Positions 1 through 64,000 of a DNA stretch of 64,000 bases are shown piece after piece. Position numbers and translations under genes: made by a program. Each line of letters begins with the position of its first letter. Within the stretch, counting starts at the first letter, position 1. Source of the DNA: an uncultured Acidimicrobiaceae bacterium (GTDB lineage: Bacteria > Actinomycetota > Acidimicrobiia > Acidimicrobiales > RAAP-2); contig CAITPI010000087.1 in assembly GCA_903894295.1 (NCBI GenBank), forward strand, positions 1 through 64,000, written 5' to 3'. The notes beneath the pieces were generated by a model. It saw only the letters and a list, made by a program, of their open reading frames with translations, was not told where the DNA came from and did no database searches.

Positions 1-128
1 ATCCGGCGGTCAACGAGACCTACGTGGCGGCCTTCGGGGACCACCGCCCGGCCCGTTCCGTGGTCGGTGTGGCGGCCTTGCCCATGGGGGCCGAAGTCGA
101 GATCGAACTCTGGGCCCGGCGGGACTGA
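1..128 (+). CDS. RidA/YjgF family protein, C-terminal fragment (5' truncated by window)
   Basis: Reading frame ...PAVNETYVAAFGDHRPARSVVGVAALPMGAEVEIELWARRD*, typical RidA C-terminus (R-x-x-V-x-V-x-x-L-P-x-x-A-x-V-E-I). Confidence 0.65.
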   Translation, partial: PAVNETYVAAFGDHRPARSVVGVAALPMGAEVEIELWARRD

Positions 129-161
129 GGTTCCCTCGGTGTCCCTGCACTCCCCAAGGGG

Positions 162-854
162 TCAGGGCGCCCACGAGGTGGTGGAGAAGCGGTAGCCAAC
201 GGAGCGCACGGTCTGGATCAGGTGGGCGTGCTCTTCCCCGATCTTGGCCCGCAACCGGCGGATGTGGACGTCGACGGTGCGGGCCCCGCCGTAGTACTCA
301 TAGCCCCAGACCCGGCTGAGCAGGGTCTCGCGGGTGAAGACCTTGCCGGGCCGAGAAGCGAGGAAGCGCAGCAGCTCGTACTCCATGTAGGTGAGGTCGA
401 GAACCCGGCCGCCGACTGCGGCCTGGTAGGTCTCGACATTGAGGACCAGTGGTCCGGACCGGACGAGATCTTCCCGGCTGGTCTCGCGGCCGGCCCGCCA
501 CAGCGCCAGGTTGAGCCGCCGGTCGAGTTCTGTCGGGTTGACGGGCTCCAGGCACAGGTCGTCGAAGAGGTCTTCGCGCAACTCGAGCTCGCCGAGTTGC
601 TGGGGCGGAAGGACGATGATGACCGGGGACAGCGGATTCTCCCGCTTGCGCAGGTGTCGACACAGCAGAAAGGCGCCGAGGGGATCCTCTCCGGTGCAGA
701 TGACGGCGCCACCCCAGCCGGATTCGGGCTCGTGCCGGTCGGCCGACTCCGGCCGGTCCATCCCCCGCCAGGCCAGGCCGGCCCGGTCGAGGACGGCGGC
801 AACATCAGGAGGCGGCACCGCCGGAAAGCAGAGCAGCGGATTCATGGCGGTCAT
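162..854 (-). CDS. glnR: OmpR-type winged-helix regulator, GlnR-like orphan response regulator
   Basis: C-terminal DLTYMEYELLRFLASRPGKVFTRETLLSRVWGYEYYGGARTVDVHIRRLRAKIGEE..LIQTVRSVGYRF; start MTAMNPLL with AGGAGG upstream; next to two glutamine synthetases. Confidence 0.8.
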   Translation of the reverse strand: MTAMNPLLCFPAVPPPDVAAVLDRAGLAWRGMDRPESADRHEPESGWGGAVICTGEDPLGAFLLCRHLRKRENPLSPVIIVLPPQQLGELELREDLFDDLCLEPVNPTELDRRLNLALWRAGRETSREDLVRSGPLVLNVETYQAAVGGRVLDLTYMEYELLRFLASRPGKVFTRETLLSRVWGYEYYGGARTVDVHIRRLRAKIGEEHAHLIQTVRSVGYRFSTTSWAP

Positions 855-915
855 CCTCCTTTCGACGTGGGCTTGATGGCGTTGGCGGTTCCCGGCCGGG
901 CCGAGGGGCCGGCAC

Positions 916-2262
916 CTAGAGCAGGGGCAGATACCGGTCGAGTTCGAACTGGCTGACGTGGGCTTTGTAGTCGGACCATTCTGCCCGCTTGTTGCGGATG
1001 AACCACTCGAAGACGTGCTCGCCCAGACATTCGGCCAGCAGTTCCGAGTTCTCCATCCGGGCCAACGCTTCGTGCAGGCTGCCCGGAAGGGGCTGGATGC
1101 CCTGGGCGGCGAGGGTTTCGGCGTCGAGGGTGAAGAGGTTGGCATCGGCTTCCGGTGGGAGTTCGTACCCCTGCTCGATTCCCCGCAGGCCGGCGGCCAG
1201 GATCACGGCGAAGGCCAGGTAGGGGTTGCAGGCGCTGTCGGGTGCCCGGTATTCGATCCGGGTGGATTCGAACTTGCCGGGCTTGACCACCGGGACGCGA
1301 ACCAGCGCCGAGCGGTTGTTGCGGGCCCAGGAGACATGGATCGGTGCCTCGTAGCCGGAGACGAGACGCTTGTAGGAGTTCACCCACTGGTTGGTGACCG
1401 CCGTGATCTCGCCGGCGTGATGGAGGAGTCCGGCGATGAACTGTTCGGCGATCACCGAGAGCCCGCTCGGGCGGTCCCGGTCCACAAAGGCATTGGTGTC
1501 GCCCTGGAAGAGCGACATGTGGGTGTGCATGCCCGAGCCCTGCACCCCGGCCAGCGGCTTCGGCATGAAGCTGGCGAAGACGCCTTGCTGGCGGGCCATC
1601 TCCTTGGCCACCAGACGCACCGTCATCACGGTGTCGGCCATGGTCAGGGCGTCGGTGTACCGCAGGTCGATCTCGTGCTGGCTGGGTGCGTCCTCGTGCT
1701 GGGCGTGTTCGACCGGTATGCCCATCTCTTCGAGGGTGAGCACCGTCTGTTGGCGGATGTCGCTGGCCCGGTCGGCCACCGTGAGTTCGAAGTAGGACCC
1801 GGAGTCGAGCGTGGTCGGCGGGTGGGCCGGATCGGAATCGGCAAAGTAGAAGTACTCGATTTCCGGGGCGGCATAGAACGTGAAGCCGGCATCCCGGGCC
1901 CGGCCCATGGCCCGGCGCAACACGTGGCGGGGGCAGCCTTCGAACGGTGACCGGTCAAGGTTCACGATGTCGCAGAAGACCCGGGCGACCTGCGCCTGCT
2001 GTCCCTCACCGTGCCCGTGCCAGGGCAGCAACTGGAAGGTCGAGGCGTCCGGCCGGGCCAGCACGTCGCTCTCCTGGACCCGGCTGAAGCCGTCGATGGC
2101 CGAACCGTCGAAGGTCATTCCCTCGTCGAGGGCGTTGTCGAGTTCGGCCGGGGTGATGGAGAAGGTCTTCGGCGTTCCGAGCACGTCGGTGAACCACAAC
2201 TGCACGAAGCGGATGCCGCGCTCTTCCACGGTGCGCAGGACGTACTCTTCCTGGCTGCTCAT
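916..2262 (-). CDS. glnA: type I glutamine synthetase (GSI-alpha-like, no adenylylation Tyr)
   Basis: Full-length GSI: MTFDGSAIDGFSRVQESD, MHTHMSLFQGDTNAF, NNRSALVRVP, RIEYRAPDSACNPYLAFAVILAAGLRGIE. Confidence 0.93.
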   Translation of the reverse strand: MSSQEEYVLRTVEERGIRFVQLWFTDVLGTPKTFSITPAELDNALDEGMTFDGSAIDGFSRVQESDVLARPDASTFQLLPWHGHGEGQQAQVARVFCDIVNLDRSPFEGCPRHVLRRAMGRARDAGFTFYAAPEIEYFYFADSDPAHPPTTLDSGSYFELTVADRASDIRQQTVLTLEEMGIPVEHAQHEDAPSQHEIDLRYTDALTMADTVMTVRLVAKEMARQQGVFASFMPKPLAGVQGSGMHTHMSLFQGDTNAFVDRDRPSGLSVIAEQFIAGLLHHAGEITAVTNQWVNSYKRLVSGYEAPIHVSWARNNRSALVRVPVVKPGKFESTRIEYRAPDSACNPYLAFAVILAAGLRGIEQGYELPPEADANLFTLDAETLAAQGIQPLPGSLHEALARMENSELLAECLGEHVFEWFIRNKRAEWSDYKAHVSQFELDRYLPLL

Positions 2263-2340
2263 GGTCTCGCCGTCCGGCTGGTGCGGGGGGTATCGGTCAT
2301 CACTTGTTTCATTCTCTCAGGTTCGATCGGACATCGGCGC

Positions 2341-2396
2341 CGGGAACGCACAGAGCCGGACCCCCGAGAGGATCCGGCTCTGCAAGGTGGTTCCCG
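2341..2396 (-). terminator. nested hairpin between glnII and glnA (outer cgggaac/gttcccg; inner cagagccgga/tccggctctg)
   Basis: Perfect 10-bp inner stem 2351-2360/2373-2382 and 7-bp outer stem 2341-2347/2390-2396, just downstream of the glnII stop. Confidence 0.5.
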
Positions 2397-2404
2397 TCCG
2401 GGAC

Positions 2405-3475
2405 TCAGCGCTTGGCGGCTGCCTTCTTGGCCGGAGCCTTCCTGGCGGCTGCCTTCTTGGCCGGAGCCTTCTTGGCGGCGGCACCGCACACCGTCTCCAC
2501 CAGGATGCCGGTCACCTGGTAGGGGTCCATGTTGGCGTTCGGCCGACGGTCCTCGAGCCAGCCCTTCCGGTTCTTGGCCACGGCCCACGGGATGCGGATC
2601 GATGCACCCCGGTCCGAGGTTCCGTAGCTGAACTTTGTGTAGTGGGCGGTCTCGTGCGCGCCGGTCAGGCGGTCGGCGATCCCGACGCCGTAGACGGCGA
2701 TGTGCTCGTCCACCCGGGTCCCGATGGCCTCACAGCCGGCGATGATGGCCTTCCAGCCACCGTCCTCGCGCATGGCCTTGGTGGAGAAGTTGGTGTGGGC
2801 CCCCGCACCGTTCCAGTCACCGAGCACCGGCTTGGGCTCGAGGGTGGCGTAGACGTCGAAGTCCTCGGCGATGCGGAAGAGCAGCCACCGGGCCACCCAC
2901 AGCTGGTCGCTGATCTCGAGCGGCGGGAGCACGCCAACCTGGAACTCCCACTGGCCCATCATGACTTCGGCATTGGTGCCTTCGATGCCGATGCCGGCGT
3001 CCATGCAGGCCCGGGTGTGCTCTTCGACGATCTCCCGTCCGGGCATCTTGTCGCCACCGACGCCGCAGTAGTAGGGACCCTGCGGGGCCGGGTAGCCGAC
3101 GGCCGGCCAGCCGAGCGGGCGGCCGTCCTTGAAGAAGGTGTACTCCTGCTCGATGCCGAACATCGGCTCCTGGTCGGCATACTGCTTGGCGATCCGGGCC
3201 AGCCGGGCACGGGTGTTCGTGGGGTGGGGCCGCATGTTGGGCAGGAGGACCTCGCACATCACCAGTCGGTCTTCGAGGCCGCGCAGGGGATCCGGGCAGG
3301 ACCACACCGGCCGGAGCACGCAGTCCGAGTCGCTGCCCACGGCCTGGTTGGTGCTCGATCCGTCGAAGCCCCAGATGCCGGGCTGCTCGCCGTCGGCAAT
3401 GATCCTGGTCTTGCTGCGGAGGAGCGGCGAGGGCTCGGTTCCGTCGATCCAGATGTACTCAGCTTGGTAAGGCAC
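2405..3475 (-). CDS. glnII: type II (eukaryotic-like) glutamine synthetase with C-terminal Lys/Ala-rich tail
   Basis: PYQAEYIWIDGTEPSPLLRSKTRII, GIWGFDGSSTNQA, GIEQEYTFF, GDWNGAGAHTNFSTKAMR, GASIRIPWAVAKNRKGWLEDRRPNANMDPYQVT; GTG start with GAGGAG upstream. Confidence 0.92.
   Translation of the reverse strand: MPYQAEYIWIDGTEPSPLLRSKTRIIADGEQPGIWGFDGSSTNQAVGSDSDCVLRPVWSCPDPLRGLEDRLVMCEVLLPNMRPHPTNTRARLARIAKQYADQEPMFGIEQEYTFFKDGRPLGWPAVGYPAPQGPYYCGVGGDKMPGREIVEEHTRACMDAGIGIEGTNAEVMMGQWEFQVGVLPPLEISDQLWVARWLLFRIAEDFDVYATLEPKPVLGDWNGAGAHTNFSTKAMREDGGWKAIIAGCEAIGTRVDEHIAVYGVGIADRLTGAHETAHYTKFSYGTSDRGASIRIPWAVAKNRKGWLEDRRPNANMDPYQVTGILVETVCGAAAKKAPAKKAAARKAPAKKAAAKR
2414..2473 (-). repeat. 30-bp direct repeat x2 encoding the AKKAPAKKAA-type tail of GlnII
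   Basis: ggcggctgccttcttggccggagccttc(ct/tt) repeated at 2414-2443 and 2444-2473. Confidence 0.8.
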
Positions 3476-3853
3476 GTGCACTCCTCGGTTGCTTGTCTGA
3501 TCGGACCCGCACTCCTGACGTGACAGGGGTCCCTTTGATGGTGGGAAGTTACCACCGGGGGTTTTCCCGGGCGGCTTCCGGTGGATCACCTCCTGCGCAC
3601 CGGTCCTGATTTCACGGCGCTGAACTGGGGTTTTGGCTCGTGTGAACAGATGATGAACAGGTCGGAACCAGCGACGAATTCCCGGTCGTCACGTCGATGC
3701 GGAAAGACAATGCGGCGAAGGAAGTGCCGGCCGGGCCGGGAGATCGCCCTGACCGGTCGGGGCCGGCGGGGTACCCAAGGCCGGGCCGGGACCATGGTGA
3801 AGTGGCTCTGCGTGGGGTCCGGGCGTGCCGGCACTCCCCGATAGGCTTGACGG

Positions 3854-5611
3854 ATGGCCCGGGTGCGGATCGCCGCCGCTCAGATCAACACGGTGGTGGG
3901 AGATCTCGCCGGCAACACCTCCCGGATCCTCGAGGTCATCGGCCAGGTGGAGCAAGCCGACGTCGACCTCGTTGTGTTTCCCGAGCTGACCATCACCGGG
4001 TATCCGCCCGAAGATCTTCTGGCCCGGCCCGGCTTCGTCACCGACAACCTGGCCGCCCTGAACCGCATCGTGTCCGCTTCGGCATCGTGTGCCGTCGTGG
4101 TGGGCTACGTCGACCGCACCGGGAGCGGTGGTTTGCTGAACGGTGCCGTCCTGTGCGCCAACGGAGAGGTGAAGCGTCGTTACGCCAAAGCCCTGCTGCC
4201 GAACTACGGGGTCTTTGACGAGCAGCGCTGGTTCACCCCGGGCGATGGCACCATGGCTCCCTGCGTCGTGGCCGGGGTTCCGGTCGGGATCACGATCTGT
4301 GAGGACCTGTGGTTTGCCGATGGCCCGATGGCCCGCCAGGCCCAAAGTGGAGCCCGCCTCTTTGTGAATCTCAACGCCTCGCCCTACTCGCGGGGTCGTC
4401 GGGCCGAACGCCTCGGTGTCCTGGGTGAGCGGGCCACCGAGACCGGGGCCGTCATCGTCTACGTGAACCAGGTAGGAGGCCAGGACGAGCTGGTGTTCGA
4501 CGGCGCCTCGATGGTGGTCGACGCCACCGGGCGCGAGCTGGCCCGGGCCGTCCAGTTCTCCGAGGAACTGCTCATCGTCGATCTCGACGTCGAGGTGCCG
4601 GCCGCATCCGATCGAACCGCACCATCGGGAGCAGGCGAGCCGGTGAGCACGGTGTCGCGTGTCGCCGGGGGGGAGATGGTTTCCCCCAACTGGCCGGAAC
4701 TTCTCGACCCGGCCGCCGAGGTCTACGAGGCGCTGGTGCTCGGAACCCGGGATTATCTGGCCAAGAACGGCTTTGTCGATGCGGTGATCGGCCTGTCCGG
4801 AGGCATCGACTCGTCGCTCGTGGCCGCCATTGCCGTCGATGCCCTCGGTCCCGACCACGTCCGGGGCGTCGCCATGCCGTCCCGCTATTCGAGCACCGGT
4901 TCCATCACCGACGCCGAGGCTCTGGCGGCCAATCTCGGCATTCGGTGCGAGACGGTCCCTATCGAAGAACTGCACCGGAGCTTCACCGGATCGCTGACCT
5001 CCCTGTTGGGGGAAGAGCCCCGTGGCCTCACCGACGAGAACCTCCAGTCGCGGCTCCGGGGAGTGCTTCTCATGGCGCTCTCCAACGCCACGGGCGCCAT
5101 CGTGTTGACCACCGGCAACAAGAGCGAGATGGCCACCGGCTACTCCACCCTCTATGGCGATTCGGCCGGTGGTTTCGCCGTGATCAAGGACGTTCCAAAG
5201 ACACTGGTCTACGAACTTTGCCGGTATCGCAACCGCATCGGCACCAGCCCGGTGATCCCCGAGGACGTACTGACCAAGCCGCCATCGGCGGAACTGCGAC
5301 CCGACCAGCGCGACGACGAGTCCCTTCCCCCTTACGACGTGCTCGATCCGTTGATCGGTGGCTACGTCGAACAGGACCGGTCTCCGGCCGACCTCGTGGC
5401 CGACGGCTTCCGGGCCGAAGATGTGGCCCGGGTGGTGGGACTGGTCGACCGCGCCGAGTACAAACGTCGCCAGATGCCGCCCGGGGTGAAGATCACCACC
5501 AAGGCGTTCGGAAAGGACCGGCGGATGCCCATCACGAACCGTTACCGACCAACCACCGAAGCGGCGAAGGATGCCGACGTCTCTTCCGAGGGCCGAGGAG
5601 ATCTCCCATGA
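3854..5611 (+). CDS. nadE: glutamine-dependent NAD+ synthetase
   Basis: N-terminal nitrilase domain (MARVRIAAAQINTVVGDLAGN, VVFPELTITGYPPEDLL) plus C-terminal synthetase (VIGLSGGIDSSLVAAIAVDALG, TTGNKSEMATGYSTLYGD). Confidence 0.95.
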   Translation: MARVRIAAAQINTVVGDLAGNTSRILEVIGQVEQADVDLVVFPELTITGYPPEDLLARPGFVTDNLAALNRIVSASASCAVVVGYVDRTGSGGLLNGAVLCANGEVKRRYAKALLPNYGVFDEQRWFTPGDGTMAPCVVAGVPVGITICEDLWFADGPMARQAQSGARLFVNLNASPYSRGRRAERLGVLGERATETGAVIVYVNQVGGQDELVFDGASMVVDATGRELARAVQFSEELLIVDLDVEVPAASDRTAPSGAGEPVSTVSRVAGGEMVSPNWPELLDPAAEVYEALVLGTRDYLAKNGFVDAVIGLSGGIDSSLVAAIAVDALGPDHVRGVAMPSRYSSTGSITDAEALAANLGIRCETVPIEELHRSFTGSLTSLLGEEPRGLTDENLQSRLRGVLLMALSNATGAIVLTTGNKSEMATGYSTLYGDSAGGFAVIKDVPKTLVYELCRYRNRIGTSPVIPEDVLTKPPSAELRPDQRDDESLPPYDVLDPLIGGYVEQDRSPADLVADGFRAEDVARVVGLVDRAEYKRRQMPPGVKITTKAFGKDRRMPITNRYRPTTEAAKDADVSSEGRGDLP

Positions 5612-6243
5612 CCGAACAGGAAACCGGTGACAACGTCGCAGGGGAAGGCTCCCGGGCCTTGACGCTGGACCACTCGGCCCGCCTGGCCGGTGGTTTCCGA
5701 TGGGTCGAACAGCGGCTGTTCGAGGTGATGGGGAAGTGGTCGCTCACGTACCCGGACCCGTCGGTCCAGATCTTCCTCGACACCTACTCCCTGCGCCACG
5801 GATGGCACGCCGACCTGTGGCGGGATCGTCTGCCCGTAATGGCCGGGAGCGACCCTGACGCCTGGACCCGCCCCCTTGGTGCGACCGCCGCGCTGTTCGA
5901 CCGGCTCGGGGCCGAAGTTGGCGAAGACGGCAGTGGGGGCGAAGCGGACCCCGAAGGGTCCGCCGTCGTTGGGTTGGCCGGCCTCTACCGGGTCGTCCTG
6001 CCCCGCCTCATGACCACCTATGCCCTCCGACAGGAACTGGCAACCCCGGTTGCCGACGGCCCGGCGTTGAGGGTCCTCTCCCTCGTGATGCGCGACGACC
6101 TCGAGGAGTGGCTGGCCGGCGAACGCCTGGTCGAGGCCCAACTGGACCGAAGGGACCTGGTCGAACGGGCCCACCGGTTCCAGGCCGAGCTCGAGGCGAT
6201 GGTGGTCGGGACCGCCCCGGAGCCGGGACTGTTTGCGCTCTGA
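5608..6243 (+). CDS. uncharacterized protein (helical, possibly ferritin-like)
   Basis: ORF MTEQETGDNVAGEGSRALTLDHSARLAGGFRWVEQRLFEVMGKWSL..., ATGA overlap with nadE stop. Confidence 0.6.
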   Translation: MTEQETGDNVAGEGSRALTLDHSARLAGGFRWVEQRLFEVMGKWSLTYPDPSVQIFLDTYSLRHGWHADLWRDRLPVMAGSDPDAWTRPLGATAALFDRLGAEVGEDGSGGEADPEGSAVVGLAGLYRVVLPRLMTTYALRQELATPVADGPALRVLSLVMRDDLEEWLAGERLVEAQLDRRDLVERAHRFQAELEAMVVGTAPEPGLFAL

Positions 6244-6467
6244 GGGGACCGGTCCTGAATGGTTGTTTGCCACCCGCCGGTAGAGTGATGGGCGGTTGGT
6301 GTGCCCTGGATCCTCGGGACCGGGGGAGTTGACACCACCGGTAAACTCACGGTGCGGCAGATGTCGCACGATGTCGACATCACGACGGTAGGATCTCTCC
6401 GGTCTCAGGGGTTGGGAATCGGGCTGTCGTTGTGCCCCCATGGTGCATGGGGTGAACAAAGGATTCG

Positions 6468-7412
6468 GTGACCTTGGCAAGAGAGCGACTCGAACGAGAC
6501 GATGAAGATCTGGTTCGCCTGTATCTGACCGACATCGGTCAGTACCAGCTGTTGACCAAAGACGACGAGGTCCGTCTGGCCCAGGCCATCGAGGAAGGCC
6601 GCGATGCGGCCGCCGTCCTGGCCAGCCCGCCCAAAGGTCTCAGCGTGGCCAAGCGCCGTGAACTCACCCGGACGTCGCGACGGGGTGAGGACGCCCAACA
6701 GACCTTCGTGCAGTCCAACCTCCGTCTGGTCGTATCCATCGCCAAGAAGTACCAGGCCTCGGGCCTGCCGCTGCTCGATCTCATCCAGGAGGGCAACCTG
6801 GGCCTGATGCACGCCGTCGAGAAGTTCGACTGGCGCAAGGGCTTCAAGTTCTCGACGTACGCCACCTGGTGGATCCGTCAGGCCATCACCCGGGGTATCG
6901 CCAACACCGGTCGGACCATCCGGCTTCCCGTACACGCCGGGGACACCCTGGCCCGGGTACAGAAGGCCCAGGCCCGTCTGGAACTCAAGTACGGCCGGCC
7001 GGCCACCTTGGCCGAACTCGGGGCCGAAGTGGAGATGCCGGAAGACAAACTGGTCGAAGCCCTGCGTTTCCGGGCCGAACCCCTGTCGTTGTCCGAACCG
7101 TTGCGGGAAGACGGCGACGCCGAGCTGGGTGACGTGGTCGAGGACCGTTCGGCCGACTCCCCCTTCGAGGTGGCGGCGGTCTCGCTGCTGCCCGAAGAGA
7201 TCGGTCGCCTGCTGTCGCCCCTTGACGAACGCGAGCGGGAGATCCTGCGACTGCGCTTCGGCCTGGACCGGGGCGAGCCGCGGACGCTGGAAGAAGTGGG
7301 CGAGCATTTCAACCTGACCCGGGAGCGGATCCGCCAGATCGAGGCCCGGGCCATGTCGAAGTTGCGGCACCCGTCCTCGGACACCGGCGCCCGCGACCTT
7401 CTGACGGTCTGA
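6468..7412 (+). CDS. RNA polymerase sigma factor, sigma-70 primary/group 2 (RpoD/SigB-like)
   Basis: LVRLYLTDIGQYQLLTKDDEVRLAQAIEEG, NLRLVVSIAKKYQ, DLIQEGNLGLMHAVEKFDWRKGFKFSTYATWWIRQAITRGIANTGRTIRLPVH, EREREILRLRFGL, LTRERIRQIEARAMSKLRHP. Confidence 0.92.
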   Translation: MTLARERLERDDEDLVRLYLTDIGQYQLLTKDDEVRLAQAIEEGRDAAAVLASPPKGLSVAKRRELTRTSRRGEDAQQTFVQSNLRLVVSIAKKYQASGLPLLDLIQEGNLGLMHAVEKFDWRKGFKFSTYATWWIRQAITRGIANTGRTIRLPVHAGDTLARVQKAQARLELKYGRPATLAELGAEVEMPEDKLVEALRFRAEPLSLSEPLREDGDAELGDVVEDRSADSPFEVAAVSLLPEEIGRLLSPLDEREREILRLRFGLDRGEPRTLEEVGEHFNLTRERIRQIEARAMSKLRHPSSDTGARDLLTV

Positions 7413-7505
7413 CCGACTTCGTCAGTCCGACTTCGTCGGGCCGAAACGTCGTGGCGGGGACATCTCCGGTGTATGGATCGGCGCCGAGCCACTATCATGG
7501 GCACC

Positions 7506-7580
7506 ATGAAGAAGCTCCTCCTCCTCGCCATCGTGATCGCCCTCGGCGCTGTTGCCGCCAAGAAGCTCCGCACGTCCTGA
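7506..7580 (+). CDS. 24-aa hydrophobic microprotein, possibly related to the actinobacterial DLW-39 type
   Basis: ATG..TGA encodes MKKLLLLAIVIALGAVAAKKLRTS; isolated between sigma factor and HAD gene. Confidence 0.45.
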   Translation: MKKLLLLAIVIALGAVAAKKLRTS

Positions 7581-7649
7581 CCTCCGGCGGTACCGGCGTC
7601 CGGGCCTGACCGGAGCAGCGCGGCAGATCGTGGCGGGTCAACCGGCGCG

Positions 7650-8444
7650 CTAGGAGGCGCGTGGGGTTCGTCGCAGCAGACGCCAGACTGCCAGGATGAT
7701 GACCATGGTGGCGGCCGTGAAGCCGGCCGCTGTTGCCGTCCTTGGCAGGCTCGGCACGGTGACCTTGTCCCGCAGGCGGACCGGTTTGGTGAACTGCAGG
7801 ATCTCCCAGCCGCGCTCTCGGGCCACTTTGGCCAGCACCCGGTCGGGGTTGACCGCAACGGGGTGGCCCACGATCTCCAACATGGGGAGGTCGGTGTAGG
7901 AGTCCGAGTACGCCGATGACTCCTCGAGGTCCAGCCCTTCGATTTCAGCCAGTTCCTTGATGGCCTCGGCCTTGAACGGGCCGTAGGCGTAGAACTCCAT
8001 CTCGCCGGCGTAGCGTCCCTCGTCATCCACCACGGCCCGGGTGGCGATGGCTCCGTCCACTCCGAGGTGGTCGGCCAACGGCTGGACGATCTCTTCGGGT
8101 GAGGCCGAGACCAGATAGACCTTGTGTCCGGCGGCCCGGTGGGCTTCGATCAGGTCGAGCGCTTCGGCGTAGATGATCGGTTCCACCGTCTCTTCCAGGG
8201 CTTCGCGCACGATCTCCTGGATCAGGGCCCGGTCCCATCCCTTGGTCAGCGTCAGCATCGACTCGCGCACCCGGGCCAGCTTCTGCTCGCTGGCTCCGAG
8301 GTGGAGGTAGATCAACTGGGAGACCACGGCCCGGGCGATCAACCTCCGGTTGATCAGACCACCCCGGTAGAACGGTCGGCCGAAGGCGGCGATGGACGCC
8401 TTGGCGATGACCGTCTTGTCGAGGTCGAAGAACGCTGCCCGCAT
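7650..8444 (-). CDS. HAD-superfamily subfamily IB hydrolase (SerB-like) with C-terminal hydrophobic segment
   Basis: AAFFDLDKTV motif I, KVYLVSASPEEIV, SAYSDSYTDLPMLEIVGHPVAVNPD. Confidence 0.88.
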   Translation of the reverse strand: MRAAFFDLDKTVIAKASIAAFGRPFYRGGLINRRLIARAVVSQLIYLHLGASEQKLARVRESMLTLTKGWDRALIQEIVREALEETVEPIIYAEALDLIEAHRAAGHKVYLVSASPEEIVQPLADHLGVDGAIATRAVVDDEGRYAGEMEFYAYGPFKAEAIKELAEIEGLDLEESSAYSDSYTDLPMLEIVGHPVAVNPDRVLAKVARERGWEILQFTKPVRLRDKVTVPSLPRTATAAGFTAATMVIILAVWRLLRRTPRAS

Positions 8445-8448
8445 GGCC

Positions 8449-9111
8449 TTACGGGCCGACGAGCAGTTGCTGGACGCTGGCTTCCGCGTCCTTGGTCACC
8501 AGAAGAAGAACTTCATCGCCGACCGAAAGGCGGGTGTCGCCCCGGGGGACGATCAACCGGTCACCCCGCACGACAGCCACCACGGTGGCGTCCCGGGGAA
8601 TGTTGAGATCGGCCAGGGTGACTTCGGCCGCCGGCGAATCATCGGCCAGCGTCACTTCGACGAGGTGGGCGGATCCGCCTTCGAAGGCCAGCAGGCGGAC
8701 CAGACTGCCGACCGAAACCGCTTCTTCCACCAGGGCAGTCAGGAGTTGGGGGGTGGACACCGAGACGTCGACGCCCCAGGTCTCGGTGAACAGCCACTGG
8801 TTCTTCGGGTGGTTCACCCGGGCCACCACCCGGGGCACGGCGAACTCCTGCTTGGCCAGAAGGGAGACAACCAGGTTGTCCTCGTCGTCACCGGTGGCGG
8901 CGACCACCACGTCGACCGTGTCCATGCCGGCCGCTTGCAGCGAAGCGACTTCGCAGGCATCGGCGATGACCCACTCCACGTCGACCTCGTCACGTTCCCG
9001 CTGGACCGTATCCGGGTCGCGCTCGATCAGCATGACCTGGTGGCCGGCCCGGTGGAGATCCTCGGCAATGGCGATGCCCACGCTGCCTGCCCCGGCGATG
9101 GCGACCTTCAT
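8449..9111 (-). CDS. TrkA-family K+ uptake regulatory protein (TrkA_N + TrkA_C)
   Basis: MKVAIAGAGSVGIAIAEDLHRAGHQVMLIERD Rossmann start; C-terminal TrkA_C (VVRGDRLIVPRGDTRLSVGDEVLLLV). Confidence 0.88.
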   Translation of the reverse strand: MKVAIAGAGSVGIAIAEDLHRAGHQVMLIERDPDTVQRERDEVDVEWVIADACEVASLQAAGMDTVDVVVAATGDDEDNLVVSLLAKQEFAVPRVVARVNHPKNQWLFTETWGVDVSVSTPQLLTALVEEAVSVGSLVRLLAFEGGSAHLVEVTLADDSPAAEVTLADLNIPRDATVVAVVRGDRLIVPRGDTRLSVGDEVLLLVTKDAEASVQQLLVGP

Positions 9112-9773
9112 TCCGGACTCCCTTCGAGATGGAGATGGAGTGCCGGCATGGCCCGTTCCATGGCCATGAAGTGCAGGATGTCGCCGTCCTGGCCCACCAG
9201 TTCCTGGAAGTCGAGCCGCGGCACCCCGCTGCGGGTGACGGCGGTCAGGGTGAACTGGCCGGCGACGCTGAGGTCAGATAGTTTACGACCGGCCCAACCA
9301 TCGGGCAGGCGCCGTTCCACGAGGGTCATGGAGCCGGTGGCGTCGATCCAGTCGGTGCTGAGCGACGACGGGAAGAGCCCCCGACGCACCTGGTCGATGG
9401 TCCAGGACACGGTGGCCACCGTCGGAATGCCGAGGCGGAGGTAGATCTGGGCGCGCCGCGGATCGTAGATGCGGGCCACCACGTTCGGGATGTTGTAGGT
9501 CTCGCGGGCGATTCGGGCGGTGAGGATGTTGGAGTTGTCCCCACTGGTCACGGCGGCGAGCGAGTCAGCCGAACCGGCCCGGGCCAGGTCGAGGTCGTCA
9601 CGGTCGAATCCCGATCCGACGATCTTCTGGCCCGTCCAGTCCGGAGGCAGCCGGCGAAAGGCCTTGGGGTTCCGGTCGATGATGGCCACGCTGTGACCCT
9701 GTTCGACCAGTTCGATCCCCAGCCCGGAACCAACCCGGCCACAGCCGACGATGACGATGTGCACCCAACCCAT
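9108..9773 (-). CDS. TrkA-family K+ uptake regulatory protein
   Basis: HIVIVGCGRVGSGLGIELVEQGHSVAIIDRNPKAF; overlaps the downstream TrkA gene. Confidence 0.86.
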   Translation of the reverse strand: MGWVHIVIVGCGRVGSGLGIELVEQGHSVAIIDRNPKAFRRLPPDWTGQKIVGSGFDRDDLDLARAGSADSLAAVTSGDNSNILTARIARETYNIPNVVARIYDPRRAQIYLRLGIPTVATVSWTIDQVRRGLFPSSLSTDWIDATGSMTLVERRLPDGWAGRKLSDLSVAGQFTLTAVTRSGVPRLDFQELVGQDGDILHFMAMERAMPALHLHLEGSPE

Positions 9774-10006
9774 GCAACACGGTCCGGCGCCGGTACACAA
9801 CTCTTTGGTCGATCTTTCCCTGGATCAACGGGCCGAACCTCCCGGTCAAAACGGGTGGGGCGACACCGGTGAGGCAATGGGAACACAGGGCCCCGTTGTC
9901 GGCGTGATGGAACATCACCGAACCCTGGACGGCCGGAGCCGGTCGTCAACGTTCCTGCCCTGGGCCGGGTTACCGGATCACGCCACCGAGGTGGTTTACT
10001 GGCGTC

Positions 10007-12517
10007 GTGGATCCCGACGCAACCGGGCCCGTCCCGGGCCACATTGACGAATCATCCCCGGCGGCTGCCACAACGGTGGACCGTCCGGAGGAAAAGGTCG
10101 GGCGGACGGAAGATCCGAGGATGCGGCCCCAGGCCATGCCCCAGGTGTCCGTGGACCTGCCCGAGACGCTGCGCTACCGCATAAAGAACGTCCTCCTCGG
10201 GCCGCCCCTGGTGAATGAGCGCCTGTCGGGTGAGCGGTTGGGCCGACCTTCGGCGCTGGGCGTGCTTGCCCCGGACTGCATCTCGTCTTCGGCCTACGGG
10301 TCCGAGGAGATGTTGAACCAGCTGATCCCCTTCATCGGTCTCTCCGCCTTCGCCCTGGTGGTGCCGATCACCATGGCCATCCTCGGCGTGCTGTTCTTTG
10401 TCACCCTCTCCTACCTTGACGTCATCAAGCGTTACACCCAGGCCGGCGGGGCGTACGTGGTGGCTCGGGAAAACTTCGGGCCGCGCATCGCCCAGGTGGC
10501 GTCGGTGGCGCTCTTGATCGACTACACCGTGACCGTCGCCGTGCAGACGGCGGCCGGCACGGACGGACTGACGAGCGCCTTTCCGTCACTTACCCCGTGG
10601 ACGGTGGAGATCACCGTGGGGGTGATTCTGCTGTTGCTCTACGGCAACCTGCGGGGAATCCGGGAAGCGGGGAAGATCTTTGCCTTCCCCACCTACTTCT
10701 TCATCTTCTCCCTGGCCTTCGTGGTGGTCGCGGGTTATGTCGCCAAGGCCATGGGCCACCTGCACGCCCAGGCCATCTCGGCGCACTGCACGGCGACCGC
10801 GGCGGCCGGCTGCCCGTTGGTGCAAACCCACGCCGCCACCGGTAGGAGCTTCCTTTACGGGGCCACCTTCATCGTGCTGTTGCGGAGTTTCGCCAACGGT
10901 GGTTCGTCGCTCACCGGTCTCGAGGCCATCTCCAACGGGGTGGGTACCTTCCGTGAACCGACGGCCCGGAACGCCCGGCAGACCCTGGTCATCATGAGTT
11001 CGGTTCTCGGTTTCCTCGTGCTTGGCGTGACCCTGCTGGCCCACTGGACGCACGCCGTTCCCTACACGAACGGGACACCGACGGTCGTCTCCCAGGAGGT
11101 CAAGCTCGTCTTCGGCCACGGCACGTTCGGGACCACGGTCTTCTTCATTGTCCAGGCCGCCACGGTGCTCGTGCTCTACACCGGAGGCAACACCAGTTTC
11201 AACGGCTTTCCCTTCCTGGCCAGTTATGTGGCCCACGACGGTTATCTGCCCAAGCGCCTGTTGAAACGGGGCCACCGCCTCGTGTTCTCCGACGGCATCA
11301 TCGTCCTCACGGTGGTCGCCCTGGCGTTGGTTCTGGCCACCGGAGCCAACCTGGCGTCGCTGGTGGCGCTCTATGCCATCGGGGTGTTCACCGGGTTCAC
11401 CATGGCCGGCAGTGGAATGGTGAAGTTCTGGCTCGACAAGCGGGGCCCGAACTGGAAGTGGCACGTGGCCATCAACGGGTTCTCGGCCCTGTTGTCGCTC
11501 TCGGTGGTGCTGATCTTTGCCATCGTGAAGTTCCGGGAAGGGGCGTGGGTTGTCGTGGTGGTCGGTCCCTTGATGTTCTGGGGTCTGATCCGGGTTCGCA
11601 AGCAGACAGTCGAAGAAGACGAGCAACTTGTGGAAGGTGTGAACGAAGCGGCGGAGGCGCCGACCATGAAGCGCCACAGCGTGATCGTGATGGTCGACCG
11701 CCTCGACCTCGCCACGGCCCGGGCCCTGCAGTACGCCCGCACCCTGCATCCCGACGAGTTGCGGGCGGTGCACTTCGCACTTGATGAAGTGGCGTCCCGG
11801 GCCCTCGAGGCCGAGTGGAGCCGCCTCGGACTGTCGCAGCTGCCGCTCGACATCGAAGCCTGCGAGGACCGGCGCCTGACCCGGGCTTCGCTGCAACTGG
11901 CCGCCGAAACGGTGGCCGACGGTCAGACCGAACTGACGGTGCTGTTGCCCCGAAGGGGCTTCGCCGCCGGGTGGCAGCGCATCCTGCACGACGCCACCGC
12001 CGACCGGATCGCTTCCGCCGTTGGTGAACTGACCCATGTCAACGCCACCGTGGTTCCTTACCAGCTGTCCGGAGGGTGGCTGGCCAACCGTCGCAACTGG
12101 GGGAGACGCAAGGAGGCCGAGAAGATGCCCGTGCCTTCGGGTGCGGGCCAGCGCTCGTCGGACCGGGCCCAGGACCCGGCGGCGGCGGCCCAGGCCCTGC
12201 TGCACCGGGAGGCCTTCGGCGAACGGGCCCGGGGGACGGTACCCATCAGCGACATCCAGTGGCGCAGCCGGGTGCGGGTGGCGGGCCGGATCAAGTCGGT
12301 CCGGGTGCAGCCCCGTGCCGGCACCTCGAATCTCGAGTGCGTGTTGGCGGATGCCACCGGCCAACTGACGTTGGTCTTCCAGGGTCGCCGGCGGGTGCCG
12401 GGTATCCAGCCGGGAGCCCGTCTGGTCGTTGAGGGAATGGTCGGGGACTGGGCCCGGCACCACGCCATGCTCAATCCCGACTACGAACTCGTGGCCGGAC
12501 CCGACGCCGACGACTGA
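10007..12517 (+). CDS. APC-superfamily permease with cytosolic domain and fused C-terminal OB-fold nucleic-acid-binding domain
   Basis: N-terminal APC permease (ALGVLAPDCISSSAYGSEEML..., ITMAILGVLFFVTLSYLDVIKRYTQAGGAYVVARENFG); C-terminal OB-fold (WRSRVRVAGRIKSVRVQPRAGTSNLECVLADATGQLTLVFQGRRRVPGIQPGARLVVEGMVGDWARHHAMLNPDYEL). Confidence 0.87.
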   Translation: MDPDATGPVPGHIDESSPAAATTVDRPEEKVGRTEDPRMRPQAMPQVSVDLPETLRYRIKNVLLGPPLVNERLSGERLGRPSALGVLAPDCISSSAYGSEEMLNQLIPFIGLSAFALVVPITMAILGVLFFVTLSYLDVIKRYTQAGGAYVVARENFGPRIAQVASVALLIDYTVTVAVQTAAGTDGLTSAFPSLTPWTVEITVGVILLLLYGNLRGIREAGKIFAFPTYFFIFSLAFVVVAGYVAKAMGHLHAQAISAHCTATAAAGCPLVQTHAATGRSFLYGATFIVLLRSFANGGSSLTGLEAISNGVGTFREPTARNARQTLVIMSSVLGFLVLGVTLLAHWTHAVPYTNGTPTVVSQEVKLVFGHGTFGTTVFFIVQAATVLVLYTGGNTSFNGFPFLASYVAHDGYLPKRLLKRGHRLVFSDGIIVLTVVALALVLATGANLASLVALYAIGVFTGFTMAGSGMVKFWLDKRGPNWKWHVAINGFSALLSLSVVLIFAIVKFREGAWVVVVVGPLMFWGLIRVRKQTVEEDEQLVEGVNEAAEAPTMKRHSVIVMVDRLDLATARALQYARTLHPDELRAVHFALDEVASRALEAEWSRLGLSQLPLDIEACEDRRLTRASLQLAAETVADGQTELTVLLPRRGFAAGWQRILHDATADRIASAVGELTHVNATVVPYQLSGGWLANRRNWGRRKEAEKMPVPSGAGQRSSDRAQDPAAAAQALLHREAFGERARGTVPISDIQWRSRVRVAGRIKSVRVQPRAGTSNLECVLADATGQLTLVFQGRRRVPGIQPGARLVVEGMVGDWARHHAMLNPDYELVAGPDADD

Positions 12518-12825
12518 ACCACGACCGACCTGCCTTAGGGGCCGAACGGGCCCGAGCGGTCGGTCCCTATGGCGGTGAAGTCCGGGTAACTGCCGGTCCG
12601 GGAATGTTTCTCTTGGCGAGCCTTAATCTTGCCGTGGGGTTCGAATCTGGCTAACTTGCCTGTGCTGTGGAGTGGGCGTTTTCACGCCAACAGACACCTG
12701 TGGCAGGAACGCTTGGGGCGTGAGCGGGAAGTTGTCCTGACGGTGGCTGGCGCGCGTGGAGGCCCCGTTCTTCGGATGGCATCGTCCGTGACCCGATACG
12801 GATCTACTCGAAGGGAGCATCACCC

Positions 12826-15198
<2,373 letters not shown>

Positions 15199-15283
15199 CA
15201 ACGGCCGGAACAACGGGATGTCGATTCGGGCCACCGGTCCGGTCATCCCGGAAATGTGACGCCGGGCCCTGGCCCGACGGTTG

Positions 15284-15312
15284 CCGTGGCGGGGGTACGT
15301 CCCCCGCCACGG
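15284..15312 (+). terminator. intrinsic-type hairpin downstream of hppA
   Basis: Perfect 12-bp stem ccgtggcggggg / cccccgccacgg, loop tacgt; no clear T-tract. Confidence 0.6.
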
Positions 15313-15554
15313 TCGCGTCCGTGACCCGATGTGACCCCGTACCGTGCCCTTGGCCCGAACCCCTCGGCGCCCTGCCCGGTGCCCGAGGGCGGTGGTTCCG
15401 GCCGTGGGGGAGAGCGGCTTCGGTTGGATTCGACCGGCCAGGGAAAAAAATTTCCGCCGGTTCGATCACGTAGTGATCGGCAGGTCCCGATCAAGCGGAT
15501 AGGGTCCTCCGGGGTTGACAACGTTGTCCCCAGCGTTCACCCTGTGCCGAGCCC

Positions 15555-18401
15555 ATGACTACCACCGAACCTGATTTCACAGACTCCGTATCCACCGCTC
15601 CGGCCACCTCCGGAGGCACGAGGCGTGCCCGTCCGGCGGGGGGAACCCGGCCGCTCGTCATTGTCGAGAGCCCGTCCAAGGCCAAGACGATCTCGGGCAT
15701 CCTCGGCTCGAACTATGTGGTGGAGTCCTCCATCGGACACATCCGCGACCTGGCGACCAAGAAGGACCTGCCGGAAGCCATCAAGAAGGAGTCGTGGGCC
15801 GACCTGGCCGTGGACGTCGACAACGGTTTCAAGCCGCAGTACATCGTCTCGCCGGCCAAGAAAGAGCAGGTCCGCAAACTCAAGCGCCTGGCCAAGGAGG
15901 CCGGCGAAGTCTATCTGGCCACCGATGAAGACCGCGAAGGGGAGTCCATCGCCTGGCACCTGAGCCAGGTCCTCGGCCTGCCCGAAGACACGCCCCGGAT
16001 GGTCTTCCACGAGATCACGCCCCAGGCCATCGAGCGGGCGGTGGATGAGTGCCGGACCATCGATTACCACCTGGTCGAGGCTCAGGAAGCCCGCCGGATC
16101 TTCGACCGCATCTACGGCTTCAAGCTGTCCGACGTGATGCGGCGGAAGACCAACGGCCGTTCCGCCGGCCGGGTCCAGAGCGTGGCAACCCGGATGGTGG
16201 TCGACCGGGAGCGGGAGCGCATGGCGTTCCGTTCGGCGTCCTGGTGGGGGATCGACGTCCTGGTGACGGCCGAAGGCGAACAGGCCAAGGCGGCCGAAGC
16301 CGACACGCCACGGAGTTTCCAGGCCGCTCTCGTGGGCATCGACTCCCAGGTGTTGGCCGGAGGCAAGGACTTTGATACCAACGGGCAGCTGACCACCTCG
16401 GCGGTCGTCCTCGACGAAGCCCGGGCCCAGGCTCTGGCCGCCGGTGTCCGCCCCGGAAGTTTCCGGGTCTCGGCCATGACCCACAAGCCCTACCGGCGCT
16501 CGCCCCGGGCTCCGTTCATCACGTCCACCCTGCAGCAGGAGGCGGGGCGCAAACTGCGGTTCAGTTCGAACCGGACGATGCAGGTGGCCCAGCGCCTCTA
16601 TGAAGAGGGTTGGATCACCTACATGCGGACCGACTCCACCACCCTTTCGGACCAGGCCATCTCGGCCGCCCGCAGCCAGGCGGCTGCCCTCTATGGACCC
16701 GAGTATGTTCCGTCCGCCCCCCGTTCCTATGCCCGGAAGGTGAAGAACGCCCAGGAGGCCCACGAGGCGATCCGGCCGGCCGGGGAGAGTTTCCGCACCC
16801 CGGACGAGGCGGCCCGGTCGCTCTCGGGTGACGAGCTGCGGCTCTATGACCTCATCTGGAAGCGCACGGTGGCCTCCCAGATGGCCGACGCCACCGGCAC
16901 CAGCGCCCAGGTTCGCCTGCTCGGAACCTCGGTGGCCGACGGGGCGGAACACCAGCTCGAGTTGAGCGCTTCGGGCACGGTCATCGAGTTCCCGGGATTC
17001 CAACGGGCCTATGTGGAAGGCAGCGACGACCCCGAGGCCGACCTGGCCGACCGGGAAGTGCACCTTCCGCCCATGGCCGAAGGCGACCCGGCCTCGGTGA
17101 GCGAGGTCACCCCGGGTGGCCACGCCACCCAGCCACCGGCCCGCTATACCGAAGCATCGTTGATCAAGGACATGGAGGAGCTCGGCGTGGGTCGCCCCTC
17201 GACCTATGCCGCCATTGTCTCCACCATCGAGGACCGGGGATACGTGTGGAAGAAGGGATCGGCCATGGTGCCCTCCCTGCTGGCCTTCGGTGCGATCCGG
17301 CTGCTCGAGCAGCACTTTGCCGACCTCGTTGACTACGGGCTCACGGCGGCCATGGAGGACGATCTCGACGACATTGCCGGAGGGACCCGGGACCTCGAGG
17401 CCTGGCTGGGCGACTTCTACTTCGGCCCCGACGGCACGGGTGGACTGCGCGACCAGGTGGTGGCCAACCTTGAGCTGATCGACCCTGCCGCCATCAACGG
17501 CATCTCGCTTGGCGTGGCCGAGGACGGCGAAGAGATCGTGGCCCGCTCGGGGAAGTTCGGGCCGTACCTGAAGAAGGGTGAGCAGTCGGTCTCGATCCCC
17601 GAGGACGTCGCACCCGACGAGTTGACCGTCGAGCGGGCGCTGGAGTTGCTGGCCGCCCCGTCCGCCGACCGGGAGCTTGGTATCGACGAGGCCACCGGTC
17701 AGCCGGTCTTCGTCAAGGTCGGGCGGTTCGGACCCTATGTCCAGCTTGGTGAGTTGGTCGAAGGGGAGGAGAAGCCCCGGACGTCGTCCCTGTTTGCCTC
17801 GATGTCGCCGGCCACCCTGACCCTGGACGACGCCCAGAAGTTGCTCTCCATTCCCCGTTTGGTGGGCCACGACCCCGCCACCGGGGCCGAGATCATGGCC
17901 CACAACGGCCGGTTCGGTGCCTACGTGAAGATGGGCACGGACAGCCGCAGCCTGACCAGCGAGGACCAGATCCTCACCGTCACGCTCGACGAGGCTCTGG
18001 CCATCTTCGCCCAGCCGAAGCAGCGGGGCCGGAACGCCAAGGCTCCGCTGCGGGACATGGGCGCCGATCCGGTGACCGGGCTGGCCATGGTGGTGAAGGA
18101 CGGCCGGTTCGGACCGTATGTGACCGACGGTACGACCAATGCATCGCTCCGTCGGGGCGACAGCGTGGAAGAACTGACCCCGGAGCGGGCATCGGACCTC
18201 CTCGCCGAACGTCGGGCCGCCGGTCCGGCCAAGAAGGCCACCAAGAAGAAGGCGGTCGCCAAGAAGACGACTGCCAAAAAGACGACAGCGAAAAAGGCGA
18301 CAGCCAAAAAGACGGCCGCCAGGAAAACGGCGGCCAAGAAGGCTCCGGCCGTGAAGACGGTGGCGGCCGAAGAGTCGCTCCCGCCTGACGACGCCTTCTA
18401 G
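15555..18401 (+). CDS. topA: DNA topoisomerase I with Lys/Ala-rich C-terminal tail
   Basis: PLVIVESPSKAKTISGIL, DEDREGESIAWHL, YMRTDSTTLS active-site Tyr; tail PAKKATKKKAVAKKTTAKKTTAKKATAKKTAARK. Confidence 0.96.
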   Translation: MTTTEPDFTDSVSTAPATSGGTRRARPAGGTRPLVIVESPSKAKTISGILGSNYVVESSIGHIRDLATKKDLPEAIKKESWADLAVDVDNGFKPQYIVSPAKKEQVRKLKRLAKEAGEVYLATDEDREGESIAWHLSQVLGLPEDTPRMVFHEITPQAIERAVDECRTIDYHLVEAQEARRIFDRIYGFKLSDVMRRKTNGRSAGRVQSVATRMVVDRERERMAFRSASWWGIDVLVTAEGEQAKAAEADTPRSFQAALVGIDSQVLAGGKDFDTNGQLTTSAVVLDEARAQALAAGVRPGSFRVSAMTHKPYRRSPRAPFITSTLQQEAGRKLRFSSNRTMQVAQRLYEEGWITYMRTDSTTLSDQAISAARSQAAALYGPEYVPSAPRSYARKVKNAQEAHEAIRPAGESFRTPDEAARSLSGDELRLYDLIWKRTVASQMADATGTSAQVRLLGTSVADGAEHQLELSASGTVIEFPGFQRAYVEGSDDPEADLADREVHLPPMAEGDPASVSEVTPGGHATQPPARYTEASLIKDMEELGVGRPSTYAAIVSTIEDRGYVWKKGSAMVPSLLAFGAIRLLEQHFADLVDYGLTAAMEDDLDDIAGGTRDLEAWLGDFYFGPDGTGGLRDQVVANLELIDPAAINGISLGVAEDGEEIVARSGKFGPYLKKGEQSVSIPEDVAPDELTVERALELLAAPSADRELGIDEATGQPVFVKVGRFGPYVQLGELVEGEEKPRTSSLFASMSPATLTLDDAQKLLSIPRLVGHDPATGAEIMAHNGRFGAYVKMGTDSRSLTSEDQILTVTLDEALAIFAQPKQRGRNAKAPLRDMGADPVTGLAMVVKDGRFGPYVTDGTTNASLRRGDSVEELTPERASDLLAERRAAGPAKKATKKKAVAKKTTAKKTTAKKATAKKTAARKTAAKKAPAVKTVAAEESLPPDDAF

Positions 18402-19048
18402 TGGTCATGGGTCAACCCGGTCGGCTGATCGCCTTCGAGGGCATCGACGGGTGCGGGAAGTCCACCCAGGCCCGGGCGCTGGCCGACCGACTGGGAGCCC
18501 GTCTGACCTTTGAACCGGGAGCGACCCCACTCGGTGCCTCGCTGCGGACGCTGCTATTGACCCCGGGGGACGATGCCCCACGGGAGCGGGCCGAGGCCCT
18601 GATGATGGCGGCCGACCGGGCCCAGCACGTGGCCACGGTGATCGACCCGTGTCTGGCCCGTGGTGAGTGGGTGGTCACCGACCGCTATGGCGCCTCCACC
18701 CTGGCCTACCAGGGGTTCGGACGAGGTCTGGACCACAACGAACTTGACTCGTTGGTGGCCTGGGCCACCGGTGGACGGTGGCCGGACCTCACGATCTTTC
18801 TTGATGTTCCGGTCGAAGTGGCCCGGGAACGACGCAGTGGTCAGGCCGCCGACCGGTTCGAAGGAGAGGCCGGGTCGTTCCTCGAACGGGTGGCCGAGGG
18901 CTACCGGACGCTGGCGAAAGGCTCGACCGGGGTTGACTGGCTGGTGCTGGATGGCACCTTGTCGGAGGACGAAGTGCAGCGCCTGATCGTCGCCGGCCTC
19001 GTCGAGCGCTGGGGTGACGAACTTCAAGAGCGGGGGTTCGACCGGTGA
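18401..19048 (+). CDS. tmk: dTMP kinase
   Basis: GRLIAFEGIDGCGKSTQARALADRL, VVTDRYGASTLAYQGFGRG. Confidence 0.93.
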   Translation: MVMGQPGRLIAFEGIDGCGKSTQARALADRLGARLTFEPGATPLGASLRTLLLTPGDDAPRERAEALMMAADRAQHVATVIDPCLARGEWVVTDRYGASTLAYQGFGRGLDHNELDSLVAWATGGRWPDLTIFLDVPVEVARERRSGQAADRFEGEAGSFLERVAEGYRTLAKGSTGVDWLVLDGTLSEDEVQRLIVAGLVERWGDELQERGFDR

Positions 19049-20163
19049 GTCACGACGGCGATGCCGGTGTCCATCCGGTGGACGCACTGTTCTCCGGTGT
19101 CATCGGACAACCCCGGGCCGTCACCCAACTGAAGGCGGCTGCCCGACATCCGGTGCACGCCTACCTGCTGTTCGGACCACCGGGTTCGGGCCGGGCCGCC
19201 GCCGCCCGGGGTTTGGCCGCGGCCCTCTTGTGTGCCGAGAACGGGTGCGGGAACTGTCCGGAGTGTCGTCGGGCGCTGTCCGGCCTCCATCCCGACGTCG
19301 TCGAGTACGCCCGCACCGGTGCCACCTTGACGGTCGAGGATGCGGGGGTGATCCGGCGCCAGGCCCTCATGAAACCGGTAGAAGGAGATCGCCAGATCCT
19401 GGTGGTGCGGGACATCCAGTCGGCGGTGCGATCGGCCCCGGCGCTGTTGAAGACGATCGAGGAGCCTCCGCCGGGAACCATCTTCGTGCTCCTGGCCGAC
19501 GATCTGCCGGCCGAGATGGCCACCATCGTGAGCCGGTGTGTCCTCATCCGCTTTGACGCGGTCCCCGAACAGGTCGTGGCCCGGTGGCTGGTGGAACAGG
19601 GAGTGGACCCGGATCTCAGCGCCACGGTCGCTGCGGCTTCCGGTGGGCGTCTTGACCGGGCCCGTTTGATGTCCGAGGATCCGGGGTTTGCCCACCGCCA
19701 GCGACTCTGGCGATCGGTGGCCCAACGGCTTGACGGCACCGGCACGGCGGTCTGTGAACTCGCCAGTGAACTCCTGGCGGCCACCGAGGAGGGCCTGGCT
19801 CCCTTGCGGGCCCGACACGCCCAGGAACTGGCCGCCCTGGTGGAACAGTCCGAGGCGGCCGGCCAGCGTGGTGTGGCCGGCCGCAAGCAGATCGACGACC
19901 GGATGAAGCGGGAAGAACGTCGGTGGCGCACGGACGACCTCCGCTTCGGCCTGACCGCGCTCGCCGAGGAGTACCGGGACCGGCTGCTCGGGGCCGTGGC
20001 CATGCCGCACCCGGGAGCGATGCCGGTCGGTGCTCCGGAACGGCGCCGGATGGCCCGTCATCTGGACGCCATCCACGCCGCATCGGCGGCCCTCGACCGG
20101 AACGTCAACGAACTTCTCCTGCTGGACGGCCTGCTGGTGGAACTGTCCGATCTGGACCAGTAG
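19045..20163 (+). CDS. holB: DNA polymerase III delta' subunit
   Basis: VIGQPRAVTQLKAAARHPVHAYLLFGPPGSGRAAAARGLAAALLC, zinc site CGNCPECRRA. Confidence 0.88.
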   Translation: MSHDGDAGVHPVDALFSGVIGQPRAVTQLKAAARHPVHAYLLFGPPGSGRAAAARGLAAALLCAENGCGNCPECRRALSGLHPDVVEYARTGATLTVEDAGVIRRQALMKPVEGDRQILVVRDIQSAVRSAPALLKTIEEPPPGTIFVLLADDLPAEMATIVSRCVLIRFDAVPEQVVARWLVEQGVDPDLSATVAAASGGRLDRARLMSEDPGFAHRQRLWRSVAQRLDGTGTAVCELASELLAATEEGLAPLRARHAQELAALVEQSEAAGQRGVAGRKQIDDRMKREERRWRTDDLRFGLTALAEEYRDRLLGAVAMPHPGAMPVGAPERRRMARHLDAIHAASAALDRNVNELLLLDGLLVELSDLDQ

Positions 20164-20233
20164 GGCGGGACGGAACCCGGCGGGGCGACCGGGGTTTCCG
20201 AACCGTTGTCCGTTCCGGTAGTTTGGGGGCTTC

Positions 20234-20309
20234 GCCTGGGTAGCTCAGTCGGTAGAGCAACGCACTCGTAATGCGTAGGTCAGGAGTTCGATTCTCCTCC
20301 CAGGCTCCA
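20234..20309 (+). tRNA. tRNA-Thr (anticodon CGT), 3' CCA encoded
   Basis: Cloverleaf gcctggg...ctcgtaa...ggttcgattctcc...cccaggc t cca; acceptor stem 20234-20240/20299-20305, CCA at 20307-20309. Confidence 0.93.
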
Positions 20310-20330
20310 ATCTGCGTCGGAGCGGGGACC

Positions 20331-20370
20331 GGAGCGTTGCCGTCCGGAGCGTTGCCGTCCGGAGCGTGGC
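20331..20370 (+). repeat. 15-bp tandem repeat (ggagcgttgccgtcc) about 2.6 copies
   Basis: 20331-20345 and 20346-20360 identical, third partial copy from 20361. Confidence 0.8.
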
Positions 20371-20388
20371 ACTGGCTAAGGTTCTGCC

Positions 20389-20967
20389 ATGGCCGACCAA
20401 TCGGAGTTCGCCGCACTGGCGATGGAGTACATGTCGGCGCTCTATACGGCGGCCTTGCGCATGACCCGCAACCAGGCCGACGCCGAAGACCTCGTGCAGG
20501 AAACCTACCTGAAGGCCTACCGGTCCTTTGGCGGCTTCGAGGCCGGTACCAACCTGAAAGCGTGGCTGTACCGGATCCTCACCAACACCTACATCAACAC
20601 CTACCGGGCCAGGAAACGCCGCCCCGAACAGGCCGATGTGGAGAACGTCGAAGACCTCTACCTCTACCACCAGTTGGCGGCAGGAACGGCGCCGGGTGTG
20701 GGGCGGAGCGCCGAGGACGAGGTCCTCGACCAGTTCACCGACGACGACGTGAAGGCGGCCATCGAAGCGCTCCCCGACACCTTCCGGATGGCGGTGTTGC
20801 TGTCGGACGTCGAAGGGTTCTCCTACAAGGAGATTGCCGAGATCACCGACGTCCCGATCGGCACCGTGATGAGCCGTCTCCATCGGGGAAGAAAAGCGCT
20901 GCAAAAGGCGTTGATGGACGTGGGCGTGGCCCGGGGGTTGGTTGGTGTCGGCGATCAACAGCAGTGA
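20389..20967 (+). CDS. ECF sigma factor (SigH/SigR/RpoE-like)
   Basis: [99 protein letters not shown]. Confidence 0.92.
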
Positions 20968-20979
20968 CAGGGAGAAGAC

Positions 20980-21285
20980 GTGAGCGAAGAACGCGATGAG
21001 GGTGTGAACCAGGACCGGCCCGGCCCGACCACGTTCGTTGACTGCGACGAGACGATCCGGCGCCTCTATGCCTATCTCGATGGCGAGTTGACCGAGCAAC
21101 GACGGGCCGAGATTGCCCAGCATCTCGACCTCTGTGGCCCCTGTGTGGGTGCCTTTGGTTTCGAAGCCGAACTGCGGGCCGCCATCGCCAACCGCTGCAA
21201 GGACCGGGTGCCGGACTCGTTGGTGGAGCGGGTGGCCGCCGCCTTGCGGCAGGAGTCCGAAGCAGCCGCCGGAGAAGGCTCGTAG
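20980..21285 (+). CDS. zinc-binding anti-sigma factor (RsrA-like, HxxxCxxC)
   Basis: CDETIRRLYAYLDGELTEQRRAEIAQHLDLCGPCVGAF; immediately downstream of ECF sigma. Confidence 0.87.
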   Translation: MSEERDEGVNQDRPGPTTFVDCDETIRRLYAYLDGELTEQRRAEIAQHLDLCGPCVGAFGFEAELRAAIANRCKDRVPDSLVERVAAALRQESEAAAGEGS

Positions 21286-21314
21286 TCCGGTGACCCGGTC
21301 GGAGGAGCACGACC

Positions 21315-22436
21315 GTGGGTGACGAGCGACCCGACGGCAACGGTGCCGTGTCGTGGGAGATGGCGTCCCGGGTGGCCACCTGGGTGGGACTGCGCACCAA
21401 CGTGCCGGCACCGTACCGACCGGACCTCCTCCAGGACGATTTCGACGAACTGACGGCCGAGGCCGAGCATCTGGTGGAAGCGGCTACCGGTCTTCGTTCT
21501 GCCGCCGGCACGGCCCGGGCCCGGGTGGTCGACCGGTCGCAGTGGGTATCGGCCAACATCGCCAGTTTTCAGCGCCTGCTCGGCCCCCAACTTGAACGGC
21601 TGGACCCGTCACGCCTGGTGGGGAACTCATCCCGGAGCGCCCCCTGGACCTCATCGCTGCGAGGCGTGAGCCGGTCGGTGGCCGGGACCCAGATGGGAGT
21701 GGTGCTCGGCTGGCTTTCGACCCGGGTGTTGGGCCAGTACGACCTGCTGCTCACCGAAGAGGCCATCGAGGACCAGGACCTCGTCTACTACGTGGGACCC
21801 AACATCGTGGCCCTGGAGCGGGCCCACGGATTCCCGCCCCGGGAGTTCCGGTTGTGGCTGGCCCTGCACGAGGTGACGCATCGATGCCAGTTCACCGGCA
21901 TCGACTGGATGCGGGAGTACTTCGTCTCGCTGGTCAACGACGGCATCAACTCGCTGGATCCCGACCCGGCCCGGATGGCCGAAGCGCTGAAGCGGACGGC
22001 CGAGATGGTTCTGGCCGGGAAGAACCCGCTCAAGGAGAACGGCATGATCGGCCTGGTGACTTCGGCCTCCCAGCTCGAAGGCATCCAGCGCATCCAGGCC
22101 CTGATGAGTCTGCTCGAAGGTCACGGGGACATCACGATGGACCGGGCCGGAGCGGCCGAGATCCCGAGTGCGGACCGCTTCGGCGAAGTACTGCGCCAGC
22201 GGCGCACGCAGAGCCGGTTCCCGGCCCGGCTGCTTCAACAGCTGCTCGGGTTCGAGGCCAAGATGCGCCAGTACGAAGAGGGTGAGCGTTTCATCACCGC
22301 CGTCGAGGACGAGGCGGGGGCCGGCTTTCTCGACCATGCGTGGCAGGGGCCGGAGTGGCTCCCGACCATCGACGAGATCCGGAACCCCACCTCGTGGGTG
22401 CGTCGGGTGAACGCAGCAAGTGCCCTGGTTGTCTGA
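21315..22436 (+). CDS. zinc-dependent metalloprotease-like protein (DUF2342-type)
   Basis: LWLALHEVTHRCQFTGIDWMREYF HExxH-like motif; conserved neighbour of tilS/hpt in actinobacteria. Confidence 0.82.
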   Translation: MGDERPDGNGAVSWEMASRVATWVGLRTNVPAPYRPDLLQDDFDELTAEAEHLVEAATGLRSAAGTARARVVDRSQWVSANIASFQRLLGPQLERLDPSRLVGNSSRSAPWTSSLRGVSRSVAGTQMGVVLGWLSTRVLGQYDLLLTEEAIEDQDLVYYVGPNIVALERAHGFPPREFRLWLALHEVTHRCQFTGIDWMREYFVSLVNDGINSLDPDPARMAEALKRTAEMVLAGKNPLKENGMIGLVTSASQLEGIQRIQALMSLLEGHGDITMDRAGAAEIPSADRFGEVLRQRRTQSRFPARLLQQLLGFEAKMRQYEEGERFITAVEDEAGAGFLDHAWQGPEWLPTIDEIRNPTSWVRRVNAASALVV

Positions 22437-23379
22437 CCCGGTATTCGCAACGTTGGATCCCGGGGGGCGGGGCGTCACCGGGAAGTCGGACGGCGAGGCC
22501 GGAGTGACCCGGATGGTGGCCGACCTGCTGGCCCGCTGCACCTTCCCGGAAAGGGGCGCACCGTGTCGGGTCGCCGTCTCCGGTGGGGCCGACTCACTCG
22601 CACTGTTGGTCCTGGCGGTGGCTGCCGGGTGTGAAGTCACGGCGCTGCACGTCGACCACGGGCTTCGCCCCGGCTCGGCGGCCGAGGCCGACGTCGTGGC
22701 CGCCGCGGCGGGACGTTTCGGTGCCGACTTCATCTCCCTGAGCATCGACCCCGGGGAGGGGCCCAATCTGGAAGCCCGGGCCCGGGTGGCCCGCAAGGAG
22801 GTACTCGGGCCGGGTGTGGCCACCGGCCACACTGCTGACGACCAGGCCGAGACGGTGTTGATCAACCTGCTGCGCGGCGCGGGGGTGGACGGACTGGCCG
22901 GTATGCGTCGTGGTCCCGAACATCCGTTGCTCGACCTTCGTCGGAGCGAAACGGCCGGCCTCTGCGCCGCCCTCGGACTGCATCCGGTCAACGATCCGAC
23001 CAACACCGACACCCGCTTCGTCCGGGTCCGGATCCGCCATGAACTGTTGCCGTTGTGCGAGGAGATCGCCGGCCGGGATCTGGTGCCCGTCCTCGCCCGA
23101 CAGGCCGATCTGCTGGCTGGCGACGCCGAGGTGCTGGCCGCGGTGGCCGACCTGCTCAACCCGACCGAGGCGGCCCGGCTGGTGGCCGGGCCGGAGACGG
23201 TTGCCCGCCGCAGCGTGCGTCGGTGGCTGACCGGAGACGACGGGTATCCACCGTCGCAGGCGGCGGTGGAACGGGTGCTTGACGTTGCCCGCAAGAGGTT
23301 TCGGGCCACCGAACTGCCGGGCGGACGGCGGGTCTGGCGGTCCGCCGGACAACTCCACCGGTCTGAGCCCGATTCGTGA
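22420..23379 (+). CDS. tilS: tRNA(Ile)-lysidine synthase
   Basis: VAVSGGADSLALLVLAVAAGCEVTALHVDHGLRPGS, TGHTADDQAETVLINLLRGAGVDGLAGM. Confidence 0.92.
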   Translation: MPWLSDPVFATLDPGGRGVTGKSDGEAGVTRMVADLLARCTFPERGAPCRVAVSGGADSLALLVLAVAAGCEVTALHVDHGLRPGSAAEADVVAAAAGRFGADFISLSIDPGEGPNLEARARVARKEVLGPGVATGHTADDQAETVLINLLRGAGVDGLAGMRRGPEHPLLDLRRSETAGLCAALGLHPVNDPTNTDTRFVRVRIRHELLPLCEEIAGRDLVPVLARQADLLAGDAEVLAAVADLLNPTEAARLVAGPETVARRSVRRWLTGDDGYPPSQAAVERVLDVARKRFRATELPGGRRVWRSAGQLHRSEPDS

Positions 23380-23413
23380 ACGCGGCCACCCGCTGCTCCG
23401 ATACAGTCGCGCT

Positions 23414-24001
23414 GTGACCTCCGCACTGTCTGGCCCGACCGGTCAGTCCCATCGTCTGGCCGACTCGGCGGAGATCGGACCGGCCATTGTCACCGAAGCC
23501 GATCTGCAGCGTCGCATCCGTGAACTCGGGGCCCAGATCACCGAGGACTATCCCGACGAACCTCCGTTGCTGGTGGGCGTGCTGAAGGGCGCCTTCATGT
23601 TCATGGCCGACCTCTCCCGGGCCATCGACCGGCCCGTTGAGGTCGATTTCATGGCGGTCTCCTCGTATGGAAGCGCCACCCACACCTCGGGCGTGGTGCG
23701 GATCGTGAAGGATCTCGACGTGGACCTTCAGGGTCGACACGTGCTGGTCGTGGAGGACATCGTCGACAGCGGATTGACGCTCAACTACCTCCAGCGCTAC
23801 CTGCTGGCCCGCGAGCCGGCCAGTCTCGAAGTCTGTGCCCTGCTCCTGAAGGACGGCCAGCAGCGCACCGAGTTGAAGCTTCGTTACGTGGGTTTCCACA
23901 TCCCGGCCGATTTCGTCGTCGGCTACGGCCTCGACGTGGCCGAACGCTTCCGCAACCTGAACGCCATCCACGCCTACATCCCACCTCGTTCGCCAAGATG
24001 A
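23414..24001 (+). CDS. hpt: hypoxanthine phosphoribosyltransferase
   Basis: VLKGAFMFMADLSRAI, GRHVLVVEDIVDSGLTLNYL (PRPP motif), GTG start. Confidence 0.92.
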   Translation: MTSALSGPTGQSHRLADSAEIGPAIVTEADLQRRIRELGAQITEDYPDEPPLLVGVLKGAFMFMADLSRAIDRPVEVDFMAVSSYGSATHTSGVVRIVKDLDVDLQGRHVLVVEDIVDSGLTLNYLQRYLLAREPASLEVCALLLKDGQQRTELKLRYVGFHIPADFVVGYGLDVAERFRNLNAIHAYIPPRSPR

Positions 24002-24088
24002 GCGGACTCTTGGGCTCCCGCCTCCGGATGGATACCGGTCGTTCCGTTTCGTTCCGACTGTTCCCTGGACCCAGAAAGGGTTGAAGCA

Positions 24089-24658
24089 ATGAGTGTCGAC
24101 ATTCCGAGAATCGAAGCGGCCGTCCGGGAGTTGTTGGCCGCCATTGGCGAGGACCCGGAGCGGGACGGGCTCCTCGAGACGCCCAAGCGGGTCGCCCACA
24201 TGTACGGTGAACTCTTCTCCGGACTGGCCGAAGACCCGGCCGACCACCTCATGGTGACCTTCGAGGCCCACCACGACGAGATGGTGATGGTGCGGGACAT
24301 CCCGTTCACTTCGCTCTGTGAGCACCATCTGGTGCCGTTCATGGGCCGGGCCCACGTGGCCTACATCCCGGGCAACGACGGACGGATCACCGGGTTGTCC
24401 AAGATGGCCCGGCTGGTCGACGGTTTCGCCCGCCGCCTTCAGGTCCAGGAGCGGATGACGGCCCAGATCGCCGACTCCATGGAGAAGGTGCTGGACCCGA
24501 AGGGCGTACTGGTCGTGGTCGAAGCCGAGCACCAGTGCATGTCGATGAGGGGCGTGAAGAAGTCCGGCACGATGACGGTGACCTCGGCCGTGCGGGGCCT
24601 GTTCCGCCAGGATGCAGCAACCCGGGCCGAGGCGATGCAGTTCATCCACGGACGCTGA
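24089..24658 (+). CDS. folE: GTP cyclohydrolase I
   Basis: [54 protein letters not shown]. Confidence 0.95.
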
Positions 24659-24775
24659 CGGTTCCGACCCGGGGGGCCGTACCGGGTTCGTGCTGCGCGT
24701 GAAAACCCCGCAAATCCCGGGAAAAGTGGGAGGTTTCGGGGAAGCGGTCGCTTGTCGTGGCCTACGCTGCCCTTC

Positions 24776-25606
24776 ATGGCAATCGGGAGTGGGGACCAGC
24801 GGCCACTGGTGATGGGGATTCTGAACGTCACGGAGGACTCGTTCTCCGATGGCGGAAAGTGGTTCACCGTCGAGCGGGCCATCGCCCACGGTCGCGACCT
24901 CATCGCCCAGGGCGCCGATGTCGTTGACGTCGGTGGCGAATCGAGCCGGCCCGGGGCGGTGGCGGTCGACGTCGACGAGGAGATCCGTCGGGTGGTCCCG
25001 GTCATCGAGGCCCTGCACGGCGAGGTCCGACTCTCGGTGGACACCGTGAAGCCCGAGGTGGCGAGGGCGGCAGTGGCCGCCGGCGTCAGCCTGATCAACG
25101 ATGTCTCGGCCACGCTCGGCCCGGTGGCGGCTGACCTTGGGGTGGGGTGGATCGCCATGCACCGTCAGGGCACGCCACAGACCATGCAGGACAACCCCAG
25201 GTACGTAAACGTGGTCCACGAGGTCACCCGCTTCCTTCTGGAACGGGCGAGCGACGCCGCGGACCGGGGCGTGGGCGAGATCTGGATCGATCCGGGCATC
25301 GGCTTTGGGAAGACCGTGGCCCACAACCTGACCCTGCTGGGTCACCTCGACGAACTGGTGGCCCACGGGTGGCCGGTGGCGGTCGGAACCAGTCGCAAGA
25401 TGTTTGTCGGAGTCGCGGGCAGCCGTTCGGAGGAGATCCTCCCGGTGGCTGACCGACTGCCGGGTTCACTGGCCACTGCCACCTGGGCCATGGAGTTGGG
25501 GGCCGGACTCGTACGCGTCCACGACGTGGCGGCTACCCTCCATGCGGCTCGACTGGTTGGCCCCATCCGGAGGGGATCGGAGATGAAGGTGGAGGTAGCG
25601 ACATGA
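24776..25606 (+). CDS. folP: dihydropteroate synthase
   Basis: VMGILNVTEDSFSDGGKW, DVVDVGGESSRPGA, IWIDPGIGFGKTVAHNL. Confidence 0.94.
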   Translation: MAIGSGDQRPLVMGILNVTEDSFSDGGKWFTVERAIAHGRDLIAQGADVVDVGGESSRPGAVAVDVDEEIRRVVPVIEALHGEVRLSVDTVKPEVARAAVAAGVSLINDVSATLGPVAADLGVGWIAMHRQGTPQTMQDNPRYVNVVHEVTRFLLERASDAADRGVGEIWIDPGIGFGKTVAHNLTLLGHLDELVAHGWPVAVGTSRKMFVGVAGSRSEEILPVADRLPGSLATATWAMELGAGLVRVHDVAATLHAARLVGPIRRGSEMKVEVAT

Positions 25607-26337
25607 AGGGCAAGTGGGCGTCGGGGATTCCTCCTCGCAACTTCACCTGGGTGATCGAAGGCAAGCTGGCGATGAGCGAGCGGCCGGGTGGCTTTGCCCC
25701 CAACCACCGCAAGGTGCGTCGTCAGGAGGAGATCATCTGGCTCCAGGTCCAGGGCTTCAACCGGGTGGTGTCGCTCCTCCCGTCCTCTCACAACCTGCAG
25801 GCGTATGACGAACTCTCCATGGCCAGCGTCCACTATCCGGTGCCGGTGTCCGGCGACGTGCGGGCCGTCCTCGTCGATCTCTACCGTGACCTGCAGGTCC
25901 GTCTGGCCAACGGGGAGCGGCTCCTGATCCACCAGGAAGAACTCGGCGACCGGGTGACGGGCGTGGTGGCCGGGTATCTGCTGTGCACCGATGTCCGTGT
26001 TGGCACGGCCCAGCAGGCGGTGACGGTACTCGAGAACCTGACCCGCCATCCGATGGGGGCCGCCGGCCGCGAACTGGTGACCCAGGCAGCCCAGATCCTG
26101 GCCGCCACCAAGGCCAGGTCGGACGAGGTCTCCGAGCCGCCCGAGCCGGCCAGGAAGGCTTCGGCCAGGAAAGCCCCGGCCAAGAAGGTCGCGGGGACCA
26201 AAACCCCGGCCAAAAAGGTTGCGGGGACCAAAACCCCGGCCAAGAAGGTTGCGGCGACCAAGGCTCCGGCCAAGAAGGTTGCGGCCGGAGAGGCTCCGGC
26301 CACCGGACCGACGAAGTCGAAGCCCCGATCGGCATGA
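25603..26337 (+). CDS. DSP/PTP-fold pseudophosphatase-like protein with 10-aa H1-like repeat tail
   Basis: N-term NFTWVIEGKLAMSERPG resembles DSP entry motif; LLIHQEELGDRVTGVVAGYLL matches HC(X5)R(S/T)G with C replaced by Q; tail (PAKKVAGTKT)n. Confidence 0.6.
   Translation: MKGKWASGIPPRNFTWVIEGKLAMSERPGGFAPNHRKVRRQEEIIWLQVQGFNRVVSLLPSSHNLQAYDELSMASVHYPVPVSGDVRAVLVDLYRDLQVRLANGERLLIHQEELGDRVTGVVAGYLLCTDVRVGTAQQAVTVLENLTRHPMGAAGRELVTQAAQILAATKARSDEVSEPPEPARKASARKAPAKKVAGTKTPAKKVAGTKTPAKKVAATKAPAKKVAAGEAPATGPTKSKPRSA
26176..26295 (+). repeat. 30-bp tandem repeat, about 4 copies, encoding PAKKVA(G/A)TK(T/A)
   Basis: Units 26176-26205, 26206-26235, 26236-26265, and a diverged unit 26266-26295. 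Confidence 0.85.
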
Positions 26338-26717
26338 CCAGCCACACGTCGTCGCCGGACCGGATCGAGATCCGGGGCCTCCGTCTGGTGGGAACCCATG
26401 GGGTGCTGGTCGAGGAGAAGGAACGGGCCCAGCCCTTCGAGGTCGACCTTGACCTGGTGGCCGACCTGACGGCGGCGGGTCGTTCCGACCAGCTTTTGGA
26501 CACCGTCGACTACGGGGCGGTGGTGGCCCGGGTGGCCGAACTGGTCGCGGGCGGTCCGTCGCACGAGCTGCTCGAGTCCCTGGCCCGCCAACTCGGCCAG
26601 GAGGTCCTGGCCCTCGACGGACGGATCGAGCAGGTGGTGGTGACCCTGCGCAAGCTCCGGCCGCCGCTCCCCGCCGATCTTGCCTCGGTGGGGGTGCGGG
26701 TCACGAGCGTCCGGTGA
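26334..26717 (+). CDS. folB: dihydroneopterin aldolase
   Basis: RIEIRGLRLVGTHGVLVEEKERAQPFEVDLDL, LLDTVDYGAVVARVAELV. Confidence 0.92.
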   Translation: MTSHTSSPDRIEIRGLRLVGTHGVLVEEKERAQPFEVDLDLVADLTAAGRSDQLLDTVDYGAVVARVAELVAGGPSHELLESLARQLGQEVLALDGRIEQVVVTLRKLRPPLPADLASVGVRVTSVR

Positions 26718-27214
26718 CCCAGACCGCCGGTTCGGAGCCTCTGGTCCGGGCCTTTCTCGGCCTCGGTTCGAACCTGGGCGACCGGCAGGGCTACCTGCGC
26801 CGGGCCGTCGACCAGTTGCGCACGTCCCGGGAGTTTCCGGTCATCGCCGTGTCGAACGTGTACGAGACCGAGCCGATGGGTGGCCCCGACGACCAGGGTG
26901 CCTTCCTGAACCTCGTCGTCGAGGTGGCCGTACCACCCGGTGTCGATCCCTACCGTCTCCTTCGGGAGTGTCACCGCCTGGAAGCGGCGGCCGCCCGCGT
27001 GCGCACCGTGCACTGGGGTCCGAGGACCCTCGACGTCGATGTGGTGTGGATCGACGGCGTGGACCTGGCTGACCCGGCCCTGACCGTGCCCCATCCCCGG
27101 TGGAAGGAGCGCCGGTTCGTGCTGGCGCCGTTGGCCGAACTCGCTCCGGACCTGGTGGATCAGGAAGATCTGCTCCGGGCTGGTGGCGAGGTCTCGAACG
27201 TGGGTACACTCTGA
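26714..27214 (+). CDS. folK: 2-amino-4-hydroxy-6-hydroxymethyldihydropteridine diphosphokinase
   Basis: AFLGLGSNLGDRQGYLRRAVDQL, WGPRTLDVDVVWIDG, PHPRWKERRFVLAPLAELAP. Confidence 0.94.
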   Translation: MTQTAGSEPLVRAFLGLGSNLGDRQGYLRRAVDQLRTSREFPVIAVSNVYETEPMGGPDDQGAFLNLVVEVAVPPGVDPYRLLRECHRLEAAAARVRTVHWGPRTLDVDVVWIDGVDLADPALTVPHPRWKERRFVLAPLAELAPDLVDQEDLLRAGGEVSNVGTL

Positions 27215-27274
27215 CCACGCAGGGTTCCTGACACGAACGGCACCTCCGGGGCCGGAACGTCCAAAGGAGGTCGC

Positions 27275-28156
27275 ATGACCACATTCCGTCTTATTGGCGC
27301 CGGCCGGGCAGGTCGGTCCATCCATCAAGCGCTCGAGGCGACCGGCCGGTACCGGTGCGTCGGGATACTTGGTCGCGACGACGATCTGGCCGATGCCGCC
27401 CAAGGGGTCGACCTTTTGATCATCGCCACGCCCGACCAGGCGGTGGGTGAGGTGGCCCGGGCCGTGACCCCGGTGACGAGCACGACCGTCCTTCACCTGT
27501 CGGGATCGCTGGGACTCGGAGTCCTGATCCCGCATCCCCGCCGGGCGTCGGTGCACCCCTTGGTGCCCCTGCCCAACGCCGAAGTCGGTGCCCTGCGACT
27601 GGCCTCGGGCATCTCGTTCGCCGTGGCCGGTGACTCCATGGCCCGCCGGGTGGTGGAAGACCTGGCCGGCCGGGCCTTTGCCGTGGCCGACGGCGACCGT
27701 GACCGCTACCACGCCGCAGCCGCCATCGCCGCCAACCATCTGGTGGCCCTGTTGGGGCAGGTTGAACGGGTGGCCGCCACGGTCGGCCTTCCCCTCGATG
27801 CCTTCGCCGGTCTCGTGCGGGCCGCCACCGATGACGCCATGGCCCTGGGGCCCCGTCAGGCCCTCACCGGGCCGGCCATGCGGGGTGACTGGGACACCGT
27901 CGAGCGCCATCGACGGGAGTTGCGGACCATGGCCGGCAGTCGGACCGAACTTTCCGGTTATGACGCCATGGTGGCCATGGCCCGTCGGCTGTCGCTGGAG
28001 GAGGCCGAGTCGGTGCCGACGGGCCCCGGGGTGCCGTCTGTCAGCGATGTCGATCTCGGCCGGGACCTCCTTGAAGCTCTGTGGGACGTCGAGGTGGACG
28101 TGGCCGGACCGGAGTTCCAGGTCCCGGCCCTCGCTGCGGTCGAAGACGTGGCATGA
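27275..28156 (+). CDS. Rossmann-like / DUF2520-containing protein
   Basis: FRLIGAGRAGRSIHQALEATG, LHLSGSLGL...ASVHPLVPLPN; typical neighbour of panC. Confidence 0.85.
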   Translation: MTTFRLIGAGRAGRSIHQALEATGRYRCVGILGRDDDLADAAQGVDLLIIATPDQAVGEVARAVTPVTSTTVLHLSGSLGLGVLIPHPRRASVHPLVPLPNAEVGALRLASGISFAVAGDSMARRVVEDLAGRAFAVADGDRDRYHAAAAIAANHLVALLGQVERVAATVGLPLDAFAGLVRAATDDAMALGPRQALTGPAMRGDWDTVERHRRELRTMAGSRTELSGYDAMVAMARRLSLEEAESVPTGPGVPSVSDVDLGRDLLEALWDVEVDVAGPEFQVPALAAVEDVA

Positions 28157-29172
28157 CCGAAGTCGTGGCTCCTGTCGAGGAGGAGTCACCGAAGTCCGGA
28201 CCATCGTCGGTCGGAGAACCTGACCAGCCTGAGCAACCGTCCGGTGCCCGGGGTGACATGGCCGACGCCTCTCCTTTGGTCTACGGCAACATCGGGGACT
28301 ACTCCCTGATGTTGGAGACAGTCCGCGCCGAGGGTCTGTCGGTGGGATTCGTCCCGACCATGGGCGCCCTCCATGCCGGCCACGCCTCCCTGGTCGCCCG
28401 GGCCGCCCGGGAGTGTGACGTGGTGGCCGTCTCGATCTTTGTGAACCCCACCCAGTTCGGCGACGCCACGGATCTGGCTTCCTATCCCCGGCCGCTCGAT
28501 GACGACCTCGAGCTCGTGGCCGCGTTCGGCGGCCAGGTGGTGCTGGCCCCTTCGGTGGAGGAGATGTATCCGGGCGGACCCGGCGCCCGGGCCACCACGG
28601 TGAGGGTGGCCCGCCTGGGCGACCGTTGGGAAGGGGCGGCCCGCCCCGGCCACTTCGACGGAATGGCGACCGTGGTGACCAAACTGCTGGCCATGACCGG
28701 GCGCTGCCGGGCCTACTTCGGGGAGAAGGACTTCCAACAACTGGCCATCGTGCGTCAACTGGTGCGGGACCTTTCCTTGCCGGCGGAGATCGTCGGCTGT
28801 CCCACCGTCCGCGACGAGGATGGCCTGGCGTTGTCGAGTCGCAACGCCCGACTGTCCGACGACCAGCGCCGTCAGGCGTTGGCCCTCAGTGAGGCACTCC
28901 GGGCCGGAGCCACGATCTGGCAATCGGCGGATCCGACGCCCGACGCCGTGGTGGCGGCCATGGACGAAGTCCTGCGGGCCACCACCGGGGTGACGGTGGA
29001 CTATGCCGCGCTCGTGCGGGCCGGAGACCTCGAACCGGCCACGGCCGTTGGCGATGTTTCGGCCATGCGTCTGCTGGTGGCGGCCGATGTTGGAGGCGTG
29101 CGTCTGATCGACAACCTTGACCCGGCAGACAAGGCGATCATGGCCGAGGGTCGGATCGGGGAGAGCCGGTGA
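28153..29172 (+). CDS. panC: pantoate--beta-alanine ligase (start could be internal, e.g. 28258)
   Basis: VGFVPTMGALHAGHASLVARAARECDVVAVSIFVNPTQF, YFGEKDFQQLAIVRQLVRDL, LALSSRNARLS. Confidence 0.93.
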   Translation: MTEVVAPVEEESPKSGPSSVGEPDQPEQPSGARGDMADASPLVYGNIGDYSLMLETVRAEGLSVGFVPTMGALHAGHASLVARAARECDVVAVSIFVNPTQFGDATDLASYPRPLDDDLELVAAFGGQVVLAPSVEEMYPGGPGARATTVRVARLGDRWEGAARPGHFDGMATVVTKLLAMTGRCRAYFGEKDFQQLAIVRQLVRDLSLPAEIVGCPTVRDEDGLALSSRNARLSDDQRRQALALSEALRAGATIWQSADPTPDAVVAAMDEVLRATTGVTVDYAALVRAGDLEPATAVGDVSAMRLLVAADVGGVRLIDNLDPADKAIMAEGRIGESR

Positions 29173-30839
29173 TCCCTGAACCGCTCGATGTCCTGGTGCT
29201 GGGCAGCGGTGTGGCCGGACTTTCGGTCGCGGTCCGCCTGGCGGCACCGTTGGAGCTCAGCCAGTCGAACGAGTCGGCCGGTTCGCCGACCCTGCGGGTG
29301 GGTGTGCTCACCAAGGCCGAACTCTCCCAGTCGGCCACCCGCTGGGCCCAGGGGGGAGTGGCGGCGGTGCTGGGCGAGGATGACGACTCGACCGATCTCC
29401 ACCTGGCCGACACGCTGGCCGCCGGGGTTGGCCTGTGCGACGCCTCGGCCGTCCGGGTTCTGGTGGACGAGGGTGGAGCCCGGATCCACGAACTGATCGC
29501 CATGGGCGCAGTGTTTGACCGGCTGCCGGGTGGTGCCCTCTCGTTGGCCCGGGAGGGTGGGCACTCGACCGCCCGGATCGTCCATGCCGGTGGTGCCGCC
29601 ACCGGAGCCGAGGTCGAACGGGCCCTCGTCGAGGCCACCCGGTCCACCGCCGCGGCGGTCATGGAGGAGTGGTTCGCCCTCGATCTGCTGGTCGAAGACG
29701 GCCGGTGCCGGGGGGTTCGGGCCCTCGACGCGTCCGGGCAACTGGTCGAAGTGCGGGCGCACCACACGGTGCTGGCCACCGGAGGGGCCGGCCAGTTGTT
29801 CGCAGTCACCACCAATCCGGCCGAGGCCACGGGAGACGGGCTCGCCATGGCCCTCCGGGCCGGTGTGCCGGTGGCTGACGTTGAGTTCATGCAGTTCCAT
29901 CCCACGGCCCTTCACCACCCGGCCATGCCCCGACCGTTGCTGTCCGAAGCGTTGCGGGGCCACGGTGCCCTGCTGCGGGACGCCAACGGTGAGCGGTTCG
30001 TGGACGAGTTGGCGCCCCGGGACGTGGTGAGCCGGGCCATGGCCCAACGGATGCTCGAACAAGGTGTCGACTTCCTGTGGCTGGACGCCACCGGACTCGA
30101 GGCATTCGACACCCGCTTTCCAACCATCTCGGCGTCCCTCACGGTGATCGGGCTGGACCCCGCATCCGACTGGCTGCCGATCGCTCCGGCCGCCCACTAT
30201 CTCTCCGGTGGTGTGGTGACCGACCTCAAGGGAGCAACCGCCCTGCCCGGGCTGTGGGCGGCGGGAGAAGTTGCGTGCACCGGGGTGCATGGCGCCAACC
30301 GGTTGGCGTCCAACTCGCTGCTCGAAGGCATGGTGTTCGGTGCCCGGCTGGCCGAGGCCATCCGGGACGGTGTCGAGGGTCCTGCTCCCACCGGAGTGAT
30401 GGAAGCCTGGCTGGTCGGACCCCGGGTCACCCTGGAGCGGGTCGAACCTGTTCAGGCGCCGGATGCCGGGTCGGTGGACGATCTCGTGCCCGGGATTGAC
30501 AAGGCCCGTGACCAGTTGCAGCGGGCCATGACGCTGGGTGCGGGAGTGGTGCGCAGTGCCGGTTCGCTCGCCGAGGCGGCGGAGGTGGTGGACGGGTTGC
30601 GATCGGCCACTGCCGGGATGACTCCCGGCAACCGCACCGAAGGGGAGTTGGCCAATCTGGTGACCGTGGCCCGATGCGTCCTCGACTCGGCCACCCTCCG
30701 CACCGAGAGCCGGGGATCGCACGCCCGGAGCGACTATCCGGCCACCGAGCCCGACTGGCGGCGACGCATTGTGCATGCGGACGATTCGGTCGAGGTCATG
30801 GACGGGCCGGTGGGAGTTGGTGGAGGATCGGTATCGTGA
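29169..30839 (+). CDS. nadB: L-aspartate oxidase
   Basis: DVLVLGSGVAGLSVAVRL, SQSATRWAQGGVAAVLGEDDDSTDLHLADTLAAG, HPTALHHP, GLWAAGEVACTGVHGANRLASNSLLEGMVFGARL. Confidence 0.95.
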   Translation: MIPEPLDVLVLGSGVAGLSVAVRLAAPLELSQSNESAGSPTLRVGVLTKAELSQSATRWAQGGVAAVLGEDDDSTDLHLADTLAAGVGLCDASAVRVLVDEGGARIHELIAMGAVFDRLPGGALSLAREGGHSTARIVHAGGAATGAEVERALVEATRSTAAAVMEEWFALDLLVEDGRCRGVRALDASGQLVEVRAHHTVLATGGAGQLFAVTTNPAEATGDGLAMALRAGVPVADVEFMQFHPTALHHPAMPRPLLSEALRGHGALLRDANGERFVDELAPRDVVSRAMAQRMLEQGVDFLWLDATGLEAFDTRFPTISASLTVIGLDPASDWLPIAPAAHYLSGGVVTDLKGATALPGLWAAGEVACTGVHGANRLASNSLLEGMVFGARLAEAIRDGVEGPAPTGVMEAWLVGPRVTLERVEPVQAPDAGSVDDLVPGIDKARDQLQRAMTLGAGVVRSAGSLAEAAEVVDGLRSATAGMTPGNRTEGELANLVTVARCVLDSATLRTESRGSHARSDYPATEPDWRRRIVHADDSVEVMDGPVGVGGGSVS

Positions 30840-31786
30840 GTAGCCATGGCGTGAACCCGGATGAGGTTTCAAGGGAGCCGGCGACGGTGGGACCGGTGGA
30901 TCCACCCGCTCTCGCCGTGACGGCGGCGGTGACGCTCGCCCTGTCCGAGGACCTCTTGCCCATGGGTGACCTGACCGCCGCACTGGTGCCCGACGATCTG
31001 GTCCGTCGGGTCGACGTGGTCAGCCGGGCCGAAGGCGTCGTGGCCGGCCGGGCCTGCGCTCTGGAGGCATTTCGCCAGATCGACGCCGGACTCAAGGTCT
31101 CCTGGCCGATGCCCGACGGCACCCGGGTCGCCCCGGGTGACGTGGTCGCTCGCGTGGATGGCCGCCTCGTCTCCATCCTGACCGCCGAGAGGACGGTGCT
31201 GAACTTCGTGGGTCATCTCTCCGGAGTGGCCACCCTCACCCGGCGGTATGTCGACGCCGTGGCGTCGGTGACCAATCCGCCGAGGATCCTCGACACCCGC
31301 AAGACAACCCCGGGTCTGCGGTCGCTCGAGAAGGCGGCCGTGCGGGCCGGTGGAGGATCCAACCACCGGGCCAGCCTCTCGGATGCGGTGTTGATCAAGG
31401 ACAACCACCTTGGAGGCCTGTCCATCACCGAGGCGGTGGCGAGGGCCCGACGACTCTGGCCGGGCCGGATGGTCGAAGTGGAGTGCGACACGGACGCCCA
31501 GGTGGCCGAGGCCACGGCAGCCGGAGCCACCGTGATCATGTTCGACAACATGCCTCCCGCCCAGGTGGCGGAGAACGTACAACGGGTGCGGGCCGCCGCC
31601 CCGTCCATTCTCCTCGAGGTCTCCGGAGGCGTCACCCTGGCGCTGGTGGCCGACCTGGCGGCCACCGGAGTCGACCTCATCTCGGTCGGAGCGCTGACCC
31701 ACTCGGCCCCGGTGCTCGATCTCGGTTTCGATCTCGGCTCCCGGGAGTCGGACGCCTCACGACCCACTTCTTCCGAAAGGAACTGA
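30836..31786 (+). CDS. nadC: nicotinate-nucleotide pyrophosphorylase (carboxylating)
   Basis: ERTVLNFVGHLSGVATLTRRYVDAV, ILDTRKTTPGLRSLEKAAVRAGGGSNHRASLSDAVLIKDNH. Confidence 0.95.
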   Translation: MSSHGVNPDEVSREPATVGPVDPPALAVTAAVTLALSEDLLPMGDLTAALVPDDLVRRVDVVSRAEGVVAGRACALEAFRQIDAGLKVSWPMPDGTRVAPGDVVARVDGRLVSILTAERTVLNFVGHLSGVATLTRRYVDAVASVTNPPRILDTRKTTPGLRSLEKAAVRAGGGSNHRASLSDAVLIKDNHLGGLSITEAVARARRLWPGRMVEVECDTDAQVAEATAAGATVIMFDNMPPAQVAENVQRVRAAAPSILLEVSGGVTLALVADLAATGVDLISVGALTHSAPVLDLGFDLGSRESDASRPTSSERN

Positions 31787-31788
31787 CC

Positions 31789-32631
31789 ATGCTTCTGGCC
31801 ATCGATGTAGGGAACACCGAGACGGTGGTCGGCCTGTTTGCCGACACCCTGGACGACCCGGACGAGTCGACCGGGCCTCGCGACGGCAGTGAGCCGGTCG
31901 GCCTCACCCATCACTGGCGTCTCTCCACGGTGTCGGAGCGCACCGCCGACGAACACGCCTTGCTGCTCACCCAGCTGCTGGACCTCGACGGGTTGAGCAT
32001 CGAAGACACGATCACCGGAATCGCCGTGACCTCGTCGGTGCCGTCGGTCACGGCCCACCTGCGCCAGATGGCCTCCCGGTGGTTCAACGTGCCCCACCTG
32101 GTGCTCGAACCCGGCGTGAAGAGCGGCATGCCCATCCTCTATGACAACCCCAAGGAGGTGGGCGCCGACCGCATCGCCAACGCGGTGGGAGCCCACGACC
32201 TCTTCGGCGGTCCGTGCGTGGTGGTCGACCTGGGCACGGCGACCACCTTCGATGCCATCTCGGAAAAGGGTGAGTACCTCGGTGGGGCCATCACGCCGGG
32301 CGTGGCCATCAGTCTTGACGCCCTGTTCGCCCATGCCGCCGCCCTCCGCCGGGTCGAACTCGTCGAACCGCGCAGTGTGATCGGCAAGTCGACGGTGGAG
32401 TCGATCCAGTCCGGCTCCCTCTACGGCTTCGCCGCACAGGTCGACGGCCTGTGCCGGCGGTTCATCGGCGAGTTGGGCGAGAGCACCGTGGTGGCGACCG
32501 GTGGGCTCTCCGAACTGATCGCCCCGTTCTCGGACGAGATCGAGTACGTGGAGCCCTGGCTGACGTTGCACGGACTCCGGATCATCTTCAGCCGGAATGT
32601 GGCGAGTGGGGCCCTCCGTTCCGACCGGTAA
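31789..32631 (+). CDS. coaX: type III pantothenate kinase
   Basis: LLAIDVGNTETVVGLF, GADRIANAVGAHDLFGGPCVVVDLGTATTFDAIS, GGAITPGVAISLDALF. Confidence 0.95.
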   Translation: MLLAIDVGNTETVVGLFADTLDDPDESTGPRDGSEPVGLTHHWRLSTVSERTADEHALLLTQLLDLDGLSIEDTITGIAVTSSVPSVTAHLRQMASRWFNVPHLVLEPGVKSGMPILYDNPKEVGADRIANAVGAHDLFGGPCVVVDLGTATTFDAISEKGEYLGGAITPGVAISLDALFAHAAALRRVELVEPRSVIGKSTVESIQSGSLYGFAAQVDGLCRRFIGELGESTVVATGGLSELIAPFSDEIEYVEPWLTLHGLRIIFSRNVASGALRSDR

Positions 32632-32684
32632 CCACCACCGGGGACCGGTGGATACGGCCTCGCCTCGGCGCTAGGTTCCCTCCC

Positions 32685-33566
32685 ATGAAGCTTTCCACCG
32701 TCATCCTGCCCCACGAACGCTGGAGCGGGGCCCGGGCGACGTGGCAGCGGGCCGAAGCCCTGGGCTTTCATGCCGCCTACACCTATGACCACCTGTCGTG
32801 GCGCTCCTTCCGGAACTCTCCGTGGTTCGATGCCGTGACGACCCTGGCGGCAGCGGCCGGGGTGACGGAGCGGATCCGGCTGGGGCCACTTGTCACGTCG
32901 CCGAACTTCCGGCATCCGGTCCCGCTCGCCAAGGCGATCCTCTCGCTGGACGACCTCTCGCAAGGTCGACTCGTCGTCGGGATCGGTTCGGGCGGCGGGG
33001 GTTTCGATGCCACGGTCCTCGGCGGTGAGGAGTGGAGCGCCCGGGAGCGAAGCGACCGCTTTTCCGAGTTTGTGGAGCGGCTCGACCAGTTGCTGACCCG
33101 GGAGGTGACCAACGAAGCCGGCCCCTACTACCCGGTGCGCGACGCCGTGCGGTATCCCGAACCGTTGGCCGTCCCCCGACCACCGTTCGTCGTCGGGGGT
33201 TATGGACCAAAGGCGCTGGCGGTGGTGGCCACCCATGGAGAAGGGTGGGTTACCTACGGCGCCGGGCCCGGAGACCGTCATCCGACCGGCCAGGCCGCCG
33301 TGGCCGACCAGATCGCCCGGCTCGACGAGGCCCTGGCCGTCGTCGGCCGGTCACCGGAGAGTGTGGAGCGCCTGCTGCTCGACGGGCTTGGAGACGAACG
33401 ACCTCTGGTGTCGCTTGACGCCTTTGTCGACATGGCCGGCCGCTACCGGGAGATCGGCATCACCGAGATCGTCCTCCACTGGCCGATCCCGGACTCCCTC
33501 TTCGCCGCCGACCAGGACGTCTTCGAGCGCATCGCCGTGGAAGGCCTGGCCCAACTCGGGACCTGA
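32685..33566 (+). CDS. LLM-class (F420/FMN-dependent) oxidoreductase
   Basis: MKLSTVILPHERWSGARATWQRAEALGFHAAYTYDHL, RIRLGPLVTSPNFRHPVPLAKAILSLDDLSQGRLVVGIGSG. Confidence 0.88.
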   Translation: MKLSTVILPHERWSGARATWQRAEALGFHAAYTYDHLSWRSFRNSPWFDAVTTLAAAAGVTERIRLGPLVTSPNFRHPVPLAKAILSLDDLSQGRLVVGIGSGGGGFDATVLGGEEWSARERSDRFSEFVERLDQLLTREVTNEAGPYYPVRDAVRYPEPLAVPRPPFVVGGYGPKALAVVATHGEGWVTYGAGPGDRHPTGQAAVADQIARLDEALAVVGRSPESVERLLLDGLGDERPLVSLDAFVDMAGRYREIGITEIVLHWPIPDSLFAADQDVFERIAVEGLAQLGT

Positions 33567-33583
33567 GCCGGGTGACGACGCGC

Positions 33584-34870
33584 TCAGGCGGCCGGCGTGG
33601 GCTCGATGCGGCAGATGTTGACCATGCTGCACAGGTAGGCGTCGCCGGAGAAGCCAAGGGTGGGGAAGACCGGCGACTGGAAGAGGCTGCCCGAAGGGGC
33701 CCGGGCCAGTTCGGCACCGGTGGCGATGTCGAGGATGACGACCTCCTCGGCCATGGCTTCGGCGTCGTGATCCTCGGAGAGCACCTGGCCGGACTCCGGG
33801 AAGAGCAGCAGGTGGGCGGCGTGGTTCTGCTCCCGGGTCCATCGCAGGCTGAGCGATCCGTCCCCGGCGATGTCGAAGGCCGACATGATGCCGTTTCCGC
33901 TGTCGTAGGCGACGGCGATGCGACGCCGGGGATCGACCAGCGGGGGATTGGCGATCAGTCCGTTCGCCCGGCCGCAGACCTCGGTCAGCGTCACCCCGGC
34001 CGTCTCGAGGTCGACCCGGACCAGATGAAGGGGGGCCGTCGAGACTCCGTGACCGCGCATGGAGCCGGTGTAGGCGTGGCTTCCGTCCCCGTTGTCGAGG
34101 AACCAGGCGGCACCGAGGGCCAGCGTGCAGTCCCAGCCGTAGGTCTGGCCTTCCATGGTCCGGTAGGGCGCAACGAAGGTCCTGTCCTCGGTGAGGTTCT
34201 GTCCGTCCCAGTGAACCTTCAGCAAACTGGTGTCACCGACCACATAGAGATCGTTGTCGAGGGCGGAGAGACGGGCGATGGACGGCTCGGAGAGGGTGCA
34301 GCGGGCCACGATCTCCAGGGTGTCGGGCTCGAGGACGACCAGCTCGCACGGCTCGCGGTCGGCTTCGGGAACGATGAGGTCGGGCCGGGATCCGGCAAAG
34401 TCCTTGGTGACCAGGTGCCCATCGTCCAGAATGACCAGACCGTTGTACGGCCGGTTGCGGGGGAGCCGGGTGGTGGCGCTGACACCAAGGTCCACTTCCA
34501 GACGGTGGGCGTGGTTGTTGGCCACGACGTAGAGCGAGCCGTTGGCGTGGGCGGCGATCGAACCGGGCCAGTTCGGACCGGTCGGCAGGTGCACCGAGGT
34601 GGCCAGTGGTTCGAGGCTGACCGGATCGATGCGCTCCACATAGGGGATGGGACCGGCCGGGTCGGGAGTGGTCAGGAGAAGGAAGAGCTCTCCCTCGTCC
34701 CGGGTGACGGCCATTTGGGCCACCGGGGCGAACCGGGGGGTGACGGTGATCCCGCCTCCGGGAGGAACGGCGAAGGTGGTTGCGTCCCGGTCGGATTCCA
34801 TGGTGGCGAACTGGGGCCGGGACGCCCCGCCGTCCTCGCCCGGCCAGGGTCCGGGCCGGTAGGAAGCCAT
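33584..34870 (-). CDS. beta-propeller-like protein of unknown function
   Basis: Repeating blade-like segments (LEVDLGVSATTRLPRNRPYNGLVILDDGHLVTKDF, SLYVVANN, DNDLYVVGDTSLLKVHW); start overlaps the sulfatase stop. Confidence 0.6.
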   Translation of the reverse strand: MASYRPGPWPGEDGGASRPQFATMESDRDATTFAVPPGGGITVTPRFAPVAQMAVTRDEGELFLLLTTPDPAGPIPYVERIDPVSLEPLATSVHLPTGPNWPGSIAAHANGSLYVVANNHAHRLEVDLGVSATTRLPRNRPYNGLVILDDGHLVTKDFAGSRPDLIVPEADREPCELVVLEPDTLEIVARCTLSEPSIARLSALDNDLYVVGDTSLLKVHWDGQNLTEDRTFVAPYRTMEGQTYGWDCTLALGAAWFLDNGDGSHAYTGSMRGHGVSTAPLHLVRVDLETAGVTLTEVCGRANGLIANPPLVDPRRRIAVAYDSGNGIMSAFDIAGDGSLSLRWTREQNHAAHLLLFPESGQVLSEDHDAEAMAEEVVILDIATGAELARAPSGSLFQSPVFPTLGFSGDAYLCSMVNICRIEPTPAA

Positions 34871-36414
34871 CAGACCGGAGCCTCGACCGCCAGGCGCTCG
34901 GCCCGGGTCGGTGGCTGGGAGGCCCACAGGTCGTCGACGAGGTCGTCACGAATGGCCCGAAGCGACGGGTCATCCCACCGGTTGTGCTGCTGGAGCGGGT
35001 CGTTCACCAGGTCGTAGAGCTCGCCCTCGGTTCCGTCGTGGCTGGTGCCGGGCCGGTAGGCGGTGGCCACCCAGGTGTCGCGCATGATGGTGCGCACGTG
35101 TACCTCGACGCCGAAGAGGTCGCTGTCCCACTCGGTCAACACCCGCTCGAAGCCCCGGGCATCGGCGTCCGAGTCGTCGACCGGAAGGGCCTGGCCCTGC
35201 ATCCACCCGGGGGTGGGCAGACCGGCGATGGCGCAGAAGGTCGGTGCCAGGTCGACGAGGCCCACCGGACGGGTGACGACCGAGGAGGTGGCCTGGCTCG
35301 ACGGAGCCGGACGCCAGATGAGCGGGAGCCGCATCAGGCCGTCCACGTGGTAGGGACCCTTGAAGAGCAAGCCGAAATCTCCCTGGAGCTCGCCGTGGTC
35401 GGTGGTGAAGAGCACGTCGACATCGTCGTTCCAGCCCCGTTCGGTGATCCGGCCCATGACCCGTCCGATGGCCTCGTCGATCAGTTCCACCTCGACCGCG
35501 TTGCGGGCATTGACTTCGCGGACCTGGTCGGCGGTCAAGGTGGCCGGGACCCACTCGGCCGGCGCTTCGTAGTTGGAAACCAGTTCGCCGTCGTACCAGG
35601 CCCGCCAGTGGCGCGGCTTCTCGTCCAGAATGGCTTCCCGGCGGGCGGCGTCCTCGACGTAGCCCGCCGGCAGGGGCACCTCGCGCCAGTCCACCCGGTG
35701 CATCTCGGATTCCGGCGGATCCCAGGGGTGGTGAGGGTCGGGGAAGCTCATCCAGCAGAACCAGTCGGCGTCGGGATCCAGGGAGTCGAGCCAGGCGATG
35801 GTGCGGTCAGCCACCCAGTCGGTGTGGTAGATCCCCCGCTCGATCGGATTGATCTTGACCTGGGGCGCGCCCGAGTAGCCGCCGGACTCGGCATTCACCT
35901 GCAGCTTCATGTCGATGGCCGAGTAGTACTGGCCGATCGCCTCGGGGTGTTCGGCCAGCAGCCACTTGGCGTAGTGAAAGGGTCCGACCCCTCCGTGGGC
36001 GGCAAACTCCATGTGCTCGAAACCGCGGTGGGAACCGCCGGTGGGAACGGTGCCGGACTGGGAAAGGGCGTTGTCCGGGAAGCGCAGGAAGGGATCGAGG
36101 AACGGCTCGAAATGGGACTTGCCCACAAGTGCGGTGTGGTAGCCGGCGTCGTGCAGCACCGCTGCCACCGACGGGGCGTCGGCTGGAAGTGGCACCCCGT
36201 TCATCCAGACCCCGTGGGTGGAGGGATGCTGGCCGGTGAGGATCGTGGAGCGCGACGGCATGCACACCACCGACTGGGGGTGGGCCCGCTCGAACCGGAT
36301 GCCGTTCTTGGCCAGGGCGTCGATGGCGGGTGTGCGCGACAGCACCCCTCCGTTGCACGCCAGGGTGTCGTAGCGCTGTTGGTCGGTGGTGATCAGCAGG
36401 ATCTTGCGGCCCAT
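34870..36414 (-). CDS. sulfatase family hydrolase with formylglycine-type CxPSR motif
   Basis: KILLITTDQQRYDTLACNG, VVCMPSRSTILTGQHPSTHGVW, DVLFTTDHGELQGDFG. Confidence 0.92.
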   Translation of the reverse strand: MGRKILLITTDQQRYDTLACNGGVLSRTPAIDALAKNGIRFERAHPQSVVCMPSRSTILTGQHPSTHGVWMNGVPLPADAPSVAAVLHDAGYHTALVGKSHFEPFLDPFLRFPDNALSQSGTVPTGGSHRGFEHMEFAAHGGVGPFHYAKWLLAEHPEAIGQYYSAIDMKLQVNAESGGYSGAPQVKINPIERGIYHTDWVADRTIAWLDSLDPDADWFCWMSFPDPHHPWDPPESEMHRVDWREVPLPAGYVEDAARREAILDEKPRHWRAWYDGELVSNYEAPAEWVPATLTADQVREVNARNAVEVELIDEAIGRVMGRITERGWNDDVDVLFTTDHGELQGDFGLLFKGPYHVDGLMRLPLIWRPAPSSQATSSVVTRPVGLVDLAPTFCAIAGLPTPGWMQGQALPVDDSDADARGFERVLTEWDSDLFGVEVHVRTIMRDTWVATAYRPGTSHDGTEGELYDLVNDPLQQHNRWDDPSLRAIRDDLVDDLWASQPPTRAERLAVEAPV

Positions 36415-36571
36415 GGGGGTCCTTTCGTCGGAACTCCGGCGATGGCCGGTTCGAAGTGATGGTGGTCGACCGTTCGGTGGTGGGCCGAAGGGCGGATGTC
36501 AGGGATGGAGATCTCGTCGGTGGGAACTGGATCGTGGGCCGAGGGCAACCCGACGACCCGGTGCATCCGGG

Positions 36572-37000
36572 TCAGGTGGCCAGGGTGTTCTCCCGGGACT
36601 CGGTCAGGCCAAGGAGGCCGGGCAGGCTGTGGAGTCCGGCCCGGGCGGCCCCACCGATGATGAGAGCCATGACCGCCGGGGCGGCATCGGTGCTGTAGAC
36701 GACGTAGGACGAAGAGTCGCCGAGGTCGTGGACGTCGATGGTTCCGAGATGCTCCTCGAACAGGGGGGAGGTGACCCGGTACTGGAAACGGTGGTTCGAG
36801 TTGTCCACGGTGAGGATCTCCTCGGGCATCGGAATCCCGGACCCGGTGACGATGGTCCTCGAGGAGCCTTCGACGACACACGAGGCCACACCGGGGAACC
36901 ACTCGGCCAGGCGGGTCGGGTCTCCGACGAGCTCCCAGACGACATCGGGTGGGCAGTCAAGGCGGATGGCATGGCGCACGCTGCCCCGACGCAGACTCAT
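36572..37000 (-). CDS. SRPBCC/START-like (polyketide cyclase family) protein
   Basis: SVRHAIRLDCPPDVVWELVGDPTRLAEWFPGVASCVVEG. Confidence 0.78.
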   Translation of the reverse strand: MSLRRGSVRHAIRLDCPPDVVWELVGDPTRLAEWFPGVASCVVEGSSRTIVTGSGIPMPEEILTVDNSNHRFQYRVTSPLFEEHLGTIDVHDLGDSSSYVVYSTDAAPAVMALIIGGAARAGLHSLPGLLGLTESRENTLAT

Positions 37001-37090
37001 GACCGGGGCTCCCGGACGGGGCCCGGCTGGCGATCGGGGTTCGCAGGTTGTCGTTTCGTCACGATGTCTCCGTCCGGGCCTTTCTGGCCC

Positions 37091-37136
37091 TGGTGGCTGG
37101 TGGCTGGTGGCTGGTGGATGGTGGCTGGTGGTGGCT
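37091..37136. repeat. heptanucleotide tandem repeat (ggtggct)n, about 5-6 units with one variant
   Basis: tggtggctggtggctggtggctggtggatggtggctggtggtggct, intergenic. Confidence 0.9.
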
Positions 37137-37384
37137 CTGGCGATGTGCACCGGTGGCCATCCGGATTCCGAGGCAGGGCGGAACGCCCGGAAACGGCCCG
37201 GTGCGGGACCCGGTCTCCCGGTGGCCGTCGGCGTACTCCGGCGGACAACTCTTGACACTACTACTGACAAGTGTTTCAGTGGCAGGCATCGGACCCGACG
37301 GTGGGGTCACCGACCGGAGTGGTTTTGCCCCGGGCCGGCGGAACTCCCGACCGCCGGCTGAACAGGACGGATGGTTCCCAGCCC

Positions 37385-37954
37385 ATGAGCGACAGCCTGC
37401 TTCTCGACAGCCTCCAGCGCCGAATGAAAGCGCTGTTCTCGTTGTACTACGACGCCCTCGACACGATGGAGTTGGAGCACGTCAACCATTTCGAACGCGA
37501 GGGCGTGCTCCCCATCGCCTTCAGCCTGTTCCACATCACGATGATGATCGACGAGTCGTTCATGATGCTGACCGGCCAGATGCCGGTGTGGAACGACGAG
37601 TGGGAGGCCCGGGTCCAGCCGGCCATTGCCAACCACGGCAAGGCCAAGACGGTCGACGAGATGATCCATCAACGGATCGGCAACTACGACGAGTTCAAGC
37701 GGTATCTGCGGGAGGTCTTCTCGCGGGTGGAGGAGTGGCTGACCACCCTGGGCGACGAGGACATCCGGCGGGTCGTGATCGCCAGGCCGCTGCCCGACGT
37801 GGTGGCGTCGACCTTCTCGGCCCGGGTCGCCGGTCCCGAGGGGATCACCGTTCTCGACGGCATCGAGTGCTGGATGTACCAGCACGGCCTCCGTCACATG
37901 GGCGAGATCGAGTTGGCCCGGGGTCTGGTGGGCCTGCAGGGGATGACCTCCTGA
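37385..37954 (+). CDS. DinB-like / four-helix metal-binding protein
   Basis: MSDSLLLDSLQRRMKALFSLYYDALDTMELEHVNHFERE...FHITMMIDESF...GLRHMGEIELARGLVGL. Confidence 0.7.
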   Translation: MSDSLLLDSLQRRMKALFSLYYDALDTMELEHVNHFEREGVLPIAFSLFHITMMIDESFMMLTGQMPVWNDEWEARVQPAIANHGKAKTVDEMIHQRIGNYDEFKRYLREVFSRVEEWLTTLGDEDIRRVVIARPLPDVVASTFSARVAGPEGITVLDGIECWMYQHGLRHMGEIELARGLVGLQGMTS

Positions 37955-38158
37955 GCGCCTGGAAGAGGATCCGGGGTCCCCTGGGCCAGATCGCGCTGGT
38001 CAAAATCTGATATCGGTAGTAACGTTTGAGTTGAAGTGGATCTGACGTCCGGGCGGTGGGAGAGGTAGTTCCTTCCGGACCCGGTGATCCGGTTTCGTGT
38101 TTGGGCATTGTGATCAAGGGTCGGCTGAACCGGCCCAGTCAATGAGGAGCGGGCAGAG

Positions 38159-38551
38159 ATGGCAACTTGGGTCATGTGGTTGAAGAAGATGGCAGTCGCC
38201 TCGGTGGCGGTAGGAACCCTCACCATGGGTACGGCCGGCGTTGCCGGTGCGGCCCATGCCGCCAAACCCTACGGCCGGGAGACCAAGGTCTTCTCGTGCA
38301 AGCAGGTTTCGGCCCAGCTCGGTCGTCAGGGACGCAATCTGGCCACCATTGACAAGCACATCGCCGCCTTCACGGTCAAGGAGACCCAGGCCACAGCGGC
38401 GAACAACACGGCCCGGGCCAAGTTCTGGGGGCACCTGATCACAAAGTCCCAAGCCCGTGAGGCCAAGATCAAGGCGAACAGCAAGTACGCGGCCCGCATG
38501 GCCAAGTTGGCTCAGCGCTACTCGCTCAAGTGCCCCGGAGTGGGTGCCTGA
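38159..38551 (+). CDS. small secreted protein with signal peptide, unknown function
   Basis: Signal peptide MATWVMWLKKMAVASVAVGTLTMGTAGVAGAAHA/AKPYG; mature part is helical with two Cys. Confidence 0.65.
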   Translation: MATWVMWLKKMAVASVAVGTLTMGTAGVAGAAHAAKPYGRETKVFSCKQVSAQLGRQGRNLATIDKHIAAFTVKETQATAANNTARAKFWGHLITKSQAREAKIKANSKYAARMAKLAQRYSLKCPGVGA

Positions 38552-38783
38552 TCCACCCGCACCGACGTTGCCGAACCGTAAGGCCGGCAACCGTCCGTCC
38601 GTCCTGCGGCTCGGTTTGGCGGTTTCCACTTGGGCGGATTCCAACTGGGGGTTCTTCCGTGCCGGAACGGCGGGATGATCGCCGTCAGGAGTTTCCTGTG
38701 CCCTGCTGATTGCCTCTCCTCTTGACGACGTCAAGGGAAGAGGACCGGGTTGACGGGCTTCGCGTCTGCGCCTTGCGGTATGG

Positions 38784-39761
38784 CTAGAGCGACGGAAGGG
38801 TGTCTACAAAGCCCCTGGTCAGGTTTTCGAGACTTTCCCTGGTGGGCCCGACGGTGGCGACTTCGAGGGCCAGACGGGCCTCGTCGGCGTACTTCCGGGC
38901 CAGGGCCACCGACTCCCCGATGGCTGCGGGGTTGTTGACGATCTCCCGGGCCTTCTCCCGTTCCGGTTCGTCAAGGGGTCGACCGAGCAGGACCCGCAGT
39001 TCCCGGCCCCGCTCGGGGTCGCGCAAGGTGGAAAGAGCCGGGAGGGTGTAGATGCCTTCGGCCAGATCCTGCCCCGGCGGCTTGCCGAGCAGTTCTTCGG
39101 TGCCGATGACGTCCAGAATGTCGTCACGGATCTGGAAGATCATGCCAAAGGCCCGGCCGAAGTCCGTGAAGGCGTCGACCTGTGGCCGCCCCAGACCGGC
39201 GGTGAGGGCGCCGATCCGGGCCGAAGTGGCCATGAGGGCGGCCGTCTTTCCCGAGATGGCGGCCAAATACTGCTCCTCGGTGCGACCAGCGTGGAAGGCC
39301 GTGTGGACTTCGGCAACCTGACCCCGGCACAGATCGGCCAACGTGGAGGCCAGCAGTTGGGCGATCTCGGTGCCCAGGCCGGCGGCGATCTCGGCCGAAC
39401 GGGCGAGGAGGAAGTCGCCGGCCACGATGGCCACCAGGTTGCCGAACCGGGCGTTCACGCTCTCCACATTCCGGCGCATGGTTGCTTCATCCATGACGTC
39501 GTCGTGGTAGAGCGAGGCGAGGTGGACCAGTTCGACGGCCACCCCACCGAGGAGGTCCTCCCGGGTGGCCGTGGCTCCTTCCGAGGAGGCGGCCGCAAGG
39601 GCGAGGACCGGACGGATGCGCTTGCCACCGGCGGCCAGCAGATGGGTGGTGACCTCGTCCAGAAACGGGTCACCGGTCACCACGGACTCCACGAGCAAAG
39701 GCTCGAGCAGACCCAGTTGTCCGGTAATGGAGGGCAGTCCCAACAGTTCGATCACGTTCAC
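38784..39761 (-). CDS. polyprenyl diphosphate synthase
   Basis: GGKRIRPVLALAAA, LYHDDVMDEATMRRN (first Asp-rich), FQIRDDILDVIG (second Asp-rich). Confidence 0.93.
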   Translation of the reverse strand: MNVIELLGLPSITGQLGLLEPLLVESVVTGDPFLDEVTTHLLAAGGKRIRPVLALAAASSEGATATREDLLGGVAVELVHLASLYHDDVMDEATMRRNVESVNARFGNLVAIVAGDFLLARSAEIAAGLGTEIAQLLASTLADLCRGQVAEVHTAFHAGRTEEQYLAAISGKTAALMATSARIGALTAGLGRPQVDAFTDFGRAFGMIFQIRDDILDVIGTEELLGKPPGQDLAEGIYTLPALSTLRDPERGRELRVLLGRPLDEPEREKAREIVNNPAAIGESVALARKYADEARLALEVATVGPTRESLENLTRGFVDTLPSL

Positions 39762-39959
39762 TGACTACAGACGATAGGCGAGGATGCCGATAGATCAGAC
39801 AAGAGTGTGGCGGTGGCGGGATGAAGGGGCGCCACGACTCGCCGGAGGCGTCATGGGGGCGTAACTTCGTCAGTCAGTGCAATGCGGTCTGCGGGTGCGG
39901 CGAAGGCCTTGACCTGTAGACTGGGAGTTCAGTTACGGACCGCGGATGGAGGCGGTGGA

Positions 39960-42515
<2,556 letters not shown>

Positions 42516-42544
42516 ACCGGAGCCGGGAACACCGGAGTTGCCTC

Positions 42545-42579
42545 CGACACGACCCACCGGAATCCGGTGGGTCGTGTCG
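42545..42579 (+). terminator. intrinsic-type terminator hairpin after clpC
   Basis: Perfect 16-bp stem cgacacgacccaccgg / ccggtgggtcgtgtcg with AAT loop, 30 nt after the clpC stop. Confidence 0.8.
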
Positions 42580-42664
42580 CGTCCCGAGGTCGACCGGGCA
42601 GCCGCGAAGGGAAACAAGGTGGCCGATGGCTGCAGGCGACACAGCCAGTCCCTAGCATCGGTCC

Positions 42665-44074
42665 ATGGCCAGATCCACCATGCACCATCGCTGCCTTGAT
42701 TGTGGCGCCACGACGATCCGGTGGGCCGGACGTTGCCCGACCTGTGGCGAGTGGAACACGCTGGTCGAAGAGGACATTCTCGATCCGTTGGTCAAGGCGG
42801 TGGACGCCCTGGATCTCCGGGCAGAGGCCATTCAGCTGGCGTCGGTCGACGTCTCGGAAGCGGCCGCCGTTGCCACCGGGGTCGGCGAGTTCGACCGGGT
42901 GCTGTCGGGAGGACTCGTTCCCGGATCGGTGACCTTGCTCGGCGGTGAGCCCGGCATCGGAAAGTCAACCTTGCTTCTGCAGGTTCTCGCCGCCCGGGCG
43001 GCCAAGGGACACAAGGTGCTCCTGGTCTCGGCCGAAGAGTCGGCCCACCAGGTCCGGCTCCGGGCCGAGCGGCTCGGTCCGATCCCTGACGGGTTGATGA
43101 TCCTGGGCACCACCGAGGTGCAGGCCGTCCTGGCCGTGGTGGAGGACACCCGGCCGGACCTGGTGGTGGTCGACTCCATACAGGCCGTCTCGGCCGGCCC
43201 GACGGGTCCCGGGGAGCGGCGCACCTCCGGGGTGCCCGGCAGCGTGACCCAGGTTCGCGAGAGCGCCGACCTGCTGGTGGGCATGGCGAAGTCCCGCCAG
43301 GTGGCCACGGTCCTGGTGGGGCACGTCACCAAGGACGGAGGTCTGGCCGGTCCCCGGGCCCTCGAGCACATGGTCGACACCGTGCTCTCGTTTGAAGGTG
43401 ACCGTCACCACTCGCTCCGCCTGTTGCTGGCGGTCAAACACCGCTTCGGGCCCACCGGCGAACTGGGTCTCTTCGAGATGGGTGACCAGGGACTGAACGC
43501 AGTGGTCGACCCGGGCCGTCTTCTGCTCGGCGACCGGTTGACCGGGGTGCCGGGCGGGGTGATCATGCCGGCCATGCAAGGCCGACGGACCCTGCTGGTG
43601 GAGTTGCAGGCGCTGGTGGCCCCCATGGCCCTGTCCCAGCCCAAGCGCTCCGTCGTGGGTCTGGACGCCAACCGCTTGGTGATGAGCCTCGCCGTGCTCG
43701 ACCGACATGCCCGGATGCCACTCGGAAACTCCGATGTCTTCGCATCGGTGGTCGGGGGGATCCGGGTCACCGAGCCGGCAGCCGATCTTGCCGTGATCAT
43801 GGCGGTGGTGTCGGCCAACCTCGGCCACCCCCTGCCCCCGGACCTTGCCGCCCTCGGCGAGGTCGGTCTGGCCGGCGAACTTCGCCAGGTGACCGGCATG
43901 CCCCGAAGGCTCGAGGAGTGCGCCCGGCTGGGCATCGGCCAGGTGGTGGTGCCCCGATCGACTCCTCCGGGACCGGACGAGGTCCAACTTCTCCGAGCCG
44001 AATCCGTGCCCGAGGCCCTCGCTCTCTGCTTCCCGGCTGACACACCGTGGAACGGTTCCCGCCCCTCTGCCTGA
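42665..44074 (+). CDS. radA: DNA repair protein RadA/Sms
   Basis: Zinc finger CLDCGATTIRWAGRCPTCGEWNTLVEE; GGEPGIGKSTLLLQVLA; KNRFG-like KHRFGPTGELGLFEM. Confidence 0.95.
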   Translation: MARSTMHHRCLDCGATTIRWAGRCPTCGEWNTLVEEDILDPLVKAVDALDLRAEAIQLASVDVSEAAAVATGVGEFDRVLSGGLVPGSVTLLGGEPGIGKSTLLLQVLAARAAKGHKVLLVSAEESAHQVRLRAERLGPIPDGLMILGTTEVQAVLAVVEDTRPDLVVVDSIQAVSAGPTGPGERRTSGVPGSVTQVRESADLLVGMAKSRQVATVLVGHVTKDGGLAGPRALEHMVDTVLSFEGDRHHSLRLLLAVKHRFGPTGELGLFEMGDQGLNAVVDPGRLLLGDRLTGVPGGVIMPAMQGRRTLLVELQALVAPMALSQPKRSVVGLDANRLVMSLAVLDRHARMPLGNSDVFASVVGGIRVTEPAADLAVIMAVVSANLGHPLPPDLAALGEVGLAGELRQVTGMPRRLEECARLGIGQVVVPRSTPPGPDEVQLLRAESVPEALALCFPADTPWNGSRPSA

Positions 44075-44098
44075 TGCGCGGACCCACGGGCTGATCCG

Positions 44099-44998
44099 GT
44101 GGGACCGCGTGACGTGCTGCTTCTGACCGAGCCCAAGCATCCGCCCCGGAGCGGTCCGCCGTCGGCGTTCTACGAACCCGGCCGGGGCAATCTCCTGGCC
44201 GAGGCTCTACTGGCCCGGGGGCACCGGGTGGTGATGTGGTGGGACCACCCGGTCGGCCCGATGGTGCCCGCCGACCCCGGTGTGGTCGCCCTCCGGTCCT
44301 CCCACCCGGTCCAGTTGGCCCGGGCCGAGGTCTTCGCCCGGATGGGGGTGCCGGTGGTGAACGATCCGGTGGCCCATCGCCGGGCCCGGGACAAGCTCCA
44401 CCAGCACGAAGTTCTGGGGGCGGCCGGACTTCTGGTGCCCGAGACGACCGGGGTCGGGACGGCGACGGCCCGTTGGCACGGGAACGACCTGGTGGTCGTC
44501 AAACCCCGGGTCGGCACCTCGGGTCGGTCTGTGCGCCGGGGCCGGTGGGGCGTCATGGCCCCGGAGGTGGGACCGGACGATCTGGTGCAGCGCTTCGTTG
44601 ACGCCGAGGTCGAACTCCGGGCCACGGTCGTGAGGTCCCGGTACGGATCGGTGCCTTTGGTCAACTGGTCCCGTCGCCGGGCGGCCCCCGGCGACTTCCG
44701 GGCCAACCTGGCCCAGGGAGGAAGCATGGAGGAGTATGGACCGGTGGACCCGGCCGTCGACGAGGTGGCGGTGGCGGCGGTCGAGTTGCTCGGGCTGCAG
44801 GTGGGAGGCGTCGACGTGCTGTTGACCTCTTCGGGTCCGGTCATCCTGGAAGTGAACGCCGCCACCACCCTGCACGGTCCGACCCGGGTGGCGACCGAAC
44901 ACGTGGTGGCGGCGGTGTGCGACGTGTTGGTCGACGAGTCGACGCCACCCGGGCCGGGAAGCGGGCCGACTGCAGTGCTCGCACCGGGACATCCGTAA
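44099..44998 (+). CDS. ATP-grasp (RimK-like) protein of unknown substrate
   Basis: NDLVVVKPRVGTSGRSVRRG; GVDVLLTSSGPVILEVNAATTLHG (E-x-N metal site). Confidence 0.75.
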   Translation: MGPRDVLLLTEPKHPPRSGPPSAFYEPGRGNLLAEALLARGHRVVMWWDHPVGPMVPADPGVVALRSSHPVQLARAEVFARMGVPVVNDPVAHRRARDKLHQHEVLGAAGLLVPETTGVGTATARWHGNDLVVVKPRVGTSGRSVRRGRWGVMAPEVGPDDLVQRFVDAEVELRATVVRSRYGSVPLVNWSRRRAAPGDFRANLAQGGSMEEYGPVDPAVDEVAVAAVELLGLQVGGVDVLLTSSGPVILEVNAATTLHGPTRVATEHVVAAVCDVLVDESTPPGPGSGPTAVLAPGHP

Positions 44999-45054
44999 CG
45001 CACTCTTCACATGCCGCCCGACAGCACCGGGGTTTTGGGGGTTACCATGCCAAC

Positions 45055-46143
45055 GTGATCGTCCGTCACGGAACGCCGATGAGCGATGCCCTGTCGTTGG
45101 TGGCTCCGGGCCGTCCATTCCGCGCCGGACTGGACCGGATCCTGCACGCCAAGCGAGGTGGACTGGTCGTGGTGGGTGACGGCCCCGACGTGCTCGCCAT
45201 CTGCTCCGGTGGCTTCCTGCTGGACGCCGAGTTCACTCCGCAGCGACTTTCCGAGTTGGCCAAGATGGACGGAGCCATCATCGTGACCCCGGATGTCTCC
45301 CGCATCGCCCGGGCCAATGTGCAACTGATGCCCGATGCGGCTACCCCAACGAGCGAGACCGGAACCCGGCACCGCACCGCCGAGCGGGTGGCCCGTTCCA
45401 TCGACGTGCCCGTGCTCGCCGTCTCGGCTTCCATGTCCATGATCACCGTCTACCGGCAGGCCGGAAAGCACGCCATCCAGCCGACACCGTGGCTGCTCGG
45501 GCGGACCGACCAGGCGTTGGCGACGATGCAGCGGTTCCGGGCCCGCTTTGACGCCGCCCTCGGGTCCCTCTCCACCCTCGAAGTCGAAGACTCGGTCTCC
45601 CTGGGCGACGTGGTGGCGGCCATCCAGTCGGCGGAGATGGTCCTGCGGATTGCCGAGGAGGTCGATGGCTACCTTGTGGAACTGGGCGACGACGGCCGGT
45701 TGGTCGGTCTGCAGTCGGCCGAGCTGGTCGACGGCGTGGCCACTGCCTTGCATCTGGTTGTCCGGGACTACGCCGACCTGGCGGACAGCGATGCCGACCT
45801 GGTCGTGACGGCCAACCGGGTGGCCGCCCTGTTGGCAGAACTCCCCTCCGACGAACTGCGCCATCCGGCCCGGGTGGCCGAGGTGGCCAACCTTCCGGGT
45901 TCGTTCCTCGATGCCGAGTCGGCCATGGAGTCCCGGGGATTCCGGCTGCTGTCGCGCCTGCCCCGGCTCTCGGACGCCCTGATCCTGCGCATCGTCGAAC
46001 GGTTCGGCCGCCTGCCGCACCTGATGCGGGCGTCCATCACCGAACTCGAACAGGTCGAGGGCGTCGGCCAGATGCGGGCCCGTCAGGTCAAGGAAGGTCT
46101 GGCCCGCCTGGCTGAAGCCAGCATCTTCGAGCGCTACCAGTAG
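45055..46143 (+). CDS. disA: diadenylate cyclase (c-di-AMP synthase, DNA integrity scanning protein)
   Basis: AKMDGAIIVTPD (DGA) and TGTRHRTAERVARSIDVPVLAVSAS (RHR); C-terminal HhH region. Confidence 0.95.
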   Translation: MIVRHGTPMSDALSLVAPGRPFRAGLDRILHAKRGGLVVVGDGPDVLAICSGGFLLDAEFTPQRLSELAKMDGAIIVTPDVSRIARANVQLMPDAATPTSETGTRHRTAERVARSIDVPVLAVSASMSMITVYRQAGKHAIQPTPWLLGRTDQALATMQRFRARFDAALGSLSTLEVEDSVSLGDVVAAIQSAEMVLRIAEEVDGYLVELGDDGRLVGLQSAELVDGVATALHLVVRDYADLADSDADLVVTANRVAALLAELPSDELRHPARVAEVANLPGSFLDAESAMESRGFRLLSRLPRLSDALILRIVERFGRLPHLMRASITELEQVEGVGQMRARQVKEGLARLAEASIFERYQ

Positions 46144-46148
46144 GGATC

Positions 46149-46180
46149 GGCCGTCCGGAGATGCGGTCTCCGGGGCGGCC
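46149..46180 (+). terminator. hairpin between disA and carD
   Basis: Stem ccggaga/tctccgg with outer ggccg/cggcc, 6 nt after the disA stop. Confidence 0.5.
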
Positions 46181-46301
46181 GGGGTGGCCGGGGTGGGTCG
46201 ACCGGGGCCGGGGCCGTCACCGTGTAGAATGGCTTTCTCCCCCGGACGCATCCCAAGGAACGGCCCGGGCGCGGAGTTTGCACGCAACGCCAGGAGGAAC
46301 G

Positions 46302-46778
46302 GTGTTCGACATCGGAGACAAAGTGGTCTATCCCCATCACGGCGCCGCCGTGGTGGAGAAGCGGGAGACCATCGAGGCGTTCGGCAACAAGCAGGAGTAT
46401 CTGGTGCTGCGACTCGCCTATGGCGACCTGACGCTCAAGGTACCGGCCGACAACACCGACGGAGTGGGCCTGCGCGAAGTGATCAACGACGAAGAAGTCG
46501 AGGAAGTCTTCGCCGTGCTGCGCAAGAAGGAAGCCCGCATGCCCACCAACTGGTCCCGCCGTTACAAGAACCACTCGGAGAAACTCCGTTCCGGCGACAT
46601 CTACCAGGTGGCCGAAGTGGTGCGGAACCTCTCGATCCGGGACAAGGACAAGGGCCTCTCGGCCGGGGAGAAGCGCATGCTGAGCCGGGCCCGCCAGATC
46701 CTGGTGTCCGAGTTGACCTTTGCCCTGAACGTCGACGAAGAGACGGCCGAAGTGCGTCTCGACGAGGCGCTGCCCTGA
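46302..46778 (+). CDS. carD: CarD-family transcriptional regulator
   Basis: FDIGDKVVYPHHGAAVVEKRETIEAFGNKQEYLVLRLAYGDLTLKVPADN; GTG start with AGGAGG upstream. Confidence 0.95.
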   Translation: MFDIGDKVVYPHHGAAVVEKRETIEAFGNKQEYLVLRLAYGDLTLKVPADNTDGVGLREVINDEEVEEVFAVLRKKEARMPTNWSRRYKNHSEKLRSGDIYQVAEVVRNLSIRDKDKGLSAGEKRMLSRARQILVSELTFALNVDEETAEVRLDEALP

Positions 46779-46801
46779 GCCGACCCGGCTCGGTCTGGGC
46801 C

Positions 46802-47440
46802 GTGGTGGTGGCCGGAGGGTCGGGCCAGCGGTTCGGGGCACCCAAGCAGTTTCTTCCTCTGGACGGCCGGCCCGTGGTGACCTGGGCGGTCGAGTCCGCC
46901 CGCAGCGTGGCCGAGGCTGTCGTGCTGGTGGTCCCGGCCGAAGTTGGCCCGGAGGACGACGGCACCCACTGGGGAGCGGACCTGGTGGTCACCGGCGGAG
47001 CCACCCGGTCGGCTTCGGTGCGCCGGGGTCTGGCGTTGGTCCCTGATGACGTCGAACTCGTACTGGTCCACGATGCGGCCCGTCCGCTCGCCTCTCCCGG
47101 TCTGTTCGCGTCGGTGGTGGATGCCCTTGCCGGCGACAGGGAATGCTCGGGCGTCGTGCCGCTCCTGCCGGTGGCCGACACCCTGAAGTACTACCGCGAC
47201 GACGTGGTCACGGGAACCCTGGACCGGGATGGAATCGGCATGGTGCAGACCCCCCAGGGGTTTCGGGCCGCCACGCTGCGCCAGGTGCACGCCGCCGGTG
47301 ATGACGCCACCGATGACGCCGCCTTGCTCGAAGCCCACGGCCACCGGGTCGGCGTGGTGCCGGGGGAATCGACGAACCTGAAGATCACCCGGAGGGAAGA
47401 CCTCGCCGTGATCGAAGCGCTGCGTAGGGTGGAGCCATGA
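46802..47440 (+). CDS. ispD: 2-C-methyl-D-erythritol 4-phosphate cytidylyltransferase (start uncertain)
   Basis: VVVAGGSGQRFGAPKQFLPLDGRPVVTWAVE, VHDAARPLASP, QTPQGFRAATL. Confidence 0.92.
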   Translation: MVVAGGSGQRFGAPKQFLPLDGRPVVTWAVESARSVAEAVVLVVPAEVGPEDDGTHWGADLVVTGGATRSASVRRGLALVPDDVELVLVHDAARPLASPGLFASVVDALAGDRECSGVVPLLPVADTLKYYRDDVVTGTLDRDGIGMVQTPQGFRAATLRQVHAAGDDATDDAALLEAHGHRVGVVPGESTNLKITRREDLAVIEALRRVEP

Positions 47441-47961
47441 CCGGCGAAGAACGAGCTGGATCCGGATTCCGGGTGGGACAGGGGGTCGACGTGCACCGTT
47501 TCTCCCCGGAAGCCGACCGGGCGCTCAAACTCGGCGGGGTGGAGATCACCGGAGACGGCGTGCGGGGGCTCGAAGGCCACAGCGACGCCGACTGCGCCAC
47601 CCACGCCATCGCGGATGCCCTACTGGGGGCGGCCGGTCTGGGTGACCTCGGTCGCCACTTTGCCGACACCGATGCGCGCTGGGCCGGTGCCGACAGCCTG
47701 GAGTTGCTGGTGATCGTGATGGAACGGGTGCGTTCGGCCGGGTGGCAGGTGATGAACGCCGACTGCACCATCGTGGCCGAAGCGCCCCGCCTGGCCCCGT
47801 TTGTCGGGGAGATGGGGGAGCGGTTGTCGGCGATCCTCCGGGCCCCGGTCAACGTGAAGGCGACCCGGGCCGAAGGCATGGGTGCGCTGGGTCGCCACGA
47901 AGGGATCGGGGCGACCGCCGTGGTGTTGTTGACGGGATCGGGAACGGGAGGGAACACATGA
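47437..47961 (+). CDS. ispF: 2-C-methyl-D-erythritol 2,4-cyclodiphosphate synthase
   Basis: RVGQGVDVHRFSPEADRALKLGGVEI, GLEGHSDADCATHAIADALLGAAGLGDLGRHF. Confidence 0.95.
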   Translation: MTGEERAGSGFRVGQGVDVHRFSPEADRALKLGGVEITGDGVRGLEGHSDADCATHAIADALLGAAGLGDLGRHFADTDARWAGADSLELLVIVMERVRSAGWQVMNADCTIVAEAPRLAPFVGEMGERLSAILRAPVNVKATRAEGMGALGRHEGIGATAVVLLTGSGTGGNT

Positions 47962-48899
47962 GCCCAGGAGCATCAGGACGGGGCCGGAGTCCGGCCCGGG
48001 GCGGAGGACGGGGCCGTACCTCCGCATCATCGAACCGGGCAGGCAAGCGGGTCTCCCCCGGGCGGACCGGGGGTGGTCGGCCGGAGAGGGGTCGGGACGA
48101 AAGGGCTGTTCCCGGCCCGAAGCCGACCCGTGACAAGGAAGGTCTCGGGGGCAACCAGGTGGAGGGCCGTCAGGCGGTGCGTGAACTGCTCAGTGCCGGT
48201 CGGCGCCCGGTGACCACGCTGGCCATCGCCGAGGGCATGGACGCCGCTCCCATCCTGGACGAGATCGAGGATCTGGCGGCCCGACGGCGGGTCAAGATCG
48301 ACTACCTGTCGAAGAAGCGACTGGACTCGCTGGCCCGCACGGAGTCGTCCCAGGGCGTGGTGGCCCTGGCCCGGCCCATTCCGGAGACGCCGCTCGAGGA
48401 TCTCTGTCAGCCGACGAAGCGGGGGAAGGTTCCGTTCCTCCTGGTGCTCGACGGTGTCACCGATCCCCACAATCTGGGCTCGATCCTCCGCAGCGCCGAG
48501 TGCGCCGGGGTGACGGGCATCGTGCTGCCCCGTCACCGCAGCGCCCACCTGTCGCCCACGGTGACGAAGGTGGCGGCGGGCGCCATCGAGTACCTGCCGA
48601 TGTCGTTGGTGGCCGGAGTGCCGACCGCCCTGACCCAGTTGGCCGCCCTCGGAGTGTGGTCGGTGGGGTTGGTGGGTGAAGCCAAAGATCCGCTCTATGG
48701 ACTCGACCTCGGCAGCCAGCCGGTGGCCCTGGTGCTGGGCTCCGAGGGAAACGGTCTGGCCGCGTTGACCCGGAAGCGGTGCGACTCGTTGGCGGCCATC
48801 CCCCAGCACGGCACCCTGTCCTCGTTGAACGTCGCCACGGCGGGCGCCATCGCCTGCTTTGACGTGGCCCGTCAGCGGGGTGAGGCCGGAGTTCTTTGA
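47958..48899 (+). CDS. rlmB: TrmH/SpoU-family 23S rRNA (guanosine-2'-O-)-methyltransferase
   Basis: VEGRQAVRELLSAGRRPV, VLDGVTDPHNLGSILRSAECAGVTGIVLP, VLGSEGNGLAALTRKRCD, SLNVATAGAIACFD. Confidence 0.93.
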   Translation: MSPGASGRGRSPARGGGRGRTSASSNRAGKRVSPGRTGGGRPERGRDERAVPGPKPTRDKEGLGGNQVEGRQAVRELLSAGRRPVTTLAIAEGMDAAPILDEIEDLAARRRVKIDYLSKKRLDSLARTESSQGVVALARPIPETPLEDLCQPTKRGKVPFLLVLDGVTDPHNLGSILRSAECAGVTGIVLPRHRSAHLSPTVTKVAAGAIEYLPMSLVAGVPTALTQLAALGVWSVGLVGEAKDPLYGLDLGSQPVALVLGSEGNGLAALTRKRCDSLAAIPQHGTLSSLNVATAGAIACFDVARQRGEAGVL

Positions 48900-48950
48900 G
48901 GCGAACCGCCCTGTTCCGGCCCGATGCCGGAGCTGGGACAGCGGGGGTCG

Positions 48951-49241
48951 TCAGACCTCTTCGACCTTGACGCCCTTCCAGAAGGCGAAGCGGTCCTTGA
49001 TCTCGGCCGCCGCGTCTTTGGGCTCGGGATAGAACCAGGCGGCGTCGGCGTTCGTCTGGCCGTTGACCACCACGGACTTGTAGTGGGCGGTTCCCTTCCA
49101 CGGGCAGACCGTCGTGGTGGCACTCGCCTCGAGCAGCCCGGCCACCACGTCTTCGGACGGGAAGTAGTGGTTTCCTTCCACCACGACCGTCCGGTCGCTT
49201 CGGGCAAGTTCGGTTCCGTTCCAGGTGGCGATGATCGTCAT
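48951..49241 (-). CDS. DUF427 domain protein
   Basis: MTIIATWNGTELARSDRTVVVEGNHYFPSEDV...CPWKGTAHYKSVVVNGQTNADAAWFYPEPKDAA. Confidence 0.88.
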   Translation of the reverse strand: MTIIATWNGTELARSDRTVVVEGNHYFPSEDVVAGLLEASATTTVCPWKGTAHYKSVVVNGQTNADAAWFYPEPKDAAAEIKDRFAFWKGVKVEEV

Positions 49242-49287
49242 GACCGCAGGGTAGCGGGCCCGGGGCCGCCCCGGTGCGCCCGGGAGG

Positions 49288-50268
49288 TCACTTCGGCGTG
49301 GCCAGGGTCAGCAGAAAGTCGTCACCGGGCGAGAACCACGAGGACTCCACGGCGAACCCGCTGGCGTCGAGTTCCCTGCGCAGGTCCTCGGGGTCGAACT
49401 TGGTGCTGATCTCGGTCCGCATCGCTTCCCCGGCGGCAAACTCGATTCTGAGTCCGAGGTCGGAGATCTCGACGGTGGTCGCCTCGGCGCACTCCAGCCA
49501 CATCTCGATCCGGTGGTCCTCGGCGTTCCAGCGGGCCTGGTGGATGAACCGGTCAACGTCAAAGTCGGCCCCGAGTTCGGCGTTGATGACGTGGAGCACA
49601 TTCCGGTTGAACTCGGCGGTGACGCCCTGGGCGTCGTCGTAGGCGGCGATCAGCCGGGCCGGGTCCTTGATGAGGTCACACCCGAGAAGCAGGTGGTCGC
49701 CCGGGAGCATGTCGGCCAGAAGGTCGGCGTAAAAGCCCTGTCGCTGGGTGGGATCCAGGTTGCCGATGGTGCCTCCGAGGAAGGCGAAGAGCCGGACTCC
49801 TTCACGGGGCAGGCAGGCCAGGTGTTCGTGGAAGTCACCGACCACAGCGGTCATGGCCACGCCGGGGTACTCGACGGCAAGCGCACTGACGGCTTCCCAC
49901 AGCGTCGTGTCGCTGACATCGAGGGGAGCGAACCCGCCGAGGAGCCCCTCGTCCCGCATGGCGTCCAGGATGACCCGGGACTTGTCGCAGGTTCCGGCCC
50001 CGAGCTCCACCAGGATCGACGCCCCGGCCGTTCTGGCGATGTCCCGTCCGTGCTGTTCGAGGATCGCCCGCTCGGCCCGGGTGGGGTAGTACTCGGGAAG
50101 CCGGGTGATTTCGTCGAAGAGCCGGCTGCCGCGGTCGTCGTAGAAGTAGACGGGTGGCAACTCTTTCGGAGACGAGTCAAGTCCCCGACGTACGTCCCGC
50201 TCCATGGCGACCCGCAGATCGGCCGGAGTGAGGTGGACCTCCATGGTGGGTGGGATGACCGGTGGCAT
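49288..50268 (-). CDS. egtD: L-histidine N-alpha-methyltransferase
   Basis: PPVYFYDDRGSRLFDEITRLPEYYPTRAERAIL, LVELGAGTCDKSRVILDA, FLGGTIGNLDP. Confidence 0.94.
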   Translation of the reverse strand: MPPVIPPTMEVHLTPADLRVAMERDVRRGLDSSPKELPPVYFYDDRGSRLFDEITRLPEYYPTRAERAILEQHGRDIARTAGASILVELGAGTCDKSRVILDAMRDEGLLGGFAPLDVSDTTLWEAVSALAVEYPGVAMTAVVGDFHEHLACLPREGVRLFAFLGGTIGNLDPTQRQGFYADLLADMLPGDHLLLGCDLIKDPARLIAAYDDAQGVTAEFNRNVLHVINAELGADFDVDRFIHQARWNAEDHRIEMWLECAEATTVEISDLGLRIEFAAGEAMRTEISTKFDPEDLRRELDASGFAVESSWFSPGDDFLLTLATPK

Positions 50269-50312
50269 CAGGGATCTTTCTTCTGGGCACGAACGACCGC
50301 AGTCGTTGGCGG

Positions 50313-51731
50313 CTACAGCGTACGGGCCAGACGCAGGCCGGAGAACATCCACCGGCTGGCGGCCGGGAAAAAGTTCCGGTAGGTGGCCCGGACGTGACCG
50401 GGAGGGGTAACGCAGCATCCGCCCCGGAGCACGTACTGGTTGACCATGAACTTCCCGTTGTACTCGCCCACGGCCCCTTCGGCCGGCGCAAAGCCGGGGT
50501 AGGGCGAGTACGTCGACGAGGTCCACTGCCAGACGTCGCCGAACAGGGAGGGAACCGGGTCTTCGGACGGAGTTGCCCCGTCGCCCGGGGGGGCGGACAT
50601 GAAGGAGTCCGGGTGCAGTCGGTCAAGGTCGAGGAAGTGGCCGGTCACCGCCTGGTCGGCGGCGGCCAGCTCCCACTCGGCCTCGGTGGGCAGGCGGCAT
50701 CCGGCCCACCGGGCAAAGGCGTCGGCCTCGAAGTAGCTGACATGGCAGACCGGTCGGTCGGGATCGACTGCTTCCAGACCGTGCAGGGTGAACTCCTGCC
50801 AACCGTCGCCGGAGGGCTGCCAGTAGAGCGGGGCGGTCCAGTCGTGTTGACGGACGGTGGCCCAACCTTCCGACAGCCAGATGTTCGGCTGCCGGTAGCC
50901 ACCGTCTTCGATGAACGAAAGCCAGTCCCCGTTGGTCGCGAGCCGTCGGGTCAGGGCGTAAGGCTCGACCACCACACGATGGCGGGGGCCCTCGTTGTCA
51001 AAGGAGAACCCTTCACCGTCGTGGCCGATGCTGACGATGCCGCCCGGATACCCGGTCCAGGCCGTTTCCGTGCCGGCCGAGGATCGGCTCCCTTCACCGG
51101 TTTTGACCGCGGTCGGCCGGTCGAGATGGCCGGCGGTCCTTGGTCGATAGGCCGGCCGGAGGGGGTTCTGGGCGAAGGCATGCTTGATGTCCATCAGCAG
51201 AAGTTCCTGGTGTTGCTGCTCATGGTGGATCCCGAGTTCGACGAGGGCCAGAGATCCGGAATCCAGTGGGGTTTCCATCAGGCGCTCCATCCCCTGACGG
51301 ACGTGGCGACGGTAGGCGCCGACCTCCTCGGCTCCCGGTCGGGAGATCAGACCTCGCTGCGCCCGGGGATGCCTCTCGCCGACACCCTCGTAGTACGAGT
51401 TGAAGAGGTAGCCGAATGCCGGGTGGAACTCCTCGTAGTCGACAAGGTGGGGGATGAGCAGGAAGGTTTCGAAGAACCAGGCAGTGTGGGCCCGGTGCCA
51501 TTTGGTGGGGCTGGCGTCCGGCATGGACTGCATCATCTGGTCCTCGGCCGAAACGGTTCCCGCCAACTCCTCGGTCAGGGCCTGGCTGGTCAGATACCGA
51601 CCCAGGAGTTCGGCCTGGGCCCCGTCGGAAGTTGTGGTGGTCATGCGAACGGTCTCCTCGACGTCGGCCGGGAACGACGGCCGCCGCCAGTGGCGGTCTG
51701 GGACGGAAGTCTGCCGGGTGGACTCCGTCAT
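50313..51731 (-). CDS. egtB: ergothioneine biosynthesis sulfoxide synthase EgtB (start may be internal)
   Basis: DinB domain ELGIHHEQQHQELLLMDIKHAF; FGE-type C-term CRLPTEAEWELAA, GEYNGKFMVNQYVLRGGCCVTPPGHVRATYRNFFPAASRW. Confidence 0.93.
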   Translation of the reverse strand: MTESTRQTSVPDRHWRRPSFPADVEETVRMTTTTSDGAQAELLGRYLTSQALTEELAGTVSAEDQMMQSMPDASPTKWHRAHTAWFFETFLLIPHLVDYEEFHPAFGYLFNSYYEGVGERHPRAQRGLISRPGAEEVGAYRRHVRQGMERLMETPLDSGSLALVELGIHHEQQHQELLLMDIKHAFAQNPLRPAYRPRTAGHLDRPTAVKTGEGSRSSAGTETAWTGYPGGIVSIGHDGEGFSFDNEGPRHRVVVEPYALTRRLATNGDWLSFIEDGGYRQPNIWLSEGWATVRQHDWTAPLYWQPSGDGWQEFTLHGLEAVDPDRPVCHVSYFEADAFARWAGCRLPTEAEWELAAADQAVTGHFLDLDRLHPDSFMSAPPGDGATPSEDPVPSLFGDVWQWTSSTYSPYPGFAPAEGAVGEYNGKFMVNQYVLRGGCCVTPPGHVRATYRNFFPAASRWMFSGLRLARTL

Positions 51732-51866
51732 CCACTGTCCACTCAGGTTACCGGCCCCATTGGGCCAAGGTAGTCAGGACCGGCCGACCGATGGCCACCT
51801 CCCTTACCCGCAGGTAAGCCCGTCGGCCGACACGGGTCGAAGGTGTCTCCGAAGTCCCGCCACAAG

Positions 51867-51939
51867 AGCCGGCGGTGGGAATCGAACCCACGACCTGACG
51901 ATTACAAGTCGTCTGCGCTACCAACTGCGCCACACCGGC
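51867..51939 (-). tRNA. tRNA-Thr (anticodon TGT), CCA not encoded
   Basis: Reverse complement GCCGGTGTGGCGCAGTTGGTAGCGCAGACGACTTGTAATCGTCAGGTCGTGGGTTCGATTCCCACCGCCGGCT. Confidence 0.94.
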
Positions 51940-52026
51940 TGGCCCGGACGCCTCCGGTCCGATGTCCAGTCTAGGTTCCGGGCTACCCGGGGCAACGGGA
52001 GATTTCCGAAATAGTGACGACAGACC

Positions 52027-52635
52027 TTGCGTCGCGTGCGCCGGGTTGGCATTGTGGCACCAGTGGACGACACACCGACATCCTCCGAGCCATCGGGCAC
52101 CCCCGGCCGGGACCGGACCGGCCCGGGAATCCGCATGGACCGGGCTCTCGGGCTGCTCATTACCTTCGTCGTGATCTGCTTCGCCTTGCTGGCCGGCCTC
52201 TCGGGTTCGTCGACCTCTTCGACCCAGGCCTCCTCCGGCACCAAAGCTTCCTCGGGATCGTCTGCGACCGGAGGTTCCCACCGGCATCCGACACCGGCGT
52301 CGACCACCACAACCGTGCCGCCGGCCCAGGTGACCGTTCTCGTGGCCAACGGCTCCGGTGTCACCGGAGCCGCCGCCGCCGTGCGCAACCAACTGCAGGA
52401 GTTGGCATGGAACGTGACCGGAGCCGTCAACGCCTCGGCGGTGGTGCCGGCCTCGGAGGTGCTCTACCAAGCCGGCCAGCAGTCCCAGGCGAAGAACATC
52501 GCCACCGACCTGAAACTGCCGGCGTCCACCGTGGCCCCGCTGACGTCGGCGGCTCCGGTCTCGGGGGCCAGTTCCGATGATGTCGTGGTGATCGTCGGCC
52601 CCGAACTGGCCAACAGCGCCAACAACGCCGGATAG
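52027..52635 (+). CDS. membrane-anchored protein with LytR C-terminal domain
   Basis: TM ALGLLITFVVICFALLAGL, Ser/Thr-rich linker, QVTVLVANGSGVTGAAAAVRNQLQELAWNVTGAVNAS. Confidence 0.78.
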   Translation: MRRVRRVGIVAPVDDTPTSSEPSGTPGRDRTGPGIRMDRALGLLITFVVICFALLAGLSGSSTSSTQASSGTKASSGSSATGGSHRHPTPASTTTTVPPAQVTVLVANGSGVTGAAAAVRNQLQELAWNVTGAVNASAVVPASEVLYQAGQQSQAKNIATDLKLPASTVAPLTSAAPVSGASSDDVVVIVGPELANSANNAG

Positions 52636-52653
52636 TCCGGAACCCGGGTCAGG

Positions 52654-53451
52654 ATGGCTGACGACAACGTCCGGGCGGCGATGGCTCCCCTCGTATCCCG
52701 TCGCGATGGACTGGTTGTGCTGCTGGACTTCGACGGGACCCTGTCGGCCATCGTGACCGAACCCGATGCCGCCCGGCTGTGGCCCGGGTTCGGGGACGTA
52801 CTGGCCGGACTGCTGGAGCGTGGCGTCGCCGTCAACGTGATCTCGGGACGGCCGGTGGCGTTCCTTCGCCGGCAACTCGGTGCCCTGGAGCCACTCGGAC
52901 TCGGATTGGTCGGGCTCCATGGACTCGAGGCTTCCGGGGTGGCGGGCCATGGGCACACTGCTGAAGATCTGGCCGGTTGGCGACGGGACGTCTCGGCGAT
53001 GGTCGCAGAACTCCATTCCCGGGTCCCCGACGGCGTCCTGGTCGAAGATAAGGACATCGTGGTGACCGTGCACTGGCGCAAGGTCCCCCACCAGGCGGAC
53101 GACCTGGAAGCACTGGTTTCCGAAATGGCCGGACGGTTCGGGTTCGTGACGCATCCTGGTCGGCTCTCGTGCGAACTTCGGCCTCCGGTGGACCGGGACA
53201 AGGGAACGGTGGTTGAGGCGCTGGCCCTCGGGTACTCCGCCGTCCTTTACGCCGGGGATGATCTCGGCGACCTTCCCGCCTTTGCCGCCATCCACCGGTG
53301 GCGGACGGCGACCGGTGGGACCGGACTGTGCCTGGCGGTCAAAGACGGCGAAAGTGCTCCTGGAGTTCTCGAGGCCGCCGACGTCGTGGTGGATGGTCCG
53401 GGGGGGCTGATGACCGCCTTGCAGACATTGCTCGCCGATCCTCCCGGCTGA
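52654..53451 (+). CDS. otsB: trehalose-6-phosphate phosphatase
   Basis: LVVLLDFDGTLSAIVTEPDAA, VNVISGRPVAFLRRQL, LVGLHGLE, YAGDDLGDLPAF. Confidence 0.92.
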   Translation: MADDNVRAAMAPLVSRRDGLVVLLDFDGTLSAIVTEPDAARLWPGFGDVLAGLLERGVAVNVISGRPVAFLRRQLGALEPLGLGLVGLHGLEASGVAGHGHTAEDLAGWRRDVSAMVAELHSRVPDGVLVEDKDIVVTVHWRKVPHQADDLEALVSEMAGRFGFVTHPGRLSCELRPPVDRDKGTVVEALALGYSAVLYAGDDLGDLPAFAAIHRWRTATGGTGLCLAVKDGESAPGVLEAADVVVDGPGGLMTALQTLLADPPG

Positions 53452-53505
53452 TCACTGGGCGAGGTCTCCGGCCCCACCGGCGCCAGGTTGGCCCGGAACC
53501 CTTTG

Positions 53506-54990
53506 CTACCGGCGCGGCCCGGGAATCCGGGCGGCGACGAGTTGCTCGTCGAGCCAGTCGCGCGGATGGCGGGACCGGATGATGGCATTCAGCGTGTCGT
53601 GGTGGGCCCGTCGTTCGCCGGCCGGCATCACGAGGGCCCGCTGGAGGGCTTCGGCCATGTCCTGGACGTCAAAGGGATCGACAGGGACCACGCCCGGGGC
53701 AAGTTCATCGTAGGCACCGGCTTCCCTCGAGAGCACGAGGACGCCATGGCGTTCGTTGACCAGAGGACCTTCCTTGGCCACGAGGTTCAGTCCGTCCCGG
53801 GTCGGATTGACGAGCAGGACGTCGTAGCGGGTGAGGGCGGCCAGTGACCGCGGGTAGTTGTCGTCGGTCAGCAGTTCGATTGGTCTCCAGTCCTCCCGGC
53901 CGAAACGCTCGTTGATGGCGGCCACGGTGGCCGCCACTTCCTGTTCATACGCCTGGTATTCGACGAGGTCCTGACGGGTCGGATAGGCCATGGCGAGAAA
54001 GACCACCCGGCCATGGTGTTCCGGATGGCGCTCGAGCAGTTCCCCGTAGGCGAGAAAACCCCGGACGAGGTTCTTGGACAGCTCCATGCGGTCGACCCGG
54101 ACAATCACCTTCCGGCCGGGGTCGCCGACGAGGGTGTTGATCGTGGCGAGGGCATCGGCCACGGCCGGCTGTTCGACCGACTCTTCCAGCAGGGCGGGGT
54201 CGGTCGACAGGGGGGAGAGGTAGACCTCGGGTTTGGGAGCATCGGGTCCGAGAAACTCGGCCCGGGCAGCCAGAAAGGCGTTGGCCCAGCGGGCCGAGTG
54301 GAAGCCACAGGCGCCGTAGGAACCGAGCCCCTCGAGCAGTTCGGCGGCGACGCCGCCCGGAAGGGACCGGAGGGCGTCAAGGCCGGCGAACGGCGTATGG
54401 GTGAAGTGGGCGCTGGCGAGGTCGGGGCGAAGTCGACCGAGTTCCCGGCCCATCAGGGCCAGGTGGTAGTCCTGGGCCAGCACCGTTCCCCCCTGGGGGG
54501 CGACGGCCGCCACCGAGTGGGCCATGAGGCGGTTGAACTCCTTGTAGGCAGCCCACGCTCCGGCCCACGTCGCCATGCGCTCCGGATCGTCGTCGGCCGG
54601 GGCCGGGCTTCCCAGATGGTGATGGCAGAACCAGAGGGTGGCGTTCGACACCACGTTGTAGGCCAGGTGGAACAGATCAGGGTCGATGTCGACCAACTCG
54701 ACGGACATGCCTTCGCTCTGCATCAGGCCGGCTTTGGCCGCCGCCCGGTCGGCCGGGCCGAGGGCACAGGCAACCCAGGTGATGCCGGTCCCCACCAGCA
54801 GCGGTCGCAGGCTTCCGGCCAGGCCACCTCCGACCGGGGCGGGCACCAGTTGTCCATCCTCGTACCGGAACGCCAGGGGGCCGCGGTTCGACACCATGAC
54901 CGCCTGGTCGAGCCTCGGGGGGCCTTCCTCCGGACCGGCGACCCTCTTCTCCGGCGTTGCACCGGACCGGCCCGATGACCCGGGCGGCAT
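53506..54990 (-). CDS. otsA: trehalose-6-phosphate synthase (GT20)
   Basis: MVSNRGPLAFRYEDG, VLAQDYHLALMGRELGRLRPDL, VDRMELSKNLVRGFLAYGELLERHPEH, NPTRDGLNLVAKEGPLVN; GAGGAG SD. Confidence 0.92.
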   Translation of the reverse strand: MPPGSSGRSGATPEKRVAGPEEGPPRLDQAVMVSNRGPLAFRYEDGQLVPAPVGGGLAGSLRPLLVGTGITWVACALGPADRAAAKAGLMQSEGMSVELVDIDPDLFHLAYNVVSNATLWFCHHHLGSPAPADDDPERMATWAGAWAAYKEFNRLMAHSVAAVAPQGGTVLAQDYHLALMGRELGRLRPDLASAHFTHTPFAGLDALRSLPGGVAAELLEGLGSYGACGFHSARWANAFLAARAEFLGPDAPKPEVYLSPLSTDPALLEESVEQPAVADALATINTLVGDPGRKVIVRVDRMELSKNLVRGFLAYGELLERHPEHHGRVVFLAMAYPTRQDLVEYQAYEQEVAATVAAINERFGREDWRPIELLTDDNYPRSLAALTRYDVLLVNPTRDGLNLVAKEGPLVNERHGVLVLSREAGAYDELAPGVVPVDPFDVQDMAEALQRALVMPAGERRAHHDTLNAIIRSRHPRDWLDEQLVAARIPGPRR

Positions 54991-55007
54991 GACGGTTGAC
55001 TCCTCGG

Positions 55008-55814
55008 TCACGCCGTCGAGCTCAATCCGGTGTGCATTCCGGCCCGCACGAGGGCCGCCCGCAGGATGTCGGTGGCCTGGGGCCGCAACTGGGAGAGCGG
55101 TCGGTTGCGGTGTTCCCGGACGCCGAGATCGACCTGGGCGACCGTGGAGATGTCGAAGTAGGTGATGACGTCGACCAGCAGGGCGATCTCGACGGCGTAA
55201 CCGTCGGCCAGACCGCACTTCTCCAGCACTGTCCTCGGAGCTGCGGTTTCGCCGGCCAACGGTTGCTCGATGTCGGACAGAACCGGAAACAGCACGTCGA
55301 TCAGTGGCTTGGCCATCAGCTCGGTGACCCGCCCTCCGCCATCGGCCATCCCGTGCAACGGGCGCTGGTAGTAGCCCTTCACCAGATTGAGATTCCCGTC
55401 GACGAGGAGAGGCCCCACCATGGACGTCACGAACTGGATCCCGAAGTTCGTGACGTCGGCATCGCAGTACACGAGCAGGTCGCCGGTCGAGACCCGCAGG
55501 CCGGTCCGCATGGCCTGGCCCTTGCCGCCACCGTGGTCGTCCGAGGGAACCACGGTGGCTCCGGCATGACGGGCCACTTCCCCGGTTCCGTCGTTCGATC
55601 CGTCATCGATGACGAGAATCTCGTCAACGAGCGGTACGCCACCACCGACGGCGGTGAGGGCCGACACGATGATGTCGACGATGGGCCCGATGGTGGCCGC
55701 TTCATTGCGGGCCGGAATGCACACCGAGATGGTGCGGTCACCCTTGAGGGACGCCAGGGTGGAGGGATCGAAACCGTCGGCCGGAAATCGGGTGATGGGA
55801 GTGAGATCGCTCAC
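55008..55814 (-). CDS. gpgS: glucosyl-3-phosphoglycerate synthase-like GT
   Basis: ISVCIPARNEAATIGPIVDII, EILVIDDGSNDGT, YCDADVTNFG, PLAGETAAPRTVLEKCGLADGYAVEIALLVD. Confidence 0.87.
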   Translation of the reverse strand: MSDLTPITRFPADGFDPSTLASLKGDRTISVCIPARNEAATIGPIVDIIVSALTAVGGGVPLVDEILVIDDGSNDGTGEVARHAGATVVPSDDHGGGKGQAMRTGLRVSTGDLLVYCDADVTNFGIQFVTSMVGPLLVDGNLNLVKGYYQRPLHGMADGGGRVTELMAKPLIDVLFPVLSDIEQPLAGETAAPRTVLEKCGLADGYAVEIALLVDVITYFDISTVAQVDLGVREHRNRPLSQLRPQATDILRAALVRAGMHTGLSSTA

Positions 55815-56010
55815 GGGGTCACATTCCGGGGGCCGGACGGACGCCGGGCAGAAGAGTCGGTGGGAGACACGTCCCTATCTTCCCTCATGACGGGGCCTCG
55901 GGGAAACGGCAGCGCTGGCAACCTGCCCGGGCCAGGTGGGACAGGCTCGTGGGTCCGAAAAGTTCCAGGGTGAGGATTGACGGCCTCGTCCCCATCAGCC
56001 ACAATGGATG

Positions 56011-56127
56011 CATCATCCAGAGCAGCTGAGGGACCGGGCCCGAAGACGCTGCGGCAACCAGATCGACTCCGGGCCGTTTCGTGAAGCGGTTCCCCGTCGT
56101 GCCAGGTGCCAATGCCCGAGCGATGAG
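56011..56127 (+). promoter_or_regulatory. SAM-I (S-box)-like riboswitch upstream of thrC-like gene
   Basis: P2 gcagc/gctgc (56022-56026/56048-56052), AGCTGAGGGACCGGGCCCGAAGACGCTGCGGCAACC core, GGTGCCAATGCC (56105-56116), P1 tcatc/gatga (56013-56017/56122-56126). Confidence 0.8.
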
Positions 56128-56135
56128 GAGACGAT

Positions 56136-57389
56136 ATGGATTGTGTTGCCGGTTTGCGCTGTCGTGAATGCGCCCGTACCTACCCAGCCGAGGCGTTGCA
56201 CGTCTGTGACTTCTGCTTCGGACCCCTTGAGGTCACCTACGACTACGAGCGCATCGCTTCGGTGGTGACGCGGGAACGGATCAGTGCAGGGCCCCGCACG
56301 ATCTGGCGATATGCCGACCTGCTGCCGGTGGCCGACGAAGCCCCGGTCAGTCTCGGTGCCGGCTTCACCCCGTTGGTGCGGGCCGACCATCTGGCAGCCG
56401 AACTGGGTCTGCGGGACCTGTGGATCAAGGACGACACAGCCAATCCCACCGGTTCGTTCAAGGACCGGGTGGTCTCGGTGGCCCTGACCAAGGCCCGGCA
56501 GCTGGGGTTCAAGGTGGCCGCCTGTGCCTCGACGGGAAACCTGGCCAACTCGGTGGCGGCCCACGCCGCGCGGGCCGGCATGGACTCGGTGGTGTTGATT
56601 CCCTCCAACCTGGAGACGGCCAAGATCACCATGACCTCCGTCTACGGCGGCCGGGTCATTGCCGTCAACGGCAGTTATGACGACGTCAACCGTCTGTGTG
56701 CCGAGTTGACCAGTGAGCAGCCTTCGTGGGCCTTCGTCAACGTGAACGTGCGCACCTACTACGCCGAAGGTTCGAAGACACTGGCCTTCGAAGTGGCCGA
56801 GCAGCTGGGTTGGCAGACACCCGACCACGTCGTGGTGCCGATCGGATCCGGTAGCCAGCTCACCAAGGTGGCCAAGGGATTCCAGGAGCTCTATGAGGTC
56901 GGTTTGCTGGACGAAGAGCCTTCGGTGAGGATCTCGGGGGCCCAGGCCGCCGGCTGCGCCCCGGTGGCCACGGCGTTCGCAGAAGGCACCGATGCCATCC
57001 GACCGGTGAAGCCCGACACCATCGCCAAGTCGCTGGCCATCGGCAATCCGGCCGACGGCTGGTATGCGCTCGACACCATCCGCAAGTCCTCTGGCGCCTG
57101 CGCCGCGGTGACCGATGCCGAGGTCATCGAGGGCATCCGGCTTCTGGCCCGCACGGAAGGAATCTTCGCCGAGACGGCCGGTGGAGTGACCATCGCCACG
57201 CTGGCCAAGCTGGTGGCGGAGGGCGTCATCTCTCCCGACGAGCGGGTGGTGGCCATGGTCACCGGCCACGGCCTGAAAACGGTGGAAGCACTGGCCACGT
57301 CGGTCGGCCCCACCGCCACCATCGATCCCACGCTGGAGGCGTTCGAGGCAGCATTGGCTTCTGACGACCTGTTGGCCCGTTCCGCCTAG
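56136..57389 (+). CDS. thrC: threonine synthase-like PLP enzyme with N-terminal zinc ribbon
   Basis: LRCRECARTYPAEALHVCDFCFGPLEVTYDY; LWIKDDTANPTGSFKDRVVSVALTKARQLG (PLP Lys), VVPIGSGSQLTK; GAGGAG SD. Confidence 0.88.
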   Translation: MDCVAGLRCRECARTYPAEALHVCDFCFGPLEVTYDYERIASVVTRERISAGPRTIWRYADLLPVADEAPVSLGAGFTPLVRADHLAAELGLRDLWIKDDTANPTGSFKDRVVSVALTKARQLGFKVAACASTGNLANSVAAHAARAGMDSVVLIPSNLETAKITMTSVYGGRVIAVNGSYDDVNRLCAELTSEQPSWAFVNVNVRTYYAEGSKTLAFEVAEQLGWQTPDHVVVPIGSGSQLTKVAKGFQELYEVGLLDEEPSVRISGAQAAGCAPVATAFAEGTDAIRPVKPDTIAKSLAIGNPADGWYALDTIRKSSGACAAVTDAEVIEGIRLLARTEGIFAETAGGVTIATLAKLVAEGVISPDERVVAMVTGHGLKTVEALATSVGPTATIDPTLEAFEAALASDDLLARSA

Positions 57390-57400
57390 GAGGCGTTTTC

Positions 57401-57673
57401 ATGATCACCATCCGAGTCCCGACCCAGTTGCGCGCCCTGACCGGTGGTTCCGGCACCGTCGAAGTGGAGGGTTCCACCGTGGGTGAGGCCCTGAAGGCTC
57501 TGGACGCCGCCCATGCCGGGTTCGCCGAACGGCTGTTTGACGATGCGGGTGAGCTGCGTCGGTTTGTGAACATCTTCATCGACGACGAGGATGTGCGGTT
57601 TCTGGACGGGTTGGCCACGCCGGTTGTCGCCGGCCAGACCCTCTCCATCGTCCCGGCCGTCGCCGGGGGCTGA
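57401..57673 (+). CDS. ThiS/MoaD-family sulfur carrier protein (C-terminal GG)
   Basis: MITIRVPTQLRALTGGSGTVEVEGSTVGEALKALDAAHAGF...GLATPVVAGQTLSIVPAVAGG*. Confidence 0.9.
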   Translation: MITIRVPTQLRALTGGSGTVEVEGSTVGEALKALDAAHAGFAERLFDDAGELRRFVNIFIDDEDVRFLDGLATPVVAGQTLSIVPAVAGG

Positions 57674-57697
57674 GACCTTCCCGGATTTCCCGACGAC

Positions 57698-57719
57698 CCC
57701 CGGTCAATGGTGACCGGGG
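57698..57719. terminator. bidirectional hairpin between convergent ThiS and TetR genes
   Basis: ccccggtca / tgaccgggg, 9-bp stem with 4-nt loop. Confidence 0.6.
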
Positions 57720-57761
57720 CTCCGGGGAGTGGGTGATACCCCCAGGACTTCCGGTGCCGAG

Positions 57762-58397
57762 CTAGGCGCCGAGGCCGTGGACGATGAAATCGGTGAGCAG
57801 GCCGACGGTTGTTGACCGCTCGGCCGGCAGAGGTTCGGCGGCCCGCACCGCCATGGCGCCGTAGATCTGCTGGCCGATGAGCGAGGTCGCCAGATCCGGG
57901 TCCATGGGACGGAAGATGCCCTGGGTCATTCCCTCTTCACACAACCCCCGCAGGAGCCGGGCGATGTTGAGGCCGATGGTGGCCAGTTCCTGTCGAATGG
58001 CGTCACCGCCCCGCCCGCTCGCCTCCTGGGTGACGAGCGCCATCCGGATGAAGGCCGGGGCGTCGTCCACCCGAGCCAACATTTCGTCGATGAGCAGACG
58101 GAGGCGCCCGGTGATGTCGGGCTCGCTCTCCCACGAGGCGGCCACGGCCGCCACCAGGTGACTGTGCAGACTCTCCAGGCAGGCCCGAACCAGTTCGTCC
58201 CGGTTGGCGAAGTAGACGTACACGGTGGAACGCGCGACCCCGGCCCGGGAGGCGATCTCGTCCATCGAGACGTCGATCGATCCCCGTTCCCCGAAGAGCT
58301 GGCGGGCCACGTCAATGACCTGTTCCCGTCGGAAGTCCCGGATGACGCCCTTCAGGCGGTCCTTGGAGTTCTCGGTCCCGGACGGGGAAGTGGCCAC
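57762..58397 (-). CDS. TetR/AcrR-family regulator
   Basis: FRREQVIDVARQLFGERGSIDVSMDEIASRAGVARSTVYVYFANRDELVRA. Confidence 0.92.
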   Translation of the reverse strand: MATSPSGTENSKDRLKGVIRDFRREQVIDVARQLFGERGSIDVSMDEIASRAGVARSTVYVYFANRDELVRACLESLHSHLVAAVAASWESEPDITGRLRLLIDEMLARVDDAPAFIRMALVTQEASGRGGDAIRQELATIGLNIARLLRGLCEEGMTQGIFRPMDPDLATSLIGQQIYGAMAVRAAEPLPAERSTTVGLLTDFIVHGLGA

Positions 58398-58405
58398 CGG
58401 GACGC

Positions 58406-59656
58406 CTAGGGGTTGACGCGGGGGCCGGCCGGGAAGGCGATCGGCAGGTGCTTCACACCGGAGATGAACGGTGACTGGAGCCGCTGGGCCGGCCCGGCCT
58501 GTTCCATTTCGGCCATCCGGTCGAGCAGGTGCTCGAACATCACCTTGATCTCGAGGCGGGCCAGGTTGGCGCCCAGACAGAAGTGGGGTCCGCCTCCGCC
58601 GAAGGCGATGTGGGGATTGGGGTTCCGGGTGATGTCGAAGGTCTGGGGGTCGGTGAAGACGGACTCATCCCGGTTGGCCGAGATGTGGTAGAAGACGACC
58701 TTGGTGTCGGGCTCGATTTTCTGGCCTTCGATCTCGATGGTGGATGTGGTCTGGCGGCGGAAGTTCATCACCGGGGTGACGAAGCGGAGCATCTCCTCGA
58801 CGGCCGAAGGCAGCAGGGAGCGGTCGTTCTTCAGCAGTTCCCACTGGTCGGGAAACTGGAAGAAGGTGTTCATGGCGCCCGAGATCAGGTTGCGGGTGGT
58901 TTCGTTGCCGGCCACCGTCAACAGCAGAAAGAACAGTTCCAGCTCGAACGAACTCAGTTGCTCGCCCTCGATTTCAACCTGGGTCAGGACGCTCATCAGG
59001 TCTTCGTGCGGGTCCATCCGCTTCACTTCGAACAGTTGTGAGGCGTAGGCGTAGAGCTCCATCGAGGCCATCTGGGCCACTTCGCCCGTCGTCTGGTACT
59101 CGGGGTCCTGGCTGCCGATCATCCGGTTCGACCAGTCGAACATCTTGTGCCGGTCCTCGTTGGGAACACCCAGCAGCTCGGCGATGACCACCAGGGGAAG
59201 TTCGGCGGCGATGTCGGTCACAAAGTCGGCCGAACCCTGCTCGATCACCTGGTCGATGATGTGGTCGGTGGCGGCGTGGATCCTCTCGTGCAGTTGGTTG
59301 ACGATCCGGGGGGTGAATCCCTTGTTGACGAGACGCCGGTAGCGGGTGTGGAGCGGAGGATCCATGTTCAGCATGATCAGTTGCTGCTGGGCCAGGTCGT
59401 CCTGGCTCATCTCCCACAGGTAGGTCGCCCTGGCGTGCGACGAGAAGTGCTCGAAGTCCCGGTTGACCTGGGTGCAGCTCTTGTGCGAGGTGACCGCCCA
59501 AAAGCCGGGTCCGTCACTCTCTTCCTGCCACCACACGGGAGCGTTCTGACGAAGATAGGCAAACCATTCGTGGGGAACGTGGTCGCCGAAGATGACGGGG
59601 TCGGTGAGATCGATGGACCCCGGATCGACGTTGCTGACATCAAGTGAGGCGGTCAT
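58406..59656 (-). CDS. cytochrome P450
   Basis: LLTVAGNETTRNLISGAM I-helix, FGGGGPHFCLGANLARLE heme-Cys motif, ExxR in VEEMLRF. Confidence 0.95.
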   Translation of the reverse strand: MTASLDVSNVDPGSIDLTDPVIFGDHVPHEWFAYLRQNAPVWWQEESDGPGFWAVTSHKSCTQVNRDFEHFSSHARATYLWEMSQDDLAQQQLIMLNMDPPLHTRYRRLVNKGFTPRIVNQLHERIHAATDHIIDQVIEQGSADFVTDIAAELPLVVIAELLGVPNEDRHKMFDWSNRMIGSQDPEYQTTGEVAQMASMELYAYASQLFEVKRMDPHEDLMSVLTQVEIEGEQLSSFELELFFLLLTVAGNETTRNLISGAMNTFFQFPDQWELLKNDRSLLPSAVEEMLRFVTPVMNFRRQTTSTIEIEGQKIEPDTKVVFYHISANRDESVFTDPQTFDITRNPNPHIAFGGGGPHFCLGANLARLEIKVMFEHLLDRMAEMEQAGPAQRLQSPFISGVKHLPIAFPAGPRVNP

Positions 59657-59678
59657 GTCGGATGCCCTTTCCGTCAAA

Positions 59679-59695
59679 TCGGACAATGTGTCCGA
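59679..59695. promoter_or_regulatory. perfect dyad TCGGACA-ATG-TGTCCGA, candidate TetR operator in P450 promoter
   Basis: 7-3-7 perfect inverted repeat 23 bp upstream of the P450 start codon. Confidence 0.65.
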
Positions 59696-59793
59696 CAGCC
59701 GAAGGGTAGGCCGGGCGACCCTCCGTGTCAATGCTGGCCCGGTCGTCCGCACCGCCGGAATCCGGACCGGGAGGAGATGCGGTCAGCGGCGGA

Positions 59794-60159
59794 CTAGGCG
59801 CTCCAGTCCACCTCGCCGTCGATGACCACGATCGGCTCCTCGGTCAGCACCATGTCGAGATGGTCGAGATCGAGGAACTTGGCGATGTCGTCCATCATGG
59901 CCGGGAAGTCCGCCTCGCCCATGTGGGCGTAGTACGCCTCCATCGAGGGAAACCACTGGACGGTGACGCCGTCATAGCCGGAACGGTCCTGGTCGTCCCG
60001 GTAGGAGTCAAGGGGCCGGGGGTTTTGCTCGTATCGGATGACGTAGTTGGCCGCGGTCGATCCGGCGATCAGCGGGCCGTGGTGGTTGCGCCAGTACTCC
60101 TGGAACTCGGCGGGCGTCATGCCTTCCTTCCGCTTGAGCAGGCAGGTCAGTTTGATCAC
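59794..60159 (-). CDS. EthD-domain / dimeric alpha-beta barrel protein
   Basis: IKLTCLLKRKEGMTPAEFQEYWRNHHGPLIAG; GTG start with AAGGAGG. Confidence 0.88.
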   Translation of the reverse strand: MIKLTCLLKRKEGMTPAEFQEYWRNHHGPLIAGSTAANYVIRYEQNPRPLDSYRDDQDRSGYDGVTVQWFPSMEAYYAHMGEADFPAMMDDIAKFLDLDHLDMVLTEEPIVVIDGEVDWSA

Positions 60160-60353
60160 GTAGGGCCTCCTTCGTCGTGGTGTTCGACCGGATGTCAACC
60201 GGATGTGGACCGGTGGTGGCCGGACCGGTGGGCAGTCATCCAGCGCTCCACCACTTTGTCACGGGCTCCGGTGGTCCGTCGCAACGGCCCGGGGCGAGGA
60301 GGGACGAGAATCCGGCTTGGCCCGGGGCGGGGCGTTTCGGGTACCGTCTGGCC

Positions 60354-61079
60354 GTGCCTTTCGTTGATGCGCCAAGGCCCGTGACGCCGGCGGGGCGCTC
60401 TTCGTGGCCACAACTCCGCCACCGCCTGGTCAACCGGGCCATCCACGGTGCCCGCAGGTGGATTGTGCGGCATGGAGCCACCGGTCCCGACGACGATCTG
60501 GGCCGGGGCTTTGGCCGTTTCGGATCCGGGAGCTGTCTCGCCTTTCCGACGGGTGCCATCTTCGGTGAGCGGTGGATCCACATCGGGAACGACACCCTGA
60601 TCGGCCCCAATGTCTGTCTGTCGGCGGGCATGGTCCCCGGCCAGGAGATGGTGACCGATCCGGTCCTTCGGATCGGGGACCGGACCATGATCGGCCGGGG
60701 CAGCCACATCGTGAGCCACTTCAGCATCGACATCGGGGATGACATTCAGACCGGCCCGTACGTCTACATCACCGACCAGAACCATGGGTACGAGAATCCG
60801 GCGGAACCGGTGCACGTCCAGTGGCCCCACGACGTTCCGGTGAAGATCGGTTCGGGCAGCTGGATCGGGACCGGTGTGGTGATCCTGCCCGGCACCGAAC
60901 TCGGCCGCAATGTGGTGGTGGCCGCCGGTGCCGTGGTCCGGGGCAAGTTCCCTGACCACTGTGTGATCGCCGGTGTTCCGGCCAAGATGGTGCGCCGCTA
61001 CGTCGAAGGCGAAGGTTGGGTGTCCGGACCGGCCGTGGCCGGATCATCGGACGACATCGACGGGAAACCCAGCCGGTAG
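60354..61079 (+). CDS. left-handed beta-helix (hexapeptide) acyltransferase
   Basis: IHIGNDTLIGPNVCLSAG, IGDRTMIGRGSHIVSH, YITDQNHGY, VPVKIGSGSWIGTGVVILPGTELGRNVVVAAGAVVRG, CVIAGVPAKMVRRY. Confidence 0.88.
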   Translation: MPFVDAPRPVTPAGRSSWPQLRHRLVNRAIHGARRWIVRHGATGPDDDLGRGFGRFGSGSCLAFPTGAIFGERWIHIGNDTLIGPNVCLSAGMVPGQEMVTDPVLRIGDRTMIGRGSHIVSHFSIDIGDDIQTGPYVYITDQNHGYENPAEPVHVQWPHDVPVKIGSGSWIGTGVVILPGTELGRNVVVAAGAVVRGKFPDHCVIAGVPAKMVRRYVEGEGWVSGPAVAGSSDDIDGKPSR

Positions 61080-62089
61080 CGACGGACCACGTCCTCGGCC
61101 TCCCGGCGCCCCTCTTCAATCAACGCTTCGGTGTTGTCGAAGTCGTCGAAGTTCCGGCTGGAGGATTCCCCGCCGATGCAGAGGATGACCTCCACGTGAT
61201 CGGGCACGTCGGCCATGTCCCGGGCAAAACGGGAATGGATCGAGATGAACAGGGCGTTGACCATGGCTTCCGCCGGCCGTCGGGCCACCGGTGGTGCGAA
61301 GGTCGGCGGTGAGCACAACAGGACCACCACCCGGGTCGCCCCGGCATCAATGGCCCGCCGGATCGGAACATTGTCCACGACCCCCCCGTCGATGAAGAGA
61401 CCGCCGTCGATTTCGACCGGAGGATAGATGGCCGGGATGGCGGTGGAGGCCAGGACGATGGGCACCGCCGGCCCGGCGGTGAACCAGTGCTCCCGCCCGT
61501 CGGCGAGCGAGGTGGCCACCACTTCGACCGGTATCACGGTCTCCTCGAGTCTCTCGAAGGGGAAAGACGCCTCGAGGACTCCCCGTAGCCCGCTGTTGGC
61601 GTAGACGGCGTCTCGCTGCTGGATGTACATCCAGGGGCCGTGGAGGCGGCCCTGCGGGTAGACCGTGTCGGCCGTCAGTTCCCGCCAGATGTCGCCCATC
61701 TGGGTCACGCCGGACGGGGTCGGATTTCCGGCGAACCCGACACCGTTGATGGCGCCGACCGAAGTGCCGTAGATCCTGTCCGGCCGGAAGCCGTGCTCGC
61801 TCAGAACCTGGAGCATGCCGATCTGTACTGCTCCTCGGGTGCCCCCGCCCGCCAGAACCAGTGCCGTCCAGCCCGGGTCCCCATCTTCGTCATCTTCTTC
61901 GCCGTCACCGTCGTCATCCCCGCCGGTGTCCTTGCCATCGCGCTCTCCCGCCTGTCGGGCCAGCCAGGTCGCCCGGTCGGCTGCCGCCCGGCGAAAGGTG
62001 AAACGAAGGGTCAGGAACACCAGCACCAACGTGGCCACGACGAACGTCGAGAACCCCACGACAAAGACCGGACTCACGGCAGGCGTCAT
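60998..62089 (-). CDS. patatin-like phospholipase with N-terminal TM and acidic linker
   Basis: LVLAGGGTRGAVQIGML oxyanion, GTSVGAING nucleophile, DGGVVDNVPI catalytic Asp. Confidence 0.9.
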   Translation of the reverse strand: MTPAVSPVFVVGFSTFVVATLVLVFLTLRFTFRRAAADRATWLARQAGERDGKDTGGDDDGDGEEDDEDGDPGWTALVLAGGGTRGAVQIGMLQVLSEHGFRPDRIYGTSVGAINGVGFAGNPTPSGVTQMGDIWRELTADTVYPQGRLHGPWMYIQQRDAVYANSGLRGVLEASFPFERLEETVIPVEVVATSLADGREHWFTAGPAVPIVLASTAIPAIYPPVEIDGGLFIDGGVVDNVPIRRAIDAGATRVVVLLCSPPTFAPPVARRPAEAMVNALFISIHSRFARDMADVPDHVEVILCIGGESSSRNFDDFDNTEALIEEGRREAEDVVRRYRLGFPSMSSDDPATAGPDTQPSPST

Positions 62090-62145
62090 CACCCCAGAGG
62101 CTACCGGTCGACCCCGCCAACCGGGCGGGCGCACCGGGGAGACAT

Positions 62146-63534
62146 GTGACACCCCTGGTCCACACTGTCGCCATGCGAGTGACAGAGAAGCAAATGGACG
62201 CAAGGGCGTCCGTGAACACTTCGAAGGCGACCCACCGTCCAAAGGAGCCGCAGCAGGTGACTGCGACCGTGGAGAGTTCGCGTTTGCGGGGCTGGACACC
62301 GCTGGCCGGAGAGGCGTTGCTGGACCGGTTGCGGGACCTCGGGCGCCCACGGTTGGTCGTCGATTCCGAAGCCATGGACCGCCTTCGTCGGCACCTTGAG
62401 GCGGCGTTGGCCACCGGACCGGTCCCGGCTGATGCCGGTAACGGAGACCCGGGACCGGTGGAGGTTTCAGGTCGCCGTGGCCCTTCGGTTCCCCTGCTCG
62501 TCACCCGTGAACGGCTTCGGAGGGCTCTTGCCTGTGCCACCCACGCTCCAGCCGGCGAGGGTGGGGCGCCACGGTCGTCCCACGGTCCAGTCGCCATCGG
62601 GTCCGGATCTTCCGGGGCGGATGAGGAGCGTCCGGACGTGTCGGAAGCGTTGGTCATCGAGGTGATGATGGGAATTGTGTTCCGGCAGGTCGTGACCACC
62701 GGCCAAGTTGACACCCCGTTTCTTGATGCCCGGTCGGTTCTGGCCATCGATCCCCGTCACGAAGGTCTGTTGAACTGGCTGGAGTCGCAGCCTCTGGGTC
62801 AACAACGGGCGCTGCAGTCCGAGGTGGATCGCCAGGGTCGGGACCTGATGGCCCGCTGGCCCCGTCTGCATGCCTCGTGGCTGCCCCGCACCGACCAGGC
62901 GATGCGGGTCGAACTCGCCGACGGGCAGATCGAGTTGCTGGCCCGGGCCGACCTGGCGGTGGGCCGCCCGGTTTCCGGAGAGGCGACGGTCGCTCTGGTG
63001 GATGTTCTGGCCGGGACACCTCGGCCGGGACACCGCCACGAGCGTCACCTGATGGCCCTCGTCGAGGCGCTGCGTTGGGGGACGCCCCCCTTTGTGGTTG
63101 CCACCTACTACACCAGGACCGGTGCCCTCGAGGTCGAGCCGGTTACCGAGTTGATGCTGGCCAGTGCAGCCCGGCGGTTGATCGCCGGTGTCCGGGTCCT
63201 GCGCACCCTGGGCCCGGTGGCATCCGGTGCCGTCGGCGGTGGCATCCGGCCGGCGAGCTCTGTGTGGTGTGGGAGTTGTGCGGCTGAAGCGTTCAGCCTG
63301 ATCGATGGCCCGGCCGGAGTCGGGTCGGACGGGGACGCACCGTCCGGCGAGGCGACCGCCGAGGGCCCTTTCGGACCCGCTCGAGATACCAGGATCGATC
63401 GGCGTGCTTCGGCCCCGCGCCTCGTCACCGGGGAAGGACGACGTTTGACCCCACGTCCGCCGGGTGCACCGGCCGGCCCGGTCGATGAGGCCGCAACCGG
63501 TCGTGACGGGCATCCCCTGGAACAGGTCGCGTGA
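62146..63534 (+). CDS. PD-(D/E)XK nuclease-like protein, possibly degenerate (start may be 62173)
   Basis: IELLARADLAVGRPVSGEATVALVDVLAGTPRPGHRHERHLMALVEALRWGTPPFVVATYYTRTGALEVEPVT; Cys pair SSVWCGSCAAEAF. Confidence 0.5.
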   Translation: MTPLVHTVAMRVTEKQMDARASVNTSKATHRPKEPQQVTATVESSRLRGWTPLAGEALLDRLRDLGRPRLVVDSEAMDRLRRHLEAALATGPVPADAGNGDPGPVEVSGRRGPSVPLLVTRERLRRALACATHAPAGEGGAPRSSHGPVAIGSGSSGADEERPDVSEALVIEVMMGIVFRQVVTTGQVDTPFLDARSVLAIDPRHEGLLNWLESQPLGQQRALQSEVDRQGRDLMARWPRLHASWLPRTDQAMRVELADGQIELLARADLAVGRPVSGEATVALVDVLAGTPRPGHRHERHLMALVEALRWGTPPFVVATYYTRTGALEVEPVTELMLASAARRLIAGVRVLRTLGPVASGAVGGGIRPASSVWCGSCAAEAFSLIDGPAGVGSDGDAPSGEATAEGPFGPARDTRIDRRASAPRLVTGEGRRLTPRPPGAPAGPVDEAATGRDGHPLEQVA

Positions 63535-64000
63535 TGGTCGCCACCGGTCACGTTGCTGGTGGACGGATGTTTCCCGAGGAGTTGGGTCGGGCCATCCTGG
63601 ATCCACTCAACGAACCGGTTGGGCCGGAGCCGCGGCGGTTGCTCGTCGAACGGCTGACGACGGAGTTGCACAGCGTGACGGCTGCAGTTCCCGGCCCCCC
63701 GGCCGACGTGGCGCCTGAAGTCGGGCCTCCCGTCGCCGACACCGAAGATTCGACGGAACAGCAACAGGTGGGAGGCGGATCGATCGTACGCGGGAGCGGT
63801 CGAGGTGGAGACACCAGCCCTCAACCGGTAGTGGTCACCCTGCCCCTGCTCCGTCGCCTGGCCAGTCGTCCTGGGGAGGGACCGTTTCCCGAGGAGCCCT
63901 TTGCCTGGAAACCCGGCTTCATACGACGGAGTCTGGGTGTGGCATTGCTCGGCGCCTGTCGCCGGGGTCTCCATGACGCACCCTCTGTGGCCGTTGGTCC
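63531..64000 (+). CDS. uncharacterized protein, 3' truncated by window
   Basis: Open frame VMVATGHVAGGRMFPEELGRAILDPLNEPVGPEPRRLLVERLTTELHSV... to window end; overlaps the upstream stop by GTGA. Confidence 0.5.
   Translation, partial: MMVATGHVAGGRMFPEELGRAILDPLNEPVGPEPRRLLVERLTTELHSVTAAVPGPPADVAPEVGPPVADTEDSTEQQQVGGGSIVRGSGRGGDTSPQPVVVTLPLLRRLASRPGEGPFPEEPFAWKPGFIRRSLGVALLGACRRGLHDAPSVAVG

Follow-up and report, generated by a model that had tools for sequence, protein, structure and literature searches.

The open reading frame between folP and folB, hereafter X, appears on balance to encode an ancient, single-copy pseudophosphatase of the dual-specificity phosphatase (DSP)/PTP fold, a binding protein with a housekeeping role that is not confined to folate. 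The window (the whole stretch of 64,000 nucleotides of DNA that was analysed) is part of a 2.68-Mb draft genome (G000), whose nearest named relatives are Acidimicrobiales and Acidimicrobiaceae metagenome-assembled genomes. Gene order in the window is folE-folP-X-folB-folK, with each fol gene confirmed by its own Pfam model. The features of the operon are as follows:

22420..23379, + strand, presumably a tilS-like gene, the upstream neighbour that stays beside X in family f7
24089..24658, + strand, folE (GTP cyclohydrolase I), PF01227 E 1.2e-78
24776..25606, + strand, folP (dihydropteroate synthase), PF00809 E 1.7e-73, ATGA overlap with X
25591..25595, + strand, GGAGG ribosome-binding site of X, within the 3' end of folP, from the sequence
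25603..26337, + strand, X, the pseudophosphatase open reading frame, ATG start, 244 amino acids
26334..26717, + strand, folB (dihydroneopterin aldolase), PF02152 E 1.3e-29, ATGA overlap with X
26714..27214, + strand, folK (HPPK), PF01288 E 7.4e-37

The folP stop and the X start share an ATGA at 25603-25606, and the TGA of X overlaps the folB ATG (ATGA) at 26334-26337. The boundaries that the sequence-only reading had given for X were exact, and the coupling it had described on both sides is present, which supports co-translation. Located in the operon of folP and folB, within an old coenzyme cluster (tilS-hpt-ftsH-fol-pan-nad), X would be made together with them. An ECF sigma factor and a zinc-finger anti-sigma factor (20389-21285), which we take to be a SigR/RsrA-like pair, are encoded ahead of the tilS-hpt-fol-pan-nad cluster, as in many genomes of the class.

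Within X, four features are distinguished:

25603..26097, + strand, conserved DSP-fold domain, residues 1-165, from the AlphaFold2 (AF2) model, Foldseek and a profile against the PDB
25633..25740, + strand, most conserved stretch, residues 11-46, comprising the hairpin PRNFTWVI..LA.SERPGG and the basic loop HRKVRRQEEIIW
25930..25962, + strand, degenerate P-loop HQEELGDRVTG, residues 110-120, with Q111 in the Cys slot and R117 in the Arg slot
26146..26302, + strand, 30-bp tandem repeat of about 4.7-5.2 copies, encoding an Ala/Lys/Pro-rich tail

The DSP-like fold earlier proposed for the N terminus was borne out by structure prediction. An AF2 model of X built from 71 relatives reached a pLDDT of 88.3 and a pTM of 0.86, and its top Foldseek match was human VHZ/DUSP23 (E 1.5e-7; TM 0.65 by query and 0.75 by target), followed by ShufPTP, Tk-PTP and KAP. 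Searched against the PDB with phmmer, the single sequence of X found one DSP (25xa, E 7.2e-7), and a profile of 33 relatives matched 25xa (3.7e-10), VHR/DUSP3 (8e-4) and, more weakly, DUSP19 and DUSP10. When the X family was aligned by hhalign to Cys-containing DSPs of the same class, the match had an E value of 3.9e-6 and a probability of 87%. The search with DSP profiles that the sequence-only reading had called for thus succeeded for the family profile against DSPs of the PDB and failed for single members, the best of which scored about 0.01 against DSPc (E >= 0.01). No Pfam or NCBIfam model matched the core, in agreement with the suggestion that the family was undescribed, and PF04179 (Rit1) gave a chance-level match to the family. 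Both the PTP/DSP fold and sequence homology to DSPs (PF00782 superfamily) were therefore found, and the model indicates that the N-terminal ~165 residues of X are a DSP fold.

Profile-profile alignment set HQEELGDRV of X against HCGAGVGRT of active DSPs of the class, placing H110-Q111 on the H-C pair and R117 on the P-loop Arg, so the register in which the motif had been read (H-Q-EELGD-R-V-T-G, without the nucleophile) was right. The nucleophilic Cys of HCX5R occurs in 0 of 151 distinct X-family sequences, and the conserved columns of the domain contain no Cys at all; its loss, predicted for this protein and now seen in every family member compared, is therefore not due to chance or sequencing error. 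The Cys slot is filled (n = 151) by Q in 76 sequences, R in 22, H in 19, G in 9, A in 7 and M in 4, and more rarely by N (4), E (3), S (2), Y (1) or D (1). The following position (Cys+1, E112) is acidic, E or D, in 148/150 sequences, as is Cys+5 (D116; D or E) in 149/150. Arg fills the P-loop Arg slot (R117) in 113/150 and so is not conserved, and the residue after it is V, L or I in 76/79, replacing Ser/Thr. Position 85, where the candidate general-acid Asp is located, is D or E in 138/150. Given a variable Arg and an acidified loop, it is doubtful that X has the conventional phosphate-binding pocket that would suit the phosphorylated ligand once suggested for it. From these alignments, the Cys-Arg mechanism of X is predicted to be dead and its P-loop to be rebuilt, more than mutated.

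Comparison with known proteins places these changes in context. VHZ/DUSP23 (PDB 4erc, 2img), the best fold match, has about 20% identity to X over the domain; it has phosphatase activity and its structure was determined with vanadate, whereas X lacks the Cys, varies in the Arg slot and has an acidic P-loop. The closest solved sequence, 25xa ("Dual specificity protein phosphatase family protein"), has W-V-I-E-G-K-L-A and the PGG turn in common with X, but carries a typical HC..G..R-T signature, and its counterpart of the basic loop is six residues shorter. STYX-type pseudophosphatases of eukaryotes have a DSP fold with a replaced nucleophile, and non-catalytic binding has been proposed for them (PMC10211241); STYX itself has Gly for Cys, and one Gly-to-Cys change restores its activity (PMC10211241). 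X resembles STYX in its replaced nucleophile, but is not a protein in which only the Cys has changed and the P-loop is otherwise intact: in X the Arg, too, is no longer conserved and positions Cys+1 and Cys+5 have become acidic, and for this reason a single change should not reactivate it. Reviewed pseudophosphatases are mainly eukaryotic (PMC10211241), and nothing on the X family was found in the open-licence papers searched. Pseudophosphatases are thus a known kind of protein; no library or paper searched described the X family, the rebuilding of its pocket or its spread across a bacterial class, and X would be a bacterial pseudophosphatase kept across a whole class with its active site rebuilt.

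Beyond the class, an even sample of the phylum yielded only a distant sister, confined to one family (f69, loci L232-L247) of another actinobacterial class. The sister and X have LAxAERPGG..HR..RR..E..W and H-x-[DN]-x-x-x-E in common. They differ in that the sister has Cys in 14 of 16 sequences and Trp in the Arg slot (H-[CV]-[DN]-x-x-x-E-W), whereas X never has Cys in that slot, and in that the sister is not adjacent to fol genes, whereas X is mostly in the fol operon. With its P-loop Arg replaced by Trp despite a mostly kept Cys, the sister is itself unlikely to be an ordinary DSP.

The strongest conservation in X falls within residues 11-46, where mean column entropy is 0.85 bits, the lowest in the protein, against 1.98 bits for residues 47-109 and 1.30 bits for the P-loop. 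R36, R39, R40, E43 and W46 are invariant (150-151 sequences), as are W16, G29, G30, N64, Y68 and H110, and the invariant basic loop reads HRxVRR. AF2 confidence is low at residues 31-40 (block mean 64), and a loop that is fixed in sequence yet mobile (R36-R39-R40) looks like a ligand- or partner-binding loop. By analogy with the DSP fold, the basic loop and the P-loop would face each other. We propose that X, unable to use the Cys-Arg mechanism, acts as a non-catalytic PTP-fold binding protein in which the basic loop (R36, R39, R40, E43) would make up one surface together with the former active site, now acidic (H110, E/D112, D/E116), and with N64 and Y68. This predicted surface may accommodate either a partner protein or a small metabolite, whose binding would order the basic loop.

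The same residues bear on the main rival, a new Cys-independent active site, such as that of a metal-dependent hydrolase or transferase, assembled from the Arg loop together with H110, E/D112 and D/E116. The fixed polar set (H110, R36, R39, R40, E43, N64, Y68 and the acidic positions 112 and 116) exceeds what a plain scaffold would need and could equally form a catalytic site; the acidic pair is common to X and the f69 sister, and Rit1 is an example of a DUSP-like domain put to a different chemical use. However, the motif of X occurs in no known enzyme family of Pfam or NCBIfam, and the AF2 model does not show the conserved loop as rigid. We consider such an enzyme unlikely, if less so than the other alternatives.

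The distribution of X is consistent with a housekeeping role. X was found as a single copy in 48/48 good genomes among the nearest relatives and in 106/110 good genomes of a class-wide sample (Acidimicrobiia). In two of the misses (G087, G153) folP lies at the edge of its contig, so that only the other two (G073 and G187, both of family f26) are clear losses; that these two manage without X counts against the housekeeping reading. Streamlined genomes of ~1 Mb (genus g66) have X, and apparent losses among them were discounted: panC is absent too and the drafts are 71-88% complete, which probably means that the assemblies do not include the locus. Same-genus identity is 74% for X, compared with 66% for folP, 62% for folB and 72% for folK; X diverges at the pace of the folate enzymes and is therefore under comparable purifying selection. 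With a PTP fold, a lost catalytic motif and a gene retained by selection, X has the marks of a pseudophosphatase. An active DSP co-conserved with X as its partner was also considered and rejected, as PF00782 (E <= 1e-4) is patchy, occurring in only 19/100 class genomes, which argues against an obligatory active partner.

X is a member of the fol operon, and the order folP-X-folB/folK recurs throughout the class, including the ~1-Mb genomes. The presence of X does not, however, coincide with that of the folate pathway, with exceptions in both directions. In family f7, 11/11 loci (L184-L188, L192-L197) read tilS-X with no fol gene adjoining, the whole fol operon and hpt having gone from between tilS and X. 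Three f7 genomes (G067, G090, G098) have no folE, folB or folK anywhere, which suggests folate auxotrophy; in most others, folB/folK are located elsewhere, without X. The locus of G182 (family f38) reads tilS-hpt-ftsH-X-(DUF2520-like gene)-panC, with fol genes gone from both sides of X and folK absent from the genome, so that at least four genomes with X lack folK (G067, G090, G098 and G182). In G111, a 1.1-Mb genome of genus g66, the order is tilS-hpt-ftsH-X-panC. Since relatives in f38 and g66 still have folP-X-folB/folK, f7, G182 and G111 represent three separate removals of the fol genes from around X. Conversely, family f26 (L198 and L199, in G187 and G073) has tilS-hpt-folE-folP-folB-folK, where folP and folB leave no space for X between them.

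Because fol genes go with X kept, and vice versa, X is unlikely, as far as gene content can tell, to act in de novo folate synthesis alone, and the dedicated folate role that X's position had implied in the sequence-only reading was not supported by these comparisons. Having been kept when the vitamin-B9 cluster was deleted, X probably fulfils an important function of its own. It may still bind folates or pterins in salvage. A conserved operon alone can mislead: "in the folate operon" is true for most of the class and is still apparently the wrong clue, and it is natural deletions that separate X from the pathway of its neighbours.

Pterin binding is the next rival, in the form of a folate accessory that binds pterin or dihydroneopterin phosphate and channels it or regulates FolP/FolB. 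The stop-start overlaps with folP and folB and the class-wide gene order argue for it, and the translational coupling seen in most of the class would be expected of a folate role, which counts against a role of X's own. To our knowledge, the dihydroneopterin-phosphate dephosphorylation step commonly goes without a dedicated gene, and FolB and FolP often hold pterins through acidic residues. Against these points, X is intact in the four genomes without folK, the relocated fol genes of f7 left X behind, f26 has no X, and the f69 sister is outside fol loci; we judge a folate accessory improbable.

A passenger with a regulatory role, such as an FtsH adaptor or a folP-folB translational-coupling spacer, is considerably less probable again. 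G111 and G182 do retain hpt-ftsH upstream and panC downstream of X, but the window has no ftsH between hpt and folE, the f7 locus lacks hpt and has X directly after tilS, and a spacer would not hold Arg and His residues invariant. An ordinary active DSP, its nucleophile missed by misalignment or local mutation, can for practical purposes be dismissed despite the clear DSP homology of X and the Cys at the aligned place in 14/16 f69 sisters, since 151 X sequences have no Cys in the slot, the Arg slot is variable, Ser/Thr is replaced, and even the f69 sister lacks the Arg (H-C-D-x-x-x-E-W).

Returning to the reading of X as a binding protein, we suggest tentatively that the PTP pocket of a class-defining protein may have been rebuilt, through the HRxVRR loop and the acidic P-loop, to give a new site, for ligand binding or for catalysis, that serves a core process. 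If so, the rebuilt pocket has been kept even in 1-Mb genomes and after the loss of folate synthesis.

Two further features of the surrounding genes were observed. At several f7 loci, a FAD-dependent oxidase-like gene is found immediately 3' of X. Two HPPK genes per genome are present in G061, G066, G077, G112, G115, G160 and others (families f30 and f35), one adjoining X and the other elsewhere; in G061 the second is beside folB and folE.

The 30-bp repeat noted earlier at the C terminus of X is present and encodes PAKKVAGTKT twice, followed by two diverged units. Same-genus relatives of X end without the repeat, and in other species the X proteins end in low-complexity tails that bear no relation to it, some of them short and others reaching about 370 residues. 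The tail was considered as a nucleic-acid-binding module and rejected, as its HC2/histone-H1 matches reflect composition and the tails of relatives are short or unrelated. Similar Ala/Lys/Pro-rich repetitive C-terminal tails are present in the window on topoisomerase I (15555-18401, + strand) and glutamine synthetase (2405-3589, - strand), which indicates that unrelated proteins of this genome gained like low-complexity tails. Absent from relatives and matched by these two proteins, the tail of X is thus incidental, and on comparison of the sequences it appears to be a species-specific decoration.
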